From Roseibium sp. HPY-6 (lineage in GTDB: Bacteria; Pseudomonadota; Alphaproteobacteria; Rhizobiales; Stappiaceae): 64,000 nt of DNA. A program made the translations under genes and the position numbers. How positions within the stretch are numbered: the first letter of the stretch is position 1; each line of letters starts with the position of its first letter. Shown here piece by piece: positions 1 to 64,000 of this stretch. Below the pieces are notes generated by a model. It saw only the letters and a list, made by a program, of their open reading frames with translations, was not told the DNA's origin and made no database searches. The stretch covers positions 2,108,001-2,172,000 of the forward strand of contig NZ_JBEWCD010000001.1 in NCBI RefSeq assembly GCF_040530035.1. The letters run 5' to 3'.

Positions 1-1603
1 CCCCGACGTTTTCCAGCTCGTAGACATGGTGGCGATCTCGCGCCCTGGCGAGAATTTTCACCTTCGGATAGGTTTTGGCAACGTGCTCGACCACAAGCGT
101 CTGCTTGTCACGGTCATCAATCGCCGCAATGAAGAGATCCACGTCGCCGACACCTGCCGTGTGCAGCAGATCAGGCCGCGTGGCGTCCCCGTAAAAGGTC
201 TTGATGCCAACCTTGCTAAGGTTCTCAACTGTCTGCGGATCATGGTCCAGGATGACGACGTCATAGCCGCTGGTCAGCAGCAACCTTGAAATGATCTGAC
301 CGAACCGGCCCATGCCCACAATCACGACGCGGCCCTTGCTGTCGATGACATCTGCTTCCCGATCAGACTTCGCGGAGGCGCGCGGAGCGATCACCTTTTC
401 ATAGAGTATGAACAGGGCCGGCGTGAGCAGCATCGAGATCGCGACGACAAGCGTCATGGTTCGAAGCAGGCTTTGATCAAGTGCGCCGGAACTGCTTGCA
501 AACCCGAAGAGCACAAACGCGAATTCGCCGGCCTGGGCAAGTCCAAGCGCGAACAGCCAGCGATCAGGACCGTCCAGACGGAACAGCGTGCCGAGCCCGA
601 ACAGCAAGGCGAACTTGACGGCCATCAGACCGAGCGCCAGTCCGAAGATGGTGATGGGTGCGCCAAACAGAAGATTGAAATCGATCCCGGCCCCGACTGT
701 CAGGAAAAACAGTCCGAGCAACAGCCCTTTAAAGGGCTCGATGTCGCTTTCCAGTTCATGCCGGTAATCGCTGTCGGAAAGGACAACGCCCGCAAGGAAA
801 GTTCCAAGTGCAGGGGACAGGCCGACAAAGTCCATCAGAAGCGCGATCCCGATCACGAGCAGGAGCGCAGTCGCCGTAAATATTTCGCGCAAATGCGCTT
901 CCGCAATAAATCGGAAGACAGGTCTGAGCAGGTGTCTGCCGGCAATGATGATCGCGATGATCACGGCGAAGATCACCAGTGCCTGGGCCCATCCCGGCAG
1001 GGCAGCGAGCGCCTCGCCGCCATGCGCGCCTCCGCCTTCATGTCCGCCGTGCCCGTGACCGTCAGAGTGTTCAGCGCCATTGCCGGCGACGTGGCCGACG
1101 GCCAGAAGTGGCAAGACGGCGAGCATCGGGATGACCGCGATATCCTGGGTCAGCAGTACGGAAAACGAACTCTGCCCGCCTTGTGTCTTCAGCCAACCTT
1201 TTTCGTTAAGGGTCTGCAGCACGATGGCGGTCGACGACAGCGCAAGGATCATTCCGAGCGCAAGCGCACCCTGCCATTCAAGGCCAAACACAAGCCCGAT
1301 CCCCGCGAAGACGGCGGTGGTGCCGACAACCTGCAATCCGCCGAGTCCGATCAGCTGCTTGCGCATCTTCCACAAGACGGCGGGTTGCAGCTCCAGGCCA
1401 ACCAGAAACAGCATCATCACAACGCCGAACTCGGCGAAGTGCTGCACTTCCGTTGTTTCGGACCCGACAATCCCGAGAACAGGACCAATGACGACACCGG
1501 CGATCAGGTATCCAAGGACCGAACCGAGGCCGAGCCTGTTTGCGATCGGCACGGCGATGACGGCTGCGCACAAATAAACGAATGCGTCGCTGAGAAGCTC
1601 CAT
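1..1603 (-). CDS. kefB: Glutathione-regulated potassium-efflux antiporter (KefB/KefC type), 3' end outside window
   Basis: CPA2-family K+/H+ antiporter that expels K+ when glutathione adducts build up. The first 534 codons are present and the C-terminus is cut off by the window start. An N-terminal multi-helix exchanger domain (about residues 1-400) is followed by a TrkA-N/RCK nucleotide-binding domain from about residue 420, with a GMGRFGQ Rossmann motif. Around residues 280-294 is HELESDIEPFKG, the conserved regulatory loop of Kef proteins. A His/Gly-rich stretch at about residues 177-195 lies between membrane segments. The ATG at 1603 overlaps the TGA of the upstream kefF-type gene (TGATG), so the two are translationally coupled. 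Known of the family: the RCK domain binds glutathione and adducts. Whether it is KefB or KefC cannot be decided here. Confidence 0.9.
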   Translation of the reverse strand, partial: MELLSDAFVYLCAAVIAVPIANRLGLGSVLGYLIAGVVIGPVLGIVGSETTEVQHFAEFGVVMMLFLVGLELQPAVLWKMRKQLIGLGGLQVVGTTAVFAGIGLVFGLEWQGALALGMILALSSTAIVLQTLNEKGWLKTQGGQSSFSVLLTQDIAVIPMLAVLPLLAVGHVAGNGAEHSDGHGHGGHEGGGAHGGEALAALPGWAQALVIFAVIIAIIIAGRHLLRPVFRFIAEAHLREIFTATALLLVIGIALLMDFVGLSPALGTFLAGVVLSDSDYRHELESDIEPFKGLLLGLFFLTVGAGIDFNLLFGAPITIFGLALGLMAVKFALLFGLGTLFRLDGPDRWLFALGLAQAGEFAFVLFGFASSSGALDQSLLRTMTLVVAISMLLTPALFILYEKVIAPRASAKSDREADVIDSKGRVVIVGMGRFGQIISRLLLTSGYDVVILDHDPQTVENLSKVGIKTFYGDATRPDLLHTAGVGDVDLFIAAIDDRDKQTLVVEHVAKTYPKVKILARARDRHHVYELENVG

Positions 1604-2220
1604 CAGACCGTCTCCCCTTTCAAAATGAAATCGTCGAGAATGTCGGTCAGAACGTCGGCCCGGGTCGCCTTTTCAAGATCCAGCCGGTCTGCCACGAGCG
1701 CTTTCAGGAGGTCGTCATAGGCATTGCGATGCACATTGAGCCGCCCTTCTTCAACGGCCCGGCCGGCGCCGAACAGGCAGAAAGGCGCAAGGTATTTCAT
1801 TCGGCAGAGATCAGCTGTCTTTTCGAACGGTGCAAGCAGGCTGCGCAGGTCGGCATGGTTCATTCCCTGCTCCGAATAGGCGTCCGGCTTGGCACCGGTC
1901 GTCACCGCATTCAGGAAAATCTTGCCGTCAAGCTCATGTCCGTGTTGGCCGTACGCGAACCCGTATTCCAAAACAAGATCCTGCCACTCCTTCATGATCG
2001 ACGGGGCCGAGTACCAGTAGAGCGGGTGCTGAAAAATAATCACGTCATGCTCGACCAGTTGCGCCTGCTCCGCATCGACATCGATGTCAAAATCCGGATA
2101 CCGCGCATAAAGATCGACGGCAGTCACGCCCTGTACGGCCTGCGCGGTTTCAAACATCGGATAATTCACCTCTGACCTGTCCGGTCTCGGATGCGCAAAA
2201 AGTACCAGTACCTTGGCCAA
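1603..2220 (-). CDS. kefF: Kef ancillary NAD(P)H:quinone oxidoreductase (KefF/KefG type)
   Basis: A 205-residue flavodoxin-fold protein of the NAD(P)H dehydrogenase (quinone) family. The N-terminus reads VLVLFAHPRPDRSEVN, the FMN phosphate-binding region. QHPLYWYSAPSIMKEW around residues 65-80 and an LNAVTTGAKPDAYS segment are typical of KefF, KefG and MdaB-like proteins. KefF-type subunits bind the cytoplasmic face of the antiporter and are needed for full efflux, besides reducing quinones. The gene lies directly upstream of the antiporter gene with a one-base TGATG overlap, which supports this role over that of a free quinone reductase. Its cognate channel type (KefB or KefC) is not resolved. 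Confidence 0.88.
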   Translation of the reverse strand: MAKVLVLFAHPRPDRSEVNYPMFETAQAVQGVTAVDLYARYPDFDIDVDAEQAQLVEHDVIIFQHPLYWYSAPSIMKEWQDLVLEYGFAYGQHGHELDGKIFLNAVTTGAKPDAYSEQGMNHADLRSLLAPFEKTADLCRMKYLAPFCLFGAGRAVEEGRLNVHRNAYDDLLKALVADRLDLEKATRADVLTDILDDFILKGETV

Positions 2221-2320
2221 GGTAACCCCCGCTCGTCCAAATGAAACCAGGCGGCAAAGCCGCCCGGTCCAACTCTTGCTGTTGTTTAGGGTACAGGAGC
2301 CCGAGTTGCTCCGACAGATG

Positions 2321-3040
2321 TTATGTGCGCTTCACATCACTGGCAAAACGCGCGGCATTTTCCTTCAAGAACTCGGATTCGTCCGCCTGCCCCCAGAAGG
2401 CCGGTTGGGCTTTGGGTATCGTCAGCGCCTTTTGCACTGCCGGACGCGCGTCGATCCTCTCGAACCAGGCTTTCAGGTTATCAAGACCGTCAACAGACAC
2501 TTTGGCCCAGACATAGGCGCGTGCCCAAGGATAGGTCGCGATGTCAGCGATCGTATAGGCATCGCCGGCGAGCCAGTCACGCCCTTCAAGTCTTGTGTCC
2601 AGCACTTCGAGCAGCCGCCGCGTTTCGTCCACATATCGCTTGATGGAAAACGGCTCTTCATGTCCGTTCGGCGCGGCAATGCGCTGAAAATACATGGCCT
2701 GGCCCATCATCGGACCGATCCCGCCCATCTGGAACATGAGCCACTGAAGCGTTTCGGATCTGGCCTTCGGCTCTTGAGGCAGAAATTGGCCATATTTTTC
2801 CGCAAGATACCAGAGAATTGCTCCGCTCTCGAACACCGCAAAGTCGCTATTGCTCCGGTCGACAATTGTCGGAATGCGGCCATTCGGATTGAGTTTCAGA
2901 TAGTCCGGTGCCTTTTGCTCCTTCTTGGCGAAATCGATGAAGGTCAGCTCATAGGGCACGTCCGCTTCTTCCAGGAAAATCACCGGTTTGTAACCGTTCA
3001 TCGTGGCAGCGGTGTAAAGGTGAATATCCGGCTTCGGCAT
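2321..3040 (-). CDS. Glutathione S-transferase family protein (Nu-class/YfcG-like)
   Basis: A 239-residue cytosolic GST. The N-terminal thioredoxin-fold domain contains [20 protein letters not shown], which matches the T-x-N...K pattern of Nu-class (YfcG/YghU, Ure2-like) enzymes. It then has [11 protein letters not shown] with the cis-proline, and [15 protein letters not shown], the glutathione gamma-glutamyl site. The helical C-terminal domain carries the N-capping-box region [16 protein letters not shown]. Nu-class proteins act as disulfide reductases or peroxidases on glutathione-bound substrates. The gene lies 100 bases upstream of the kefF/kefB pair on the same strand and is divergent from an HxlR regulator, so it probably belongs to the same electrophile or thiol-stress unit. 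Confidence 0.88.
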
Positions 3041-3240
3041 GAGTTGCTCCCTCTGTTACGACGTCATTCGACTACGTTCGATTTCGCAGCGGCCGATGAA
3101 AACGCTCTGAGCTCTGTATCGCAATCTGCTTCATCCCTGCCGTGTGCTTGACCCGGCGAACAGATGAGGCATAAGGTAACGAAAATCAACCAGTATACTT
3201 TTTGTAACCGAGATGAAACTGTTTCGCTTGGAGCACCAGC

Positions 3241-3612
3241 ATGGCCGGACGGCTGAAAACTGTCGGAAAGAAACGCGTTGTCTTGCAAGAATGCACCGAG
3301 CCCTGTCCGATCGAGCGCGGCATGCGCATCCTCGGCGGCAAATGGACCGGTTCCATCCTCTGGCATTTGAAGGATGGCCCGGTGCGATTCAACGATCTGA
3401 CCAGAATGTTGGGCGGCGCCAGCAAGAAAATGATTGCAGAGCGCCTCAGGCAGCTTGAAGCGCGCCGCCTGGTCTCCCGAACCGTTCTCAAGACCGCACC
3501 GGTCTCGGTCGAATACGAGATTACCGACTTCGGCAGGACGGCGCTCGGCTTCCTGGACGAACTCAGGATCTGGAGCGAGGCTCTGTCAGAAGATCAGATG
3601 GCGGCGATCTGA
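3241..3612 (+). CDS. HxlR-family winged-helix transcriptional regulator
   Basis: A 123-residue HxlR/YodB-type DNA-binding protein. The winged helix runs from about residue 22 to 105, with GGKWTGSILWHLKDGPVRF followed by LGGASKKMIAERLRQLEA as recognition region and SVEYEITDFG as wing. The start is the ATG preceded by GGAGCACCAGC. Cys18 and Cys22 lie just before the first helix. HxlR proteins often sense electrophiles or quinones through an N-terminal Cys, so redox control is plausible here (inference). It diverges from the GST-kefF-kefB genes and probably controls them. Its last 19 bases overlap the convergent dehydrogenase gene. Confidence 0.88.
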   Translation: MAGRLKTVGKKRVVLQECTEPCPIERGMRILGGKWTGSILWHLKDGPVRFNDLTRMLGGASKKMIAERLRQLEARRLVSRTVLKTAPVSVEYEITDFGRTALGFLDELRIWSEALSEDQMAAI

Positions 3613-4724
3613 GCCCGCGTCCCGGTCTCGCCACTTTCCGCAATCGCGTGGATCACGGCTTCGAAATGAAGCGCCTCTTTGAAGGATGGCACCGCTTGCC
3701 GGTCTTCCAAGATAGCACGCAGGAATTCATGGGCTTCGATGACCTTGAGGTCGTTGAAACCAAGCTGATGACCGGCGGCTGGAACAAATTGTCCATAGGG
3801 CGGATGAGCAGGCCCTGAAAGAAGCGTCTTGAAGCCCTGCTCTGCCAGCGGTCCGCGATTTTGATAAAGGCGCAGCTCGTTCATCCGTTCCTGGTCGAAC
3901 GTGATCATGCCTTCCGTTCCATGGACTTCGAAGCCGATATAACTTTTACGTCCCCAGGCGCTACGCGACGTGGAGATGACACCGTGAACACCGTTTTCAA
4001 AGGTGAGCAACGCGGAGGCGATATCCTCGTTTTCAACGTCCCGGCGCTCTTGTGATCCCACTCCCATCGGCCTTGTGGCGTGAACGGTTCTCGTTTCCGC
4101 AATCAGGCTTTCGATCGGCCCGACGAGGCCGGTTGCCAGTGATATCAGGTGACATCCAAGGTCGCCCAAGGTTCCAAGCCCTGCATCGGCTTTTGTCGCC
4201 CGCCAGGTCCAGGCAAGTTCAGGGTCGGCCTGGTAGTCTTCGTCGACCGCTCCGCGGAAATGCACGATCCGGCCGATGGCTCCCTCGGCGATGAGTTTCT
4301 GCGCGTGCCGGAACGCGGGATTATGAAGGTAGTTATAGCCGACAATCGTTTTGGCGCCCGTTTCCCTTGAAAGCGCCAGCATGGACTTGGCATCTTCGAG
4401 CGTAAGCGCCATCGGTTTCTCAAGATGCACGTGCTTGCCAGCCGACAGCGCCGCCATCGCCATGTCCTTGTGGACCTTGTTGGGGGTCGTGATGCAGACG
4501 ATGTCGACTTTGGGGTCGGCAACAAGATCCGTCCAGTCGTCCGTCCCGCGAGCAAAGCCGAACTGATCCGCGAAACCGGCCGCCTTCTCAGCCGGCACAT
4601 CGCACAGAACCTCAAGTCGGGTTTCCGGCAAGTCTCCGAAAACGGCCCGCACCGAGCCATAGGCCAGCGCGTGACACTTTCCCATGAAGCCGGTCCCGAT
4701 CAGTCCGATGCCGAGGCTGTTCAT
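3594..4724 (-). CDS. Gfo/Idh/MocA family oxidoreductase (inositol or sugar dehydrogenase-like)
   Basis: A 376-residue NAD(P)-dependent dehydrogenase. A Rossmann motif GLIGTGFMG lies at residues 7-15, the family EKP motif at 102-104 (HVHLEKPMAL), and GDLGCHLISL around 187-196 supplies the Asp/His catalytic pair. The start was set at the ATG at 4724 because GGAGAAGG precedes it; an upstream in-frame start adds 13 unconserved residues. It follows iolG on the same strand across a 173-base gap that holds a palindromic repeat. The context suggests a second inositol-isomer dehydrogenase (for example scyllo-inositol), but the substrate is not readable from sequence. The 3' end overlaps the convergent HxlR gene by 19 bases. 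Confidence 0.85.
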   Translation of the reverse strand: MNSLGIGLIGTGFMGKCHALAYGSVRAVFGDLPETRLEVLCDVPAEKAAGFADQFGFARGTDDWTDLVADPKVDIVCITTPNKVHKDMAMAALSAGKHVHLEKPMALTLEDAKSMLALSRETGAKTIVGYNYLHNPAFRHAQKLIAEGAIGRIVHFRGAVDEDYQADPELAWTWRATKADAGLGTLGDLGCHLISLATGLVGPIESLIAETRTVHATRPMGVGSQERRDVENEDIASALLTFENGVHGVISTSRSAWGRKSYIGFEVHGTEGMITFDQERMNELRLYQNRGPLAEQGFKTLLSGPAHPPYGQFVPAAGHQLGFNDLKVIEAHEFLRAILEDRQAVPSFKEALHFEAVIHAIAESGETGTRAQIAAI

Positions 4725-4776
4725 CACATCCTTCTCCCATTCGCCCGTAAACTTGGAGCGCAATCTTGAACTGACT

Positions 4777-4879
4777 TCATCCTGAGGAAGCGCGCAGCGA
4801 TGTCTCGAAAGATGGGCCGCTTGCTCCGAATTTTTTCATCCATCCTTCGAGATGCGAGCACGCTCGCTCCTCAGGATGA
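4777..4879. repeat. Palindromic intergenic repeat, copy 1
   Basis: The outer arms TCATCCTGAGGA (4777-4788) and TCCTCAGGATGA (4868-4879) are perfect 12-base inverted repeats. Inner arms TCTCGAAAGATG (4803-4814) and CATCCTTCGAGA (4841-4852) pair with one mismatch. The same four-arm design recurs at 13955-14057. It lies between iolG and the following dehydrogenase gene, so it would be transcribed into the mRNA as a long hairpin. The motif resembles short palindromic repeats dispersed in Rhizobiales genomes (recalled, not searched). Confidence 0.85.
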
Positions 4880-4897
4880 GGTGCAGACTGTGATCAG

Positions 4898-5896
4898 TCA
4901 GATTTCGTCCACGCCGACGGACCGGCGCTCGGCCACCGACTTCAGCGCCGCTTCAGCCAAGATCAGGGCCTTCAGCCCGTCTTCTCCTGTCGGATGCGGC
5001 GTGGCGCCGGTTTCAATCGCATGAACGAATGCGGCAATTTCAGCCGCGTAGGCTTCCGTGTACCGCGTCATGAAGAAATCATGCAGTGGCGGGCGCACGA
5101 ACCCGTCTTCGGTTGCGACCTCGATGGCAACCGGACGCTGGTTCTCGGCGACAACTGCACCTCTCGAACCGTGCACCTCAATACGCTGATCGTATCCGTA
5201 CGTGGCGCGGCGCGAGTTTGAGATACTGCATTGTTTGCCTGATGCTGTCGTCAACACGACGGTTGCACTGTCATAATCGCCAAGCTTGCCAATCTCCGGA
5301 TCAACAAGCACCGAGGCTGTTGCATAGACAGTCGTGACCTCCTCGCCGAGGAGAAACCTTGCCATATCGAAATCATGGACGGTCATGTCCCGAAAGATCC
5401 CACCCGACGACTGGATATATGAAGGCGGCGGGGCTCCCGGATCGCGGGATGTTATCTGGACCATTTCGACAGACCCCACCCGTCCTTCGTCAATGGCGCC
5501 GCGCACGGCCTGAAAATGCGGGTCGAAACGCCGGTTGAACCCCAGCATCAGCACCGCCCCGCAGTCCTGAACCGTCTGCAGACAGGACTTTGTCCGCTCA
5601 AGAGACAGGTCGATCGGCTTCTCGCAGAAGACGGCTTTACCGGCTCGCGCAAACTGCTCGATAAGGTCCGCGTGCGTGGTTGTCGGTGTGCAGATGATCA
5701 CCGCGTTGACATCTTCGGATGACGCGATGGCATCGATCGTGCTCACCCTTGCTTCACAGGTCTGCGCGAGCGCCTTGGCGGCGTCTTCGAAAGCGTCTGC
5801 GATCGCAACCAATTTGGCACCGTCCGTCGCTCCGACAGCCTTGGCATGAACCTTTCCGATACGTCCGGCCCCCAGGAGGGCGACATTGACGGCCAT
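4898..5896 (-). CDS. iolG: Inositol 2-dehydrogenase
   Basis: A 332-residue Gfo/Idh/MocA enzyme predicted to oxidise myo-inositol to 2-keto-myo-inositol with NAD+, the first catabolic step. Visible are the Rossmann motif GAGRIGKVH (residues 9-17), the EKP motif (92-94, FCEKPIDLSLE), and the catalytic stretch GGIFRDMTVHDFDMARF with the conserved Asp and His. The length fits IolG. The start at 5896 is chosen for the preceding GAAAGGAAAAGATC ribosome-binding region; an earlier in-frame start would run across the operator. It is divergent from the RpiR regulator and faces an inositol-type operator, and iolCDEB lie on the other side, so the assignment is well supported. Confidence 0.92.
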   Translation of the reverse strand: MAVNVALLGAGRIGKVHAKAVGATDGAKLVAIADAFEDAAKALAQTCEARVSTIDAIASSEDVNAVIICTPTTTHADLIEQFARAGKAVFCEKPIDLSLERTKSCLQTVQDCGAVLMLGFNRRFDPHFQAVRGAIDEGRVGSVEMVQITSRDPGAPPPSYIQSSGGIFRDMTVHDFDMARFLLGEEVTTVYATASVLVDPEIGKLGDYDSATVVLTTASGKQCSISNSRRATYGYDQRIEVHGSRGAVVAENQRPVAIEVATEDGFVRPPLHDFFMTRYTEAYAAEIAAFVHAIETGATPHPTGEDGLKALILAEAALKSVAERRSVGVDEI

Positions 5897-5954
5897 GATC
5901 TTTTCCTTTCGAAGCGGCTGCGTTACGCAGTGCGCGCTCGCAACTTGCCAATTT

Positions 5955-5968
5955 AGAATAAAAATTCC
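5955..5968. promoter_or_regulatory. Probable IolR-type operator, iolG/rpiR intergenic
   Basis: AGAA-TAAAAA-TTCC matches the GGAA-N6-TTCC motif reported for the RpiR-type IolR of Sinorhizobium meliloti with one mismatch. It sits between the divergent iolG (start 5896) and regulator (start 6015) genes, where it could control both. A perfect copy is at 6907-6920. Confidence 0.55.
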
Positions 5969-6014
5969 AAAATCACTTTCCACGGAATGTGTCAAGCAGG
6001 AAAAGAAGAATACA

Positions 6015-6872
6015 ATGAATGATGCAAGTCAGGAAACGGTTGAAGCGCATGTGAGCAGCGACATTGCACCTGACACGATTGATGCCTTCTTTGCCCGCCT
6101 CGGCAACACGGCGGAAAATCTTCCGAAACGCTTGAAGCAATTTGCGGATTTTATCGCAGCAAATCCCGACCGTGTCGCTGTGTCGACAGTCGCTGAACTC
6201 GCCCAGGGCGCGGATGTTCAGCCATCGGCGGTGATGCGGTTTTGCCAGGAGATGGGGTTCAGCGGGTTTTCCCAGATGCAACGGCTTTTTCGCTCAAGCT
6301 ATTCGCAGAAATGGCCGGATTATTCGACACGCCTTGAAAAACTGCGCGAACACGGCACTGAATCGCCCTCGGCTCTGCTTGCGGAATTTGTCGAAGTCGG
6401 GCGCGCTTCCCTTGAAAACCTTATGGCGACGGTCGAACCGCGGGCGCTTCAGCAGGCCGTGGATGTGCTCGCACGTGCAGAAACGCTTCATCTGGTGGGG
6501 TTTCGGCGCGCGTTTCCGGTGACGTCCTACCTCGCCTATGCATTTGAAAAGATGGACGTGCCGGCAGTGCTGCATTCCGGCATCGCCAACATCAACATGG
6601 ATCATCTAATCAAACCAAATGACGCGGTGATTGCGGTAACCTTCGCTCCCTACACCCAAATGACCCTCGATATTGCCGAAAAAGCCAGGGAAACCGGCGC
6701 GGATATCGTGGCGATCACGGACGTTGTCACCAGTCCCCTTGCCCGTTTCAAGACGATCCAGCTTCTGGTGTCCGAATTGGATGTCGGCGCTTTCCGTGCG
6801 TTGTCCGCAAGTCTCTCGCTCGCGATCGCCTTGGCGGTCTCGGTCGGCGCGCAGCGAAACAAGGTGACATGA
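6015..6872 (+). CDS. iolR: RpiR/MurR-family regulator of inositol catabolism
   Basis: A 285-residue regulator with an N-terminal RpiR helix-turn-helix domain (about residues 20-95, with VSTVAELAQGADVQPSAVMRFCQEMGF as the core). A SIS sugar-phosphate-binding domain spans about 125-260 (AETLHLVGFRRAFPVTSYLAYA; NDAVIAVTFAPYTQMTLDIAEKA). The start is the ATG at 6015; the longer reading from 5886 would run over the iolG leader and operator. In S. meliloti an RpiR-type IolR represses inositol genes until a phosphorylated intermediate binds. Here it lies between iolG and the importer/iolCDEB genes, with IolR-like sites on both sides, so autoregulation and control of both arms is inferred. Confidence 0.85.
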   Translation: MNDASQETVEAHVSSDIAPDTIDAFFARLGNTAENLPKRLKQFADFIAANPDRVAVSTVAELAQGADVQPSAVMRFCQEMGFSGFSQMQRLFRSSYSQKWPDYSTRLEKLREHGTESPSALLAEFVEVGRASLENLMATVEPRALQQAVDVLARAETLHLVGFRRAFPVTSYLAYAFEKMDVPAVLHSGIANINMDHLIKPNDAVIAVTFAPYTQMTLDIAEKARETGADIVAITDVVTSPLARFKTIQLLVSELDVGAFRALSASLSLAIALAVSVGAQRNKVT

Positions 6873-6906
6873 TCTTGGAAAATTTCTGTTGCAATAAATC
6901 TAAAAT

Positions 6907-6920
6907 GGAATTTAAATTCC
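6907..6920. promoter_or_regulatory. Perfect GGAA-N6-TTCC IolR-type operator upstream of the inositol importer
   Basis: GGAA-TTTAAA-TTCC is a perfect 14-base palindrome and an exact match to the recalled S. meliloti IolR motif. It lies 92 bases upstream of the binding-protein start, in an AT-rich stretch with a TTGCAA box at 6889-6894 and -10-like bases overlapping the operator. That position would let a bound repressor block RNA polymerase. Confidence 0.7.
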
Positions 6921-7011
6921 AAAAGTGGCTCGCGCTCGACTGCGCCACAATTGAATTCCGATAGCCGCCGGCAGGACCAACTGCTCGCGAGACTTGTTCT
7001 GGGAGGAACGA

Positions 7012-7953
7012 ATGAAGAAGACGTTGTTTGCGATGGCGGCTGCTGCCATTGCGTTTACGGGTTTGTCTGGGCCTGCATTGGCTGATGGAGAGCGTTTTGT
7101 TCTTGTGAGCCATGCGCCGGACAGCGACAGCTGGTGGAACACGATCAAGAACGGTCTGGCGCTTGCCGGTGAGCAGGTGGGTGCCGAGGTTGAGTACCGC
7201 AATCCTCCGACAGGCGACATTGCGGACATGGCGCGCATCATCGAGCAGACGGCAGCCTCCAATCCGGACGGGATCATCACGACGCTGGCCGATCCGGACG
7301 TTCTGTCCGGTCCGATCCAGAACGCGGTTGCCAAGGGCATTCCGGTGATCATCATCAATTCCGGCACGCCCGAGCAGGCCGCTGACGTTGGTGCTCTGAT
7401 GTATATCGGCCAGCCCGAATACGATGCCGGTCTTGCGGCCGGTCAGCGCGCCAAGCGCGATGGTGTCGGCTCGTTCCTGTGTGTGAACCACGTTGTCTCC
7501 AACCCGGTTGTCGGTGAGCGCTGCCGCGGCTTTGCCGATGGTCTGGGTGTCGAGCTGGGCGACAGCATGATCGACAGCGGCCAGGATCCGGCCGAGATCA
7601 AGAACAAGGTCAAGGCGTATCTGTCCGCCAATCCGGATGTGGAAGCCATTCTGACGCTTGGCCCGACTTCGGCGGACCCGACCATTGGTGCGCTTCAGGA
7701 GATCGGCAAGGCCGGCGACATTTACTTCGGCACGTTTGACCTGGGCACGGAGATCGTCAAGGGCATCAAGGACGGCACCATCCAGTGGGGCATTGACCAG
7801 CAGCCTTTCCTGCAGGCCTATCTGCCTGTGATCGTTCTGGCCAACTACCAGCGTTTTGGCGTTCTTCCGGGCAACAACATCAACTCCGGTCCCGGCTTCA
7901 TCACCAAGGACGCCCTGTCCAAGGTTGAAGAACACGCCGGCGAGTATCGCTGA
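7012..7953 (+). CDS. Sugar (probably inositol) ABC transporter, periplasmic binding protein
   Basis: A 313-residue Peripla_BP_4/RbsB-type binding protein. A signal peptide ends near residue 23 (GPALA before DGERF). The mature part has the two-lobe pattern VLVSHAPDSDSWWNTIKNG, GDIADMARIIEQTAASNPDG, a PVIIINSG strand, and ILTLGPTSADPTIGALQ in the second lobe. The ATG at 7012 follows a strong GGGAGGAACGA site. It is the first gene after the perfect IolR-type operator and is followed by permease, ATPase and iolCDEB genes, so myo-inositol or an isomer is the likely ligand (inference from position). A stem-loop directly after the gene would favour higher levels of this protein than of the permease. 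Confidence 0.9.
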   Translation: MKKTLFAMAAAAIAFTGLSGPALADGERFVLVSHAPDSDSWWNTIKNGLALAGEQVGAEVEYRNPPTGDIADMARIIEQTAASNPDGIITTLADPDVLSGPIQNAVAKGIPVIIINSGTPEQAADVGALMYIGQPEYDAGLAAGQRAKRDGVGSFLCVNHVVSNPVVGERCRGFADGLGVELGDSMIDSGQDPAEIKNKVKAYLSANPDVEAILTLGPTSADPTIGALQEIGKAGDIYFGTFDLGTEIVKGIKDGTIQWGIDQQPFLQAYLPVIVLANYQRFGVLPGNNINSGPGFITKDALSKVEEHAGEYR

Positions 7954-7985
7954 GAGCGTCTTGCGGCCGCCCCCGGGCGGCCCCT

Positions 7986-8009
7986 GGAGAGGCGCATGGC
8001 CGCCTCTCC
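7986..8009 (+). terminator. Stem-loop between binding protein and permease genes
   Basis: GGAGAGGCG (7986-7994) and CGCCTCTCC (8001-8009) form a perfect 9-base stem with a six-base loop, followed by CTTT. A second GC palindrome (near 7963-7983) precedes it. The long U-tract of a full terminator is missing, so partial termination or mRNA end protection after the binding-protein gene is the likely role. Confidence 0.55.
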
Positions 8010-8146
8010 CTTTAGGCCCCTTCCAGGGTCACGAGACCACCTGAGCGGACCTGACCGTCCGGCTGATCTCACCAGGAACACCAGAGCGTTTGAGCGGCAG
8101 GGCCGCACAGGAGCGGCCGGCCCGACCGGCACGCAGGAGGAGACCT

Positions 8147-9313
8147 ATGGCTGAGTCCCAAGAGACCGCCGCACCCGAGGCATCTGAGCCAGAGACACCT
8201 GAGCCCGGGGCACCTGAGAAGGACGAACGCGTCCGCGAGATGTCCGCCATGCGCAAGGCCCTGATCCGCCCCGAACTGGGCGCGATCTGCGGCACCATCC
8301 TCGTTTTCATCTTCTTTATCTCCATTGCCAGCGGCAGCGGCATGTTTGCCGCCGAGGGCATCGTCAACTGGGGCACGGTATCGGCCCAGTTCGCCATCAT
8401 CGCCGTCGGCGCCTGCCTGTTGATGATCGCCGGCGAGTTCGACCTGTCGGTCGGCTCCATGATCGGCTTTTCCGGCATCATCATCGCCCTCATGAGCGTG
8501 CAATGGGGCTTTCCCACCTGGTTTGCCATTCTGGTCGCCTTCGCCATGGCGCTCGCCATCGGCGCCCTCAACGGCTACCTGGTGGTCAAGACCGGCCTGC
8601 CCTCCTTCATCGTCACCCTGGCCTTCCTCTATATCCTGCGCGGCCTGACGATCTTCATTGCCATCGCCACCACCCGCAAGACCATCATCGGCGGCGTCAA
8701 GGATGCGGCCGAGGGCGATCCGATCGCCTGGCTCTTCGGCGGCAAGGTCTTCAACTGGCTGTTTGTCTGGCTTGCCGATCTTGGCGTTGTCGGCACTTTC
8801 GTCGCCGGGCCCAAGGCCGGCCAGCCGGTGGTCGAGGGCATTCCCATGCTGATGATCTGGGCCGTCATCCTGATCGTCTTCGGCCATTTCCTTCTGACCC
8901 GCACCAAGTTCGGCAACTGGATCTTCGCCTCCGGCGGCGATGCCCAGGCGGCCCGCTATGTCGGCGTGCCGGTGAACCGGGTCAAGATCTCCATGTTCAT
9001 GTTCACCGCCTTCTGCGCCACCATCTTCGCCACCTGCCAGGTGATGGAGTTCGGTTCAGCGGCCGCCGACCGCGGTCTCCTGAAGGAGTTCGAGGCGATC
9101 ATCTCCGTGGTCATCGGCGGGGCGTTGCTGACCGGCGGCTACGGCTCGGTCATCGGTGCCGCCCTGGGCGCGCTTATCTTCGGCGTGGTCCAGCAGGGCC
9201 TGTTCTTTGCCGGTGTGGAAAGCTCGCTCTTCCGCGTGTTCCTCGGGGTGATCCTGCTGCTGGCCGTGATCCTCAACACCTATATCCGCCGCATGATCAC
9301 GGGGGAGCGTTAA
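8147..9313 (+). CDS. Sugar (inositol-type) ABC transporter permease
   Basis: A 388-residue RbsC/BPD_transp_2-family permease with about ten hydrophobic segments after an acidic, Glu/Pro-rich cytoplasmic N-tail (residues 1-45). The characteristic stretch [19 protein letters not shown] and the C-terminal [17 protein letters not shown] are both present. The ATG at 8147 follows GGAGGAGACC; an earlier in-frame start would add an Arg-rich, unsupported leader. The next gene, its ATPase, starts one base after the stop. It belongs to the CUT2 importer class and would form the channel for the binding protein encoded upstream. Confidence 0.9.
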
Positions 9314-9314
9314 G

Positions 9315-10094
9315 ATGTCTGATGCCCTCATAGAACTCGTCGATATCGAGAAGCATTTCGGTCCGGTGATCGCGCTGAACGGGGTTTCGGTCTCCGTCAG
9401 GGCGGGCGAGTGCCACTGCCTTCTGGGCGACAACGGCGCGGGCAAGTCCACCTTCATCAAGACCATGTCCGGCGTGCACAAGCCGACCAGGGGCAAGATC
9501 CTGATCGAAGGCAGGGAGACCAACTTCGAGAGCCCGCGCGATGCCATGACCGCCGGCATTGCCACGGTCTACCAGGACCTGGCCATGATCCCGCTGATGT
9601 CGGTCACCCGGAACTTCTGGATGGGGCGTGAGCCGGAAAAGCGCTTCGGCCCGTTCAAGTTCTTCGACTTTGCCACCGCCAACGAGGTCACCATGAGCGA
9701 GATGGCCAGGATGGGCATTCACTTGCGCTCGCCCGACCAGGCCGTCGGCACCCTGTCGGGCGGCGAGCGCCAGACCGTCGCCATCTCAAGGGCGGTCTAC
9801 TTCGGCGCCAAGGTTCTCATTCTCGACGAGCCCACTTCCGCCCTCGGGGTCCGCCAGACCTCGAATGTGCTGGCCACCATCGACAAGGTCCGCAAGAAGG
9901 GCATCGGCGTCGTCTTCATCACCCACAACGTCCGCCACGCCATGGCCGTCGGAGACCGCTTCACCGTCCTCAACCGCGGCAAGACACTTGGAACAGCCGA
10001 ACGCGGACACATCAAGGCCGAAGAACTCCAGGAACTCATGGCTGGAGGACAGGAACTCGCGCAACTCGAAGGATCCCTCGGAGGAACGGTATGA
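9315..10094 (+). CDS. Sugar (inositol-type) ABC transporter ATP-binding protein, single domain
   Basis: A 259-residue ABC ATPase. The Walker A motif is GDNGAGKST (about residues 35-43), the signature [14 protein letters not shown], Walker [13 protein letters not shown], and the switch His occurs in [11 protein letters not shown]. Classical CUT2 importers carry a fused two-domain ATPase of about 500 residues (RbsA). This protein has one domain, so a homodimer is expected, as in FrcA-like alphaproteobacterial systems. Spacing of one base from the permease gene and 28 bases to iolC shows a common transcript. Confidence 0.9.
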
Positions 10095-10122
10095 GGGTTC
10101 CTGGTACAAACGGAAGATCGTC

Positions 10123-12069
10123 GTGAAGAAACTCGATGTCATCACGATCGGCCGCTCGTCGGTCGATCTCTACGGCGCGCAAGTCGGTGGCCGGCTGGAG
10201 GATATGGCGTCCTTCAACAAATATATCGGCGGCTCGCCGACCAACATGGCGGCAGGAACGGCCCGGCTGGGGCTGAAGTCTGCGGTCATTACGCGCGTTG
10301 GCGACGAACACATGGGGCGCTACATCCGTGAAGAACTGGTCCGGCACGGTGTGGAGACCCGAGGGATTGTGACCGACAAGGAACGTCTGACTGCCCTTGT
10401 TCTGCTCGGCATACGGGATCAGGAACAGTTTCCGTTGATATTCTATCGTGAAAACTGTGCAGACATGGCGCTCTGCGAAGATGATATCGATCCGGAGTTC
10501 ATCGCCTCTGCGAAAGCCGTCGTCGCCACCGGAACACACCTGAGCCATCCGCAGACAGAAGCAGCCGTCCTCAAGGCCTTACGGCTTGCCCGCGAAAACG
10601 GCGACCGCACGGCACTCGATATCGACTACCGGCCCAACCTTTGGGGACTTTCGGGACATGGGGACGGCGAAAACCGTTTCATCGCATCGGACAAGGTCAC
10701 CGAAAAACTGCAATCGACGCTGCACCTGTTTGATCTGATCGTCGGCACAGAGGAAGAGTTTCATATTGCAGGCGGCAGCACAGATACGCTTAAGGCCCTG
10801 AGAAACGTTCGCAAGGTGTCCGGAGCAACGCTTGTCTGTAAGCGTGGCCCCATGGGTGCCGCAGCCTTCGAAGGGGATATTCCCGACACGTTGGACGAGG
10901 GCATTTCCGGGCCCGGATTCCCGATTGAAGTCTTCAATGTTCTGGGTGCGGGCGACGGCTTCATGTCCGGCCTCTTGAAAGGCTGGATCACTGGTGAGGA
11001 CTGGGTCACAAGCCTTACCTATGCCAACGCCTGCGGCGCCTTTGCGGTCTCCCGACACGGCTGCACCCCCGCCTATCCGAGTTGGGAGGAACTCCGGTTC
11101 TTTCTCAAACGCGGTGTGGAAACCAAGGCACTGCGCAAGGATCCGGAACTGGAACAGATCCACTGGTCGACCAACAGACAGTTTTCTCATGGCGGCGACT
11201 GGTCAACGATGCGCGTTTTTGCCTTTGATCACCGTATCCAGATCGAGCAAATGGCCGATGAAGCCGGCGTGACACACGAGCATATCGGTTTTTTCAAGGC
11301 CCTGTGCCTCGATGCGGCGCTCAAGGTTGCTGACGGCCAGCCCGGCTACGGCATCCTCAGCGACAGCCGCCTGGGCCGCGAGGCCCTTTACCGGGCTGCC
11401 GGAACCGGCCTTTGGATCGGCCACCCAGTAGAGTGGCCCGCATCACGGCCGCTCACGCTGGAACCGGAGATCGGACCGGACTTTGGAGGCCTTGCCGAAT
11501 GGCCTGCAGAACACGTGGTCAAGGTGCTGTGCTTTTATCATCCGGACGATGACGAAGCGATGCGGAGCGAACAGGAAGATGTTCTGAAACGTCTGTTCAC
11601 CGCCTGCCGGCGAAACCGCCTTGAGATGCTGCTCGAAGTCATCCCGTCAAAAGTGGGCCCCGTAAATGACGAAACCACCGCGGCGATCATCCGCCGCATT
11701 TACGAAATCGGCATATACCCCGACTGGTGGAAACTTGAACCGATGACATCAACAAAGGCCTGGGAAAGTGCCTGCTCCGCCATTACCGACAACGATCCTT
11801 ATACACGGGGCATCGTGGTTTTGGGTCTCGACGCTCCGGAAGACCAGCTTGCCGCTAGCTTCTCGACAGCGGCTCAGTTTGACCTGGTCAAGGGCTTCGC
11901 GGTCGGGCGGACGATTTTCGCCGATGCGGCACGCAATTGGCTTGCAGGCAAGATTACGAACGAAGAGGCCGTTGCCGATATGTCGGCCCGCTTTGAGCGC
12001 CTGTGCCGGATCTGGGACGCTGCCCGCAATGAAGCGCGCCTCAATGCGCCGGATGGAGTGCTTGCATGA
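10123..12069 (+). CDS. iolC: Bifunctional 5-dehydro-2-deoxygluconokinase / DUF2090 aldolase-like protein
   Basis: A 648-residue fusion. Residues 1 to about 330 form a PfkB-type sugar kinase with YIGGSPTNMAAGTARLG near the N-terminus and the catalytic anion hole NVLGAGDGFMSG near residue 270. This is IolC, which phosphorylates 2-deoxy-5-keto-gluconate. The rest is a DUF2090 domain (VFAFDHRIQIEQMADEAG; LLEVIPSKVGPVNDE), usually annotated as the aldolase giving DHAP and malonic semialdehyde and so replacing IolJ. The GTG at 10123 is preferred because it starts right at the kinase domain after GGAAG; reading further upstream runs into the ATPase gene. The last four bases overlap iolD (ATGA). Confidence 0.92.
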   Translation: MKKLDVITIGRSSVDLYGAQVGGRLEDMASFNKYIGGSPTNMAAGTARLGLKSAVITRVGDEHMGRYIREELVRHGVETRGIVTDKERLTALVLLGIRDQEQFPLIFYRENCADMALCEDDIDPEFIASAKAVVATGTHLSHPQTEAAVLKALRLARENGDRTALDIDYRPNLWGLSGHGDGENRFIASDKVTEKLQSTLHLFDLIVGTEEEFHIAGGSTDTLKALRNVRKVSGATLVCKRGPMGAAAFEGDIPDTLDEGISGPGFPIEVFNVLGAGDGFMSGLLKGWITGEDWVTSLTYANACGAFAVSRHGCTPAYPSWEELRFFLKRGVETKALRKDPELEQIHWSTNRQFSHGGDWSTMRVFAFDHRIQIEQMADEAGVTHEHIGFFKALCLDAALKVADGQPGYGILSDSRLGREALYRAAGTGLWIGHPVEWPASRPLTLEPEIGPDFGGLAEWPAEHVVKVLCFYHPDDDEAMRSEQEDVLKRLFTACRRNRLEMLLEVIPSKVGPVNDETTAAIIRRIYEIGIYPDWWKLEPMTSTKAWESACSAITDNDPYTRGIVVLGLDAPEDQLAASFSTAAQFDLVKGFAVGRTIFADAARNWLAGKITNEEAVADMSARFERLCRIWDAARNEARLNAPDGVLA

Positions 12070-13907
12070 GCACCATCCGGCTGACCGCCGCCCAGGCAAT
12101 GGTGCGGTACATCGCAGCTCAGATGACCGAAGACGGCGAACGGTTCATCGATGGTATCTGGGCCATTTTCGGTCACGGCAACGTGGCAGGTCTCGGTGAG
12201 GCTCTGGAGCAGGCCGGCAATCAGCTGCCGACCTGGCGCGGCCAGAACGAACAGACAATGGCCCACACGGCGATTGCCTATGCCAAGGCGAAGAAGCGAA
12301 CGCGTGCTATGGCGGTCACATCGTCGATCGGACCTGGCGCCACAAATCTGGTAACTGCGGCGGCCCTTGCACATGTCAACCGCCTGCCGCTCCTGTTGAT
12401 CCCGGGCGACGTCTTTGCCAACCGGGCTCCCGATCCCGTCCTGCAGCAGATCGAGGACTTCGACGACGGAACCGTCTCGGCCAATGACTGCTTCCGTCCG
12501 ATATCGCGCTATTTCGACCGGATCAGCCGGCCCGAACATCTTTTGACGGCCTTGCCCCGCGCTTTCAGGGTGATGACCGACCCGGCCAATTGCGGCCCCG
12601 TAACCTTGTCCTTCTGTCAGGACACGCAGGCGGAAGCTTTTGACTACCCGGAAAGCTTCTTTGAACCGACAGTCTGGCGCATTCGCCGTCCGGAGCCCGA
12701 CAGCCGGGATGTTGCGGACATTGCGGCGTTGATCAGGTCCGCCGCGCGTCCCGTTCTTGTGTGCGGCGGCGGCGTTGTCTATTCGCAAGCGGAAGAAACG
12801 CTCGGTGACTTCGCGACCCGCCACGGCATTCCTGTCATCGAAACACAGGCGGGCAAATCTGCCCTCGCCCAGTCGCATCTAATGAATTTTGGGGCTGCCG
12901 GTGTCGATGGCGCCGAAAGTGCGAACAGCCTCGCTGAATCTGCGGACCTCGTAATCGGAGTCGGCACTCGCTTTCAGGATTTCACCACCGGCTCCTGGGC
13001 GCTTTTCAAGGAGCCAGGGCGGAAACTCGTTTCCATTAACGTACAAGCCTATGACGCCGGCAAGCACGGGGCGACTGGCGTTGTCGGCGATGCAAAGGTG
13101 TCTCTTGAAAAGCTCTCGGCAGCGCTCGGTGCTCACCAGGCGAATGCGTTTGACCCGCAAAAACGGCTGGACTGGCTGGCAAAGGTCGATGCGCATTGCC
13201 GTGCACGGACCGGTGTCGCGGAGGAATATCTTCCACTTGACGCAGAAGTCATCGGCGCCGTCCAGCGCACCGCGACGGACAGAACGATCGCGATGTGCGC
13301 GGCCGGTACGATGCCCGGTGCCCTGAAGCTCCTGTGGCAGGCGCCACAGGGCGGTTATCACATGGAATATGGATACTCCTGCATGGGCTACGAGATCGCC
13401 GGGGCCATGGGGGTCAAACTCGCCCAGCCGGATCGCGATGTTGTCTGCTTCGTTGGAGACGGCTCCTACATGATGGCCAATTCCGAATTGGCCACCGCAG
13501 TCATGCGACAGGTTCCCTTTACCGTGGTGCTCACCGACAATCGTGGCTTCGGCTGCATCAACCGGCTGCAGATGGGTACAGGCGGCCAGCAATTCAACAA
13601 TCTCTACAAGGACTGCAATGTCGAGGTTCAGCCGGACATCGACTTCGTCGCCCATGCAGCATCAATGGGCGCGCATGCAGTCAAGGCAAAGGACATTGCG
13701 GATCTCGAAGCTCAGATCCTCGCCTCACGCGATCGCGCCATCCCGACGGTAATCGTCATAGACACCGATCCGATGCACGGTCCGGGTGAGAATGGTGGCG
13801 GGCACTGGTGGGACGTTGCGGTTCCCGAGATCTCTGCGCAGCAGGACGTCAACAAGGCGCGCGAAAGCTATGTGGCGGCGCTACAGCACCAGAACCTAGT
13901 CGATTGA
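12066..13907 (+). CDS. iolD: 3D-(3,5/4)-trihydroxycyclohexane-1,2-dione hydrolase
   Basis: A 613-residue thiamine-diphosphate enzyme that opens the ring of the diketo-inositol intermediate to give 5-deoxy-glucuronate. The N-terminal pyrimidine-binding domain includes IFGHGNVAGLGEAL and MAHTAIAYAKAKKR with SSIGPGATNLVTAAALA. The C-terminal domain carries the cofactor motif GDGSYMMANSEL followed by TDNRGFGCI, with the Mg-binding Asp and Asn. Length and order match IolD. The ATG lies inside the iolC stop (ATGA), indicating translational coupling. A palindromic repeat fills the gap before iolE. Confidence 0.95.
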   Translation: MSTIRLTAAQAMVRYIAAQMTEDGERFIDGIWAIFGHGNVAGLGEALEQAGNQLPTWRGQNEQTMAHTAIAYAKAKKRTRAMAVTSSIGPGATNLVTAAALAHVNRLPLLLIPGDVFANRAPDPVLQQIEDFDDGTVSANDCFRPISRYFDRISRPEHLLTALPRAFRVMTDPANCGPVTLSFCQDTQAEAFDYPESFFEPTVWRIRRPEPDSRDVADIAALIRSAARPVLVCGGGVVYSQAEETLGDFATRHGIPVIETQAGKSALAQSHLMNFGAAGVDGAESANSLAESADLVIGVGTRFQDFTTGSWALFKEPGRKLVSINVQAYDAGKHGATGVVGDAKVSLEKLSAALGAHQANAFDPQKRLDWLAKVDAHCRARTGVAEEYLPLDAEVIGAVQRTATDRTIAMCAAGTMPGALKLLWQAPQGGYHMEYGYSCMGYEIAGAMGVKLAQPDRDVVCFVGDGSYMMANSELATAVMRQVPFTVVLTDNRGFGCINRLQMGTGGQQFNNLYKDCNVEVQPDIDFVAHAASMGAHAVKAKDIADLEAQILASRDRAIPTVIVIDTDPMHGPGENGGGHWWDVAVPEISAQQDVNKARESYVAALQHQNLVD

Positions 13908-13954
13908 TGGAGACAAGCAAAATCCAAACGCTTCGGTGCTACCCCCTCACCTCC

Positions 13955-14057
13955 TCATCCTGAGGAGGGTCACCAGACCCGTCTCGAAGGATGGCGGCAC
14001 ACTCTGAAACAGTTGGCCCATCCTTCGAGACAGCGCAGAGGCGCTTCCTCAGGATGA
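13955..14057. repeat. Palindromic intergenic repeat, copy 2
   Basis: Outer arms TCATCCTGAGGA (13955-13966) and TCCTCAGGATGA (14046-14057) are identical to those of the copy at 4777-4879. Inner arms TCTCGAAGGATG (13982-13993) and CATCCTTCGAGA (14019-14030) are perfect. It sits between iolD and iolE, so it is transcribed within the operon and would fold into a long hairpin. Loop and spacer sequences differ from copy 1 while the arms are conserved, as expected for a dispersed structural repeat. Confidence 0.88.
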
Positions 14058-14122
14058 GGTCGTTTTTGAACGAACCACAAAACCGCGATACCGCGACCAA
14101 GAAACGTCACAGGACGAACACC

Positions 14123-15019
14123 ATGATCCTTTTCGGCGCCAATCCGATCGCCTGGGCCAATGACGACGACCAGAGCCTCGGTGCGCACATTCCAACGGAA
14201 CAGATCCTCTCCGAAGCGTCTGAGATCGGCTTCGACGGCATTGAGAACGGCCACCGCTGGCCGGATGATCCGGAAGAGCTGAAGCAGCTTCTCGGCAGTC
14301 ATGGTCTGAAGTTCATTTCCGGCTGGTATTCGCTTAACCTGTTGGCCCAATCGGTCGAGGACGAGAAGACGGCGATCCAGCCGCATTTGGACAAGCTGAA
14401 ACACAATGGCTGCAAGGTCTGCATTGCCTGCGAGACGTCCAACTCGATACAGGGATCGGATGTCGATGTGTCGACCAGCCCTGTCCTGAACGAGCAAGAA
14501 ATGAAGGTTTTCGGTGCCAAGGTTGAAGAACTCGCTGTCTTCTGTGCCGGCCAGGGCATCGACCTCGTCTATCACCACCACATGGGCACGGTTGTTGAAA
14601 CACTTGAGGAAATCGACGCCTTCATGGCCGCAACAGGTCCGGCTACGAAACTGCTCTTCGATACCGGGCACTGCTACTTCGGCAACAGGGGCGAAGACCC
14701 GGCACCGGTTCTTGAGAAGTACATCGACAGGGTCGGGCATTTTCATGCCAAGAACGTGCGACCCGCCGTTATGAAGGATGTTCGGGAGAACGGCAGGTCG
14801 TTCATGGATGGTGTCCGGGCCGGGGTCTTTACCGTGCCGGGTGACGAGGAAGGCGGCATTGATTTCACACCGCTTCTTCAGATCCTGAAGAAGGCCGGTT
14901 ATCAGGGCTGGATCGTCATCGAAGCCGAGCAGGATCCAGAAGTCCATAATCCGTTCAAATACCAGAGCCTCGGGCTCGGCACTCTCAAGGCAATCGCAAA
15001 CGAGTTGGATCTGAAATGA
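14123..15019 (+). CDS. iolE: Myo-inosose-2 dehydratase
   Basis: A 298-residue TIM-barrel (xylose isomerase-like) enzyme that dehydrates 2-keto-myo-inositol. It opens with [17 protein letters not shown]. The typical metal-site segments follow: [36 protein letters not shown] and [13 protein letters not shown]. The ATG at 14123 was chosen because it begins directly at the family N-terminus and has AGGACGAAC upstream; an in-frame start at 13991 lies inside the palindromic repeat. The last four bases overlap iolB (ATGA). Confidence 0.95.
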
Positions 15020-15834
15020 GCGACCTTCTGCGCAAACCAACAGGAACCTCCAGCAAGGTTCACGACATCACCATCGCCAATGCCAAGGGCCCGAAGTCGC
15101 CTGACTGGGGCTATGTCGGCTTTGGCCTTTACCGCTTGCGTACCGGAGAAAGCGTTTCGGAACAAACCGGCGATCTGGAAGTCATCCTGGTCATGGTGGA
15201 AGGCAAGGCGTCGATCTCTGCCGGAGGCGAGAACTTCGGCGAGCAGGGAGAGCGCATGAACGTGTTCGAACAGCTGCCACCGCACAGCGTCTATGTCCCC
15301 AATGGCACCGACTGGTCTGCAACGGCAACGACCGACTGTACCATCGGCGTCTGTACGGCCCCGGGAAGAGATGGCCACAAGGCGCGCGTTCTGCCGAGTC
15401 CGGAAAAGGTGACACGCGGAAAGGGTGCCAACACCCGCTATATCTTCCCGATCGCCATGGAAGAATCCGACGTTGCCGACAGTCTTTTGGTCACGGAGGT
15501 CTTCACGCCCCAGGGCAACTGGTCATCCTATCCGCCACATCGCCATGACGAAGACAACTACCCCGACATGACCTACCTGGAGGAGACCTACTACCATCGG
15601 CTCAATCCGGATCAGGGTTATGGTCATCAGCGTGTCTTCACCGAAGACGGCACGCTCGACGAGACGATCTCCATGAACAGCCACGACGTGGTGCTTGTGC
15701 CGAAAGGGCACCATCCCTGCGGCGCGCCTTATGGCTACGAAATGTACTATCTCAACGTGATGGCAGGCCCTTTGCGCAAGTGGCGCTTCAAGAACCACCC
15801 GGACCACGACTGGATCGCGCAAAGGGATGCGTGA
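15016..15834 (+). CDS. iolB: 5-deoxy-glucuronate isomerase
   Basis: A 272-residue KduI/IolB-family double cupin that converts 5-deoxy-glucuronate to 2-deoxy-5-keto-gluconate, the substrate of IolC. The metal-binding cupin motif [19 protein letters not shown] lies near residues 173-191. [29 protein letters not shown] near the C-terminus is diagnostic of IolB. Its start overlaps the iolE stop by four bases. It is the last recognised iol gene in this operon; the final enzyme, methylmalonate-semialdehyde dehydrogenase (IolA), is not in the window. Confidence 0.95.
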
Positions 15835-15931
15835 GCACAGCCTGGTGTTCGCCTAACTCCGGTAGCCGTCGTTCGGGCATTTGGAGCATCGCCGCCTTTC
15901 AGCAGGCAATCGCTCCATTTGCCCGGATCAA

Positions 15932-18121
15932 TCAAGCTGCGTCCGAATGCCGGTCCTCGGTGTCTTTGGCCACGTCGAGCAGGAACTTTTCGACTTCCTC
16001 GGTGAGTTTTGCGCTCGCCTCGGAGACAAGATCGGAAGCGGAGTTCACTGATCCGGCTTCTTGAGACGTTTGCAGAACCACTCCGGAGACAGTGTTCATG
16101 CTGTTTTCCGCCGCACCGGTGCTGTCGCTGGCGGATTTTGCCGAACGGGCAATCTCCTCGTTCGCTGCGCGCTGTTCCTCGATCGCATCCGCAACCGAAC
16201 TCGTAAGATCCTTGATTTCCGAAACCTTCACGGAGATGTTGCCGATCGCTCCTGCTGCATCCTTCACCGATGTCTGGATACCGGAGATTTGACCGGAGAT
16301 CTCGTCAGTTGCCTTTGAGGTCTGTTCGGCCAACTGTTTGACTTCAGACGCAACCACAGCAAAGCCCCGGCCGGCCTCTCCGGCTCGCGCAGCCTCAATG
16401 GTCGCATTGAGCGCAAGAAGGTTCGTTTGCTCGGCGATGTCCCGGATCAGGTTGACGACGCTGCCAATGTGTTCGGCTGCCTCCGACAACGTCTGCACGT
16501 TCTGATTGGAGGCTTCAGCGGCATCAACGGTTTCAGAAACGATCCGCGTGGTCGCTTCCGTCTGATTGGCGATTTCCTGCACGGTTGCCGTCATCTCTTC
16601 CGTTGCGGCCGCCACGGCGGCAACGCTTTCAGAGGCGCTTTTTGATGCCGTACCGGCAGAATTTGTTTCCGTGGTCGCATTGTTTGCCAGGCCGTCCAGT
16701 GTGGTTGCTGCCTGGCGCATAAGGCCCATTTGGTCGGATACCGTCGACAGGCGCTCGGAAATTGCAGCCTTGAAGTCATTGATAAGGTTGTCGAGGAAAA
16801 TCTGGCGTTGACGTTCCTTCTCCTGGTCACTCTGCGCTTTTGCTTCAAGGTCCATGCGCTCAATCGCATTCTCCTTGAAAACACTGACCGCCCTGCTCAT
16901 GTCGCCAATTTCATCGCCGCGCTCGGCACCATCAACATCCACCTGTACATTGCCTGCGGCCAACCGGCTCATGGCATCGACCAGGCGTGCAATCGGCGTT
17001 GTGATTGTTCGCGCGGCCAGAAACCCGGCCACGGCAGCGATTGCAATGAGGATCACCCCCGTCACAAGCATTCGATTGCGCATCTCAACGACGGGAGCCG
17101 TTGCCTCGGCATAGGCCTGGGTTGCCAGGAGAATGAAGCTGTTGTCCATGTAGTCGAATGTGATCGCCTCGACATCCATCAGTTCGCCGCGATGCAGCTC
17201 TGCATAGCCGAATGCCCTGCCGTTCGCCTTGGCCTTTTCAACGACCGGATTGTCGATCTTCGTTGCAAGAATATCATTCAAGTCGGGCGTAAAATCGGTG
17301 TCGTTGCGCATCAGCCCGTCTTCACCAATCAGCAGCAGTTCGCCACTCGCGCCAAGGCCCAGATTTCTGCGCATCAGTGCATTGATCTTGTCGACCGGCA
17401 TTTGAAACGCCAACACGCCAATGGTCTTGTTGTCGGCGTCGACAACCTGGTGTGCCATGAAGCTTGCGGGCGCATCGTAGCTCGGGCCGTAGGGAGCGAA
17501 GTCTTCGAAGGCTACTCCGTCGCGCGACGAAATCGTCATTGCCTTGCGGTAAACCTCACCAAGGTCCGAGCCCGCCCATTTGCCGCCATCGGCCTTGAAA
17601 TTGGTCGCATAATCCAGCTCCTTGAACACCGAATAGACCAGATTGCCTTCGGTATCGAACAGGAACACGTCGTAGTAGCCTTCGTCCCGCTGCAGGTTAT
17701 GGAACCACGGATGATATTTCGCATGCACGGTGTCGTAAGCAGTCCCGCCGCTCGCTTTGTAGAGCTTGTCCTTCTCACCGGTCGGGTGCGGATTATCTTC
17801 AATATAGGCGCGCTGGAGTTCGGTTTGCAGGTCGACACCTTCTTCCGACATCGATTGCCAGACGCCGGCAAATTCCTGGACGGCCATGACGGTTCCGGGT
17901 TGCTCCGCGGTCAGAATGAGTTGACGCTTGATTGCGTCAAGATAGCCACGAATTTCCTCTTCACCGGCTTTCGCGGCGGCGAAAAGACGCTGTTTGGTCA
18001 GCTGCTCGAGACTGCCGACTGAATTGATGTAACTGGCAGCGCCGATACCGACGCCAACAATTGCTGCAGCTCCAACCACAAGGGCCGGTATTTTCTTGGA
18101 CAACCGCATTGCGGAGAACAT
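15932..18121 (-). CDS. Methyl-accepting chemotaxis protein
   Basis: A 729-residue chemoreceptor. A first membrane helix spans about residues 10-28 and a large periplasmic sensor region about 30-345 (with [19 protein letters not shown], Cache-like). The second membrane helix is about 350-370 ([19 protein letters not shown]), followed by a HAMP segment ([20 protein letters not shown]). The signalling coiled coil contains the hairpin tip [21 protein letters not shown]. The C-terminus ([10 protein letters not shown]) has no obvious CheR-tethering pentapeptide. The start at 18121 follows GGGGGAGAGGTGC. It is transcribed towards iolB and stands alone. An inositol ligand is possible from position only. 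Confidence 0.92.
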
Positions 18122-18826
18122 GCACCTCTCCCCCAGGAAACCGGAAAAATGAACCTGTTAGGAACCGTGAGTTGAAAATTCCAAGGAATTCTTAACAGAA
18201 CCGCCTATATTTAATTTTTAATGTATTTTTGAAAGGAATTATTAACGAACATGAACAGCGGTTTCGCGAAACCAACAATTTGCGACGGGAATTATGCAAA
18301 AGGTTCCGGTTTTACTTGGTCAGTCGTCTGCAGCTGCATATTCAAAGAAGGTCAAAAGCATGCTTCGGCGCGAATCACTTCGTCGGCAAAATGTGCGAAG
18401 GTTCCCAACCTGGAGCGATAACGCCACCGGTCCAAGACCCTTTAGGAAGCGGTATGGAACCTGTCCCCTATGCCAATAATATCGACGACGTCCTGCATGG
18501 GTTTCGGCTGAAAGAAACGGCTGTTTTGCTTTTAGGCAAGAAAGATGTCTTCCGGCCTGTACTGAACGACACCCAATATCTGCACCGACAGATAATCAAT
18601 GAACAGCACCCATTTCGGTGCTAAGGCCAGCCAAAAACAAGAGCGGCTCTTTCCGTTTTTTCGCTTCAATATCTGCTGGAGAGACCCGAGACCTTCCGGT
18701 TCAGGAATTCCGCTGGTCTCAGCGTGACATCCGGCAGAACGAATGCGAACCAGCCCGCAGACCGGGCTGGTTCTGTGCATCAGCCTTCCCAGACACTGTT
18801 CCAGTGCCTGCAAAGCCGGAACGAAA
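18122..18826. other. 705-base gap without a convincing gene
   Basis: Between the chemoreceptor start and the symporter stop. The left 120 bases are AT-rich and should hold the chemoreceptor promoter. A GC hairpin with 9-base arms ACCAGCCCG/CGGGCTGGT at 18749-18771 lies about 55 bases beyond the symporter stop and may act as its transcript end, though no U-run follows. Short open frames occur on both strands, but none has a credible ribosome-binding site or recognisable motif. Confidence 0.6.
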
Positions 18827-20368
18827 TCAGGTGAATTTCTTGATTTCGTTGGACTTCAGCCGCGTCAGATAGCTTTCGAGCTCCCGCTTGACGACCGGCA
18901 TCAAGGCATAAAGCGCGACGATATTGACAACAGCCATGGCGAAAATCGCTGCATCGGAGAAGTCGATAACCGGGCCAAGGCTAGCTGCAGCGCCAATCAC
19001 GACGAAGATGCAGAAAATCACCTTGAAGACCAGTTCCTTCGTCTTGCCTTCGCCGAACAGGAAGGTCCAGGCCTTCAGTCCGTAGTAGGACCAGCTGATC
19101 ATGGTCGAGAAGGCGAACAGCACAACGGCTACCGCCAACACGTATTGGAACCATCCGAACGCTGACGAGAAGGCCGCAGATGTCAGAGCGACGCCTGAAT
19201 TGCCGTCGACGGTCTGGATCGCGGAACCGCCCTCGTTAAGAAGGTAAAGACCGGTTTCCGGATCGGAAACGAGTTGTCCTGTGATGATGATGACCAGCGC
19301 GGTCATGGTGCAGATCACGACAGTGTCGATGAACGGCTCCAGAAGCGAAACGAAACCTTCGGTGATCGGTTCCTTGGTCCGCACCGCAGAGTGCGCGATG
19401 GCGGCAGAACCAACCCCGGCCTCGTTGGAGAATGCCGCCCGTTTAAAGCCCTGGATAAGCGCCCCCACAAAACCGCCGGCCACACCAAGACCCGTGAAGG
19501 CACCTTCAAAGATCTGGCCAAAGGCCCAGCCGATCTTATCGGCATGCATCAGTAGGATCACCAGCGCGGTCAAAACGTAGAGGACGCCCATGAACGGCAC
19601 GACCTTTTCGGTTACCGAGGCGATCGACTTCAGTCCGCCGACGATCACCGCAAAAACGATGGCTGCAAAGATAAGACCGGTGATCCAGCCCGGATAATCG
19701 CCGACAACGTTGGCGATCTGTGCATGCGCCTGGTTGGCCTGGAACATGTTCCCGCCACCGAACGCGCCCAGAATGCAGAAGATTGCAAACATCACGGCCA
19801 GGATCTTGCCGGCAGGCAGGCCCCGTTCTTCAAACCCCTTGGTCATGTAGTACATGGGCCCGCCGGAAACCGTGCCGTCGGGAAATTCGTTCCGGTATTT
19901 CACCCCGAGCGTACACTCGGTGAACTTCGACGCCATCCCCAGGAGACCCGCCAGGATCATCCAGAAAGTGGCTCCGGGCCCGCCGATACCGACCGCAACG
20001 GCGACACCGGCAATGTTCCCGAGCCCCACCGTGCCGGACAGAGCGGTTGCGAGCGCCTGAAAGTGACTGACCTCCCCGGCATCGTCGGGATCCGAATAAT
20101 CACCCCGCACGAGCGCGATGGAATGCGGGAACGCCCGAAACTGGATGAACCCGAAATAGAGCGTAAAGACTGTTGCGGCCACGACCAGCCAGCCCACGAT
20201 CCACGGAAAGGATGTTCCAGGGAACGGGCTGAAGATGAAACTGACAAACCAGCCGGTCGAATTTGCAAACAGCGTATTGACCTGTTCGTCGATGGATTGC
20301 GCCATTGCCGGCATAACACCGGCAAGCAAAATGGTTGCGGCTAGAACCGCAGCGTAGGATTTTTTCAT
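18827..20368 (-). CDS. Alanine/glycine:cation symporter (AGCS family)
   Basis: A 513-residue AGCS (SSF-unrelated) Na+:alanine/glycine carrier with about ten to eleven membrane helices. Family signatures include ALATALSGTVGLGNIAGVAVAVGIGGPGATFWMI, PMYYMTKGFEERG, and RAAFSNEAGVGSAAIAHSAVRT near the middle. The N-terminus has an extra hydrophobic, signal-like segment (residues 5-23, ending AMAQ) before the first carrier helix, common in alphaproteobacterial members. It lies 19 bases after the universal stress protein gene on the same strand, and that pair is divergent from an Lrp-type regulator, which probably controls uptake in response to amino acids. Confidence 0.93.
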   Translation of the reverse strand: MKKSYAAVLAATILLAGVMPAMAQSIDEQVNTLFANSTGWFVSFIFSPFPGTSFPWIVGWLVVAATVFTLYFGFIQFRAFPHSIALVRGDYSDPDDAGEVSHFQALATALSGTVGLGNIAGVAVAVGIGGPGATFWMILAGLLGMASKFTECTLGVKYRNEFPDGTVSGGPMYYMTKGFEERGLPAGKILAVMFAIFCILGAFGGGNMFQANQAHAQIANVVGDYPGWITGLIFAAIVFAVIVGGLKSIASVTEKVVPFMGVLYVLTALVILLMHADKIGWAFGQIFEGAFTGLGVAGGFVGALIQGFKRAAFSNEAGVGSAAIAHSAVRTKEPITEGFVSLLEPFIDTVVICTMTALVIIITGQLVSDPETGLYLLNEGGSAIQTVDGNSGVALTSAAFSSAFGWFQYVLAVAVVLFAFSTMISWSYYGLKAWTFLFGEGKTKELVFKVIFCIFVVIGAAASLGPVIDFSDAAIFAMAVVNIVALYALMPVVKRELESYLTRLKSNEIKKFT

Positions 20369-20387
20369 TGCTTGAACCTCTGAAAGC

Positions 20388-20822
20388 TTAGGGAACGATG
20401 GTCACGGGCACTGGCGACGCTTGTGCCAGGCTTCCGGCGACCGATCCGAATATTCGCGATGAAAGCTGCGAGTGGCCGGTCCGGCCGATCACCAGCTGTT
20501 CCACGTCATCTGCTTCGGCAACCTTGATCAGGGTTTCGGCAATATGGCCGTAGCGAAGTTCCGACGTTGCTTCGATCCCGCTGTCAGAGAGTTTTTGCAT
20601 GACCGGATCGAGCAAGGACGATTTCGCCCGCTCAAGTTCCTCTGTCCGGCGTGCATGCCGTTCCTCAAGTTCGGTAGGTGTCAAAAAAGTGTATGGCGAC
20701 CATTCCAGGATATGGGCCACAACGAGCCCTGATTGACTGGCTTTCGCCAAGTTGACAGCGAAATCGAGTGCATTCCCCGATGCGCTGCTGCCGTCGTACC
20801 CGACGACTATTTTCTTTTTCAT
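20388..20822 (-). CDS. Universal stress protein (UspA family, ATP-binding type)
   Basis: A 144-residue single-domain Usp. The N-terminal strand KKIVVGYDGSSASGNALDFA and the C-terminal GRTGHSQLSSRIFGSVAGSLAQASPVPVTIVP contain the G-x2-G-x9-G-(S/T) nucleotide-binding pattern, so ATP binding is expected. The function of such proteins is generally adaptive and cannot be specified. It is the first gene of a two-gene unit with the AGCS symporter; Usp-transporter pairs often modulate the carrier. Confidence 0.92.
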   Translation of the reverse strand: MKKKIVVGYDGSSASGNALDFAVNLAKASQSGLVVAHILEWSPYTFLTPTELEERHARRTEELERAKSSLLDPVMQKLSDSGIEATSELRYGHIAETLIKVAEADDVEQLVIGRTGHSQLSSRIFGSVAGSLAQASPVPVTIVP

Positions 20823-20896
20823 TCTGTTCCCCTTCTCAACGGCCCCATGCCGTAGAGGAAACCATATTCGAAGTTGCAGGGGAAAGGTTCTCGTTT

Positions 20897-20950
20897 TTCA
20901 ATTGAATTCAGAAAATTTCTCAATAATTATCGAAAAATCAGAAAATTTTC
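20897..20950. promoter_or_regulatory. Cluster of AT-rich palindromes, probable Lrp-type control region
   Basis: TTCAATTGAA (20897-20906), TGAATTCA (20903-20910) and GAAAATTTTC (20941-20950) are perfect short palindromes between the divergent usp/symporter unit and the Lrp-like gene starting at 20963. Lrp proteins bind several AT-rich imperfect palindromes cooperatively, so the arrangement fits. The exact sites are not defined by sequence alone. Confidence 0.5.
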
Positions 20951-20962
20951 GGAATTATTACG

Positions 20963-21454
20963 ATGGATAGCCTGGATAGGAAAATACTTTCGATTTTGCA
21001 GAAAAACAGTCGTATTTCGATGGCAAGACTGTCAGATCAGGTCGGACTTTCCCTGTCGGCATGCCATCGACGGGTGAAAATGCTCGAAGCGAACGGGGTC
21101 ATCGAGGCCTACACAGTCCGTCTGGACCGGGCATCGCTCAATCTCGAAATGCAGGTTTTCATTGAAGTGAAACTGACCAGTCCGCGCAGGGAAGATGCGC
21201 TGGCCTTCGAGGATGAAATCGCTCGAATGCCTGAAGTTCTGGAATGCCACCTGATATCAGGTGAATTCGATTATCTTATCAGGCTGATGACCAAGAATAC
21301 GGCCGACTACGAGAGGATATACCGGGGGCGACTTTCGCAGATACCGTCTGTCGCCCAGATGAAAACGCTATTGAGCCTAAGCACGGTCAAAGAGTTCGAA
21401 GGGCTGAACCTGGAAGACCTCAGCGGCACCAAGGGTGATGGTCTACCGGCTTGA
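20963..21454 (+). CDS. Lrp/AsnC-family transcriptional regulator
   Basis: A 163-residue feast/famine regulator. The N-terminal helix-turn-helix begins DSLDRKILSILQKNSRISMARLSDQVGLS and continues CHRRVKMLEANGVI. The C-terminal RAM ligand-binding domain includes VFIEVKLTSPRREDALAFEDEI and LECHLISGEFDYLIRLMTKN. Length and layout are typical of Lrp. It diverges from the Usp-symporter pair, the probable target, with amino acid (alanine or glycine) as likely effector by inference. Confidence 0.92.
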   Translation: MDSLDRKILSILQKNSRISMARLSDQVGLSLSACHRRVKMLEANGVIEAYTVRLDRASLNLEMQVFIEVKLTSPRREDALAFEDEIARMPEVLECHLISGEFDYLIRLMTKNTADYERIYRGRLSQIPSVAQMKTLLSLSTVKEFEGLNLEDLSGTKGDGLPA

Positions 21455-21461
21455 TTTGCGC

Positions 21462-22370
21462 TCAGGCCACCTCGAAACAATCCACCAGGGCACCACGGTG
21501 CTGAATGACGGTTCCGGCAAGCCGTGCACCTGCATCAACGCTGGCCTTGATGCTTTGACTTGTCAGGTATTCCGCAAGAAATGCCGCGTTGTAGCTGTCA
21601 CCTGCCGCCGTCGTATCGACAATATTTTGCACCGGCGAGGGCTGAAACGCGTGTTTTTCTTGCCCGGTCGCACAGATGACTTCTTCCGGCCCGTTTTTGA
21701 CAACCACCATGCCGGCACCCGCCGACAGGTATCTATCAGCGCTTACGTCGGCGGTCGCATCGCCGAAATGTGCCAACTCGTCTTCAAACGATGGCATGAC
21801 AAAGTCGCACAGAGCGGCAGCTTGCGTAACACTCTTGCGCATCACGTCTTCATTCTCCCAAAGACGCGGACGCAGATTGGGATCAAAGGCCGTTTTAGCA
21901 CCCGCCTTTCGCGCAATTGACAACGCCTCAAAAAAGACTTGCCTGTCCTTCTCCGGAAGGATCGCCAGCGTGATGCCGCTGAAATAAATGAGATTGGCAG
22001 TCGATAAGGAAGCCTGAAGATGGGCGGAATCTGCGGCCAGTTGGCGTGCTGCAGATTGCGAGCGCCAATACGCAAAGCTCCGCTCGCCGTCCTTCAGCTG
22101 GATCATGTAAAGGCCGACGGTTCGTTCGTCCAGTTTGCGCACAGCGCCGACATCCACGCCTGACGAGCGCAGGAAATCGAGCATTTCCTCCGAAACCTGG
22201 TCTCGGCCGACAGCAGTGAGATAGCCGACGGTCCAATCATCCGGCAGGCTCTTGCGCGCATACCAGGCCGTATTCAAGGTGTCGCCGGCAAACCCCATCG
22301 CAAAAGTGCCCTGGCCGGTTGGAGCCATCTCCACCATGCACTCGCCAACAGCCAAAAATGTCTTGGACAC
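21462..22370 (-). CDS. kdgK: 2-keto-3-deoxygluconate kinase (PfkB family)
   Basis: A 302-residue ribokinase-fold sugar kinase. The N-terminus SKTFLAVGECMVEMAP and GFAGDTLNTAWYARK are typical of KdgK, and the C-terminal DTTAAGDSYNAAFLAEYL supplies the catalytic Asp and anion hole. It phosphorylates 2-keto-3-deoxygluconate to KDPG in pectin, alginate or uronate catabolism. The GTG at 22370 is chosen because GGGGAGGAAC lies just upstream; an in-frame ATG seven codons earlier has no such site. It lies downstream of a CUT1 transporter operon but is separated by more than 200 bases, so co-transcription is uncertain. Confidence 0.88.
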   Translation of the reverse strand: MSKTFLAVGECMVEMAPTGQGTFAMGFAGDTLNTAWYARKSLPDDWTVGYLTAVGRDQVSEEMLDFLRSSGVDVGAVRKLDERTVGLYMIQLKDGERSFAYWRSQSAARQLAADSAHLQASLSTANLIYFSGITLAILPEKDRQVFFEALSIARKAGAKTAFDPNLRPRLWENEDVMRKSVTQAAALCDFVMPSFEDELAHFGDATADVSADRYLSAGAGMVVVKNGPEEVICATGQEKHAFQPSPVQNIVDTTAAGDSYNAAFLAEYLTSQSIKASVDAGARLAGTVIQHRGALVDCFEVA

Positions 22371-22583
22371 ACGTTCCTCCCCAGGAATCATCTCAGGACT
22401 CTCAACTCAAAAACCGCTGTTTTCTGCGATTTAAATCCATTTAAATTCAGCTTAAGTTAATAGCATGAATGGGGAAGGCGTCAATCACCTTCGCCATCAG
22501 ACTTTAGACCGGTGCGGCCGCCAGGGTCTCATTCGAGGCAAATCAAGGTGTCATGTATGCCTGCGCATTTTCAGCTTTGAGCC

Positions 22584-23405
22584 CTACTTAATGCCGGCTC
22601 GCATGAAACTTTGAACGAATTGGCGCTGGAACAACAAAAACGCAATCAGCAGCGGCCCGGAAGTCATCAAGGTGGCCGCATTGATGACCGACCACTCAAT
22701 TCCGCTGTCGATTGCGGAAAAGATGCTGAGGCCGACTGTGACAGGCCTGGTTTCCACCGAATTGGTGACAATCAGCGGCCAGAGGAAATTGTTCCAGTGG
22801 TGGCTGACCGATACCAGCCCATAGGCAAGGTAAGTCGGTTTGGCGAGCGGGATATAGACCTTCCACAGCACACCCAGGAAGGAAGCCCCTTCAATCCTGG
22901 CCGCCTCGTCCAGCTCCTTGGGGATCGTCATGAACGTCTGCCGCAGCAGGAAAATACCGAAACCGGACGCAATGTAGGGCAACGCAATCGCCGGGATTGT
23001 GTCGACCAGATTAAGCAAGCGCATGGTCTTGTAGTTTTCGACCATCAGGATATCCGGCATCACCAGAAGCTGAAGCAGAACAAGTGCAAACAGTATGTTG
23101 CGCCCGGGAAACTCGAACCGCGCGAAGGCGAAGGCAGCCAGTGTGCACAAAAAGAACTGACCGGCGAGGATCATCGTCACGAGAATGAATGTGTTCAGGA
23201 AGTAACGGGCAAAGGGCGCCGCATCCCAGGCTTTCGAGAAATTTTCCAGTGTCAGGGGCGCAAACAGCTCAAATCTTGCTTCGTAGGCGGCCGGATGGAA
23301 CGCAGTCCAAACGGCATAGGCAAGTGGCAACACCCACAACAGCGCCAGAGCCCAGGCGGCAAACGTGTTGAGCAGACGGTCGAACAGATCGGACGCACCG
23401 GTCAT
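22584..23405 (-). CDS. CUT1 ABC transporter permease (MalG/UgpE type)
   Basis: A 273-residue inner-membrane permease with six predicted helices. The conserved cytoplasmic EAA loop EAARIEGASFLGVLWKVYIPLAKP contacts the ATPase. The C-terminal RQFVQSFMRAGIK is typical of UgpE/MalG-like subunits. The start overlaps the stop of the partner permease gene (ATGA), so the two are coupled. It is the last gene of the DeoR-ATPase-binding protein-permease-permease operon. Substrate assignment rests on the binding protein, which is closest in feel to UgpB. Confidence 0.9.
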   Translation of the reverse strand: MTGASDLFDRLLNTFAAWALALLWVLPLAYAVWTAFHPAAYEARFELFAPLTLENFSKAWDAAPFARYFLNTFILVTMILAGQFFLCTLAAFAFARFEFPGRNILFALVLLQLLVMPDILMVENYKTMRLLNLVDTIPAIALPYIASGFGIFLLRQTFMTIPKELDEAARIEGASFLGVLWKVYIPLAKPTYLAYGLVSVSHHWNNFLWPLIVTNSVETRPVTVGLSIFSAIDSGIEWSVINAATLMTSGPLLIAFLLFQRQFVQSFMRAGIK

Positions 23406-24289
23406 TTATAGTGCACCTTTCTGTCGAAAAAGAAGAACTGGCCAATGGCAAGCAGTGAAAGGAGCACCAGCAAGGCGACGGTCAACGTCGCTCCATAAGC
23501 CGTTTCCCAGAAACGGAAGGCCACTTCATAGATGTAAAACAGGAGCAACGCGGACGCGTTATCGGGACCACCGTCTGTCAGAATGAAAATGTGGTCCACG
23601 AGACGGAAGGAATTGATCACGGCATTGACGCAGACGAACAGCGTTGTCGGCATCAGGAGCGGAAAGGTTATGCGCCAGAATATCGTCCAGCGTCCGGCCC
23701 CTTCGATCTGAGCTGCTTCCTTCAGCGACACCGGAATGGCCTGCAGGGCCGCAAGATAAAATATCATGAAGAACCCTGCTTCCTTCCAGACAGTCACCAC
23801 GATGATCGCGTTCAGCGCGGTATCGGGGTTGCCGAGATAGTTGCTTGCGGGCCAACCGAACAAGAAGCCGGTGATCTGGTCGAAGAGACCAAAGCCGGGC
23901 GTATAGAAGAACATCCAGATATTTGCGACCGCGATCAGCGGCAGCACGGTCGGCGTGAAATACGCCATGCGAACGAAGCTGCGTCCGGCAAGCTTTTCGT
24001 TCACCCAAAGAGCCATGACGATCGCCAGCGCAACCGAAACAGGGATCGTCCCGATCGCGAACCAGAGATTGTTCCAGAGCACCTTCCAGAAAACGGGATC
24101 GTTGATCATGCGCTCGTAGTTGTCCAGCCCGATGAACTTCGCCGGACGGCGACCGCGCGGCGTTGAAAAGAAGCTGTTGATCAGCGTCGTGACAGCCGGA
24201 ATGTGCGTAAAGGCAAACAAAAACACCAGGGCCGGCAGCAACAGAAGCCAGCCATTGATCCAATCGCGTTTGAGTTTGAATGCCCGCAT
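23402..24289 (-). CDS. CUT1 ABC transporter permease (MalF/UgpA type)
   Basis: A 295-residue permease with six helices and the EAA loop EAAQIEGAGRWTIFWRITFPLLMP. The start at 24289 was chosen because MRAFKLKRDWINGWLLLLPALVF is the family-like N-terminus; longer in-frame readings add an unlikely 38-residue leader. A GC stem-loop at 24380-24397 lies between it and the binding-protein gene. It pairs with the downstream MalG-type permease, with a four-base overlap. Confidence 0.9.
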   Translation of the reverse strand: MRAFKLKRDWINGWLLLLPALVFLFAFTHIPAVTTLINSFFSTPRGRRPAKFIGLDNYERMINDPVFWKVLWNNLWFAIGTIPVSVALAIVMALWVNEKLAGRSFVRMAYFTPTVLPLIAVANIWMFFYTPGFGLFDQITGFLFGWPASNYLGNPDTALNAIIVVTVWKEAGFFMIFYLAALQAIPVSLKEAAQIEGAGRWTIFWRITFPLLMPTTLFVCVNAVINSFRLVDHIFILTDGGPDNASALLLFYIYEVAFRFWETAYGATLTVALLVLLSLLAIGQFFFFDRKVHYK

Positions 24290-24379
24290 TTCTTTTGCTT
24301 CCGGAGTAAATGGGAGCGCAAGTGTCCAAGGTGACTTGAGCGCATTGACCGCACGATTGCGGCCTTTGATTTGACGGAG

Positions 24380-24397
24380 CGCCGGCCAGGGCCGGCG
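24380..24397 (-). terminator. Stem-loop after the binding-protein gene
   Basis: CGCCGGC (24380-24386) and GCCGGCG (24391-24397) form a perfect seven-base GC stem with a CAGG loop, about 20 bases beyond the binding-protein stop. Without a U-run it more likely protects the upstream mRNA end or attenuates transcription than terminates fully. Confidence 0.5.
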
Positions 24398-24415
24398 ATC
24401 CACCCTTGCGAGACG

Positions 24416-25699
24416 TCAGCGATATTCAGCCAGGATCGCGTCAGCCTGGGTCTGCGCTTCCTTCAGCGCGGTTGCCGGGTCTTTTTTGCCGGTGATCGCG
24501 GAAGCAAGCGCATCGTTGAAGATGCCCGTCACACGCTGGTTCTGATAGGTCGACAGTTCCGCCTTGGCGAATTCGAGCTGGTCGCGGGCGACAAGGGCCG
24601 GAGCGAAATCGGCCGTATAGGCTTTCATCGTTTCGGTTTCCCAGGTCTCGGGACGCGGAGCGACGTAGCCGGTTGCGATCGTCCACTTGGCAGCCTGCTC
24701 AGGGGCCGTGATCCATTGAACGAATTCGACAGCAGCCTTGTTCTGTTCGTCGGAGGCTCCCTTGAACAGATAGAAGTTACCGCCACCGGTCGGCGCACCG
24801 CGTGTTTCCTTTGCCGGCAGCATTGCAACGCCGAAGTCGAACGGTGCGTTGTCACGGACATTCGTCAGATTGCCGGTCGAGGTCCACATCATCGCCGTCT
24901 GGCCTTCGAAGAAGGCTTTCGGTGTCGCGCCCCATTCGATGATGCCAGGTGCCATGATTTCATATTTCGTGCTCAGGTCGACAAGATACTGAAGCGCCTC
25001 GACAACCTTCGGGTCATCGAAGTTGGTCTTGTTGCCGTCTGCATTGGCAAGGATCGCACCGTTTTCAATCGCCAGACCCTGGAACAGCCAATAGGGGAAG
25101 CCGGACGACGGAATGCGAACGCCCCATTGTGTGACGTTTCCGCTGGCGTCCTTTTTGGTCAGTTTCTTGCCGAACTCGACCATTTCGTCCCAGCTTTCCG
25201 GCGCAACGTCGGGGTCAAGACCGGCTTCCTTGAAAGCGTCCTTGTTCCAGTAAAGAACCGGCGTGGAGCGCTGGAAAGGAATGCCGTAGGTCTTGCCTCC
25301 GGTCTGGCTGTTTTCCATGAAGGCCGGATAGAAGCCTTCGACCCACTTCTTGTCTTCGTCAGTGCTGAGGTAATCGTCAAAGGGAACGATCAGATCCTCA
25401 TCAATCAGTGTGAACATATCGACCGAAAGGATCACCGAAAGCTGAGGCGGGTTTCCACCGCGTGAGGCAGTGATCGCCTTGGCAACAGTGTCCTGATAGG
25501 ACCCGGCGTAGACAGCATCAATGTTCACATCCGGGTTCTGAGCAACATATTCGTTGGTCAGTTCCTGGATGGTTTCGGCGGCTTTTCCGCCAACAGCGAC
25601 CGGGAAATAAAATTGCAGGTCAACAGCCTGAGCGGACGCCCAGGTGCTGAAAGAAAGAGCCGTTGCCGCAACGGCTTTCAGGAAAGTTGACTTCAACAT
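24416..25699 (-). CDS. CUT1 ABC transporter, periplasmic binding protein (UgpB-like)
   Basis: A 427-residue family-1 solute-binding protein. A signal peptide of about 25 residues ends SAQA. The mature sequence has FPVAVGGKAAETIQELTNEY, the NPDVNIDAVYAGSYQDT strand, PFQRSTPVLYWNKDAFKEAG and an aromatic sugar-site region. Pieces such as Y-x-G-x-Y and S-TPVLY-NKDAFK-AGL resemble UgpB, the glycerol-3-phosphate binding protein. That substrate, or glycerophosphodiesters, is suggested by similarity and by the GlpR-like DeoR gene upstream, but a sugar is not excluded. Confidence 0.9.
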   Translation of the reverse strand: MLKSTFLKAVAATALSFSTWASAQAVDLQFYFPVAVGGKAAETIQELTNEYVAQNPDVNIDAVYAGSYQDTVAKAITASRGGNPPQLSVILSVDMFTLIDEDLIVPFDDYLSTDEDKKWVEGFYPAFMENSQTGGKTYGIPFQRSTPVLYWNKDAFKEAGLDPDVAPESWDEMVEFGKKLTKKDASGNVTQWGVRIPSSGFPYWLFQGLAIENGAILANADGNKTNFDDPKVVEALQYLVDLSTKYEIMAPGIIEWGATPKAFFEGQTAMMWTSTGNLTNVRDNAPFDFGVAMLPAKETRGAPTGGGNFYLFKGASDEQNKAAVEFVQWITAPEQAAKWTIATGYVAPRPETWETETMKAYTADFAPALVARDQLEFAKAELSTYQNQRVTGIFNDALASAITGKKDPATALKEAQTQADAILAEYR

Positions 25700-25766
25700 C
25701 TCTACACTTCCTAAGGTTTGAACATCCGCATCATTGCGGCTGGTCTACGCGGGCGCGCGCAGTCGG

Positions 25767-26837
25767 TCAGGAATTCAGAAGTGTTCCGAATTCCGAAATA
25801 AGATCATCTCTCCGGCGGCCGGTATCGGCGTCGAAAACGTGTAGTGCGTCCGGATCAAAACCCAGCTGAATCGTTTCGCCGGGCTGCACGGGTCTCGTGG
25901 TTGGCAGCCTCACCTGAAACGCGGTCTCGGCAACAACGCAATCCGCCAGAGTGTCCGCACCGAGATATTCAACAGCGCGTATCGAGGCTGAAATCGGCCC
26001 ATCGGCCTGCATGCGCATCGCTTCAGGCCGTATCCCGAGCTGGAAGTCAGGTGCCGTACAAAGCTTCTTGAACGTATTGGCCGGAAACAGGTTCATTGGC
26101 GGTGTGCCGATGAATTTGGCTGCAAACGGGCTTGCAGGCTTCTCGTAAAGGTCCCGTGGTGCAGCCGCCTGTTCCAGCCGTCCCTTGTTCAGGAGCACGA
26201 CCTGATCGGCCATGGTGATCGCCTCGACCTGATCGTGGGTCACATAGACCATCGTGAAGCCGAGCTGTTGCTGGAGAGACCTGATTTCAAGCCGCATTTC
26301 ATGCCTGAGTTTCGCATCCAGGTTGGAAAGCGGCTCGTCCATCAGGCAAATCGGTTTTTCGCCGATGATTGCACGGCCAAGCGCGACACGTTGCTGCTGG
26401 CCGCCCGACAATTGACCCGGCTTTCGATCGAGCAGAACCGACAGTCCGAGTAGATCGGCAACTTTTTTCAAGCGCTCGTCGCGTTCGCTGCGGTTCACGC
26501 GGCGCACCTTGAGCCCGAAAATAATGTTCTCCGCAACGCTGAGATGGGGAAACAGCGCATAGGACTGAAAGACCATCGATAGGTCTCGTTTGGAAGATGG
26601 CTTGCCGGTCACATCATCGCCGCCGATCAGGATGCGGCCGGCACTGACCTCCTCCAGGCCTGCAATCATCCGCAGCGTGGTCGACTTGCCGCATCCGGAG
26701 GGACCCAGAAGCGCGGTGAAGGAACCCGCCGGTATCTCGATGGACAAGGCGTCTACGGCAATCGTTTCGCCCCAGACCCGCGAAACGCCGTCCAGGCTGA
26801 TCGGTTTGCCGGCACTTGCCAAGGCCTTGCTTGCCAT
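25767..26837 (-). CDS. CUT1 ABC transporter ATP-binding protein (UgpC/MalK type)
   Basis: A 356-residue ABC ATPase with a C-terminal TOBE regulatory domain. Walker A is GPSGCGKST, the Q-loop follows VFQSYALFPH, the signature is LSGGQQQRVALGRA, Walker B CLMDEPLSNLD, and the switch His is in YVTHDQ. After the ATPase domain come FIGTPPMNLFPAN and LGIRPEAM, typical of MalK-like proteins. The ATG at 26837 shares its first base with the TGA of the DeoR gene (GTGATG), where a GTG one codon earlier is an alternative. It is expressed with the DeoR regulator and drives both permeases. Confidence 0.92.
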   Translation of the reverse strand: MASKALASAGKPISLDGVSRVWGETIAVDALSIEIPAGSFTALLGPSGCGKSTTLRMIAGLEEVSAGRILIGGDDVTGKPSSKRDLSMVFQSYALFPHLSVAENIIFGLKVRRVNRSERDERLKKVADLLGLSVLLDRKPGQLSGGQQQRVALGRAIIGEKPICLMDEPLSNLDAKLRHEMRLEIRSLQQQLGFTMVYVTHDQVEAITMADQVVLLNKGRLEQAAAPRDLYEKPASPFAAKFIGTPPMNLFPANTFKKLCTAPDFQLGIRPEAMRMQADGPISASIRAVEYLGADTLADCVVAETAFQVRLPTTRPVQPGETIQLGFDPDALHVFDADTGRRRDDLISEFGTLLNS

Positions 26838-27625
26838 CACGCTACGCCCCCGCCTTCGTAGACAAAAACCTCGGTTTTTGAACCCCGAAGACTCTCCAGG
26901 AACGCATCCGGGACGGGACGGTCGCAGAAAACCGCATCCACGTCTTTCAGCTGGCCGCCGCGCACATGAGCCGCCCGGCCAAACTTGCTGTGATCCAGCA
27001 CGAGGTAGGACTTACGGCAATTGGCCAGGATCGATTGGCGTGCAGCGACTTCATCCTCATGGAAATCAAGCAGCGTACCGTCTTCATCAACGCCTGCGAC
27101 ACCGAATATCCCGACGTCAACTTTGTAGTTTGAAAAGAAGGCCTGCGCCGCCGAGCCGAGAATGTCCCGGTCACCGTGTCGAAGACGTCCGCCCGCGATG
27201 GTGACCTGGAAGGAGGGATTGCTGGAGGCGGTGAACGCAACGTTCAGATTATTTGTGAAGACGGCAAGCTTGTCATGACCGGTGAGCGCTTGCATGACGA
27301 TCTCCGGTGTCGTCCCGATCGAAAAGGCGACCGACTGGTTGTTCTCGATCTTGGCCCCTACCAGCTTGGCTATAAGCCGCTTTTCGGGAAGGTTCAGGAT
27401 TTGCCGTGTTGAATAGTGAATGTTGGAGGCCGGTGCGGGAGGTTCCACACCTCCATGTGTTCGGCGCAGGACACCCAACTCGCACAATCCGTTTACATCT
27501 CTGCGGATCGTCTGGGTGGTCACCTCAAATCGCTCGGCAAGCTCCTCCACCGACGCAAAACCGGCCTTTTGCACGAGATCGGCAATTTCGGCCTGTCGTT
27601 TCGAAATGTCTACCTGACCAAGCAT
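26837..27625 (-). CDS. DeoR/GlpR-family transcriptional repressor
   Basis: A 262-residue DeoR-type regulator. The helix-turn-helix SVEELAERFEVTTQTIRRDVNGLCELGVLRRTHGG is followed by the sugar-phosphate-binding (DeoRC) domain with VAFSIGTTPEIVMQAL, AVFTNNLNVA, and GVAGVDEDGTLLDFHEDEVAARQSIL. Such repressors release DNA on binding a phosphorylated intermediate. It is the first gene of the transporter operon and its upstream region carries two palindromes of the expected type, so autoregulation is likely. Confidence 0.92.
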   Translation of the reverse strand: MLGQVDISKRQAEIADLVQKAGFASVEELAERFEVTTQTIRRDVNGLCELGVLRRTHGGVEPPAPASNIHYSTRQILNLPEKRLIAKLVGAKIENNQSVAFSIGTTPEIVMQALTGHDKLAVFTNNLNVAFTASSNPSFQVTIAGGRLRHGDRDILGSAAQAFFSNYKVDVGIFGVAGVDEDGTLLDFHEDEVAARQSILANCRKSYLVLDHSKFGRAAHVRGGQLKDVDAVFCDRPVPDAFLESLRGSKTEVFVYEGGGVA

Positions 27626-27738
27626 ATGCTTCCGACCCGATACCTGTTGACCCGCAAAAGCTGCTTCGCCAAGCAGATTGGTTAGTACGCGCCTCGACCT
27701 GACCTTCAGCCGATCGAATTCAAAGCAGGATAAATCAT

Positions 27739-27771
27739 GTTCATATGAACCTTATTCGACGTTCATATGAA
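27739..27771. promoter_or_regulatory. Paired palindromic operators for the DeoR-type repressor
   Basis: GTTCATATGAAC (27739-27750) is a perfect 12-base palindrome and TTCATATGAA (27762-27771) repeats its core. Their centres are 22 bases apart, about two helical turns, on the same DNA face. The sequence resembles GlpR-type sites (ATGTTC...GAAC). They lie just upstream of the DeoR-led operon start and are otherwise unexplained. Confidence 0.65.
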
Positions 27772-28118
27772 AATGATATGACACTTACGAAGCCGCGTGA
27801 AGCTGCGCGCGCAACAAACCGCGCCTTGAAGGCCAGTTTGGAGCCAGCTCGACACCTGAAGGGAGATAAGCAGGGACAAAACAGCCGGGCCAGACAGCTT
27901 TCGTGTCAAAAGCCGGTCAGATGCGGAGTTTCCATGGCTCGAAAACGCGCACCGGCGGAACAGTGCAAGCGTGGCATCCGCGACAAAAATGATCCAAGAA
28001 TTCGCGGCACTGTGGCTTCAAAAGCGAAACACCCAGCACCCTGCCCCCCCTTAACGGGGAAACAGGGGCTGGGAGGAACTTTCGACTGTTTAGCAACCGT
28101 CACCCGTAGGACGCAGCC
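27772..28118. other. 347-base gap without a recognised gene
   Basis: Between the DeoR operator region and the aglK stop. A 126-codon open frame on the plus strand starts inside the operator region and shows no motif or family resemblance. The right end holds the aglK 3' region with a GC hairpin (28039-28067). Nothing else could be supported. Confidence 0.5.
28039..28067 (-). terminator. Possible terminator of the agl-type operon
   Basis: Read on the minus strand, CCCTG...CCCC, a short GTTAA loop, and GGGG...CAGGG make a two-part GC stem about 50 bases beyond the aglK stop. There is no clear U-run, so the call is tentative. Confidence 0.35.
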
Positions 28119-29210
28119 CTAGCGATACAAAAAGGACCTTCCGTTGCTGTCGAACAGATGCAGTTTGTCCTGCACGGCAGTGAGCCGGGTTGTTGTGCCC
28201 TTGTCGATCTTGTGAATTCCGGGAAGCTTTGCAATGAGAGACTCCCCTCCGTTCTGCGACTTGAAATAAAGCACTGTCGTCTCGCCGAGTGCTTCGACAA
28301 TTTCAACCTCCGCCGACACAAGGTAGTCATCGCTTTCCGTTACCGTCAGATCCTCCGGACGGACACCGAGCTTGACGACATTCCCCAGGTCACTGTCGCG
28401 GGATCCAATTGGCGCATCAGCATGCCCGCCATCAGACATTTGAACTGAAGTGGTGTCACCGGTGGCGGTGACTTTTGCCTCGATGAGATTCATCGCAGGC
28501 GATCCGATAAACTGGGCGACAAACGTGTTCGCCGGGCGCTCATAGAGTTCAAGTGGCGCACCGAACTGCTCCACGTCGCCGCCATGCAACACCACGATCC
28601 GGCTTGCAAGCGTCATCGCTTCGACCTGATCATGCGTCACGTAGATCATCGTGCTTTCTGGCATGCTTTCCTTCAGCTGGGCGATCTCGATCCTGGTCGC
28701 AACCCGGAGCGCTGCGTCCAGATTGGAAAGAGGCTCATCGAAAAGGAAGACTTTCGGATCGCGTACAATGGACCTTCCGATCGCAACGCGCTGACGCTGT
28801 CCGCCTGAAAGCGCCTTCGGCAGCCGATCGAGATATTGCGTGAGCTGAAGCGTCTCGGCGGCGCTTTTGACCGCCTTGTCGATCTCTTCCTTGGACTTGT
28901 GCGCAAGCTTCAGGGCAAACGCCATGTTGTCGTAAACAGTCATGTGCGGATAAAGCGCATAGGACTGGAACACCATCGCAATGCCCCGCTGCGCCGGGGG
29001 CACGTCGTTGACGACGACATCGTCGATTTCGAGCGTTCCCCCGGTGATTTTTTCAAGCCCGGCGATCATGCGGAGCAAGGTCGATTTCCCGCACCCCGAA
29101 GGTCCGACAAACACGATCAGTTCGCCCTGTTCGATTTCCAGGTTGATGTCGCGCAAGACTTCAACTTCACCGTAAGATTTGCTGACATCTTTCAAGGACA
29201 AGGAGGTCAT
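28119..29210 (-). CDS. aglK: Alpha-glucoside ABC transporter ATP-binding protein
   Basis: A 363-residue MalK-like ATPase with TOBE domain. Walker A is GPSGCGKST, the signature LSGGQRQRVAIGRS, Walker B FLFDEPLSNLD, and the switch His is in YVTHDQVEAM. FIGSPAMNLIEAKV marks the start of the regulatory domain, and VKLGVRPEDLTV the TOBE part. The ATG at 29210 follows GGAGCAGCCGGC. It is the last gene of the order binding protein, AglF-type, AglG-type, ATPase, matching S. meliloti aglEFGAK but without aglA between the permease and ATPase genes. Confidence 0.88.
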   Translation of the reverse strand: MTSLSLKDVSKSYGEVEVLRDINLEIEQGELIVFVGPSGCGKSTLLRMIAGLEKITGGTLEIDDVVVNDVPPAQRGIAMVFQSYALYPHMTVYDNMAFALKLAHKSKEEIDKAVKSAAETLQLTQYLDRLPKALSGGQRQRVAIGRSIVRDPKVFLFDEPLSNLDAALRVATRIEIAQLKESMPESTMIYVTHDQVEAMTLASRIVVLHGGDVEQFGAPLELYERPANTFVAQFIGSPAMNLIEAKVTATGDTTSVQMSDGGHADAPIGSRDSDLGNVVKLGVRPEDLTVTESDDYLVSAEVEIVEALGETTVLYFKSQNGGESLIAKLPGIHKIDKGTTTRLTAVQDKLHLFDSNGRSFLYR

Positions 29211-29243
29211 GCCGGCTGCTCCCCAATTTGTTTCTTGTTCATG

Positions 29244-30392
29244 TTACTTGACCGATCCTGCGAGCAGGCCGCGCACCAGATACCGTTGCATCGCAAAGAA
29301 CACGCCAAGCGGTACGGCAATCGACACGAATGCGGCTGTTGCAAGGATCTCCCAGTTGCCACCTCTGGTCCCCAGCAACTCGACGATCTGGTTCGTCATC
29401 ACCGTTGTCGAACCCGTCGCGTCAATCAGGAACACCTTTGCAACCAGAAGATCGTTCCAGGTCCACAGGAACTGGAAGATCGCAAAGGACGCCAGCGCCG
29501 GGAAACTGAGAGGAATGATGATCTTGGTAAAGATCTGGAAATCGGTCGCACCGTCTACCTTCGCATTCTCGATAATGTCCCGTGGCAGACCGACCATGTA
29601 GTTTCGCAGCAGATAGACTGCGAGCGGCATGCCAAAGGCAGTATGCGCAAGCCAGACGCCCAGATACCCCTTGCCGATCCCGATACCGAGATGCAGCCTC
29701 AGCAGCGGAATGAGCGCCAGCTGCAGCGGGACGACCAGCATTCCAACCACAGCCGCGATGAGGATCGCACGCCCGGGAAACTCCATCCAGGCAAGGGCGT
29801 AAGCCGCAAAGGCTGCCACCACAATCGGAATGATCGTTGCCGGGATCGTCACGGTCAGCGTATTGAAGAACGCCTTGGCCATATTGTCCTGGCCCGACCC
29901 CGAAAAGAGGATCGTGGTGTAGTTGTCGAGCGTGAACTCAGGCGGCACCGTGGCAGTTATGAATATTCGCTGTCCGCGACCGGAGAGTTGCTTGTCATTA
30001 CCCCGCCAGACATAACTTCCGTCAGGCTGGAGGGTCACGCTTTCGCCGTCTTTCATTTCGGCGGTGTCACCGGGCTGATAGGCAGAGACATCTCTGGATG
30101 AAATGCCCCAGGCACGGATCTCGCGCGGCGCTCCCTCGAAAATGTTTCCGGTGACCACAAACATGTCCCCATCCGCGACCCGGTTGTCGTCGGGATCTGC
30201 AGCCCGGTAGACTTCGTTCTGCTCCGCCGGAAACAGTGCGGCCCACCATCCGGAACTTGAGATCTGATCCGCAGTCCGGAAGGACGACACGAACAGACCG
30301 ATCGTCGGAAACAACCAGAGCAGCACGAGCAAGGCGACGGAGATATGGACTGCCCATGTCAGTCCGGACTTTTTACCGGCAATGCTGGCCAT
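29244..30392 (-). CDS. aglG: Alpha-glucoside ABC transporter permease (AglG type)
   Basis: A 382-residue MalG-class permease. A large periplasmic insertion (roughly residues 45-150, with the FRTADQISSSGWW entry) sits between the first and second membrane helices, a feature of AglG proteins. The EAA-type loop is ENAKVDGATDFQIFTKIIIPLSFP. It ends MQRYLVRGLLAGSVK. The ATG at 30392 shares a base with the TGA of the aglF-type gene (GTGATG; a GTG one codon earlier is an alternative). Confidence 0.88.
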   Translation of the reverse strand: MASIAGKKSGLTWAVHISVALLVLLWLFPTIGLFVSSFRTADQISSSGWWAALFPAEQNEVYRAADPDDNRVADGDMFVVTGNIFEGAPREIRAWGISSRDVSAYQPGDTAEMKDGESVTLQPDGSYVWRGNDKQLSGRGQRIFITATVPPEFTLDNYTTILFSGSGQDNMAKAFFNTLTVTIPATIIPIVVAAFAAYALAWMEFPGRAILIAAVVGMLVVPLQLALIPLLRLHLGIGIGKGYLGVWLAHTAFGMPLAVYLLRNYMVGLPRDIIENAKVDGATDFQIFTKIIIPLSFPALASFAIFQFLWTWNDLLVAKVFLIDATGSTTVMTNQIVELLGTRGGNWEILATAAFVSIAVPLGVFFAMQRYLVRGLLAGSVK

Positions 30393-31633
30393 CACTTCAT
30401 CTCCTTCCGGGCGTTGTAGACGTTCCAGACGAGGATTGGCGTCACGAGCAACATGATGATGATCGCGCTTGCCGAACCGACGCCCCAGTCATTCGCACGA
30501 AACAGCTTGTCGTACATGTAGTTGGCAAGAACCTGGGTTTCCCACTGGCCATTGGTCATCGCAAAGACGATGTCAAAGACCTTCAGGACCGTCAGCGTGA
30601 TCGTCGTCCAGACAACAACGATGGTTCCCATGATCTGCGGGACCTTGATCTTGAAGAAGATCTGGAACGGATTTGCCCCATCTATGATGGCAGCTTCAAT
30701 CGTCTCTTCGGGAATGCCCCGCAAGGCGGCAGACAGGATCACCATCGCAAATCCGGTCTGGATCCAGATCAACACCACCATCAGGAAGAAGTTGTTCCAC
30801 AGGGGAACCGTCAACCAGGTTTGTGCTTCGCCATAGGGCAGTTCACCGACCCAAAGGCCAACCAGCGAACTGAGCGACATCCAGATGAGCCACAAGGCAC
30901 CAACAGCCACCAGAAGGCGCAAAGGCAACAGCCACCCAGAATGATCTTCGCCTTTGGCAACGATTGCCCGGACGAAGGACCAGGCAACCGAAGCAACGAT
31001 CACCACGAAACCGACCAGCAGCATGGACGGCAGAACCTGCAAGAGCAGCACCGATCCGATGCCTCCGTCGAACTTAAGCCAGACCGCATTCAGGATGCCT
31101 ATCTGGTTCTGGTCTTCAGGACGCGTATCGTAAATCAGCTTGAAGATCACCGAGGCACCGACAAACGAGATTGCCATCGGCATGAAAATGAGGGATTTGG
31201 CCAGATTGCCCCATTTGATCCTGTCCGTCAGCTGGGCAACAAGCAGCCCAAACGCCGTTGAAATGGCCGGAACGACGATCAGCCAGAGCATGTTGTTCCG
31301 CACGGCTTCCCAGAATTTCGGCTCGGCCATCATCTGACTGTAGTTTGCGAAGCCGACGAACGCGCCGCCCTGATCTCTGTCCGTCAGCGAGAGACGCAAG
31401 GTCTCAAAGACCGGGTAGGCCAGATAGAGCATCAACGCGAACAGGGCTGGAAACAGAAACAGCCAGGGGCGGATCATGTTCGCACGATTTATGTTCCGGC
31501 CGGCATTCGGACCAGAAGCCGGAAAAAGGACCTTGTCGAGGAACAGGTTCGATAAAAAGAAGTATCCGAGGCAGCCGCCGACACCGACTACAATTACCGT
31601 CAGCCCGTAGAGCGCCGGGTTATCCGAAAACAT
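30392..31633 (-). CDS. aglF: Alpha-glucoside ABC transporter permease (AglF type)
   Basis: A 413-residue MalF-class permease, longer than most family members because of two extra N-terminal hydrophobic segments and additional helices around residues 180-260. The core starts RPWLFLFPALFALMLYLAYPV. The EAA loop is EAAIIDGANPFQIFFKIKVPQIMG. The gene lies between the binding-protein gene and the AglG-type permease gene on one strand, with a one-base overlap to the latter. Confidence 0.88.
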   Translation of the reverse strand: MFSDNPALYGLTVIVVGVGGCLGYFFLSNLFLDKVLFPASGPNAGRNINRANMIRPWLFLFPALFALMLYLAYPVFETLRLSLTDRDQGGAFVGFANYSQMMAEPKFWEAVRNNMLWLIVVPAISTAFGLLVAQLTDRIKWGNLAKSLIFMPMAISFVGASVIFKLIYDTRPEDQNQIGILNAVWLKFDGGIGSVLLLQVLPSMLLVGFVVIVASVAWSFVRAIVAKGEDHSGWLLPLRLLVAVGALWLIWMSLSSLVGLWVGELPYGEAQTWLTVPLWNNFFLMVVLIWIQTGFAMVILSAALRGIPEETIEAAIIDGANPFQIFFKIKVPQIMGTIVVVWTTITLTVLKVFDIVFAMTNGQWETQVLANYMYDKLFRANDWGVGSASAIIIMLLVTPILVWNVYNARKEMK

Positions 31634-31774
31634 GGCCGATCCATCCCTTTAGTCATTGCAGATCGTTCCCGGCATGTCCGGGCGAAACCTGTCTTGGGGA
31701 AAAAGGAGCGTTAAGTGCGCTTTCGTATCAGTCGACAGTGGCCGGACCTGTTGCAGGGCCCGGCCACTGCAAGA

Positions 31775-33142
31775 TCACTTGAGAGCGTCCCAGCTTTTCT
31801 GGATCTCACCGGCAACCGCCGTGGCGTCCTTGCCACCGGTGTAATCAACCATGCCGGTCCAGAATGTGCCTGCACCGACGCCGCCCGGCATCAGGTCGGA
31901 CCCGTCAAAGCGGAAAGTGGTGGCATTGACGAGAATTTCGCCCTGACCGCGCAACGTGTCGTTCAGATAAGCTTCCGGATTGACACCCTTGTGCGGCGTC
32001 AGGAAGCCGGTCTGGGCCATCATGACTTCGTGTGACAGCGGCAACTGGAAGAACTTCATCAGCTCGGTCGTAGCGTCAGATGGCTTCGTGACCGCCATCA
32101 GTGTGCCGCCACCAAGAACCGGATTGCCGAGATCCTTGCCGGCATAGGCAGGTAGATAGAAGAAATCGACATCGGCACCGAACTCGACCCCGTCGGGGAA
32201 GAAGGCCGGCACAAAGGAAGCCTGACGGTGCAGATAGCATTGCGGCGGTGAAGAGAAGAGGCCTTTGGGGCTGTCGCGGAAGTCAGTCGATGCGACGGCA
32301 TCAGCACCGCCGGCAACCTTGTCGTCGTCCCGTGCGAACCAGCCGAACTCCTCGATGGCGGCAACAACCCGCTCGTCGTCGAACGGAATTTCGTTGGTCA
32401 CCCACTGGTCATAGACGTCTGCCGGCTGTGTCCGCAGCATCATGTCCTCGACCCAGTCGGTCGCCGGCCACCCTGTGGCAGCGCCCGAACCCAGACCGAT
32501 GCACCAAGGTGTTTCGCCATCGGCAACGATCTGTTCTGTCAGCGCCTTGAGATCTTCCATCGATTCCGGCACTTCGTATCCGGCATCTTCAAAGTTCTCG
32601 GGAACGTACCAGACGAGGCTTTTCACATTGACGTTGTAGAAGAAGCCGAAGAGCTGATCGTTGCCGTCGGCATCCTTATAGGTTCCAAGATTGACCCAGC
32701 TGTCACCGGCGCCATAGTTGTCGCCAACCCAGCTTGCCATGCCTTCCGGCAGCGGCTGCAACAGGCCGCGCGAGGCCATATCGGAGGCAAGGCCAGGCTG
32801 CGGGAAGACAGCAATGTTCGGAGCCGCACCGGCTTCCGCATCAATGACGATCTGCTGTTCGAAAGAGTCGGATCCGGTGTAGATGACCTCTGCCCCGGTG
32901 GCTTCGGTGAAATAGGCAAGAACGTTGCGGAAGTACCCGTCTTCAGGCTGCAGCCAGGGGCCGGCAATCGTAACCGTCTGACCTTTCAGATCAGGCGCGC
33001 TTTCAGCCCAGGCATTGTAGCTGTCCCAATTGAAGGGCCCTTCACCCGGAGCAAATTTCAGGTCCGCTGCACTCGCGCCGCCAAAACCCAGCGATACGCT
33101 TAGCGCCAAGCCTGCAGCGCAGGCCATCAAACGTGATTTCAT
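31775..33142 (-). CDS. aglE: Alpha-glucoside ABC transporter, periplasmic binding protein
   Basis: A 455-residue family-1 binding protein resembling AglE. A signal peptide ends near residue 25 (GGASA). The mature sequence includes TVTIAGPWLQPEDGYFRNV, FGFFYNVNVKSLVWYVP, and the substrate-pocket stretch SPPQCYLHRQASFVPAFFP. The ATG at 33142 follows GGGAGGACTGAC. Expected ligands of the family are trehalose, sucrose and maltose. A LacI-type operator lies 117 bases upstream, shared with the divergent regulator. Confidence 0.9.
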   Translation of the reverse strand: MKSRLMACAAGLALSVSLGFGGASAADLKFAPGEGPFNWDSYNAWAESAPDLKGQTVTIAGPWLQPEDGYFRNVLAYFTEATGAEVIYTGSDSFEQQIVIDAEAGAAPNIAVFPQPGLASDMASRGLLQPLPEGMASWVGDNYGAGDSWVNLGTYKDADGNDQLFGFFYNVNVKSLVWYVPENFEDAGYEVPESMEDLKALTEQIVADGETPWCIGLGSGAATGWPATDWVEDMMLRTQPADVYDQWVTNEIPFDDERVVAAIEEFGWFARDDDKVAGGADAVASTDFRDSPKGLFSSPPQCYLHRQASFVPAFFPDGVEFGADVDFFYLPAYAGKDLGNPVLGGGTLMAVTKPSDATTELMKFFQLPLSHEVMMAQTGFLTPHKGVNPEAYLNDTLRGQGEILVNATTFRFDGSDLMPGGVGAGTFWTGMVDYTGGKDATAVAGEIQKSWDALK

Positions 33143-33258
33143 GTCAGTCCTCCCAGATTGTCCCTTTGGTGGGACATTCCCTTTAAAGTGGCACACCTCA
33201 CCCACCGGCAGCAATACCGAGGCTCCTCCTCCGTGCAGCAAACCAACCGGAACTCGGC

Positions 33259-33276
33259 ATCCAAACCGCTTTGGAT
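33259..33276. promoter_or_regulatory. LacI-type operator between aglE and the divergent regulator
   Basis: ATCCAAA-CCGC-TTTGGAT is an 18-base near-perfect palindrome with a central CG, the usual form of LacI/GalR-family sites. It lies in the 249-base region between aglE (start 33142) and the LacI-type gene (start 33392). Control of both genes is inferred. Confidence 0.7.
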
Positions 33277-33391
33277 TTGATCCTAAAGATGTCTGTACAC
33301 TTCGCTCTTGTCAAGCGAACAACACACGATTTAATGTTGCATTTCAATAACAGCCTGATGGGAGGTCGCTTTCAAAGCGTTTTGGGCCAGC

Positions 33392-34429
33392 ATGAGCAAG
33401 GGTGTAAATCTCAAGGAATTATCAAATCGGCTGAATCTTTCACAGACGACAGTCAGCCGGGCCTTGAACGGATATCCCGAAGTCAGCGCCGAGACCCGCC
33501 GCCGGGTTGCCGAAATGGCCGATAAGCTCGGCTATGCTCCCAACAGTCAGGCAAGGCGTCTGGCGACCGGACGCTCCATGGCCATCGGACATGTCATCCC
33601 CAGATCCATCCACGAGATGATGAACCCGATCTTCCTGGAATTCATTGCCGGAGCAGGAGAAACATATTCAAAACACGGCTACGACATGATCATATCCGTG
33701 GTTGAGGATGATCACGAAGAGGACGCCTATCGGCAGATTGCAACACGGAAGAAAGCCGATGGTGTGATCATTCACGGACCGGCGGCTAACGAAAAACGTC
33801 ACGAATTGTTAAAGGCAATCAACCTGCCCTTCGTGGTGCATGGCAGGATACCGGGCGCTGAACAGGAAACATCCTGGATCGACATGAACAATCGCCGCGC
33901 CTTTGAAAGGGCGACGAACCTGCTTTTGGACCTCGGGCACAAACGAATTGCGCTTCTCAACGGGCTCGAACACATGGACTTTGCCCGCCGCCGACGCAAG
34001 GGCTTCGAAGATGCGCTTGCCGCCCGCGGCCTTGAACCGGACACCGCCATCATGTGCAGTTCGGACATGACCGAGCCCTATGGCTGCGACAATGCGATGG
34101 AAATGCTGAAATCCGACCAACCGCCGACAGCATTCTTGGTATCGTCGATGATTTCCGCGATTGGGGTTGCCCGCGCAATCGGTCAATGCGGTCTGGAGAC
34201 CGGCAAGGATGTTTCGATCATCACGCATGACGATGCCCTGTCGTTCCTGCCCAACAGCGGTGAAGTGCCGATCTTTACATGCACCCGTTCTTCCGTGAGG
34301 TATGCCGGCCAAAGGGCTGCGGAGCTGCTTCTCGACATTGTTGCCGATCCAAAGCGGCCACCTTCATCGCTCCATCTAGATGCCGAACTTATCGTGGGCC
34401 AGTCGACAGGGCCGGCTCCGGGCCGCTAA
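33392..34429 (+). CDS. aglR: LacI-family regulator of the agl-type transporter
   Basis: A 345-residue LacI/GalR repressor. The helix-turn-helix and hinge occupy residues 5-60 (LKELSNRLNLSQTTVSRALNGYPEVS; GYAPNSQARRLATG). The periplasmic-binding-protein-like sensor follows with GHVIPRSIHEMMNPIFLEF, ATRKKADGVIIHGP, and DVSIITHDD. It diverges from the aglE-type gene and faces a palindromic operator, matching AglR of S. meliloti in position and family. The inducer is presumably an alpha-glucoside. Confidence 0.88.
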   Translation: MSKGVNLKELSNRLNLSQTTVSRALNGYPEVSAETRRRVAEMADKLGYAPNSQARRLATGRSMAIGHVIPRSIHEMMNPIFLEFIAGAGETYSKHGYDMIISVVEDDHEEDAYRQIATRKKADGVIIHGPAANEKRHELLKAINLPFVVHGRIPGAEQETSWIDMNNRRAFERATNLLLDLGHKRIALLNGLEHMDFARRRRKGFEDALAARGLEPDTAIMCSSDMTEPYGCDNAMEMLKSDQPPTAFLVSSMISAIGVARAIGQCGLETGKDVSIITHDDALSFLPNSGEVPIFTCTRSSVRYAGQRAAELLLDIVADPKRPPSSLHLDAELIVGQSTGPAPGR

Positions 34430-34475
34430 CGTCAACGCCCACGCCGCCTTCAGAAAACAGCAGCAAGTCCAAGGC

Positions 34476-35147
34476 CTAAACCTGTGAAAGGCCACTGGTC
34501 TGCAACAGCGTCTTCATGGTCTTCAGCCCGCTCAAACGATGCTGCCGTGCGCATTCGAACGCGGTCACATCATCGCCCCGTGCGATGGCTTCGACGATTT
34601 TCCGGTGATCATCCACGTTGGCAGCAGGTGCCTTGTTCAGGCGCAGCAACACCGTATTGGCACGGTAGATCTGATCGAGGAACCCGGCGATTTCGGCTTC
34701 CAGGCGGACATTGCCGCAGAGCCCTGCAAGCAGCCTGTGAAACGTGTCATCCAGATTTGCCCAGGCCCCGATATCACTGGAGGCGAGCGCTGAACCGCTT
34801 TCCGAAAGCACGCGGCCGATATCATCCAGGTGCAAGTCTTCTGTCTCAACGCGAGCGGCCGCGCCGGCGGCAAGCGACTCGAGCGCCGCCAGGATTTCGA
34901 AAATCTCGCAAATGTCTTTTCGCGATATGGCGACCACACGGGCGCCGCGCCTCGGCACAAGATCGACTAGGCCCTCCGCTTCAAGGCGTATGAGCGCCTC
35001 CCGGACCGGCGTTCTGCTCATTCCCAAACGGTTGGCGATGTCCGGTTCCGGCGCCTGGTAGCCGGGCGGCAAAACACCCTGAAGAATCTCGTTTTTGAGC
35101 CGACCATAGGCGCTGTCGACCTGTGTAAATTTGATTTTCGCTAACAT
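34476..35147 (-). CDS. GntR-family regulator (FadR/FCD subfamily)
   Basis: A 223-residue regulator. The winged helix-turn-helix includes AYGRLKNEILQGVLPPGYQ and DIANRLGMSRTPVREALIRLEAEGLVDLVPRRGARV. An FCD domain follows, with metal or ligand His residues in DDTFHRLLAGLCGN, DDHRKIVEAI and ARQHRLSGL. Such proteins respond to carboxylates or sugar acids. It converges with the LacI-type gene and no target lies obviously adjacent; the long AT-rich region upstream separates it from tolC. Confidence 0.88.
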   Translation of the reverse strand: MLAKIKFTQVDSAYGRLKNEILQGVLPPGYQAPEPDIANRLGMSRTPVREALIRLEAEGLVDLVPRRGARVVAISRKDICEIFEILAALESLAAGAAARVETEDLHLDDIGRVLSESGSALASSDIGAWANLDDTFHRLLAGLCGNVRLEAEIAGFLDQIYRANTVLLRLNKAPAANVDDHRKIVEAIARGDDVTAFECARQHRLSGLKTMKTLLQTSGLSQV

Positions 35148-35908
35148 TGCCCGAGGCTTTCAGCACCTAATGACAGAAATCACATAAGCATTGGCCGGAC
35201 TGCGTAACTGCGACGGCCGGGTGGGTATGTTTTGCAAAAAAATCAATTCAGCATTGATAATAATAACGATAAAATTTTATGAAAAACTGAGTGTTTTCGA
35301 AAAAGTCTTCGAGGGCGCGTTACCGCTTCAGGTCCTACGCATTGAAAAATAAGGGAAAATTGATTACAGCTTTGACAACTTCACCGTAAAAAGTACTTAT
35401 CTTTTTTCTGAAAAAATCATCAATTCGTGCCGTTTGGTACAAGGGCGAGTGGTTCGGTTTTTTACACTTTTGCCGACGCAGTGCATTTTCGGAAACAGAG
35501 CAGCAGAACGCGACATTGCATTTTGCAATCCTCCTTTGGAATGAGCGAATAGAGTAGTGCTGAAACTCGACGCCTGTAGAAATCGAACAACATCGAGAGC
35601 TCAGAGCGACCATCCCATCGGATTTGATTGAATAAATCGCCTCAAGACAGATATCCAAATAGAATTAATCGGTAGTTTTATTTCGTAAAAATCAACAAGA
35701 ACCCATTTTTATATCATCTTAAAATAAAAACTGAAAATTTATACTTAGAATAATTCAGAAGAATTGGAAAAATAAAACTTAATTCAATCATGGGTATTTT
35801 TAACGCGGGCGAATTTACATGAATTTCACTAGCAATTCCGGCACCGAAATTACGATTGGTTAACCATGTAAATTTACTTTTGCAGCAGATAACAAAAATG
35901 GCGCTGCA
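35148..35908. other. 761-base AT-rich intergenic region
   Basis: This stretch between the divergent GntR and TolC genes is markedly AT-rich compared with the surroundings and has runs such as AAAATTTTAT. A 107-codon frame on the minus strand (35335-35658) shows no motif and an atypical composition, so it is not called. The right end must hold the tolC promoter. The role of the remaining 600 bases is unknown: horizontally acquired remnant, regulatory region or a small RNA are all possible. Confidence 0.6.
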
Positions 35909-37513
35909 ATGACACTCTTCTTCGACCCTCAGGAGCTATTGCGAGGGATCAGGATCTGCCCGGCAATTTCGCTTGCCGGACTGTCTCTGGTCGTGCTGTG
36001 TCTCACAGCAACCTTTGCTGTTGCTCAAACTCTTGAAGAAGCCATGTCCTCCGCGTATGCGGTCAATCCGCGTCTGAAAGCAGAAAGGTCGCGCTATCAG
36101 GCGACGAACCAAGGCGTATGGACGGCACGTTCAGAGTTTCTTCCGACGGTCACGGGATCTTATCTCGCAGAACAAAATGCCTACAACTTGGAGAGTACCA
36201 ACTCTCGCGACCAAGAGTTTAGCCACGAACTTAACCTTACGGTCTCTCAAACACTCTTTCAGGGCCTGGCCGGAGTGAACCGGCTGAACCAGGCCCATGA
36301 GGAAGCCGCCGCGGGACGCAGCCAGCTGATCAGTGTTGAACAGACATTGATGCTCAACACGGCCGACGCCTATCTGCGTGTTGTTCACGACCGGGAAATA
36401 CTAAGCCGCCTCAAGGCTTATACCGCGGTCGTCCAGCGGGAAGTGAATGCGGCCCGTGTGCGATATAGGTCCGGTGATGCGACCAGAACTGATATCGAGC
36501 AGGCTCTTGCCCGCTTGGCGGAGGCGCAGGGCAACGGCGATCAGGCTGTTGGTGACCTTGAAGCCTCAGAAGCCCTGTTCGAACGGCTCACGGGTCAAAA
36601 GCCCGGCAAACTCGGATGGCCGGCCGTTCCGAAGTCGATCCTTCCTTCGGACGAAGACGATGCCATTTCCATTGCTTTGCAAAGCAACCCCTCGATCCGG
36701 GCTGCGACGGCAGATGCACGTGCGGCCAGGTATGCCGCGAGGGCGTCCGTTGGCGACATGCTGCCGCGCGTTGCTCTCGAAAGTGCGTGGGAGAACGGCT
36801 ACCAGGACGACCTGTCTGACCAAAGCGACGAAGAATTTCGGCTCGGTCTGCGTGTCACGGCGCCCTTGTTCACCGGCGGACGCAACGTCGCTGCGGTCCG
36901 GCGTGCGAAATTCACCGCCGCGCAGGAAGAGTACGAGCTGGATGACACCCAGCAGATCATCCGGGAAAACGTCATCAGGGCGATGAGGCAACGCAGCGCA
37001 TCCCAGCGACGCGCGAAGGCAGAAAAACGTGCAATCGCGGCCAATAGACGGGCGGTCAAAGGCCTCCAGGTCGAGTTCGACAGCGGCCAGAGGTCCCTGC
37101 TCGATGTGTTGGACGGCGAACGGGAACTTCTTTTGAGTCAGGTCGACTTCGTGCGCGCACGATACGACGCCCGGATCGCCGATTTCTTTCTGCTGGCCAA
37201 CATTGGCCGCCTCGCGCCACGGCATTTTTCCATCATCGAGGATCGGCCTGCGCCGGTTGCACGTATCGTGCCGGAGTTTAACTCCTGGGATTTGAGGCTG
37301 GCTCCAACCGAAAACGATACGGATCAGTCGGACCTCGCAAGCCCCACGGAAACCGCACCTCTCGGCTATCAGGCAAACCCTAAAAAGTCGATCAACTGGG
37401 TCGATTGGCCTTATCGGACCGGGGGTCAAGACAATCCGGACACGGCTGAACCCGATAACAGAACGCGGAAACTCTGGCGCTCACTTGCCACGCTTGGCTT
37501 GCACCAGTTCTAG
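35909..37513 (+). CDS. TolC-family outer-membrane efflux/secretion protein
   Basis: A 534-residue TolC-type protein. A hydrophobic leader at about residues 17-39 ends AVAQ after an unusually long N-terminal tail. Two repeated OEP domains follow, starting TLEEAMSSAYAVNPRLKAER and DAISIALQSNPSIRAATADARAARYAARAS. The equatorial signatures are VSQTLFQGLAGVNRLNQA and VTAPLFTGGRNVAAVRRAK, and the end of the fold has FDSGQRSLLDVLDGERELL. A Pro/Asp-rich tail of about 90 residues extends past the barrel. No inner-membrane partner lies next to it, so it may serve several systems. Confidence 0.92.
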   Translation: MTLFFDPQELLRGIRICPAISLAGLSLVVLCLTATFAVAQTLEEAMSSAYAVNPRLKAERSRYQATNQGVWTARSEFLPTVTGSYLAEQNAYNLESTNSRDQEFSHELNLTVSQTLFQGLAGVNRLNQAHEEAAAGRSQLISVEQTLMLNTADAYLRVVHDREILSRLKAYTAVVQREVNAARVRYRSGDATRTDIEQALARLAEAQGNGDQAVGDLEASEALFERLTGQKPGKLGWPAVPKSILPSDEDDAISIALQSNPSIRAATADARAARYAARASVGDMLPRVALESAWENGYQDDLSDQSDEEFRLGLRVTAPLFTGGRNVAAVRRAKFTAAQEEYELDDTQQIIRENVIRAMRQRSASQRRAKAEKRAIAANRRAVKGLQVEFDSGQRSLLDVLDGERELLLSQVDFVRARYDARIADFFLLANIGRLAPRHFSIIEDRPAPVARIVPEFNSWDLRLAPTENDTDQSDLASPTETAPLGYQANPKKSINWVDWPYRTGGQDNPDTAEPDNRTRKLWRSLATLGLHQF

Positions 37514-37631
37514 GGGAATAAAGCAGCCCTGCTTGTATGGGCCGCATTTCGTGCCATAAGTCTCCCTATACCTTTCCAACCTCGCCCGAGAGGCCGATTG
37601 CGCCTGCCAGGCCTTCAGGAGACACTTCACT

Positions 37632-38579
37632 ATGAAGCCGGTGATTCCATTCGTGCCAGAAGCAAACTCCCATGAAAAGGACGTCTGGCAGAGGGACCTC
37701 GCCAATGCGCTGGAAGCATTTGCTGTCGTCAAACATGTCAGCGACCTCACGGACAGGGAGCGCTCTGGCGCCAAAGTAGCCATCGTCGCTAATCCGGACC
37801 CGGCGGATGTCGCCGCTCTACCTAATCTGGTCTGGGTTCAGAGCTTGTGGGCCGGTGTCGAACGGCTCATGACAGAGTTACCGCCCGACGGCCCACGCAT
37901 CGTTCGCCTCGCCGACCCGCAGATGGCCGAAACAATGTCAGAAGCGGTTCTGGCCTGGACACTTTATCTCCATCGGGACATGCCGCGCTACAGGATGCAG
38001 CAGCGGCAGGCAGTCTGGCAGGAACACTTCCTGAAAACGCCCGCCGAACGCACGGTTGGCGTGCTGGGGCTTGGAAAACTCGGAAGCGCGTCGGCCCAGC
38101 GCCTGAGTGCCAACGGGTTCACGGTCCTTGGTTGGAGCCGAAGCGAAAAAGACCTGGCTGGCATCAAGTGCTTCGGCGGGCCTCAAGGATTGATCCCTGT
38201 TCTTGAGCAATCCGACATCCTGGTTGTTTTGACACCCCTGACCGCAGAGACCCGCGGCATGCTGGGCGCGGCTGAGTTCGAATACTGCAAGAAGAACGCA
38301 GCTCTGATCAATTTTGCCCGCGGGCCCATCATCGACGTCGATGCCCTGCGCGCCGCACTTGATCGGGATCAGCTGTCGCACGCCGTTCTGGACGTGTTCG
38401 ACGAAGAACCGCTCCCTCCGGAGAGCCCCCTTTGGCAGCATGACAAGATCACCGTCCTGCCGCATATTTCTGCGCCGACAATCACCAGCACCGCCTCGAA
38501 AATCGTTGCCGACCACATTCGCCAATTCCTCACAGAAGGGACAATACCGGACCACGTCGACCGAAACCGTGGATACTGA
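37632..38579 (+). CDS. ghrA: Glyoxylate/hydroxypyruvate reductase A
   Basis: A 315-residue D-isomer-specific 2-hydroxyacid dehydrogenase, the size of GhrA. The dinucleotide motif is GVLGLGKLGSASA. The catalytic triad appears as Arg in NFARGPIIDVDAL, Glu in DVFDEEPLP and His in LPHISAPT. It reduces glyoxylate and hydroxypyruvate with NADPH. The next gene is a TIM-barrel isomerase 82 bases downstream on the same strand; linkage to that gene is possible. Confidence 0.9.
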   Translation: MKPVIPFVPEANSHEKDVWQRDLANALEAFAVVKHVSDLTDRERSGAKVAIVANPDPADVAALPNLVWVQSLWAGVERLMTELPPDGPRIVRLADPQMAETMSEAVLAWTLYLHRDMPRYRMQQRQAVWQEHFLKTPAERTVGVLGLGKLGSASAQRLSANGFTVLGWSRSEKDLAGIKCFGGPQGLIPVLEQSDILVVLTPLTAETRGMLGAAEFEYCKKNAALINFARGPIIDVDALRAALDRDQLSHAVLDVFDEEPLPPESPLWQHDKITVLPHISAPTITSTASKIVADHIRQFLTEGTIPDHVDRNRGY

Positions 38580-38661
38580 TTGCTCCTGAGACCTGCGTCG
38601 CAATAATGTCAAGGAACCCGCCTTATCAAGCACTGGCATTTTCTCAATCAGCAGGTATCTC

Positions 38662-39480
38662 ATGTCAGACCTTCCGATCCTTGGCGCTGCGCTCACCGTC
38701 AACGCACTTGAAACCCATCGCAAGCTCATGCTTGAGAAGCCGAGGGATCTGGAGCTCCAGGACTTTAGTGCCGGCGAGGTCCTGAACGGTGACTGGATGC
38801 CGCTTGTTGAGCGGGCGAAAACCCTCTTGGAAGGCCATGAAGGCCGCGTCGGAATTCATGGCCCCTTCTGGGGCTTTGCCATCGACACGGTCGATGTGGA
38901 TGTCCGCGAAGTCGTCAGAAAACGCCTGCTTCAGGGGCTTGACGTCTGCGAGGCGCTTGGCGGCACGCATATGGTCGTCCATAGCCCCTACTCGACCTGG
39001 GATCACAACAATCTCGACAATTACGAAAACGCCCGTGCGCGCAAGATCGAGCTCTGTCACCTGACCATGAAGGATGCGGTCAGGCGAGCTGAGGCAATCG
39101 GCTGCGAACTGGTGCTTGAGAATATCGAAGACAAGGACCCGCACGCACGTATCGAGCTGGCGGAAAGCTTCGCCTCCCAGTCGGTAAAGGTTTCAATCGA
39201 TACCGGGCACGCACACTACGCGCATGGATCAACGGGAGCACCACCCGTCGACTATTACGTCAAAGCTGCCGGCAACACCCTGCGCCACATTCACCTTCAG
39301 GATGCGGACGGCTATGCCGACCGTCACTGGGTCCTGGGAGAGGGCACGATCAACTGGCACTCGGTCTTCGGTGCACTGTCAAAACTCGAGAGTGAGCCGC
39401 GTCTCATTATCGAACTCCGCGATCATTCGGGGCTGCCTGCATCGATCGCGAATATGGCCGCGCTTGGTTTGGCGCAATAA
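38662..39480 (+). CDS. Sugar phosphate isomerase/epimerase (xylose isomerase-like TIM barrel)
   Basis: A 272-residue AP-endonuclease-2 fold enzyme. Metal-binding and catalytic segments can be seen: GIHGPFWGFAID, THMVVHSPYSTWDH, ELVLENIEDKD, VSIDTGHAHYAHG, RHIHLQDADGYADRH, and LIIELRD. The Glu-Asp-His-Glu pattern of the family is present. The substrate is not identifiable. It follows ghrA on the same strand, which hints at small hydroxyacid or ketose metabolism. Confidence 0.82.
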   Translation: MSDLPILGAALTVNALETHRKLMLEKPRDLELQDFSAGEVLNGDWMPLVERAKTLLEGHEGRVGIHGPFWGFAIDTVDVDVREVVRKRLLQGLDVCEALGGTHMVVHSPYSTWDHNNLDNYENARARKIELCHLTMKDAVRRAEAIGCELVLENIEDKDPHARIELAESFASQSVKVSIDTGHAHYAHGSTGAPPVDYYVKAAGNTLRHIHLQDADGYADRHWVLGEGTINWHSVFGALSKLESEPRLIIELRDHSGLPASIANMAALGLAQ

Positions 39481-39622
39481 AGCAAACGTACTTGCATCGT
39501 TTGTCACCCACAATTTTGTGATGAGGGTTTAGAGGACAGTTAAGGCCGCTTTGCCTAACTAATGCGCCAGAGATCTGTAATTGTTGATATGACCCTGGTC
39601 CTGGCAAAGGTGCATTGACGAC

Positions 39623-40339
39623 ATGCTCGAACTTCCGCTGGCGTATCTTGCCGGCCTGTTGACGCTGATAAACCCGTGCGTGCTGCCGGTCCTGCCGATT
39701 GTGCTTGCCTCCGCTCTCAATGCGGACAGGCGTGCGCCGCTTGCCCTTGCCGCGGGAATGAGCCTTTCCTTCGTGACATTCGGCATGCTGGTGTCGACAT
39801 TTGGCTACGCAATCGGTTTGACCGAAGACGTGATGGCGAAGGCTGGGGCGTCACTCATGATTGTGTTCGGCCTTGTGCTGCTGGTTCCGGCGTTCAATCA
39901 GCGGTTCGAACTTGCTGCCGCCGGTCTGGCAGGGTCTGCAGACCAGAAGCTGCAAAACACGGATACGAACGGCCTGCGGGGCCAGTTTCTGGGTGGCGCG
40001 TTGCTTGGGGCCGTTTGGTCTCCCTGTATCGGTCCGACACTTGGGGGCGCCATCGCGCTTGCCTCGCAAGGGGAAAGCCTGCTTTGGGCTGCACTGATCA
40101 TGTGTTTTTTCGCGCTCGGCGTTTCGACGCTGATTGTCGGGCTCGGTCTTGGGGCGGGAGAAACCCTGCGCCGGAGGACCGACAAACTTCGCGGTATCGC
40201 GGAGAAATCCAAACCCATCATGGGATTCGTATTCATCACGGTAGGCGTGTTGCTCCTCTTGAACGTGCACCACATGTTTGATGCATGGGCCATGAGTGTC
40301 ATGCCGATCTGGCTTCAGGATCTATCAGTCCGGTTCTGA
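39623..40339 (+). CDS. CcdA/DsbD-like membrane thiol electron carrier
   Basis: A 238-residue membrane protein with about six helices. The two redox cysteines lie in the paired motifs NPCVLPVLP (Cys19) and WSPCIGPTL (Cys135), the hallmark of the DsbD transmembrane domain and CcdA. It moves reducing power from cytoplasmic thioredoxin across the membrane. The next gene, 21 bases downstream, encodes an exported thioredoxin, its natural partner. No cytochrome c maturation genes occur here, so the electron acceptor beyond that partner is open. Confidence 0.88.
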   Translation: MLELPLAYLAGLLTLINPCVLPVLPIVLASALNADRRAPLALAAGMSLSFVTFGMLVSTFGYAIGLTEDVMAKAGASLMIVFGLVLLVPAFNQRFELAAAGLAGSADQKLQNTDTNGLRGQFLGGALLGAVWSPCIGPTLGGAIALASQGESLLWAALIMCFFALGVSTLIVGLGLGAGETLRRRTDKLRGIAEKSKPIMGFVFITVGVLLLLNVHHMFDAWAMSVMPIWLQDLSVRF

Positions 40340-40360
40340 TCGTATCGGGAAAGGAAAACT

Positions 40361-40783
40361 ATGAATCGCCGTCACTTTCTCTTAACAACAGCGGGCGCTG
40401 CCCTCGCCACAGCCACTCTGTCGGCTCCGGCATTCGCCGGTTCGATGGTCGACTACACACCCGGCCTTATTCAAAAGCATCTCGCCAGTGGCAAGATCGT
40501 TTTCGTGGACTATTCCGCATCATGGTGCGGAACCTGCGCGCGTCAGGAGCGTGTCATCACCGCGCTCAGGCAAGCAAACCCGGCCTATGACGAGGCAATC
40601 GTGTTCGTACGCGTCGACTGGGACGACTACCGGCGCCATGAAGTCACCACGTCACGCCAGATCCCGCGTCGGTCCACGTTGCTTGTCTTGAAAGGCAACA
40701 AGGAACTCGGCCGACTGGTTGCAGGCACCGGGGAACAGCAGATCAAGGCCCTGATGGACGCAGGACTGCAGGCTGCCAGCTGA
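40361..40783 (+). CDS. Exported thioredoxin-like protein with Tat-like signal
   Basis: A 140-residue protein. The N-terminus NRRHFLLTTAGAALATA resembles a twin-arginine signal, with cleavage near AFA at residue 26. The thioredoxin fold contains the active site WCGTC (Cys56, Cys59) and the cis-proline region QIPRRSTLLVL. It should act in the periplasm as a thiol reductant or oxidant, supplied with electrons by the CcdA-like protein encoded 21 bases upstream. A strong terminator follows. Confidence 0.88.
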   Translation: MNRRHFLLTTAGAALATATLSAPAFAGSMVDYTPGLIQKHLASGKIVFVDYSASWCGTCARQERVITALRQANPAYDEAIVFVRVDWDDYRRHEVTTSRQIPRRSTLLVLKGNKELGRLVAGTGEQQIKALMDAGLQAAS

Positions 40784-40806
40784 CAAAACCAGGCTTTTCA
40801 AAATAC

Positions 40807-40842
40807 AAAATGGCCTCCGCAGCACCCTGCGGAGGCCATTTT
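40807..40842. terminator. Strong bidirectional intrinsic terminator
   Basis: AAAATGGCCTCCGCAG (40807-40822) and CTGCGGAGGCCATTTT (40827-40842) form a perfect 16-base stem with a CACC loop and A/T tracts on both sides. It separates the converging thioredoxin gene and gnd, and the gnd stop codon lies only four bases away. Confidence 0.92.
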
Positions 40843-40845
40843 GTT

Positions 40846-42270
40846 TTAGCCCATGGCCCAAGGACCGTGAAAACCGCCACCGTCCTTGTCGGTTCTTTCA
40901 AACCCGTGCGCTCCGAAGAAATCGCGTTGCCCCTGAAGCATGTTCGCTGTCGAGCGCGCCGTGCGCATTATGTCGAAATAGGACAGCGCTGCCGAAAGGG
41001 CCGGCACCGGCAGACCGTGAAGCGCTGCCTGCGCAACGACCTGACGCAGGCTGCCTTCGGTCTCTTTCAGTTTTGCCGAGAAAAATGGCGCCAGCATCAG
41101 ATTACGTGCGTCATCATCGGCAAGCGCTGACGACATATCGTTGAGCATTGCAGACCGGATAATGCAGCCGTTCCGCCAGATCTTGGCAATCTTCGGCAGT
41201 GGCATTGCCCAACCGTATTGTTTTGCTGCCTCCAGAATAAGATCGAAACCCTGCGCATAACAGACGATCTTTCCCGCAACCAGCGCAGCTTCAAGGGCAT
41301 TGATGCGGACCAGGCTGCGGTCCATGGGCTGCGGAGCTGCACCGAAGGCCGTTTCGCCCGTCTTTCGCTCATCGAGCCGGGACGACATGTTGCGCACGGC
41401 GACAGCAGCTTCAATTGTGCTTGCCGGCGTGCCAAGCATCAGCGCTTCGATGGCTGTCCAGCGGCCGGTGCCCTTCTGCCCTGCCCGGTCCAGAATGATG
41501 TCGAGCATCGGCGCACCGCTCTCCGGATCGGCGGTCTTGGCGACTTTGCTCGAGATTTCGATCAGATAGGACTGCAGAATGCCACCATTCCAGTCTTCGA
41601 ACACGGCGCCGATTTCTTGCGCGGACATTCCGAAACCGTCCCGCATGACGCCGTACACTTCCGCGATCATTTGCATATCGGCATACTCAATGCCGTTGTG
41701 AACGGTTTTCACGAGATGCCCGGCACCCGCCTCTCCCAGATGAGCCGCGCAGGGTTCGCCTTCATATTTTGCGGAGATGGCTTCCAGAATGTGGCCGACC
41801 TGGCCCCAGGCGTCATTCGCGCCGCCGCCCATGATCGATGGGCCAAAACGTGCGCCCTCTTCACCACCGGATACGCCGATTCCCAGGAAGCGCGGGCCTT
41901 TTTCATCGGCTTCTTTGGCGCGGCGGTTAGTGTCGTGATAGTTGGCGTTGCCCGCATCGATAATCAGGTCCTGCGGATCGAGCAGAGGACGCAGGGCTTC
42001 AATCTGCGCGTCGACCGCCTCACCGGCCGGTACCATCAGGATGACCGCACGCGGCGTCTTGATAGAGGCAACAAAGTCTGCAAGCGTTTTCGACGGCACA
42101 AGTTTCGCGGAAAGATCCCCGGCCTTTGTTATGAACTGATCGGTCTTTTCCGTCGTCCGGTTGTAAACTGCGATCTGAAATCCGTTTTCAGCAATATTCA
42201 GAGCAAGGTTCCCGCCCATTGTGCCCAGGCCGATCAGGCCGATTTCCGCTACAGCACCGTGTGAACTCAT
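40846..42270 (-). CDS. gnd: 6-phosphogluconate dehydrogenase (decarboxylating)
   Basis: A 474-residue enzyme of the oxidative pentose phosphate pathway, converting 6-phosphogluconate to ribulose-5-phosphate with NADP+. Visible are IGLIGLGTMGGNLALNIAENG (dinucleotide fold), GVSGGEEGARFGPSIMGGG, and the catalytic GHLVKTVHNGIEYADMQ with Lys and Asn. The helical C-terminal domain ends QRDFFGAHGFERTDKDG, the substrate-binding tail. The ATG at 42270 is chosen after GAGAAAGG; a TTG six codons earlier is weaker. Confidence 0.95.
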   Translation of the reverse strand: MSSHGAVAEIGLIGLGTMGGNLALNIAENGFQIAVYNRTTEKTDQFITKAGDLSAKLVPSKTLADFVASIKTPRAVILMVPAGEAVDAQIEALRPLLDPQDLIIDAGNANYHDTNRRAKEADEKGPRFLGIGVSGGEEGARFGPSIMGGGANDAWGQVGHILEAISAKYEGEPCAAHLGEAGAGHLVKTVHNGIEYADMQMIAEVYGVMRDGFGMSAQEIGAVFEDWNGGILQSYLIEISSKVAKTADPESGAPMLDIILDRAGQKGTGRWTAIEALMLGTPASTIEAAVAVRNMSSRLDERKTGETAFGAAPQPMDRSLVRINALEAALVAGKIVCYAQGFDLILEAAKQYGWAMPLPKIAKIWRNGCIIRSAMLNDMSSALADDDARNLMLAPFFSAKLKETEGSLRQVVAQAALHGLPVPALSAALSYFDIMRTARSTANMLQGQRDFFGAHGFERTDKDGGGFHGPWAMG

Positions 42271-42529
42271 AAAGGGAGCCTTTCTCAAATCGATTTATTG
42301 TCCGGTCCCGCGGTGATAGCCGACCTGTCCCGCCTGGGCAATGCCCGCAGACCACGAGATACGGCACGGGCAGCATTTGTTCGCCGTGCGCGCGCTAACC
42401 CTGAGCTTTCAAATCGAAAATTTCCGTTCGGCAGCAATAATACCAAGTGTTCGAAAAATACTGTCACATAAGCCTGCTAACCACAGTCCACTCGCGCTCT
42501 CGCGCAATTCTGCTCAAAGGATTTGTCTG

Positions 42530-43510
42530 ATGAAGAATGTACTGATTGCTGCCGGCTTCCTTGTCGCGGCGTCCACCGCCGCTTATGCCGACGACGTGGC
42601 TGGAAAGCTCGTGCTTTATACCTCCCAGCCGAATGCGGATGCCCAGGCAACGGTTGACGCGTTCACCGCAAAACATCCCGGTGTGGACGTCGAGTGGGTT
42701 CGTGACGGCACCACGAAGATGATGGCGAAACTGCGCGCGGAATTCGAGGCAGGAGCACCCAAGCCGGACGTTCTTCTGATCGCCGACATGGTGACCATGG
42801 AAGGACTGAAGCAGGAAGGCCGTCTGATGGCACACGAAGGTGCCGATGTCTCCGCCTATGACCCGGCCATCATGGATGACGACAAGACCTACTTCTCCAC
42901 CAAGCTGATCACCAGCGGCATCGTCTACAACACGAACGCCCCGATGAAGCCGTCTTCCTACAAGGATCTCCTGAAGGAAGAAGCCAAGGACAAACTGGCC
43001 ATGCCGTCTCCATTGACCTCCGGCGCCGCGACGATCCACATGGCGGCGCTGACATCAAACCCGGATCTGGGCTGGGCCTATTATGAGGGTCTGGCGGATC
43101 AGGGCGCGAACCCGAAAGGCGGCAATGGCGGCACGTACAAGGCCATCGCAGGCGGTGAAAAACTCTACGGCTTCGTCGTCGATTTCCTGCCGATCCGTGA
43201 AAAACTGAAGGGTGCACCGGTCGAATTCGTTTTCCCGGAAGAAGGCGTCTCGGCCGTGACCGAACCGGTTGCAATCCTGTCCACGGCTCAAAACCCTGAT
43301 GCCGCCAAGGCGTTCGTGGACTTTCTGATTTCCGAAGAAGGTCAAAAGCTTGCCTCCTCTCAAGGCTACCTGCCGGCTCACCCTGCGGTCGCAGCTCCTA
43401 AAGGGTTTCCGGCGCGCGACGCCATCAAGCTGATGGATTTCGATCCTGTCAATGCGCTTGAGCAGGACCAGGCCAATAAGCTAAAGTTCACCGAGATCTT
43501 CGGCGGCTAA
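42530..43510 (+). CDS. Fe(III)/2-aminoethylphosphonate-type ABC transporter binding protein
   Basis: A 326-residue family-1 binding protein. The signal peptide ends around AAYA (residue 20). The mature part starts GKLVLYTSQPNADAQATVDAF and contains PDVLLIADMVTMEGLKQEG and GVSAVTEPVAILSTAQNPDAAKAFVDFL, the pattern shared by FbpA/AfuA and PhnS proteins. The paired iron-ligand tyrosines of FbpA are not convincingly placed (AYYEGLAD), so iron cannot be claimed. The ATG at 42530 follows AAAGG. The permease gene follows 77 bases later. Confidence 0.85.
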   Translation: MKNVLIAAGFLVAASTAAYADDVAGKLVLYTSQPNADAQATVDAFTAKHPGVDVEWVRDGTTKMMAKLRAEFEAGAPKPDVLLIADMVTMEGLKQEGRLMAHEGADVSAYDPAIMDDDKTYFSTKLITSGIVYNTNAPMKPSSYKDLLKEEAKDKLAMPSPLTSGAATIHMAALTSNPDLGWAYYEGLADQGANPKGGNGGTYKAIAGGEKLYGFVVDFLPIREKLKGAPVEFVFPEEGVSAVTEPVAILSTAQNPDAAKAFVDFLISEEGQKLASSQGYLPAHPAVAAPKGFPARDAIKLMDFDPVNALEQDQANKLKFTEIFGG

Positions 43511-43587
43511 CAAAAATCTCGCTTGGGCGGCATCGGTGCGCTTTTCGCTGACGCCGCCCATCCTTCAATCGACACCATTCGGGCTAA

Positions 43588-45288
43588 GTGCACGCGTCCT
43601 CAACCTCAGAAAAAACAACTCTTGTCGCGCTGGTTGTCGGTGCAACGGCCATTTGCGGTCTGCCGCTTCTTTTGCTTTTCAAGACGGGCCTTACCACCGA
43701 TAGCGGGATTGACCTCGGCCCGCTGATTGAAGCCGTCCAAAGCCGTTCCGTTCAGCGCGCGCTCTGGAATTCGATCGAAAGCAGCGTTTACTCTGCACTC
43801 GCCGCAACACTCCTTGGAACCGCGCTCGCATTGCTTGTCGGCCTGACCGACATCCGCGCAAAGGGCATTCTGGTTTTCCTGCTGCTCTTGCCGATGATGA
43901 TACCGCCCCACGTGACCGCGATCGCCTGGATCCAGGCACTGGGACCGGCAAGCCCCATCCTGCGCTGGCTCGGAATCGCACCGGAACTCGGCTCAACCCA
44001 TCCGCTTTATTCGCGCGAAGGGCTCGTTCTCCTTCTGACCTTGCAACACAGTCCGCTCGTCTTTCTGCTTGTGCGCGCAGCGCTCAGGTCGTTCCCGCGG
44101 GAGCTTTCGGATGCAGCCAGAATATCCGGCGCGGGCACCTGGACGCTTTTGCGCAGGATTACGCTGCCGCTTCTCGGTCCCTCGCTCCTGGCAGGCTTCG
44201 CGCTTGCCTTTGTAGCCGCGCTCGGCAATTTCGGAATCAATGCGCTGATCGGGATCCCTGCACGCTACACCACGTTGCCTGTTCTGGTATGGCGGCGCTT
44301 GGCAAGCTTCGGACCGGACATTCTACCGAATGTCGCCGTGATTTCCGTCATTCTCGCCGTCGTCGCTCTGGCTGCAATCCTCCTTCAAAGCCTTCTTCAG
44401 CGACGCATGCGCTCCAGCCTAATTGGCCTTCCTCAGGATCCGCTGGCGATTTCACTCGGGCGCAAGCGGCCCTTTGTTGAAGCGATAGTGTGGGTGTTTG
44501 TCGCCGGAGTTCTGCTTTTGCCGGCCGCATCCCTCCTGGCGACATCGCTTGTCAAAACCTATGGATTGCCGCTCTCGGGCGAGACGCTGACACTGGAGAA
44601 CTTCACCGAGGTTCTGTGGCGCCAAAGCGTAACCCTGAGGGCTTTTGCCAATTCGACTTTCATCGCTGGGTTCGCCGCCCTGCTCATCGCAGCCGCCAGC
44701 CTCTTTCTCGGATATTTTCTCGCGCACAGGCACAGGACTAACAGACGGATAGCTGCTTTTGTTTTCGGCCAGTCGGAGATCGCCTTCGCCGTGCCGGGAC
44801 TTGTCATGTCGATCGCATTCATTCTGGCCTTCATCCGGCCTCTGCCGGTTCTCAACGTCTCGCTCTACGGCACCTTGTGGATCATTCTGATCGCCTATGT
44901 CTCCGTATTCCTGGCTGTCGGTCTGAAGCCCGTCGCTGCTGCGTTTCTTCAGATGGACGGCGCGCTTGAAGACGCCGCACGCGTCTCCGGCGCCGGTTTC
45001 TTCCGCCGCATGCGCCGCATCTTTGCACCGCTTGCAGCACCGTCGGCTGCATCTGGCGCCATTCTCGTTTTCCTGACGGCCTATAACGAAGTCACGGTCT
45101 CGGCGCTGTTGTGGTCGACCGGCAACGAAACGATCGGGACAACGATTTTCAACTACGAGGACGGCGGCTACACAACCCTTGCCGCTGCGATGTCCGTCGT
45201 CGTCGTGGCCGCGACCATGGTCATCATGCTGGCCATGAACTTTCTTGCTCGGCATGTCCCGGCCGGAACAATCCCCTGGAGAAATTGA
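43588..45288 (+). CDS. Fe(III)/2-aminoethylphosphonate-type ABC permease, fused double domain
   Basis: A 566-residue inner-membrane permease containing two BPD_transp_1 domains. Each has its own EAA loop: DAARISGAGTWTLLRRITLPLLGP and DAARVSGAGFFRRMRRIFAPLAAP. About twelve helices are expected, so one polypeptide makes the whole channel, as in FbpB, ThiP and PhnT-like systems. The start is a GTG at 43588 with a weak ribosome-binding site; no better in-frame start is seen before the first helix. The matching ATPase gene lies convergently, 50 bases beyond the stop, on the other strand. Confidence 0.85.
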   Translation: MHASSTSEKTTLVALVVGATAICGLPLLLLFKTGLTTDSGIDLGPLIEAVQSRSVQRALWNSIESSVYSALAATLLGTALALLVGLTDIRAKGILVFLLLLPMMIPPHVTAIAWIQALGPASPILRWLGIAPELGSTHPLYSREGLVLLLTLQHSPLVFLLVRAALRSFPRELSDAARISGAGTWTLLRRITLPLLGPSLLAGFALAFVAALGNFGINALIGIPARYTTLPVLVWRRLASFGPDILPNVAVISVILAVVALAAILLQSLLQRRMRSSLIGLPQDPLAISLGRKRPFVEAIVWVFVAGVLLLPAASLLATSLVKTYGLPLSGETLTLENFTEVLWRQSVTLRAFANSTFIAGFAALLIAAASLFLGYFLAHRHRTNRRIAAFVFGQSEIAFAVPGLVMSIAFILAFIRPLPVLNVSLYGTLWIILIAYVSVFLAVGLKPVAAAFLQMDGALEDAARVSGAGFFRRMRRIFAPLAAPSAASGAILVFLTAYNEVTVSALLWSTGNETIGTTIFNYEDGGYTTLAAAMSVVVVAATMVIMLAMNFLARHVPAGTIPWRN

Positions 45289-45337
45289 AGCGCGCGGGCA
45301 CCAAGGCGGGACATACGATTGGATCTATCTCCTTCGC

Positions 45338-46384
45338 CTAATGCGGCAGGACCCAGCCGCGCAGAATGTCCAACTGCAAGGTCTCGCCGGGATCAGCCTT
45401 TCGATAAAGCATCATCATCAAGGGTTCTTCAACACCGTCTGCTTTCACGAAGACATCCCAGGACCCGCCGCGATAGACTGTTCGAACGACAGTTCCAGCA
45501 AAGCCTCGCCGGCTTGTCGCCAGCACGAGATGTTCGGGACGCAACAGCAGCGTGGACGGCCCGCTTCGGGTCCCCACGGCACAGTCTGCTTCGAATGAAA
45601 ACGCACCGATTGTGACACGTGCCTCTTCCCCGTCGACCGACTCGACGCGTGCAGGTACGAGACTGCTTCGTCCGATGAAGCCGGCCACCCGGATTGAATT
45701 AGGTCGGCGGTAGATGAGGTCCGGTTCGTCGACTTGCAGGATTTCACCATCCCACATGACCGCCACCTTGTCGGCAAGTGCCATTGCTTCCCGCTGGTCA
45801 TGTGTGATGAACATCGAAGTCGCGCCGCTGGCCTTGTGAAAAGCTGCGAGCTCCTCTTCCATGACGCTGCGCAAATGCGGGTCGAGATTGGCGAGCGGCT
45901 CGTCCATCAGCACGGTTTCCGCTCCTTGCGCCAGGCACCTTGCCAGCGCAACCCTTTGCCGCTGACCGCCGGACAATTCTGCAGGTTTGCGCCGCGCGAA
46001 GGACGTCAACGCAACGGTTTCCAGGCATTCGGCAACCCGCGCATTGGTTTCAGAGCGGCTCTTACCGGTCGTTTCAAGGGGAAACGCAACATTTCCCGAA
46101 ACACTCATGTGCGGCCACAGGGCATAGGACTGAAAAACGACACCGGCACCCCGTTCTTCCGGAGCCATGTGAAAACCGTCACGTGCGACCAGTTGGGACC
46201 CAAGCGAGATTTCGCCTGTATCGATCGGTTCCAGACCGGCAATCGCGCGCAGCAATGTCGATTTCCCGCACCCCGATGGCCCCAGGACAACAAAGAACGA
46301 TCCTTCTTCGATCGCGAGCGAGACATTGTTCAGGGCTTTGTGCGTCCCGAAGGACTTAGAGACGCCAGAAACGGTGATGGACAT
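45338..46384 (-). CDS. ABC transporter ATP-binding protein (FbpC/PotA type)
   Basis: A 348-residue ATPase: Walker A GPSGCGKST, signature LSGGQRQRVALARC, Walker B VLMDEPLANLD, switch His in FITHDQREAM. A TOBE domain follows (LLLRPEHLVLATS). It is the expected partner of the double-domain permease but is encoded convergently on the opposite strand, so the importer subunits come from two transcripts. The upstream neighbour on its own strand is a phosphotransferase gene ending 58 bases before the start, suggesting shared transcription with that gene. Confidence 0.85.
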   Translation of the reverse strand: MSITVSGVSKSFGTHKALNNVSLAIEEGSFFVVLGPSGCGKSTLLRAIAGLEPIDTGEISLGSQLVARDGFHMAPEERGAGVVFQSYALWPHMSVSGNVAFPLETTGKSRSETNARVAECLETVALTSFARRKPAELSGGQRQRVALARCLAQGAETVLMDEPLANLDPHLRSVMEEELAAFHKASGATSMFITHDQREAMALADKVAVMWDGEILQVDEPDLIYRRPNSIRVAGFIGRSSLVPARVESVDGEEARVTIGAFSFEADCAVGTRSGPSTLLLRPEHLVLATSRRGFAGTVVRTVYRGGSWDVFVKADGVEEPLMMMLYRKADPGETLQLDILRGWVLPH

Positions 46385-46442
46385 GGCTCCGGTTAACTCC
46401 TGCCTGTGACAGGGAAATTACACAGAAGCCGGACCGGTCGCA

Positions 46443-47378
46443 CTATTTGGTCCGAAGCCTGAGCAACAGATCCACTTCTTCTTCCAGGGCACGTCCATAT
46501 GCACGCGCTGCCGGAGCGTTGGTGGTTCCGAGTGTCTCGTGCCGATAGAGGCAATAAGCGGCGAGCCGCCAGTGATAGGCGCTGCGTTCTTCCAGAAATC
46601 GTTCGACAATCTGCTGGTTAGGGTAGTGCTTCAAAAACATGTCTTCGGCATAGGTAACCAGCGGATGAAGCCCGTAGAGCTTCAAGAGCCCGGGGGAAAC
46701 GAAACCGGCAATATCCTCCACCGGATCGCCGTAACCGGCGAACTGCCAGTCGATCAATCGCGCTCCGTCTGCTGTCGACTGAATGGTCCCAAGGCAAAAG
46801 CTTCGATGGACAAGAGTTCGTTCGACGGTGCGATTCTCGACGGCATCGTCATTCGGCCGCAGCCGTTTCAGGTTAACCGCCTTCCGGCTCTCCGGAATGG
46901 CGGCCAGCATGGCGTCGCCCCGCTCGAGCACTTCATGAAAGCCTGCCGGAACCGTCTGGTGGCCAGGAACCGGTTCCTTCAGATTTGCGATCCGGCCGAT
47001 TAGATCTGCTGCTTCACCGACGTCGATTTCATCGGTCTTCGGCGGACCGTATCCGTAAACAAGCAAGGGGGTGCCGACCGGACTTTGGGAATAAATTTCC
47101 AGTTCCGGCGCAAGATCATATTGCGCAAGAAACGTTAGCGCCTCGGCTTCCTGGTCCGGCAATGTCGGATAAAGCGGATTGTCTTCCGCGCCGGGAAAGA
47201 ACTCCTTTATCACATAGATACGATCCGGCGTATCGAGGCGCCAGAAGCGGCTCGTGTAATTGACGGGCAGCGGCCGAAGGCGCGCGGCGCTCCAGTCCCT
47301 TGCCGGCAGGAGATCCCTCAGGAACGTCAAAAGGTCTGAATCGGACAGCCGTTCGCGCACGCCACTATGGTCCATCAT
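46443..47378 (-). CDS. Phosphotransferase (APH/choline-kinase fold) with degenerate catalytic loop
   Basis: A 311-residue APH-fold protein from the ATG at 47378 (a long N-terminal extension in frame is not family-like, and the start is uncertain). The ATP lysine is present in YVIKEF (Lys58) and the Mg-binding Asp in LIDWQFAG (Asp210), with GDPVEDIAGF after it. The catalytic Brenner loop HxDxxxxN reads HRSFCLGTIQ (His191), with Ser193 in place of Asp and Thr198 in place of Asn, so ordinary kinase activity is doubtful. It is divergent from the methyltransferase operon and upstream of the ABC ATPase gene. A choline-type substrate would fit the context but is not shown. Confidence 0.75.
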   Translation of the reverse strand: MMDHSGVRERLSDSDLLTFLRDLLPARDWSAARLRPLPVNYTSRFWRLDTPDRIYVIKEFFPGAEDNPLYPTLPDQEAEALTFLAQYDLAPELEIYSQSPVGTPLLVYGYGPPKTDEIDVGEAADLIGRIANLKEPVPGHQTVPAGFHEVLERGDAMLAAIPESRKAVNLKRLRPNDDAVENRTVERTLVHRSFCLGTIQSTADGARLIDWQFAGYGDPVEDIAGFVSPGLLKLYGLHPLVTYAEDMFLKHYPNQQIVERFLEERSAYHWRLAAYCLYRHETLGTTNAPAARAYGRALEEEVDLLLRLRTK

Positions 47379-47620
47379 TATTTCAATAAATCTCTGATCG
47401 CTGCGCAGATCCAATTCGTCAAGTCGAACTTTCAAAGTCCCCCGTCCATGTCCCGCATTGCCTTTGGGACATGTCGGAGTTGAAGCACAGACCGTCGCTC
47501 TCAGACTGCCCGGAAAAATGAGCCTCTCAGCTACAGTTATCGCACTGGGCGCTCTCGTTGCGCAGCAGCTGTTGGTGGCCTGCCTGCACGCCACCTTCTC
47601 AACAACCATGGCGGTTCAGG

Positions 47621-49201
47621 ATGACAGAGGGAATTGGCGAAGCTTCCGTGAATGAAACGGCACCCGCAAGGCGCGGACGACGCCGCAGAGGCGGCGGAGA
47701 AAAAGCCGGTCCGGACCTTTTTCCGCAAAAGCCTTTCAAACAGCCCCGTCACATTTTCAAGCCGATCGAGGCGATCTCGGCCGACGAACTGGAAGCCATC
47801 CATGATGCCTCAATGCGCGTCCTGGAAGAAATCGGCATGGACTTCCTGCACGAGGAAGCCAAGGCGATGCTCAAGGCGGCGGGCGCCGATGTGAAACCGG
47901 GTGAAGATCGTGTGCGCATGGACCGCGCCATGGTCGAAGAGCTGATCGCCAAGGCACCATCCGAATTCATGATGCGGGCCCGCAACCGGAACCATGACCT
48001 CAGGATCGGCGGAGATGCGATCGTCTTTTCCTGCGTCGCCAGCACGCCGAATGTGGTTGACCGCGATGGCGGGCGCCGTCCGGGCAACCGTGAAGATTTT
48101 CAGAAACTCCTGAAACTCGGACAGTTCTTCAACATCATTCATGCCCCGCTCGGCTATCCTGTCGAACCGGTCGACCTGCACGCATCGATCCGCCACCTGG
48201 ATTGCATCGCAGACGCCATCCGCCTGACCGACAAGGCGCTGCATCTTTATTCGCTCGGCAAGGAACGCAATCACGACGGCATCGAGCTTGCGCGCATTGC
48301 CAATGGGTTGACGCATGAAGAGCTTGTCGACACGCCTTGTACGCTGACCGTGATCAACACATCTTCGCCGCTGCGCCTCGACACACCGATGCTGCAAGGC
48401 TTGATCGAAATGGCGAAGGCCGGACAGGTTTCGGTCGTCACCCCGTTCACACTTGCAGGTGCGATGGCCCCGGTCACGATGGCCGGTGCCCTGACCCTGC
48501 AAAATGCCGAAGCACTTGCCGGGATTGCCTTCGCGCAGCTCGTCAGGCCGGGCGCGCCTGTCGTCTATGGCGGGTTCACGTCGAATGTGGACATGAAATC
48601 CGGCGCACCTGCCTTCGGCACGCCTGAATACATGAAAGCTGCTCTGGTCAGTGGCCAGCTGGCAAGACGATACAACTTGCCCTTCAGATCCTCCGGTGTC
48701 TGCGCAGCCAACACCGTGGATTACCAGGCTGCCCTTGAAACGACCTTGTCCGAATGGGGCGCGATCAACGGCGGCGGCAACCTGATCAAACATGCTGCCG
48801 GCTGGCTGGAAGGCGGGTTGAGTGCGGGCTTTGAGAAATTCATCGCCGACATTGACCTCCTTCAGAAAATCGCCGAGTACCTGACACCGCTCGACGTATC
48901 CGAAGCATCGCTCGCCATTGACGCAATCCGTGATGTCGGACCGGCCGGACATTTCTTTGGCACGGAGCACACGCAGGCCCGCTACAAGGAGGCGTTCTAT
49001 CCGCCGATCGTCTCCGACTGGCGCAACTACGAGACCTGGGCGGAGGCCGGAAGCCCGATCGCCTATGACAAGGCCAACATGCTCTACAAGAAAGCCCTGG
49101 AGGCCTATGAGCAGCCTGCGCTCGACCCGGCCATCGACGAAGAAATCACGGCCTTTGTTGACAGACGCAAAGCCGAAGGCGGCGTCCCGACCGACTTCTG
49201 A
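47621..49201 (+). CDS. MttB/COG5598-superfamily methyltransferase (non-pyrrolysine)
   Basis: A 526-residue protein of the trimethylamine methyltransferase superfamily. The N-tail is Arg/Gly-rich; the barrel starts DELEAIHDASMRVLEEIGMDF and includes HAPLGYPVEPVDLHASIRHLD, CTLTVINTSSPLRLDTPMLQGL and VCAANTVDYQAALETTLSEWGA. No in-frame amber codon interrupts it, so it belongs to the non-pyrrolysine group (which includes glycine betaine methyltransferase MtgB). No corrinoid protein or reactivase is encoded in the window. A GTG at 47648 is an alternative start. It leads an operon with a DMGDH-like gene 51 bases later and a DddP-type gene after that. Confidence 0.85.
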   Translation: MTEGIGEASVNETAPARRGRRRRGGGEKAGPDLFPQKPFKQPRHIFKPIEAISADELEAIHDASMRVLEEIGMDFLHEEAKAMLKAAGADVKPGEDRVRMDRAMVEELIAKAPSEFMMRARNRNHDLRIGGDAIVFSCVASTPNVVDRDGGRRPGNREDFQKLLKLGQFFNIIHAPLGYPVEPVDLHASIRHLDCIADAIRLTDKALHLYSLGKERNHDGIELARIANGLTHEELVDTPCTLTVINTSSPLRLDTPMLQGLIEMAKAGQVSVVTPFTLAGAMAPVTMAGALTLQNAEALAGIAFAQLVRPGAPVVYGGFTSNVDMKSGAPAFGTPEYMKAALVSGQLARRYNLPFRSSGVCAANTVDYQAALETTLSEWGAINGGGNLIKHAAGWLEGGLSAGFEKFIADIDLLQKIAEYLTPLDVSEASLAIDAIRDVGPAGHFFGTEHTQARYKEAFYPPIVSDWRNYETWAEAGSPIAYDKANMLYKKALEAYEQPALDPAIDEEITAFVDRRKAEGGVPTDF

Positions 49202-49252
49202 TCACCGCATTAATTCCTTGCCAATTCAAAGCAGGTACTCTGGAGCGTACGC

Positions 49253-51688
49253 ATGAAAACTCACACTCAGGTCGTTGTCATTGGTGGTGGCGTTGTCGGC
49301 TGCAGTGTTCTTTATCACCTGACCAAACTCGGCTGGAAGGATGTCGTTCTCGTCGAGCGGGACGAGCTGACTTCCGGCTCTTCATGGCACGCTGCCGGTG
49401 GCTTTCACACCTTGAACGGCGACCCGAACGTTGCCCAGCTGCAGAGTTACACCGTCGACCTCTACAAAGAACTTGAGGAAATTTCCGGCCAGTCCTGCAG
49501 CCTTCACCTGACGGGCGGTGTCATGCTCGCCGACACACCCGAACGCATGGATTTTCTGCGTCTTGCACAGGCAAAGGGCCGTTATCTCGGCATGGAACTG
49601 GAACTGATATCCGTTGCCGAAGCCAAGACCATGTTCCCTATGCTCGATGAAAAGCACTTCATCGGCGCGCTCTGGGATCCGATTGAAGGGCACCTGGATC
49701 CTTCCGGCACCACACATGCCTATGCAAAGGCGGCACGCATCAATGGTGCCACGGTCTACCGCCACACCAAGGTCGAGGAACTGGTTCAGACACCTGACGG
49801 GACCTGGGACGTGATCACCAACAAGGGCACGATCCGGGCAGAGCATGTCGTCAACGCCGGCGGGCTCTGGGCCAGGGAATGCGGCCGCATGGTCGGGCTT
49901 GAACTTCCCATCCTTGCCATGGAGCACATGTATCTGCTCACGGACGAAATGCCGGAGGTGGTCGCCCACAACGAGGCAACGGGCAAGGAACTGATCGGCA
50001 TTCTCGACTTCGGCGGTGAGATCTATACGCGCCAGGAAGGCAAGGGCATGTTGCTCGGGACCTACGAGCAGAATTGCCGCCCATGGAGCCCTCGCGAGAC
50101 CCCTTGGGACTTCGGTCATGAGCTTCTGGCGCCCGATCTGGACCGGATTGCCCCGGAACTGGAAGTCGGCTTTGAACATTTCCCGGCGCTTCAGACAGCG
50201 GGTATCAAGCAGATCATCAACGGACCCTTCACGTTCGCGCCGGACGGCAACCCGCTGGTCGGCCCGGTCAGAGGTCTCCAGAACTACTGGGTTGCCTGCG
50301 GCGTCATGGCCGGGTTCAGCCAGGGCGGCGGCGTCGGCCTGACGCTTGCCAACTGGATGATCAACGGGGATCCGGGCTATGACATCTGGGGGATGGATGT
50401 TGCCCGATACGGTGACTGGGCCACGCTCTCTTATACCAACGCAAAGGTGCAGGAAAACTATCGCCGCAGGTTCCGGATACGGTTCCCGAATGAGGAACTT
50501 CCGGCCGGCAGGCCGCATCAGACCACACCATTATACGACCGGATGCTCGCCAAGGGCGCTGTCATGGGCGACAGCTGGGGCCTGGAAACACCGCTCTGGT
50601 TTGCGTCCGAAGGCGTTGAGGCGAAGGACATTGTCTCGTTCCGCCGGTCCAACGATTTCGATCCCATCGGCGCTGAATGCCGGGCCGTGCGCGAGAGTGT
50701 CGGCGTTACGGAAATCGCGAACTTTGCGAAATACGAGATAAGTGGCCCCGGTGCGGAAGACTATCTGTCGTTGCTTATGACGAACACGATGCCGAGGACA
50801 GGTCGCATCGTCCTGACCCCGATGCTGAATGAAAATGGCAAGCTGATCGGTGACTTCACCATCGCACGCGTGTCTGACGAAAAACTCTACATGTTCGGCT
50901 CGTCGCAGGCCGAAATCTATCACATGCGCTGGTTCGAAAAGCACCTGCCGGAAGATGGGTCCGTGAGCCTGAAGGCGATCAATCTCGGCTGGGTCGGGCT
51001 TTCAATCGCCGGGCCTAATTCGCGCAAAGTCCTGCAGAAAATCACGGGCGACGACGTCTCGAACGAAGCTTTCCGGTTCATGGATTTCCGCGAGATGGAC
51101 GTTGCCAATGCGCCGTGCAAAGTCAATCGCATTACCTATACCGGCGACCTTGGTTACGAGATCTGGATGACGCCGGAATACGAACGCCAGGTCTATGACG
51201 CCATCCTGGAGGCCGGCGCTGAGTTCGGCATCCGCGACTTCGGCATGCGCGCGCTTCTGTCGATGCGACTTGAGAAAAACTTCGGCACCTGGTTCCGGGA
51301 GTTCCGGCCGATTTACGGACCTTACGAAGCCGATCTCGGGCGCTTCGTAAAGCTGTCGAAAAACCGCTTCATCGGTCAGGAAGCCGCCCGAAAGGAATTC
51401 GAGGACGGGCCGAAGCGCCTGCGCGTCAGTTTCGAGGTCGAGGCGTCCGACGCCGACGTCATGGGCGATGAACCGGTCTGGCATGACGGCAAGGTCATCG
51501 GCTGGATCACGTCGGGTGGCTATGCCCATTGGGTGCGAAAGTCGCTTGCGCAGGGATACATCCCTGCCGACCTCGCCAGCACGACCGACAAGGGCGCGTT
51601 TGAAGTCGAAATTCTGGGTGAAATGTGCAAGGCGACCATCCTGCCCGATCCACCCTTCGACCCGAAAGCAGAGCGCATGCGCATGTAA
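49253..51688 (+). CDS. FAD-dependent oxidoreductase with GcvT domain (dimethylglycine dehydrogenase-like)
   Basis: An 811-residue two-part enzyme. Residues 1 to about 400 form a DAO-type FAD domain with VVVIGGGVVGCSVLYHL and SSWHAAGG, where His46 is the usual covalent flavin ligand of dimethylglycine dehydrogenases. From about residue 430 follows an aminomethyltransferase (GcvT) domain with GVTEIANFAKYEISGPGAE, TYTGDLGYEIW-like and RLEKNFGTWFREF segments. Such enzymes oxidise N-methyl groups of dimethylglycine or sarcosine and hand the C1 unit to tetrahydrofolate. It sits between the MttB-like and DddP-type genes (gaps of 51 and 46 bases), so it probably processes demethylated onium compounds. 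Confidence 0.9.
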   Translation: MKTHTQVVVIGGGVVGCSVLYHLTKLGWKDVVLVERDELTSGSSWHAAGGFHTLNGDPNVAQLQSYTVDLYKELEEISGQSCSLHLTGGVMLADTPERMDFLRLAQAKGRYLGMELELISVAEAKTMFPMLDEKHFIGALWDPIEGHLDPSGTTHAYAKAARINGATVYRHTKVEELVQTPDGTWDVITNKGTIRAEHVVNAGGLWARECGRMVGLELPILAMEHMYLLTDEMPEVVAHNEATGKELIGILDFGGEIYTRQEGKGMLLGTYEQNCRPWSPRETPWDFGHELLAPDLDRIAPELEVGFEHFPALQTAGIKQIINGPFTFAPDGNPLVGPVRGLQNYWVACGVMAGFSQGGGVGLTLANWMINGDPGYDIWGMDVARYGDWATLSYTNAKVQENYRRRFRIRFPNEELPAGRPHQTTPLYDRMLAKGAVMGDSWGLETPLWFASEGVEAKDIVSFRRSNDFDPIGAECRAVRESVGVTEIANFAKYEISGPGAEDYLSLLMTNTMPRTGRIVLTPMLNENGKLIGDFTIARVSDEKLYMFGSSQAEIYHMRWFEKHLPEDGSVSLKAINLGWVGLSIAGPNSRKVLQKITGDDVSNEAFRFMDFREMDVANAPCKVNRITYTGDLGYEIWMTPEYERQVYDAILEAGAEFGIRDFGMRALLSMRLEKNFGTWFREFRPIYGPYEADLGRFVKLSKNRFIGQEAARKEFEDGPKRLRVSFEVEASDADVMGDEPVWHDGKVIGWITSGGYAHWVRKSLAQGYIPADLASTTDKGAFEVEILGEMCKATILPDPPFDPKAERMRM

Positions 51689-51734
51689 CACCCCTTGAGG
51701 GCCCAGGCCAACGCGGGAGGAGGCGTAGCCATAT

Positions 51735-53111
51735 ATGAATACGGAACATTTTGGCCGCCACAGGCGGAAAATACTGCCGGAAAGTGCTCTGATCCATCCG
51801 GGAGATCAGGCAGGTTACGAGGCGCTTTCAGCCTATGCGTTCGAAAAGGCGACGCTCCTGAACCGTCACATGCTTGGTTACGGCGCTTTCGTGGAAAACG
51901 AGTGGGCGGCGCTCGGACTGGACGCGCCTGATCTCGACGTTGTTCGCAAATACCGGCTTGACCGCATTCGCCAGCAGCTCGAAAAGTTTGACCTGAGCGC
52001 CGCGATCCTATGCGATCCACTGAACGTTCGTTATGCGACCGACGCAACCAATATGCAAATATGGTCAGCGCACAACGCTGTCCGCTATACGTTTGTTGCG
52101 CTGGAAGGCCCGGTCGTTGCGTTCGACTTTCACAATTGCGAGCACTTGTCAGCGCATAATTCCCAAGTCGATGAAATGCGGCACGGGATCCCGTGGTTCT
52201 ACTTCGAATCCGGCCCCCGCTCACAGGAACTTGCGCTGAAATGGGCTGACGAACTGGCGGACCTGGTCAAGACCTATGGTGGCGGCAACCATCGGATTGC
52301 CCTCGACAAGGCGCGCCGCGAAGGCGTTGCTGCTCTGGAAACGCACGGTTTGTTATTTCATGATGGTGAAGAAGTCATGGAACTCGCGCGCGCCATCAAG
52401 TGCCCGGACGAAATCAAGGCAATGCGCAGGTCGATCGCTTCCTGTGAAGCGGCCATGCAGGAAATGGAAGATGCGCTCGTACCGGGCATGACGGAGTGGG
52501 AGCTATGGTCGCTTCTTCACGCCGGCAACATCAGACGGGGTGGTGAATGGGTCGAGACCCAGTTGCTCGCCTCCGGGCCGCGCACAAATCCATGGTTCCA
52601 GGAGGCATCGGCTCGTGTGATTGAAAACGGCGACCTCGTCGCATTCGATACCGATCTGGTCGGCCCCTATGGCATGTGCTGTGACATCTCGCGGACCTGG
52701 CTCTGCGGGAACGATGCACCGACGGGCGAACAGCAGTCGCTTTACCGGATGGCGTTCGACCAGATCGAAGCGAACATCGAAATGCTTGCCCCTGGCCGGA
52801 CCTTCCGTGAACTCTCTCATGAGGCCAGCAGTCTGCCCGAGGACTATCTCGCAAACCGCTACTCCGTACTCTTTCACGGCGTGGGCCTGTGCGACGAATA
52901 CCCTGCCGTTCCCTATCCGTCAGATTGGGAAAGCGGTGGCTACGATGGTGTCCTGGAGCCAGGAATGGTGGTCTGCGTGGAAAGCTACGTTGGCCGGCAC
53001 GGCGGCCATGAAGGGGTAAAATTGGAAGAACAACTGCTGATCACCGGGCAAGGGTATGAGCGTCTCAGCACATACCCCTACGACGAACGCTTGCTGGGCC
53101 GCCAGATGTGA
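51735..53111 (+). CDS. dddP: DMSP lyase DddP (M24 peptidase fold)
   Basis: A 458-residue pita-bread-fold (M24) protein. Six metal ligands recalled for the structurally known DddP (Asp295, Asp297, Asp307, His371, Glu406, Glu421) appear as Asp305, Asp307, Asp317, His381, Glu416 and Glu431, and the catalytic Tyr366/Asp377 as Tyr376/Asp387, all with the same +10 offset. Flanking segments FDTDLVGPYGMCCDISRTW and FHGVGLCDEYP and the N-terminal DPLNVRYATDATNMQIW also fit. DddP cleaves dimethylsulfoniopropionate to DMS and acrylate. It is the third gene of an operon with MttB-like and DMGDH-like genes. A non-DMSP paralogue remains possible. Confidence 0.85.
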   Translation: MNTEHFGRHRRKILPESALIHPGDQAGYEALSAYAFEKATLLNRHMLGYGAFVENEWAALGLDAPDLDVVRKYRLDRIRQQLEKFDLSAAILCDPLNVRYATDATNMQIWSAHNAVRYTFVALEGPVVAFDFHNCEHLSAHNSQVDEMRHGIPWFYFESGPRSQELALKWADELADLVKTYGGGNHRIALDKARREGVAALETHGLLFHDGEEVMELARAIKCPDEIKAMRRSIASCEAAMQEMEDALVPGMTEWELWSLLHAGNIRRGGEWVETQLLASGPRTNPWFQEASARVIENGDLVAFDTDLVGPYGMCCDISRTWLCGNDAPTGEQQSLYRMAFDQIEANIEMLAPGRTFRELSHEASSLPEDYLANRYSVLFHGVGLCDEYPAVPYPSDWESGGYDGVLEPGMVVCVESYVGRHGGHEGVKLEEQLLITGQGYERLSTYPYDERLLGRQM

Positions 53112-53130
53112 CGGCCCAATATCACGTGGC

Positions 53131-53436
53131 TTATCTTACGCGCAGGATCTTGGACCCGAGACCACGAATGTAGTCGTCTTGCGTGAAGACAACGACATTG
53201 GTCTCGCGAACCTCGGTCATCTTCAGGTCAAGCGGTGTTTTTCCTTCTGGGTTGACGATGACCTTGCGGGTCGGCGGAAGCCCGCGGAACACCAGCACAC
53301 CGGCTTCCTTGGTCACGATCGCGCCATATGGCTCATCGTGAACGATGCGGGTCGTTCCGCTTTCAGCGTTTGCAGCGGTGGCGATGACCGCAAGCAATCC
53401 TGCGGTGGCGAAGGCAGATTTTAGTATCGTTTTCAT
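53131..53436 (-). CDS. Small secreted protein of unknown function
   Basis: A 101-residue product with a clear signal peptide (residues 1-24, ending ATAANA). The mature part of about 77 residues has a repeated beta-rich character (TRIVHDEPYGAIVTKEAGVLVFRG) and no cysteine. No family was recognised. It ends 20 bases from the convergent dddP stop. It is 147 bases downstream of the SRPBCC gene on the same strand, and whether they share a transcript is unclear. Confidence 0.7.
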   Translation of the reverse strand: MKTILKSAFATAGLLAVIATAANAESGTTRIVHDEPYGAIVTKEAGVLVFRGLPPTRKVIVNPEGKTPLDLKMTEVRETNVVVFTQDDYIRGLGSKILRVR

Positions 53437-53583
53437 GACGCGCTCACTGTTAACGAATGATTTACCGAAAATCGTAACCCTTCGTTAACATTTGCGCCAG
53501 CATTTCCGCCGAATTCACCAGGAATGTGTGTCACCAAGCAAGAACATCGTTAACGATTGTCTTAAAATGACACACATCAATTC

Positions 53584-54060
53584 TTATGCAGCCAGCTTTG
53601 GATGCGTTTCGACCCCTTTTTCCACGAAGTTGGCATTTGCAAGCAGCAGCTCGGACAACCCTTTGCGGAACTGCGTTTTCATGATTGGCGTCATCAACCA
53701 CCCGAGCGGACCGAATTTCGGTGTGAAACTTATCCGCATTGTCACCCGGCTCTGCGCATCCGAAAGGGAAACGAAATCAAGTGTCACGATTGCCTTCTTG
53801 AGCGGCAGGTTGGCATCGAAAATTTCGACGACAATATGCTCCCGCGGCTGATAGCCGATGATGCGCTCCTTAAGATAGGTTTTGCCATCGACATGCCTGC
53901 AGATCCGCTCCGCGCCCAATCCTGTAGGCGCACTTTCAGGCAGGAGCGGCGACTGATTTATCACCGGATTGAACCTGTAGATTTCGTCATAGCTGTCCCA
54001 GCTGCGCCACAGGTCGGCCAACGGGGCATTTACAAGCTGTGTAACAACAACTTCCGCCAT
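53584..54060 (-). CDS. SRPBCC-family (START/polyketide cyclase-like) protein
   Basis: A 158-residue protein with the SRPBCC hydrophobic-cavity pattern: N-terminal VVVTQLVNAPLADLWRSWDSYDEIYRFNPVI and later ERIIGYQPREHIVVEIFD, then a C-terminal amphipathic helix (TQFRKGLSELLLANANFVEKG). Such proteins bind small lipophilic ligands. The start at 54060 has GGAG six bases before it; an ATG four codons earlier has none. It lies 25 bases after the haloalkane dehalogenase-like gene and is probably co-transcribed with it. Confidence 0.85.
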   Translation of the reverse strand: MAEVVVTQLVNAPLADLWRSWDSYDEIYRFNPVINQSPLLPESAPTGLGAERICRHVDGKTYLKERIIGYQPREHIVVEIFDANLPLKKAIVTLDFVSLSDAQSRVTMRISFTPKFGPLGWLMTPIMKTQFRKGLSELLLANANFVEKGVETHPKLAA

Positions 54061-54085
54061 CTTGATCTCCATCGTTTTGACCCAC

Positions 54086-55123
54086 TCAGATGCGACGCAG
54101 CCAGTCGGCGATCCCCTGGCCGATGACGTGTGGATGATCCTCCTGGAGAAAATGCGATCCGGCCCCGACGAAACGCGCTTCGATATTGGCCACGTTCGCG
54201 GTCAGGTAGTCCGCGACGGGCTTGGGCATCAGCGCACCCGGCTCCGCATAGAACATCAGCTTGGGAACCTGGCTCGACAGCAGCCATTCACCGTTCAGCC
54301 TGACCTCTTCGACCACGTCGGCCGGCTTGCCCTCGATAGGCACTTCGCGCGGCCACGCGAGAACCGGCTTGCGGCTGTCGGGCGTCGGAAATGGTCTGCG
54401 GTAGTGATCCATCTCCGCATCGGACATGGCGCGCACGACACCCATTTGCGGCAGCACGAATTCCACGAAGAAATTCTCGTTGAGCACCATGTCGGCGCCC
54501 TTGTCGCTGTGCATCAGACGGAAGAAATCGGCAAGGGGACCGGGCATGTCGTCAAACGATGCGACCGGGAGCACAGGCGGGACAATGGCTTCCAGGAAGA
54601 CCAGCCCTGACACGCGGTCCGGGTTCTGGCGCGCATAGCGCATGCCGAGCGCAGAGCCCCAGTCGTGGACCACCAGGATCGCATCGCTCAGGTCAAGCTG
54701 GTCGAGAAAAGTGTCCAGATAGCGCGCATGATCGGCAAACCGGTAGTCACCGTCAGGTTTGCCGCTATCGCCCATGCCGATCAGATCGGGCGCAATGGCG
54801 CGGTGGCTCTCCGACACATGCGGTATGATATTGCGCCACAGATAGGACGAAGTCGGGTTGCCATGCAAAAACACAACGGGCTGCCCGTCTCCCTCATCAA
54901 CATAGGCGAGGGAGGAATCCAGCACGGACATTTCCTTCTTCTTGAAGGGAAACTCCGCGCTGATCTGGATCCCATAAGGAGCGGACGGATCCGAACCAAG
55001 CGGTTTGGCCCCTTCCTGTGCTATTGCAGTGCCCGCTAGCGGTAGAGCAAGCGCTGCACCTCCTGTGGCCGCCCCAGTCAGCAGCCTTCGCCGGGTTGTT
55101 TCAAAGCTCAACTTGCCACTCAT
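54086..55123 (-). CDS. Haloalkane dehalogenase-like alpha/beta hydrolase with Tat signal
   Basis: A 345-residue hydrolase. The N-terminus holds a twin-arginine signal (TTRRRLLTGAATGG, Arg11-13, then a hydrophobic stretch ending AIAQ). The mature part has the haloalkane dehalogenase subfamily II layout: FLHGNPTSSYLW with Asn89, VVHDWGSALGM with nucleophile Asp154 and halide-binding Trp155, FLEAI with Glu178, and GAGSHFLQEDHP with His324. All five catalytic positions are present. It would cleave carbon-halogen bonds hydrolytically in the periplasm, an unusual location, since most characterised members are cytoplasmic. The ATG at 55123 follows GGAGGAC. It is divergent from a LysR gene. Confidence 0.88.
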   Translation of the reverse strand: MSGKLSFETTRRRLLTGAATGGAALALPLAGTAIAQEGAKPLGSDPSAPYGIQISAEFPFKKKEMSVLDSSLAYVDEGDGQPVVFLHGNPTSSYLWRNIIPHVSESHRAIAPDLIGMGDSGKPDGDYRFADHARYLDTFLDQLDLSDAILVVHDWGSALGMRYARQNPDRVSGLVFLEAIVPPVLPVASFDDMPGPLADFFRLMHSDKGADMVLNENFFVEFVLPQMGVVRAMSDAEMDHYRRPFPTPDSRKPVLAWPREVPIEGKPADVVEEVRLNGEWLLSSQVPKLMFYAEPGALMPKPVADYLTANVANIEARFVGAGSHFLQEDHPHVIGQGIADWLRRI

Positions 55124-55273
55124 GAAGTCCTCCACGTTCTTTCAAAGCCGAACGCGCGCCAATCGCGCGATAGTCTGAAATCTGGTGGATTGATTTTCGA
55201 AATGAATATGATCAAATTGACCAACGTGGATAAAAAACGATCCACAAGGAAGAACCGATCGTGAAGGAAATCC

Positions 55274-56155
55274 ATGAAGCGAGAGCTGGACTGGGATCAT
55301 CTGCGCACCTTTCTGGTGGCGGTTCGCACGGGAAGCTTCCGCCGGGCGGCGGAAAAGCTGGGCGTGAACCACGGCACGGTGCACCGGGCGATTTCAGCCC
55401 TTGAAAGGGACCTTGGAACGCGTGTCTTCGACCGAACGACCAGCGGGCTGCAACTGACCCAGTCAGGCGAAGCACTGGTCGAGCCGGCAGAGGAAATGGA
55501 GTCCCAGGCAAGCGCGATTACCCGCAGGATTTCCGGACTGGATCTCGCGCCCTCGGGATCGATACGCCTCAGTCTGCCGCCGGCTTTGTCCCACGGACTT
55601 CTGGCGGACATGCTTTTTGAGTTTACCGAACTCTACCCGGACATTTCGGTGCACACGATATCGACCAACCGTGTCTCGGATCTGCAGAAGCTCGAAACGG
55701 ATATCTCGTTGCGTGTCGCACGCCACGTCGACGAAGACGTACTGGGGCGCAAACTGGTCACCTTCGTTCAGGCCGTTTTTGCCTCTCGCGACTATCTGAA
55801 GATGCACCCTCAACTGCTGGCGAATGCGGGCGAAGGAGCAAACTGGATCGCTTGGAGCAGTCTCCAGGACTGGGTCGCAGGCAGTCCGTTTCCCAAGGCT
55901 CAGGTCCGCCACGTTCTGCCGGAGGTCTCCATGCAGATCGAAGCGGCTGCGAAACATCTCGGTCTCATCAAGATCCCGGCCTTTATCGGCGACGCGGATC
56001 CGCGCATTGTTCGCTTGCCGGATGTTCCGCTTCAGTCAGGCTATCCGGTCTGGCTGCTTTACCACCGTGATCTGCGGCGGGTCGCCAGGGTCCGTGCCTT
56101 CGTCGATTTTACAACAAGCTTCTTTGCCCGCAACGAACGTCGATTCACGCACTAG
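55274..56155 (+). CDS. LysR-family transcriptional regulator
   Basis: A 293-residue LysR regulator. The N-terminal helix-turn-helix is WDHLRTFLVAVRTGSFRRAAEKLGVNHGTVHRAISALERDLGTRVFDR. The effector domain follows from about residue 90 (SIRLSLPPALSHGLLADMLFEF). The gene is divergent from the dehalogenase-SRPBCC pair with 150 bases between the starts, the classical arrangement of a LysR activator and its target. The inducer is unknown; a halogenated substrate is conceivable. Confidence 0.9.
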   Translation: MKRELDWDHLRTFLVAVRTGSFRRAAEKLGVNHGTVHRAISALERDLGTRVFDRTTSGLQLTQSGEALVEPAEEMESQASAITRRISGLDLAPSGSIRLSLPPALSHGLLADMLFEFTELYPDISVHTISTNRVSDLQKLETDISLRVARHVDEDVLGRKLVTFVQAVFASRDYLKMHPQLLANAGEGANWIAWSSLQDWVAGSPFPKAQVRHVLPEVSMQIEAAAKHLGLIKIPAFIGDADPRIVRLPDVPLQSGYPVWLLYHRDLRRVARVRAFVDFTTSFFARNERRFTH

Positions 56156-56167
56156 CCTTAACCCGTT

Positions 56168-56995
56168 CTAGGACAGATCCGGGTAGCTTTTTTCGCCGGC
56201 GCTCCGCTCCATCTTCAGGATCGGCTCATAGCCAGCCTCCGAAAGTGCGGAAAAGCCGTCGATCAGAAGGCGCTCGCGGCACGCTGATGTTGCCGGGTCA
56301 GAAAGAACCGATTGGACGGTCCGGGAAATGATATCCGCCTCCGCTGGCGACCACGCGGAACTCGTGATGAACGGCAGCCCCGGCGCTTTGATCGTGTGTC
56401 CGATGGATCGCAGCTTTCCCGTCATGTCAGGCAACTCCCTGCGCGCAAGCGCCCAGCAGACGGCATCGATACTCGCGATATCGGCCTGACCGTCTGCCAC
56501 CGACTTCATCGACTGCAAGTGGCTCCCGCTTTGCGCCACGCTTGAAAAAAACGCGGCACCTTCGGCGAGTTGTGCAACTTCATGGCGGAATGCGTTCATG
56601 CCTGACTGGCTGTCGCCCGCATTGAAAACGGCACGTTGTCCACGCAGGTCTGCAAGCGTTTCATGGGCACTGTCCCGTGAGACGATCAGATGCGAACAGT
56701 AATGCGGCCCGGAGCAACCATCCGCCATGTAATGCGGAGTTCCCAGTACACGGACCTTGCCGCTAAGCAGGTGGGTCAACGGGTAGCCACAGGTTTGACT
56801 GAGCAGCAGATCCGGGTTTTCCCACTGATCGTGCAAGCCCATATCGGCAGGCCACTCGGCAATACTGGATGGATCAAGACCCAGCGCTTCGAGAAGCGCC
56901 GACTGCAGTGCGTTCTCAAGTTCCCGGGTCTCGGGTCGGAGTTCGGGCCAGTCGTACATCGGCAGCCTTACGCGGTAGACGCGACGACCGGTCAA
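56168..56995 (-). CDS. PhnD-like phosphate/phosphonate-binding protein, no signal peptide
   Basis: A 275-residue PhnD/type-2 binding-protein fold with LPMYDWPELRPETRELENAL, LLLSQTCGYPLTHLL, HYCSHLIVSRDSAHETLADLRGQRAVFN and SGMNAFRHEV. There is no signal peptide, so it would stay in the cytoplasm and act as sensor or ligand carrier rather than as a transporter subunit. The TTG at 56995 overlaps the desaturase stop (TTGA), and an ATG at 56959 is the alternative. No permease or ATPase partner is nearby. Confidence 0.75.
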   Translation of the reverse strand: MTGRRVYRVRLPMYDWPELRPETRELENALQSALLEALGLDPSSIAEWPADMGLHDQWENPDLLLSQTCGYPLTHLLSGKVRVLGTPHYMADGCSGPHYCSHLIVSRDSAHETLADLRGQRAVFNAGDSQSGMNAFRHEVAQLAEGAAFFSSVAQSGSHLQSMKSVADGQADIASIDAVCWALARRELPDMTGKLRSIGHTIKAPGLPFITSSAWSPAEADIISRTVQSVLSDPATSACRERLLIDGFSALSEAGYEPILKMERSAGEKSYPDLS

Positions 56996-57909
56996 GAGAA
57001 CTGGTCCTCGCGCGCGCGTCGCCTGATCGGATGCGCAACCGGCTCCTTCACCTTGAAAAGATAGTTTCTGGCAAGATGCATATAGCTTCTAAAAACATAT
57101 CCGGCATTCCTGCGCTGCCAGTCATCCTTTGCTGCCTCGTACATTGCCGGCAGCTCGTACCATGCCGCCCTTGGATGAGCGTGGTGCACAACATGCAGGT
57201 TGTTGTTTAAAAACAGCAGCGAGAAAATCGGGCAGAACTCCACGATGATCGACCGGGCTTCCGCGCTTTCATGGGCACGGTGTTCGGCATATGTGCGCAA
57301 CATCAATAGGCTCATGGCCAGATAAGAGACGAAGAGAACATACAGCCACAAGGGCATGCCGCCCACCAGAGTGATAAAAAGGATAACAGGTAAGATACCG
57401 GCGAAATGATGCATCCAGGCGCGCAAAACGACCCTGTCCCCGGCCAGGATCATCCTGATTTCCGAACCAATGAAGCCAATCATCGATACGAGCGGGCCAA
57501 TCAGCAATCTGCCGAAGAGCGTGTTGTTGAGCGTCAGAACAAACTGCAGAAATTTGGGCAGCTTCTGCCAATCCGCCCAGGCAAGATAGAATGTTTCCGG
57601 ATCGTCGTAAGGATCCGTCAGCCGGTCGTTGTTGTGATGGCGCAGATGCAGCGACTTGAAGCGACGGTATGGAATAAACAAACCGAGCGAGCAATAAACA
57701 AGCGCCTCGTTGACGCCAGGATGCCGCGTCGGATGCCCGTGCAGAACTTCATGCTGGAGAGACGATTGTAACGTCACGACAATAACGGCAAGCGGGCAAA
57801 CCACCCATCCACCAAGCCAGGTATAATTCCCGACCAATAGCATCCAGGTTGCCGCCGCAGCCAAAATCAAGGCGAGCGTCGGCCATTCGCGAAAACCAAT
57901 GCGCGTCAC
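56992..57909 (-). CDS. Membrane fatty acid desaturase
   Basis: A 305-residue di-iron membrane desaturase with four to six helices. The three histidine boxes are HEVLHGH (His53, His57, His59), HLRHH (His88, His91, His92) and HVVHH (His239, His242, His243), the pattern of the acyl-lipid desaturase/hydroxylase superfamily. It overlaps the PhnD-like gene by four bases, which couples a phosphonate/phosphate-binding protein with lipid modification. Modification of phosphorus-free membrane lipids under phosphate limitation would make sense of the pair, but that is inference. Confidence 0.88.
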   Translation of the reverse strand: MTRIGFREWPTLALILAAAATWMLLVGNYTWLGGWVVCPLAVIVVTLQSSLQHEVLHGHPTRHPGVNEALVYCSLGLFIPYRRFKSLHLRHHNNDRLTDPYDDPETFYLAWADWQKLPKFLQFVLTLNNTLFGRLLIGPLVSMIGFIGSEIRMILAGDRVVLRAWMHHFAGILPVILFITLVGGMPLWLYVLFVSYLAMSLLMLRTYAEHRAHESAEARSIIVEFCPIFSLLFLNNNLHVVHHAHPRAAWYELPAMYEAAKDDWQRRNAGYVFRSYMHLARNYLFKVKEPVAHPIRRRAREDQFS

Positions 57910-58288
57910 ACGTCACTCCAAATTGTTGAAATAACCGGGGAATCCGGCAAGCCCAGAATCAGGATGCCTTCAGACCGCCAAGATTTCAATTTGAGAGTAT
58001 CTGACAAAATCTGCAAAATTTAGCAAAATCACCATAATGGTTAATTTTCTAAACTTTCGTTCATTTTATCCTGAATTGGCGCTGTTTTCTCATCACTCTT
58101 GGCTGTTTCAGGACACAGGATGGCGGATTTATTTCTGTACAAATCGCTTCTGCTCGCCTGATCTGAACAAGATACGCGCAAGGATCTGACATCCGAACAA
58201 ACACGGCCGGCTTTTGGGGGACTGATTGTTCAGGCTGTGAGTAGATGCGTGTTTTCCCGACCCGCAAGGCTGCAAAGGAAGAACTGAC
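57910..58288. other. 379-base gap without a recognised gene
   Basis: Divergent region between the desaturase and the FAD oxidoreductase genes, AT-rich in the middle (around 58000-58070). It must hold both promoters. A 68-codon frame on the minus strand (58061-58267) has no motif or convincing start and is not called. Confidence 0.5.
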
Positions 58289-59623
58289 ATGACCACCGCT
58301 CCCTCGCTTCAGACAGGCTCCCCGGCTGGCTATGACGCGATCATCATCGGTGCCGGCGTCATCGGCTCTGCGGTTGCCTACAATCTGGCAAAGAGCGGGA
58401 TGAAAACGTTGAGTGTCGATGCGCTGCCGGCAGCCGGCTACGGCTCAACGTCTAGCTCGGCAGCCGTGATCCGCACCTACTATTCAACGCTTGATGGGTC
58501 TGCGATGGCATTCGAGGGTTATCACGACTGGAAATACTGGCCGCAAACCTTGCAGACAGACGACAATAACGGCCTCGCACAGTTTATAGAGACTGGCACG
58601 CTCGTCATGAAAACCGAGGCCAATAACCGGCTGGAAAGAGTGCTGACGCACGCAGACGCGCTTGAAATTCCCTATGAGCACTGGACACGCGAGCAGATCG
58701 TCCAGCGCATGCCCGGGTACAATCTTGAACGGTTCTATCCGCCAAAGTCCATGGAGGACGACGCATTCGGCATGCCGACCGGCGGTCAAGTGGAAGGCGC
58801 TATCTTCTTTCCAAAGGGGGGCTACGTCGACGACCCTCAGATTGCCGCAAGGAACCTCAAGGATGCCGCGGTTCGCCATGGCGCAACCTTTCTATTCAAC
58901 ACGAAAGTCGTAAAAATCACGGTCGAGGACAACCGGGTCACCGGTATCGTCTGCGAGGACGGCAGCGTGCACTCCGCAAGGGTCGTGATAAATGTCGGCG
59001 GTCCTCATTCCGGAAAGGTCAATGCGCTGCTGGATGGCGATGCGGGGATCAAGATCCGCCACCGTCCGCTGCGTCAGGAAGTCGTTCAGATCAAGCCGCC
59101 GGGTTCTCTCGGTTATTCGCGCGAAGGCCTTCTCGTGTCCGACAGCGATATTGCCTGCTACGTCAAACCGGGCAGTGGCGGACAATTGATGATTGGCAGT
59201 GAGAACCCGCCCTGCGACGACCATCTGGAAGAAGACCCCGACACGTTCCACCGCGACCTGACCGACAGAGCACTTGCGTACGCGTACCGCTATTCCCAGC
59301 GCTTGCCGGAGCTGGGCGTCTCACAACACCCCGTCGGCGTTGCCGACCTCTACGATGCAACGGACGACTGGCTACCGATCTACGATCGCAGCGATGTCGA
59401 CGGTTATTATCTTGCCATCGGCACAAGCGGCAACCAGTTCAAGAACGCTCCTGTGGCCGGGCGGCTGATGCGCCAGCTGATCGAATATTGCGAGAGCGGC
59501 AGGGACCATGACAACGATCCGCTGCAGTTCAAACTGAACCACATTGATCACACGCTCAATACCGCGACTTTTTCCAGAAAGCGGGATCTGACACAGGAAA
59601 GTTCCTTCTCCGTCCTTGGCTAG
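58289..59623 (+). CDS. FAD-dependent amine/amino-acid oxidoreductase (sarcosine oxidase beta-like)
   Basis: A 444-residue DAO-family flavoprotein. The dinucleotide fold is AIIIGAGVIGSAVAYNLAKSG near residues 17-37, and GSTSSSAAVIRTYYS follows. The C-terminal FAD stretch GYYLAIGTSGNQFKNAPVAGRLM closes the fold. It has no Cys or His flavin attachment motif in the usual place that I can see. The family oxidises secondary or tertiary amines and N-methyl amino acids. The stop codon TAG lies inside the CTAG that begins the repeat element at 59620. The role next to a helicase gene is unclear. Confidence 0.82.
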   Translation: MTTAPSLQTGSPAGYDAIIIGAGVIGSAVAYNLAKSGMKTLSVDALPAAGYGSTSSSAAVIRTYYSTLDGSAMAFEGYHDWKYWPQTLQTDDNNGLAQFIETGTLVMKTEANNRLERVLTHADALEIPYEHWTREQIVQRMPGYNLERFYPPKSMEDDAFGMPTGGQVEGAIFFPKGGYVDDPQIAARNLKDAAVRHGATFLFNTKVVKITVEDNRVTGIVCEDGSVHSARVVINVGGPHSGKVNALLDGDAGIKIRHRPLRQEVVQIKPPGSLGYSREGLLVSDSDIACYVKPGSGGQLMIGSENPPCDDHLEEDPDTFHRDLTDRALAYAYRYSQRLPELGVSQHPVGVADLYDATDDWLPIYDRSDVDGYYLAIGTSGNQFKNAPVAGRLMRQLIEYCESGRDHDNDPLQFKLNHIDHTLNTATFSRKRDLTQESSFSVLG

Positions 59624-59922
59624 AGCGGTTCAAGTTTAGCTGGAAGCATTTGACCGGAGAGATTTTTGTTTCTGGCAAGGCGGCTCGACCATATTGGTGT
59701 AGCTCCACCATAAGGTCGAGCCAACGCGGCCAGAAGCAAAAATCTCCCGGCCCCGACTCGTTGTTTTGATCACTACTTCAATATGATAAGGGTGACGTAG
59801 ATTTGCTCATCGGCTGCGTTGCGCCGTTTGCCCGATACACCGTATCGCGCTGCACGACGCGCCTAGCCGAAGGAACAAATCTACGCCATCAAATGATTCC
59901 AGCTAAACTTGAACCGCTCTAG
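59620..59922. repeat. Nested inverted-repeat element (MITE-like), about 303 bases
   Basis: Outer arms of 34 bases (59620-59653 and 59889-59922) pair with one mismatch; the outer 26 bases are perfect. Inside lie two further hairpins: 59654-59690 with 59714-59750 (GATTTTTG/CAAAAATC core), and CGTAGATTTG (59796-59805) with CAAATCTACG (59876-59885). Both ends are CTAG, which may be a target duplication like that of IS5-group elements. There is no open frame of note, so it is non-autonomous or structural. The first bases form the stop codon of the preceding gene. Confidence 0.85.
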
Positions 59923-60018
59923 GGCATGGTCTGACGAAGTGCAGCCGAATTCGTCCTTGGCGGAATCAGGCAAATCAGGGTAAGCAACCGGGTCCCCTCA
60001 ATTCTCGGGAGCTTTCCG

Positions 60019-61140
60019 GTGGCCTGGTCTCCACAACAAGATGACGCCCTCAAGGAGGCCGCTGCCTGGCTGAAGCGCGGTGACCGGCAAGTATTCCGGT
60101 TGTTTGGTTACGCAGGTACCGGCAAGACCACCCTGGCGCGCCACCTCGCTGAAGACATTGACGGCGATGTGTGTTTCGGTGCGTTCACCGGCAAGGCCGC
60201 ACACGTGCTGCGCCAGAAAGGGTGCGAAGATGCAGGCACTATCCACTCCCTGATTTACCGGCCGCGGTCAGCCAAGGAAGAAGAAGATCTTGATGACGAC
60301 GAGGAGGATTCAGGCCCTCAATTCGCGATCAAGCGGGACAGTGCTGCGGCAACGGCGAAGCTGATCGTTATCGACGAATGCTCCATGGTTGACGAAGAAC
60401 TGGGCAAGGATCTTCTTTCCTTCGGCACGCCGGTGCTGGTGCTTGGCGACCCGGCCCAGCTTCCCCCCGTCAAGGGCGGCGGGTATTTCACGGAAGCCGA
60501 GCCGGATGTGATGCTGACCGAGGTGCACCGTCAGGCTCAGGATAATCCGATCGTGCGCATGTCCATGACGATCCGCGACGGCGGACAGCTGGAACACGGA
60601 ACCTTCGGCGAAAGCAAGGTGATACGGCGGGGTGAAATCGACAAGGAACAGATCCTGTCGACGGACCAGGTTCTCGTCGGCACCAACAAGACGCGGCGCC
60701 TCTACAACGGACGCATCCGCGAGCTCAAGGATTACTCGACACCGATGCCGGCTGTCGGCGACAAGCTGGTCTGCCTGCGCAACGACAAGACCAAAGGCCT
60801 CCTGAACGGCGGCCTGTGGACTGTCAAACGCCTGCGTCAGCCGCGTGGCAACACACTCCGTTTCGACGTGGTCTCTGAGGAGGACATCGCGCGCACCACA
60901 GTGAAGGTGAAAGTCCTGCCGGCAATGTTTGAGGACGGGGCGGAGAGCATCCCATACGCGATCCGGCGCAAGGCCGATGAATTCGACTACGGCTACGCCC
61001 TGACAGTGCACAAGGCGCAGGGCTCCCAATGGGACGATGTCATACTCTTTGACGAAAGCTGGGCCTTTCGAGAGCACAAGAGCCAGTGGCTCTATACCGC
61101 CGTGACGCGGGCGGCCGAACGCATTACTGTCGTAAAGTAG
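60019..61140 (+). CDS. ATP-dependent RecD-like DNA helicase (SF1)
   Basis: A 373-residue superfamily-1 helicase. Motif I is FGYAGTGKTTLAR, motif II LIVIDECSMVDEE, motif III LVLGDPAQLPPV, and motif V/VI YALTVHKAQGSQWDDVIL followed by LYTAVTRAAERITVV. The size, smaller than RecD, matches stand-alone RecD-like exonuclease-associated helicases. The start is a GTG at 60019. Its last 17 bases overlap the convergent TetR gene. Confidence 0.9.
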   Translation: MAWSPQQDDALKEAAAWLKRGDRQVFRLFGYAGTGKTTLARHLAEDIDGDVCFGAFTGKAAHVLRQKGCEDAGTIHSLIYRPRSAKEEEDLDDDEEDSGPQFAIKRDSAAATAKLIVIDECSMVDEELGKDLLSFGTPVLVLGDPAQLPPVKGGGYFTEAEPDVMLTEVHRQAQDNPIVRMSMTIRDGGQLEHGTFGESKVIRRGEIDKEQILSTDQVLVGTNKTRRLYNGRIRELKDYSTPMPAVGDKLVCLRNDKTKGLLNGGLWTVKRLRQPRGNTLRFDVVSEEDIARTTVKVKVLPAMFEDGAESIPYAIRRKADEFDYGYALTVHKAQGSQWDDVILFDESWAFREHKSQWLYTAVTRAAERITVVK

Positions 61141-61774
61141 GCGCTCTCGCAACCGCGGCTTCAAAATACCTGTCCCGATCGCTGACAGGCAGCGCGCGAA
61201 GACCCGTTTCGATAAACGTCTTCAAATCGAGTTCGCTGATACCGCTGCGGCCAAGCATGGCGATTGCGGAAAACTGGCCATCAAGGAATGTGGCCGCGCT
61301 TTCAACATCCGCGTCCTCCGGCATCTCGCCCGCGGCGACGGCTTTGATCAGTCTTTCCTTTATGGCGGCATAACGGGACTCGCGCAGCCCGGCTACGACC
61401 TCCTGGTGGCGTTCGGCGCCATAAGTACAGTCAACAATCGCGTTGACGAGGAAACACCCCGACGGCGTGTTCTTGTCCAGCGTAAGGTCGGCAACGGCGC
61501 CCAGGAAATCCCGAAAATCCTCGACGAAGTGTTTCCGGGCTTCCTGTAGCCTGGAAAACACGGGGCCGCCATAGGTTTCGAAGTAGTGCAGCAAGGCCTT
61601 TTCGAATAGCGCTTCCTTGTCACCGAACGCAGCATAAAGACCCGGCTTCGCCATGCCGGAGGCCTCGGAAAGATCGTTCATGGACGTGCCGGAATATCCG
61701 TTTTGCCAAAAAGCGACCATGACGGATTGCAGCGCGTCTTTGGCTTCAATTTTCCTTGGCCGTCCGCGTGCCAT
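61124..61774 (-). CDS. TetR-family transcriptional regulator
   Basis: A 216-residue TetR regulator from the ATG at 61774, preceded by GGGAGAGCACACCG (an in-frame start 11 codons earlier has none). The helix-turn-helix contains MVAFWQNGYSGTSMNDLSEASGMAKPGLYAAFGDKEALFEKAL. The C-terminal region has NTPSGCFLVNAIVDCTYGAE, as in AcrR/YcdC-like members. No target gene lies next to it, because the upstream 560 bases look empty. Confidence 0.88.
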   Translation of the reverse strand: MARGRPRKIEAKDALQSVMVAFWQNGYSGTSMNDLSEASGMAKPGLYAAFGDKEALFEKALLHYFETYGGPVFSRLQEARKHFVEDFRDFLGAVADLTLDKNTPSGCFLVNAIVDCTYGAERHQEVVAGLRESRYAAIKERLIKAVAAGEMPEDADVESAATFLDGQFSAIAMLGRSGISELDLKTFIETGLRALPVSDRDRYFEAAVARAPTLRQ

Positions 61775-62340
61775 CGGTGTGCTCTCCCTGTTACAAGCCA
61801 GACGCAAGAAATGTTCACGGCAATTTCATACCACGCCCTGCATCCATTGCACGCAATACGTCGCGATCTATGCAACTCGATCATGACAATTTGGCAAAAG
61901 AATAACGTCAAAGGCGCAAGTCAAAATACGCAAAACTTTGCAGTTCGTTCAAGAACCGGCCAAAAAACAATCATGAAGTGTATCGCGATTGCACATGTTG
62001 CTGTTTCATTTCGCGTTCGAAACAGAATTGACTTCAGAGCTACTTGCCAATGCCGACACCTAAGCGGCTCGAATGCTGTAAACGGCGACCCGGCAGGTAC
62101 CTCGGCCAATCGCAACTTCCTGAAGTAGCCCATCGTGCCGTCATTCAGATTAAAAGTCGTTTCCGGATGCAACTGGTTGACGGAATTCGTGAGTACGTGC
62201 CGGGCACAGCTTGACCCGACAACGCGCCCGAATTAGCAGATGAAGGTCGCGCAACGGACGCTCGGCAAGTGATGACTGACGCCACAACAGCACAACGCGA
62301 CCGATAACCAGCCTTTTTGACCCTGAGAGCTCAACTACCT
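61775..62340. other. 566-base gap without a convincing gene
   Basis: Region between the divergent TetR and tex genes, moderately AT-rich. Short frames occur on both strands (61703-62128 plus, 61921-62172 minus) without ribosome-binding sites or motifs. It may hold a lost TetR target; the promoters of both flanking genes must lie here. Confidence 0.55.
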
Positions 62341-64000
62341 ATGACCAGCCCTTCCGCCCCAGACTTGTCAACCATGACAACCAAGACTGCTCCGTCAGGG
62401 GACATCGCGCTACGGATTGCGAGCAGGATCGCAGATGAAATCGGCTGCAAGGCAGCTCAGGTGAATGCAACCGTTCAGATGCTCGATGAAGGGTCGACGG
62501 TACCGTTCATCGCCCGCTACCGGAAGGAAGCCACTGGAGGTCTCGATGACAGCCAGCTGCGCAAGCTGGAAGAACGCCTGATTTACCTGCGAGAGCTGGA
62601 AGATCGCCGCGTAGCGATCACGAAGTCCATCGAGGAACAGGGCAAACTCACCGATCAGTTGAGCGCAGGCATACAGGCTGCCGAAACCAAATCGCAGCTG
62701 GAAGACATCTACCTTCCGTTCAAGAAAAAACGGCGGACGAAGGCACAGATTGCGCGCGAAGCGGGCTTGGAACCACTTGCAGACCTCCTTCTGAACGACC
62801 CGGCCAAGACACCGGAAACGGAGGCGGCCGCATTCGTGGACGAAGGCAAGGGCGTCGCCGACACCAAGGCGGCACTAGATGGTGCACGGCAGATTCTGAT
62901 GGAGCGCTTTGCTGAAAATGCCCAACTTGTCGGCCGCCTGCGGCGCCATGTCGAAGAGCGCGGCGTGGTGCAGTCGAAACTGATCGACGGCATGGCTGAG
63001 AAAGGCGCGAAGTTTGCCGACTATTTCGACTATTCCGAAAAGTGGTCCAAGATCCCGAGCCACCGCGCATTGGCCCTTTTCCGAGGCCGGAATGAAGGTG
63101 TTCTTTCCGTCGATCTGACGGTGGACGCTGACGACGTTTCCCCCGTCCTGCCCGCGGTGAAGATGGTGGCCGACACCCACGCGATCACCGATCGCGGCCG
63201 TCCGGCAGATAAGTGGCTGATGGATGTGGCGCGCTTTGCCTGGAAGGTGAAGCTTGCGCTGCATCTGGAAATCGACCTGATGGGCGTCCTGCGGGACAAC
63301 GCCGAAGAAGAGGCGATCCAGGTCTTTGCGAAAAACCTGAAGGACCTGCTTCTGGCGGCGCCCGCGGGCTCCAAATCAACGCTTGGCCTTGACCCCGGCA
63401 TTCGCACCGGTGTGAAGGTCGCCGTGGTCGACGATACCGGCAAGCTTGTTGACACCGCGACCATCTACCCCTTTCAGCCGCGCAACGATATCTCCGGCAG
63501 CCGCGCATCTCTTTTGGCTCTGATCGCAAAACACAAGGTCGGCCTGATCGCCATCGGCAACGGCACGGCAAGCCGCGAAACGGACAAACTGGCAGGAGAC
63601 GTGCTTTCCGACATTCCGTCGGCGCAGCGCCCGGTCAAGGTGATCGTCAATGAAGCCGGCGCTTCGGTCTACTCCGCCTCGGAACTGGCTGCGAAGGAAA
63701 TGCCGGACGTGGATGTTTCCCTGCGCGGCGCTGCCTCCATCGCGCGCCGCCTGCAGGACCCGCTGGCCGAACTCGTCAAGATCGAACCGAAATCGATCGG
63801 CGTCGGCCAATATCAGCACGACGTCAATCAGACCAGGCTTGCCCGGGCGCTTGATGCCGTCGTGGAAGATGCGGTGAACGCCGTCGGCGTAGATCTCAAC
63901 ACAGCGTCCCCTGCCCTCCTTTCCAGGATTTCAGGCCTGTCCGACAGTCTGGCGAAGGCGGTTGTCGAACACCGCGACTCGATCGGCCGTTTCGAAAAGC
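62341..64000 (+). CDS. tex: Tex-family transcription accessory protein, 3' end outside window
   Basis: The first 553 codons are present. They show the N-terminal Tex domain [60 protein letters not shown], the YqgF-like fold beginning [19 protein letters not shown], and [32 protein letters not shown] sequence and the helix-hairpin-helix start then lead towards the window edge. The C-terminal S1 RNA-binding domain lies beyond it. Tex proteins bind nucleic acid and affect transcription and stress tolerance. The ATG at 62341 is used; a second ATG 11 codons later is equally possible. Confidence 0.93.

Follow-up and report, generated by a model that had tools for sequence, protein, structure and literature searches.

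A three-gene cluster in the marine bacterium Roseibium sp. HPY-6 probably encodes a catabolic, cobalamin- and folate-linked demethylation route for an onium osmolyte, with quaternary ammonium compounds as the likeliest class, in which an M24 enzyme resembling the dimethylsulfoniopropionate (DMSP) lyase DddP would provide a cleaving side branch. The cluster lies in a 64,000-nucleotide stretch of DNA (hereafter, the window) from a 7.03 Mb genome whose nearest named M24 relatives are Roseibium/Labrenzia. MtgBCD-type demethylation and DddP are already known, and a Shimia genome paper, in the portion available, lists MttB and DddP without linking them. Within the open-licence literature covered by our search, no description of an MttB–DMGDH–M24 cluster was found, and the arrangement carrying a DddP-like M24 gene is a variant not described there. 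The three genes are as follows.

47621..49201, plus strand: MttB-like (PF06253) non-pyrrolysine methyltransferase, 526 amino acids
49253..51688, plus strand: DMGDH-like FAD/GcvT dehydrogenase, 811 amino acids
51735..53111, plus strand: M24 DddP-like enzyme, 458 amino acids, assigned to a sister clade of DddP

The initial annotation placed these genes on one transcript on account of gaps of 51 bases (MttB–DMGDH) and 46 bases (DMGDH–M24), and the positions of the open reading frames confirm both distances. Shine-Dalgarno-like sequences recognized by eye precede the DMGDH start at 49253 (GGAG) and the M24 start at 51735 (GGAGGAGG); for the MttB gene, an alternative, longer TTG start is possible at 47558. 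All terminator-like sites listed on the plus strand lie outside the two intergenic gaps, and the region contains six such sites, where shuffled sequence averaged 7.1. Neither promoter nor fold scans of the gaps gave a find, a sigma-70 scan returned no sites (a result that says little), and an Rfam search of the window produced no matches. The short gaps and kept gene order point to a likely operon, and, judged from sequence, the three genes are likely to share one transcript.

A check for conserved order in related genomes, for which the neighbors of fetched M24 loci were read by tblastn, bore out the proposed association, with many relatives from soil and sea sharing the cluster. The window's M24 clade was sampled at 53 fetched loci, and in 43 of these MttB, DMGDH, and M24 follow one another on a single strand, including 31/31 from Mesorhizobium and 12/22 others, although these counts overstate independence because 31 of the 53 loci are from Mesorhizobium. 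Outside that genus, the order is kept in Roseibium, Afifellaceae, Ahrensia, and Aminobacter, among others, while in Kiloniella the cluster genes are present in a different order; several of the 10 loci without the order sit on short contigs. Among the 43 order-keeping loci, the MttB–DMGDH gap is at most 120 bases in 24, the DMGDH–M24 gap in 23, and both in 15. Six of seven Roseibium-type loci have gaps of 51–62 and 45–54 bases, and the seventh has 62 and 312. Where at least 9 kb is available on both sides, MttB (at least 45% identity) and DMGDH (at least 50%) accompany M24 in 43/45 loci. A chance neighborhood of three adjacent catabolic genes without a common pathway is highly improbable given the single-strand order in 43/53 loci and short gaps in several genera, although the independent gain or loss of M24 would fit it.

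Loci of the DddP clade present a different picture, with the limitation that only 10 of the 17 have 9 kb on both sides. None of the 17 carries both MttB and DMGDH at 50% identity; MttB reaches 45% in four, and DMGDH reaches 50% in none. The split is nonetheless not clean, as four DddP-clade loci (L086, L087, L089, and L096) have MttB at 49–53% and two (L086 and L091) have distant DMGDH-like genes at 34% and 38%.

A survey of 297 genomes of the order separated the cluster into a core and an option. Matches to M24 (E to 1e-120) occurred in 36 genomes, to DMGDH (to 1e-250) in 72, and to MttB (to 1e-150) in 75. Proximity was counted for 73 of the 100 listed DMGDH matches (those of at least 61%), all 120 MttB matches, and all 44 M24 matches. 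Within 10 kb of those 73 DMGDH copies, MttB was found for 48, M24 for 18, and both for 14; for the 25 copies without an MttB match in that range, contig ends could contribute. Among M24 copies of at least 56%, 14/18 have MttB within 10 kb, compared with 2/26 below 56%. Two genomes of the same genus (G237 and G286) possess MttB, DMGDH, PhnD, FADS, and DAO2 and have no M24 match (E to 1e-120), and five of the same family (G041, G081, G146, G173, and G195) keep the MttB–DMGDH pair, likewise without an M24 match at that limit. Because M24 is absent from same-genus and same-family clusters that keep the pair, MttB–DMGDH is the core of the cluster and M24 is optional; for the same reason, M24 need not share the pathway of the other two enzymes. 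A search for M24 remnants in eight clusters lacking the gene, G237 and G286 included, yielded none that was convincing, and two further same-genus genomes (G254 and G271) returned none of the three genes at the respective E limits. A dipeptide-type ABC transporter adjoins the same-family pair without M24 at L113–L115.

Further genes surround the operon in the window, some of them belonging to the Roseibium version of the cluster.

43588..45288, plus strand: fused ABC permease, top match PhnU2 (below cut-off), Roseibium cluster version
45338..46384, minus strand: ABC ATPase with a TOBE domain, Roseibium cluster version
46443..47609, minus strand: APH-type phosphotransferase, transcribed away from the operon, conserved in the seven Roseibium-type loci
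56168..56995, minus strand: PhnD-like binding protein (PF12974), downstream of M24 on the opposite strand
56992..57909, minus strand: membrane desaturase/hydroxylase-like protein, FADS (PF00487), with HEVLH, HLRHH, and HVVHH boxes
58289..59623, plus strand: DAO2, a second FAD amine oxidase-like protein (PF01266)

Genes for a PhnD-like and a desaturase-like protein usually follow the operon, an association missed by the initial annotation; where flanking sequence extends 9 kb or more in both directions, they are present in 44/45 and 40/45 loci, respectively. Given that such pairs also occur on plasmid stretches of Pantoea, Klebsiella, and Erwinia without an annotated MttB, they may serve something else. 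By eye, the N-terminus of the PhnD-like protein has no obvious signal peptide. DAO2 has N-methyltryptophan oxidase and monomeric sarcosine oxidase as its top NCBIfam matches, both below cut-off, and occurs (at least 40%) in 8 of the 53 loci of the window's M24 clade: six Roseibium-type, L044, and the Kiloniella locus L039, where it lies between DMGDH and MttB. At L103, outside the clade, DAO2 directly follows DMGDH. An XRE regulator (at least 45%) is found in 32/53 loci.

Identification of the first gene as a non-pyrrolysine MttB homolog stands: the protein matches PF06253 at 658.7 bits (cut-off 25), its gene has no in-frame TAG (amber) codon, and its score of 298 bits with TIGR02369, which describes pyrrolysine trimethylamine methyltransferases, is below the 525-bit cut-off. 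The genome has six PF06253 genes, five of which adjoin, or lie within ~1 kb of, an FAD/GcvT gene. One paralog, at L017, has the appearance of MtgB and shares 42% identity with the window protein. Against the S. meliloti structure 4yyc, the L017 protein scores 772 bits and the window protein 358; against the glycine betaine enzyme 9yce, the scores are 443 and 313 bits. Because the L017 copy scores far higher with both, the window MttB is probably other than the principal MtgB.

The initial annotation also had the pathway feeding one-carbon units to folate, and a candidate outlet exists elsewhere in the genome. On another contig, unlinked to the window, L022 holds clustered genes for RACo, a pterin-binding MtgD-like protein, an MtgC-like protein, and FTHFS, together with a DUF1638-like open reading frame named by resemblance. 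The sole TIGR02370 match outside a 1256-residue frame is the L022 corrinoid protein, at 173 bits (below the cut-off of 215.3). A corrinoid protein, a pterin methyltransferase, and a reductive activase are thus all encoded, with one stand-alone MtgC/MtgD/RACo hub for six MttB genes, and would be available to the window MttB. MetF was considered for a 301-amino-acid hub protein and set aside, as it had no Pfam match at 1e-8. In Ruegeria pomeroyi, MtgC and MtgD are required for glycine betaine demethylation, and up to seven PF06253 genes occur in such genomes, suggesting additional substrates (PMC12478193). Read with that work, the hub supports a methyl outlet into folate.

The likeness to the MtgBCD/MtgE system and split methionine synthase of R. 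pomeroyi comprises a PF06253 methyltransferase with single MtgC and MtgD proteins, RamA/RACo and DUF1638-like re-activation genes, and several MttB paralogs without assigned substrates (PMC12478193). MtgBCD is named for glycine betaine, whereas the window MttB is another paralog, tied to a DMGDH-like gene and, in some of the genomes that carry it, also to a DddP-like M24, an arrangement that the consulted part of that paper does not mention. The window genome, with six MttB genes and one hub, fits the picture drawn there.

For the second gene, the proposed DMGDH-type FAD/tetrahydrofolate enzyme was upheld. The protein has the dimethylglycine dehydrogenase architecture (DAO, FAO_M, GCV_T, and GCV_T_C), its top solved match is human DMGDH at 610 bits, against 322 bits for the bacterial dimethylglycine oxidase 1pj5, and its SWHAA motif aligns to the human enzyme; activity on dimethylglycine with tetrahydrofolate is possible. 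Human DMGDH (5l46 and 4p9s) is matched over its full length, in domain order, and in the FAD WH motif; the difference is that the genomic partner of the window gene is an MttB. The FAD/GcvT partners of the genome's other MttB genes are diverse, at 24–50% to the window protein, and that of L017 is without the searched WH motif. Domain scans covered the window protein, those of L017 and L019, and one of the L021 pair; the L020 gene and the other L021 gene were typed solely by BLAST to the window protein.

Such a pair could belong to a plain glycine betaine route comprising a second glycine betaine MttB, a true dimethylglycine dehydrogenase, and DAO2 as a sarcosine oxidase, with M24 as a hydrolase or peptidase of unrelated function that is merely expressed from the same promoter. 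We regard this as somewhat unlikely, although a bmt/MtgE gene (at least 50%) in 38 of the 53 loci of the window's M24 clade, MtgC- and DUF1638-like open reading frames seen by eye at some loci (L035 and L126), and the human DMGDH match all favor it. The much closer resemblance of the L017 MttB to 4yyc and 9yce argues otherwise, as does the active site of the M24 enzyme described below.

The initial annotation took the third gene for DddP itself, an assignment that could not be sustained. Its top solved matches are both DddP structures, 4rzy (399 bits) and 4b28 (385 bits), yet the protein scores 485 bits with the NCBIfam DddP model NF043017, under the curated 600-bit cut-off; five DddP-clade proteins score 657 (L083), 629 (L095), 618 (L092), 602 (L099), and 594 (L104). 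In a 48-row M24 tree, the DddP clade comprises 16 rows (support 100/100), one of them a Loktanella protein that closely matches 4rzy (876 bits), and the window protein falls in a separate 18-row clade (support 95/90); Terr_L007b, a different M24, was left out of the trees. A constraint placing five Roseibium rows, picked after the first tree, in the DddP clade cost 31.9 log units (p-AU 0.007). Identity to the window protein is 55–56% for the Hoeflea (L083) and Oceanisphaera members of the DddP clade and 43% for one roseobacter-type DddP. The Oceanimonas genome behind L095 gave a single match; two DddP proteins are known from the genus.

Catalytic residues are nevertheless retained. All six DddP metal ligands (D295, D297, D307, H371, E406, and E421) are kept, as are equivalents of Tyr366, Asp377, and Trp95, the last an important residue of DddP; nine DddP residues are kept overall. 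The genome's two M24 paralogs and one S. meliloti M24 have Gly at position 377 and no Trp95, and retention of the DddP base D377, absent from the two paralogs, argues against an unrelated hydrolase within a glycine betaine route. Relatives were retrieved with the patterns TNPWFQE and VGLCDEYP, and the best 80 of 584 were kept as loci L025–L104; because VGLCDEYP selects for D377, conservation of this residue among those loci is biased. The contrast with the genome's own M24 paralogs is free of that bias. The M24 family includes creatinase, for which reason a creatinase role was considered; none of the 55 matched PDB sequences bears that molecule name. The likeness to DddP, which lies in the M24 fold, the metal ligands, and Tyr366 and Asp377 over the metals (RdDddP, PMC4108388; 4rzy and 4b28), suggests an active site that works like that of DddP, yet the score and the tree place the enzyme outside DddP as delimited, on what the sequences indicate is a sister branch. 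Nine clade-specific positions and the usual neighbors, MttB and DMGDH, also set the window clade apart.

That DMSP, along with betaines, might be the common substrate, cleaved by M24 as a true DMSP lyase and demethylated by MttB and the DMGDH-like enzyme, was central to the initial annotation; we now consider it unlikely. The complete set of metal ligands, the D377, Y366, and W95 equivalents, and the 55–56% identity to DddP-clade proteins speak for it, and the genome's DMSP genes indicate that the compound is met. Those same genes also count against it, since the genome has a dedicated DmdA (640 bits, above cut-off, contig C3) and a PF16867 DMSP lyase (124 bits against a cut-off of 27, contig C1), the latter presumably of the DddL type. 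The DMGDH fold, moreover, oxidizes N-methyl groups. A dddL mutant of Labrenzia aggregata, from a strain that may or may not have this M24 type, lost ~97% of DMSOP lyase activity (PMC10686828), and a Labrenzia DddP homolog shares 35% with O. doudoroffii DddP2 (PMC6309047).

Partner genes of DMSP and acrylate catabolism were sought with three queries from one Pseudomonas plasmid: MMSDH (DddC-like), Fe-ADH (DddB-like), and BCCT. The three queries found no match in the window, and among the 53 loci of its M24 clade none that reached 50% identity; weaker matches (29–30%) lay in L036 and L039. At the same identity threshold, the DddP-clade loci gave MMSDH in 3/17 (Hoeflea and two metagenome-assembled genomes, at 56–57%), Fe-ADH in 0/17, and BCCT in 0/17. 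Because most DddP-clade loci are also without partners, this absence weighs little. Considering the separate DmdA and PF16867 genes, the tree, the score, and the partner genes together, DMSP does not appear to be the leading substrate candidate. Combined demethylation and cleavage, also part of the original proposal, is possible, with the cleaving gene being optional, as in the M24-free clusters of G237 and G286.

Under the favored reading, demethylation of a quaternary ammonium osmolyte, MttB would transfer the first methyl group from the quaternary nitrogen to a corrinoid protein encoded elsewhere, and the MtgC/MtgD/RACo hub would pass it to tetrahydrofolate, by analogy with R. pomeroyi (PMC12478193). 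The DMGDH-like enzyme, as is usual for its family, would remove the second methyl oxidatively to form methylene-tetrahydrofolate, and in Roseibium, DAO2 could perhaps take the third. Where present, M24 may cleave the same or a related compound using a metal-bound carboxylate and an Asp base, as in DddP. β-Alanine betaine, the nitrogen analog of DMSP, would suit all of the enzymes, although this choice of substrate is a guess. The cluster also offers a testable candidate for one of the PF06253 paralogs to which PMC12478193 assigns no substrate.

A more specific proposal, to which we attach little credence, is that the window's M24 clade consists of C–N lyases converting a quaternary-nitrogen DMSP analog such as β-alanine betaine to trimethylamine and acrylate, that the same compound is stripped of its methyl groups, down to the free amine, by MttB and the DMGDH-like enzyme, joined in Roseibium by DAO2, and that DMSP-cleaving DddP arose from this N-onium family. 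Were this so, the operon would hold both routes for a single nitrogenous osmolyte. The question bears on environmental surveys. In Tara Oceans data, DddP is reported to make up ~65% of the bacterial ddd genes (PMC10686828), and one survey accepted DddP homologs from reference genomes at 40% identity and 70% coverage, with 68% applied to PCR products (PMC6309047). The window's M24 clade, at 43% to a roseobacter-type DddP and 55–56% to others, would clear the 40% threshold; should its substrates be nitrogenous osmolytes, some of the counted dimethylsulfide potential would be something else. As a separate observation, PLP-dependent Cys/Met enzymes lie beside DddP-clade M24 genes at L086 and L089, a hint of sulfonium chemistry at those loci.

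Between the MttB operon and the PhnD-like gene of the window lies a further gene, which is present in four of the seven loci carrying the Roseibium version of the cluster:

54086-55135, minus strand, haloalkane dehalogenase-like protein (NCBIfam score of 396 bits against a cut-off of 241)

PhnD-like and desaturase-like gene pairs comparable to that of the window (56168-57909) are also found on Pantoea, Klebsiella, and Erwinia plasmids (loci L105, L106, and L110), where they adjoin FMN monooxygenase and ABC transporter genes; these plasmid stretches carry no MttB annotation. A single Terrarubrum flagellatum plasmid (L007 and L109) holds genes for sarcosine oxidase, a DMGDH-like protein, bmt, MttB, M24, PhnD-like, desaturase, B12-binding, and DUF1638 proteins, a set contained in ~25 kb across the plasmid's origin.

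In gammaproteobacterial MAGs (L086 and L089), an M24 gene of the DddP clade has a Cys/Met PLP enzyme gene on one side and, on the other, an MttB gene in divergent orientation. Genes for Rieske oxygenases and FAD oxidases occur near DddP-like M24 genes in Pseudomonas MPC6, which also has BCCT genes nearby, and in Oceanimonas; Rieske genes lie close to the Loktanella DddP gene as well (L141, L095, and L139). Actinobacterial and Chloroflexi MAG contigs (L034 and L037) carry M24 copies nested within the alphaproteobacterial module clade, reflecting either horizontal transfer or binning error.

Elsewhere in the window's own genome, two different DMGDH-like genes flank an MttB gene on one strand (L021, G000:C2:716000-735900), as if arranged for what would be three successive demethylations. 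At L018 (G000:C2:566000-585900), an MttB gene is followed by a mandelate racemase-like gene, with ABC transporter genes divergent from MttB, an arrangement reminiscent of proline betaine loci.
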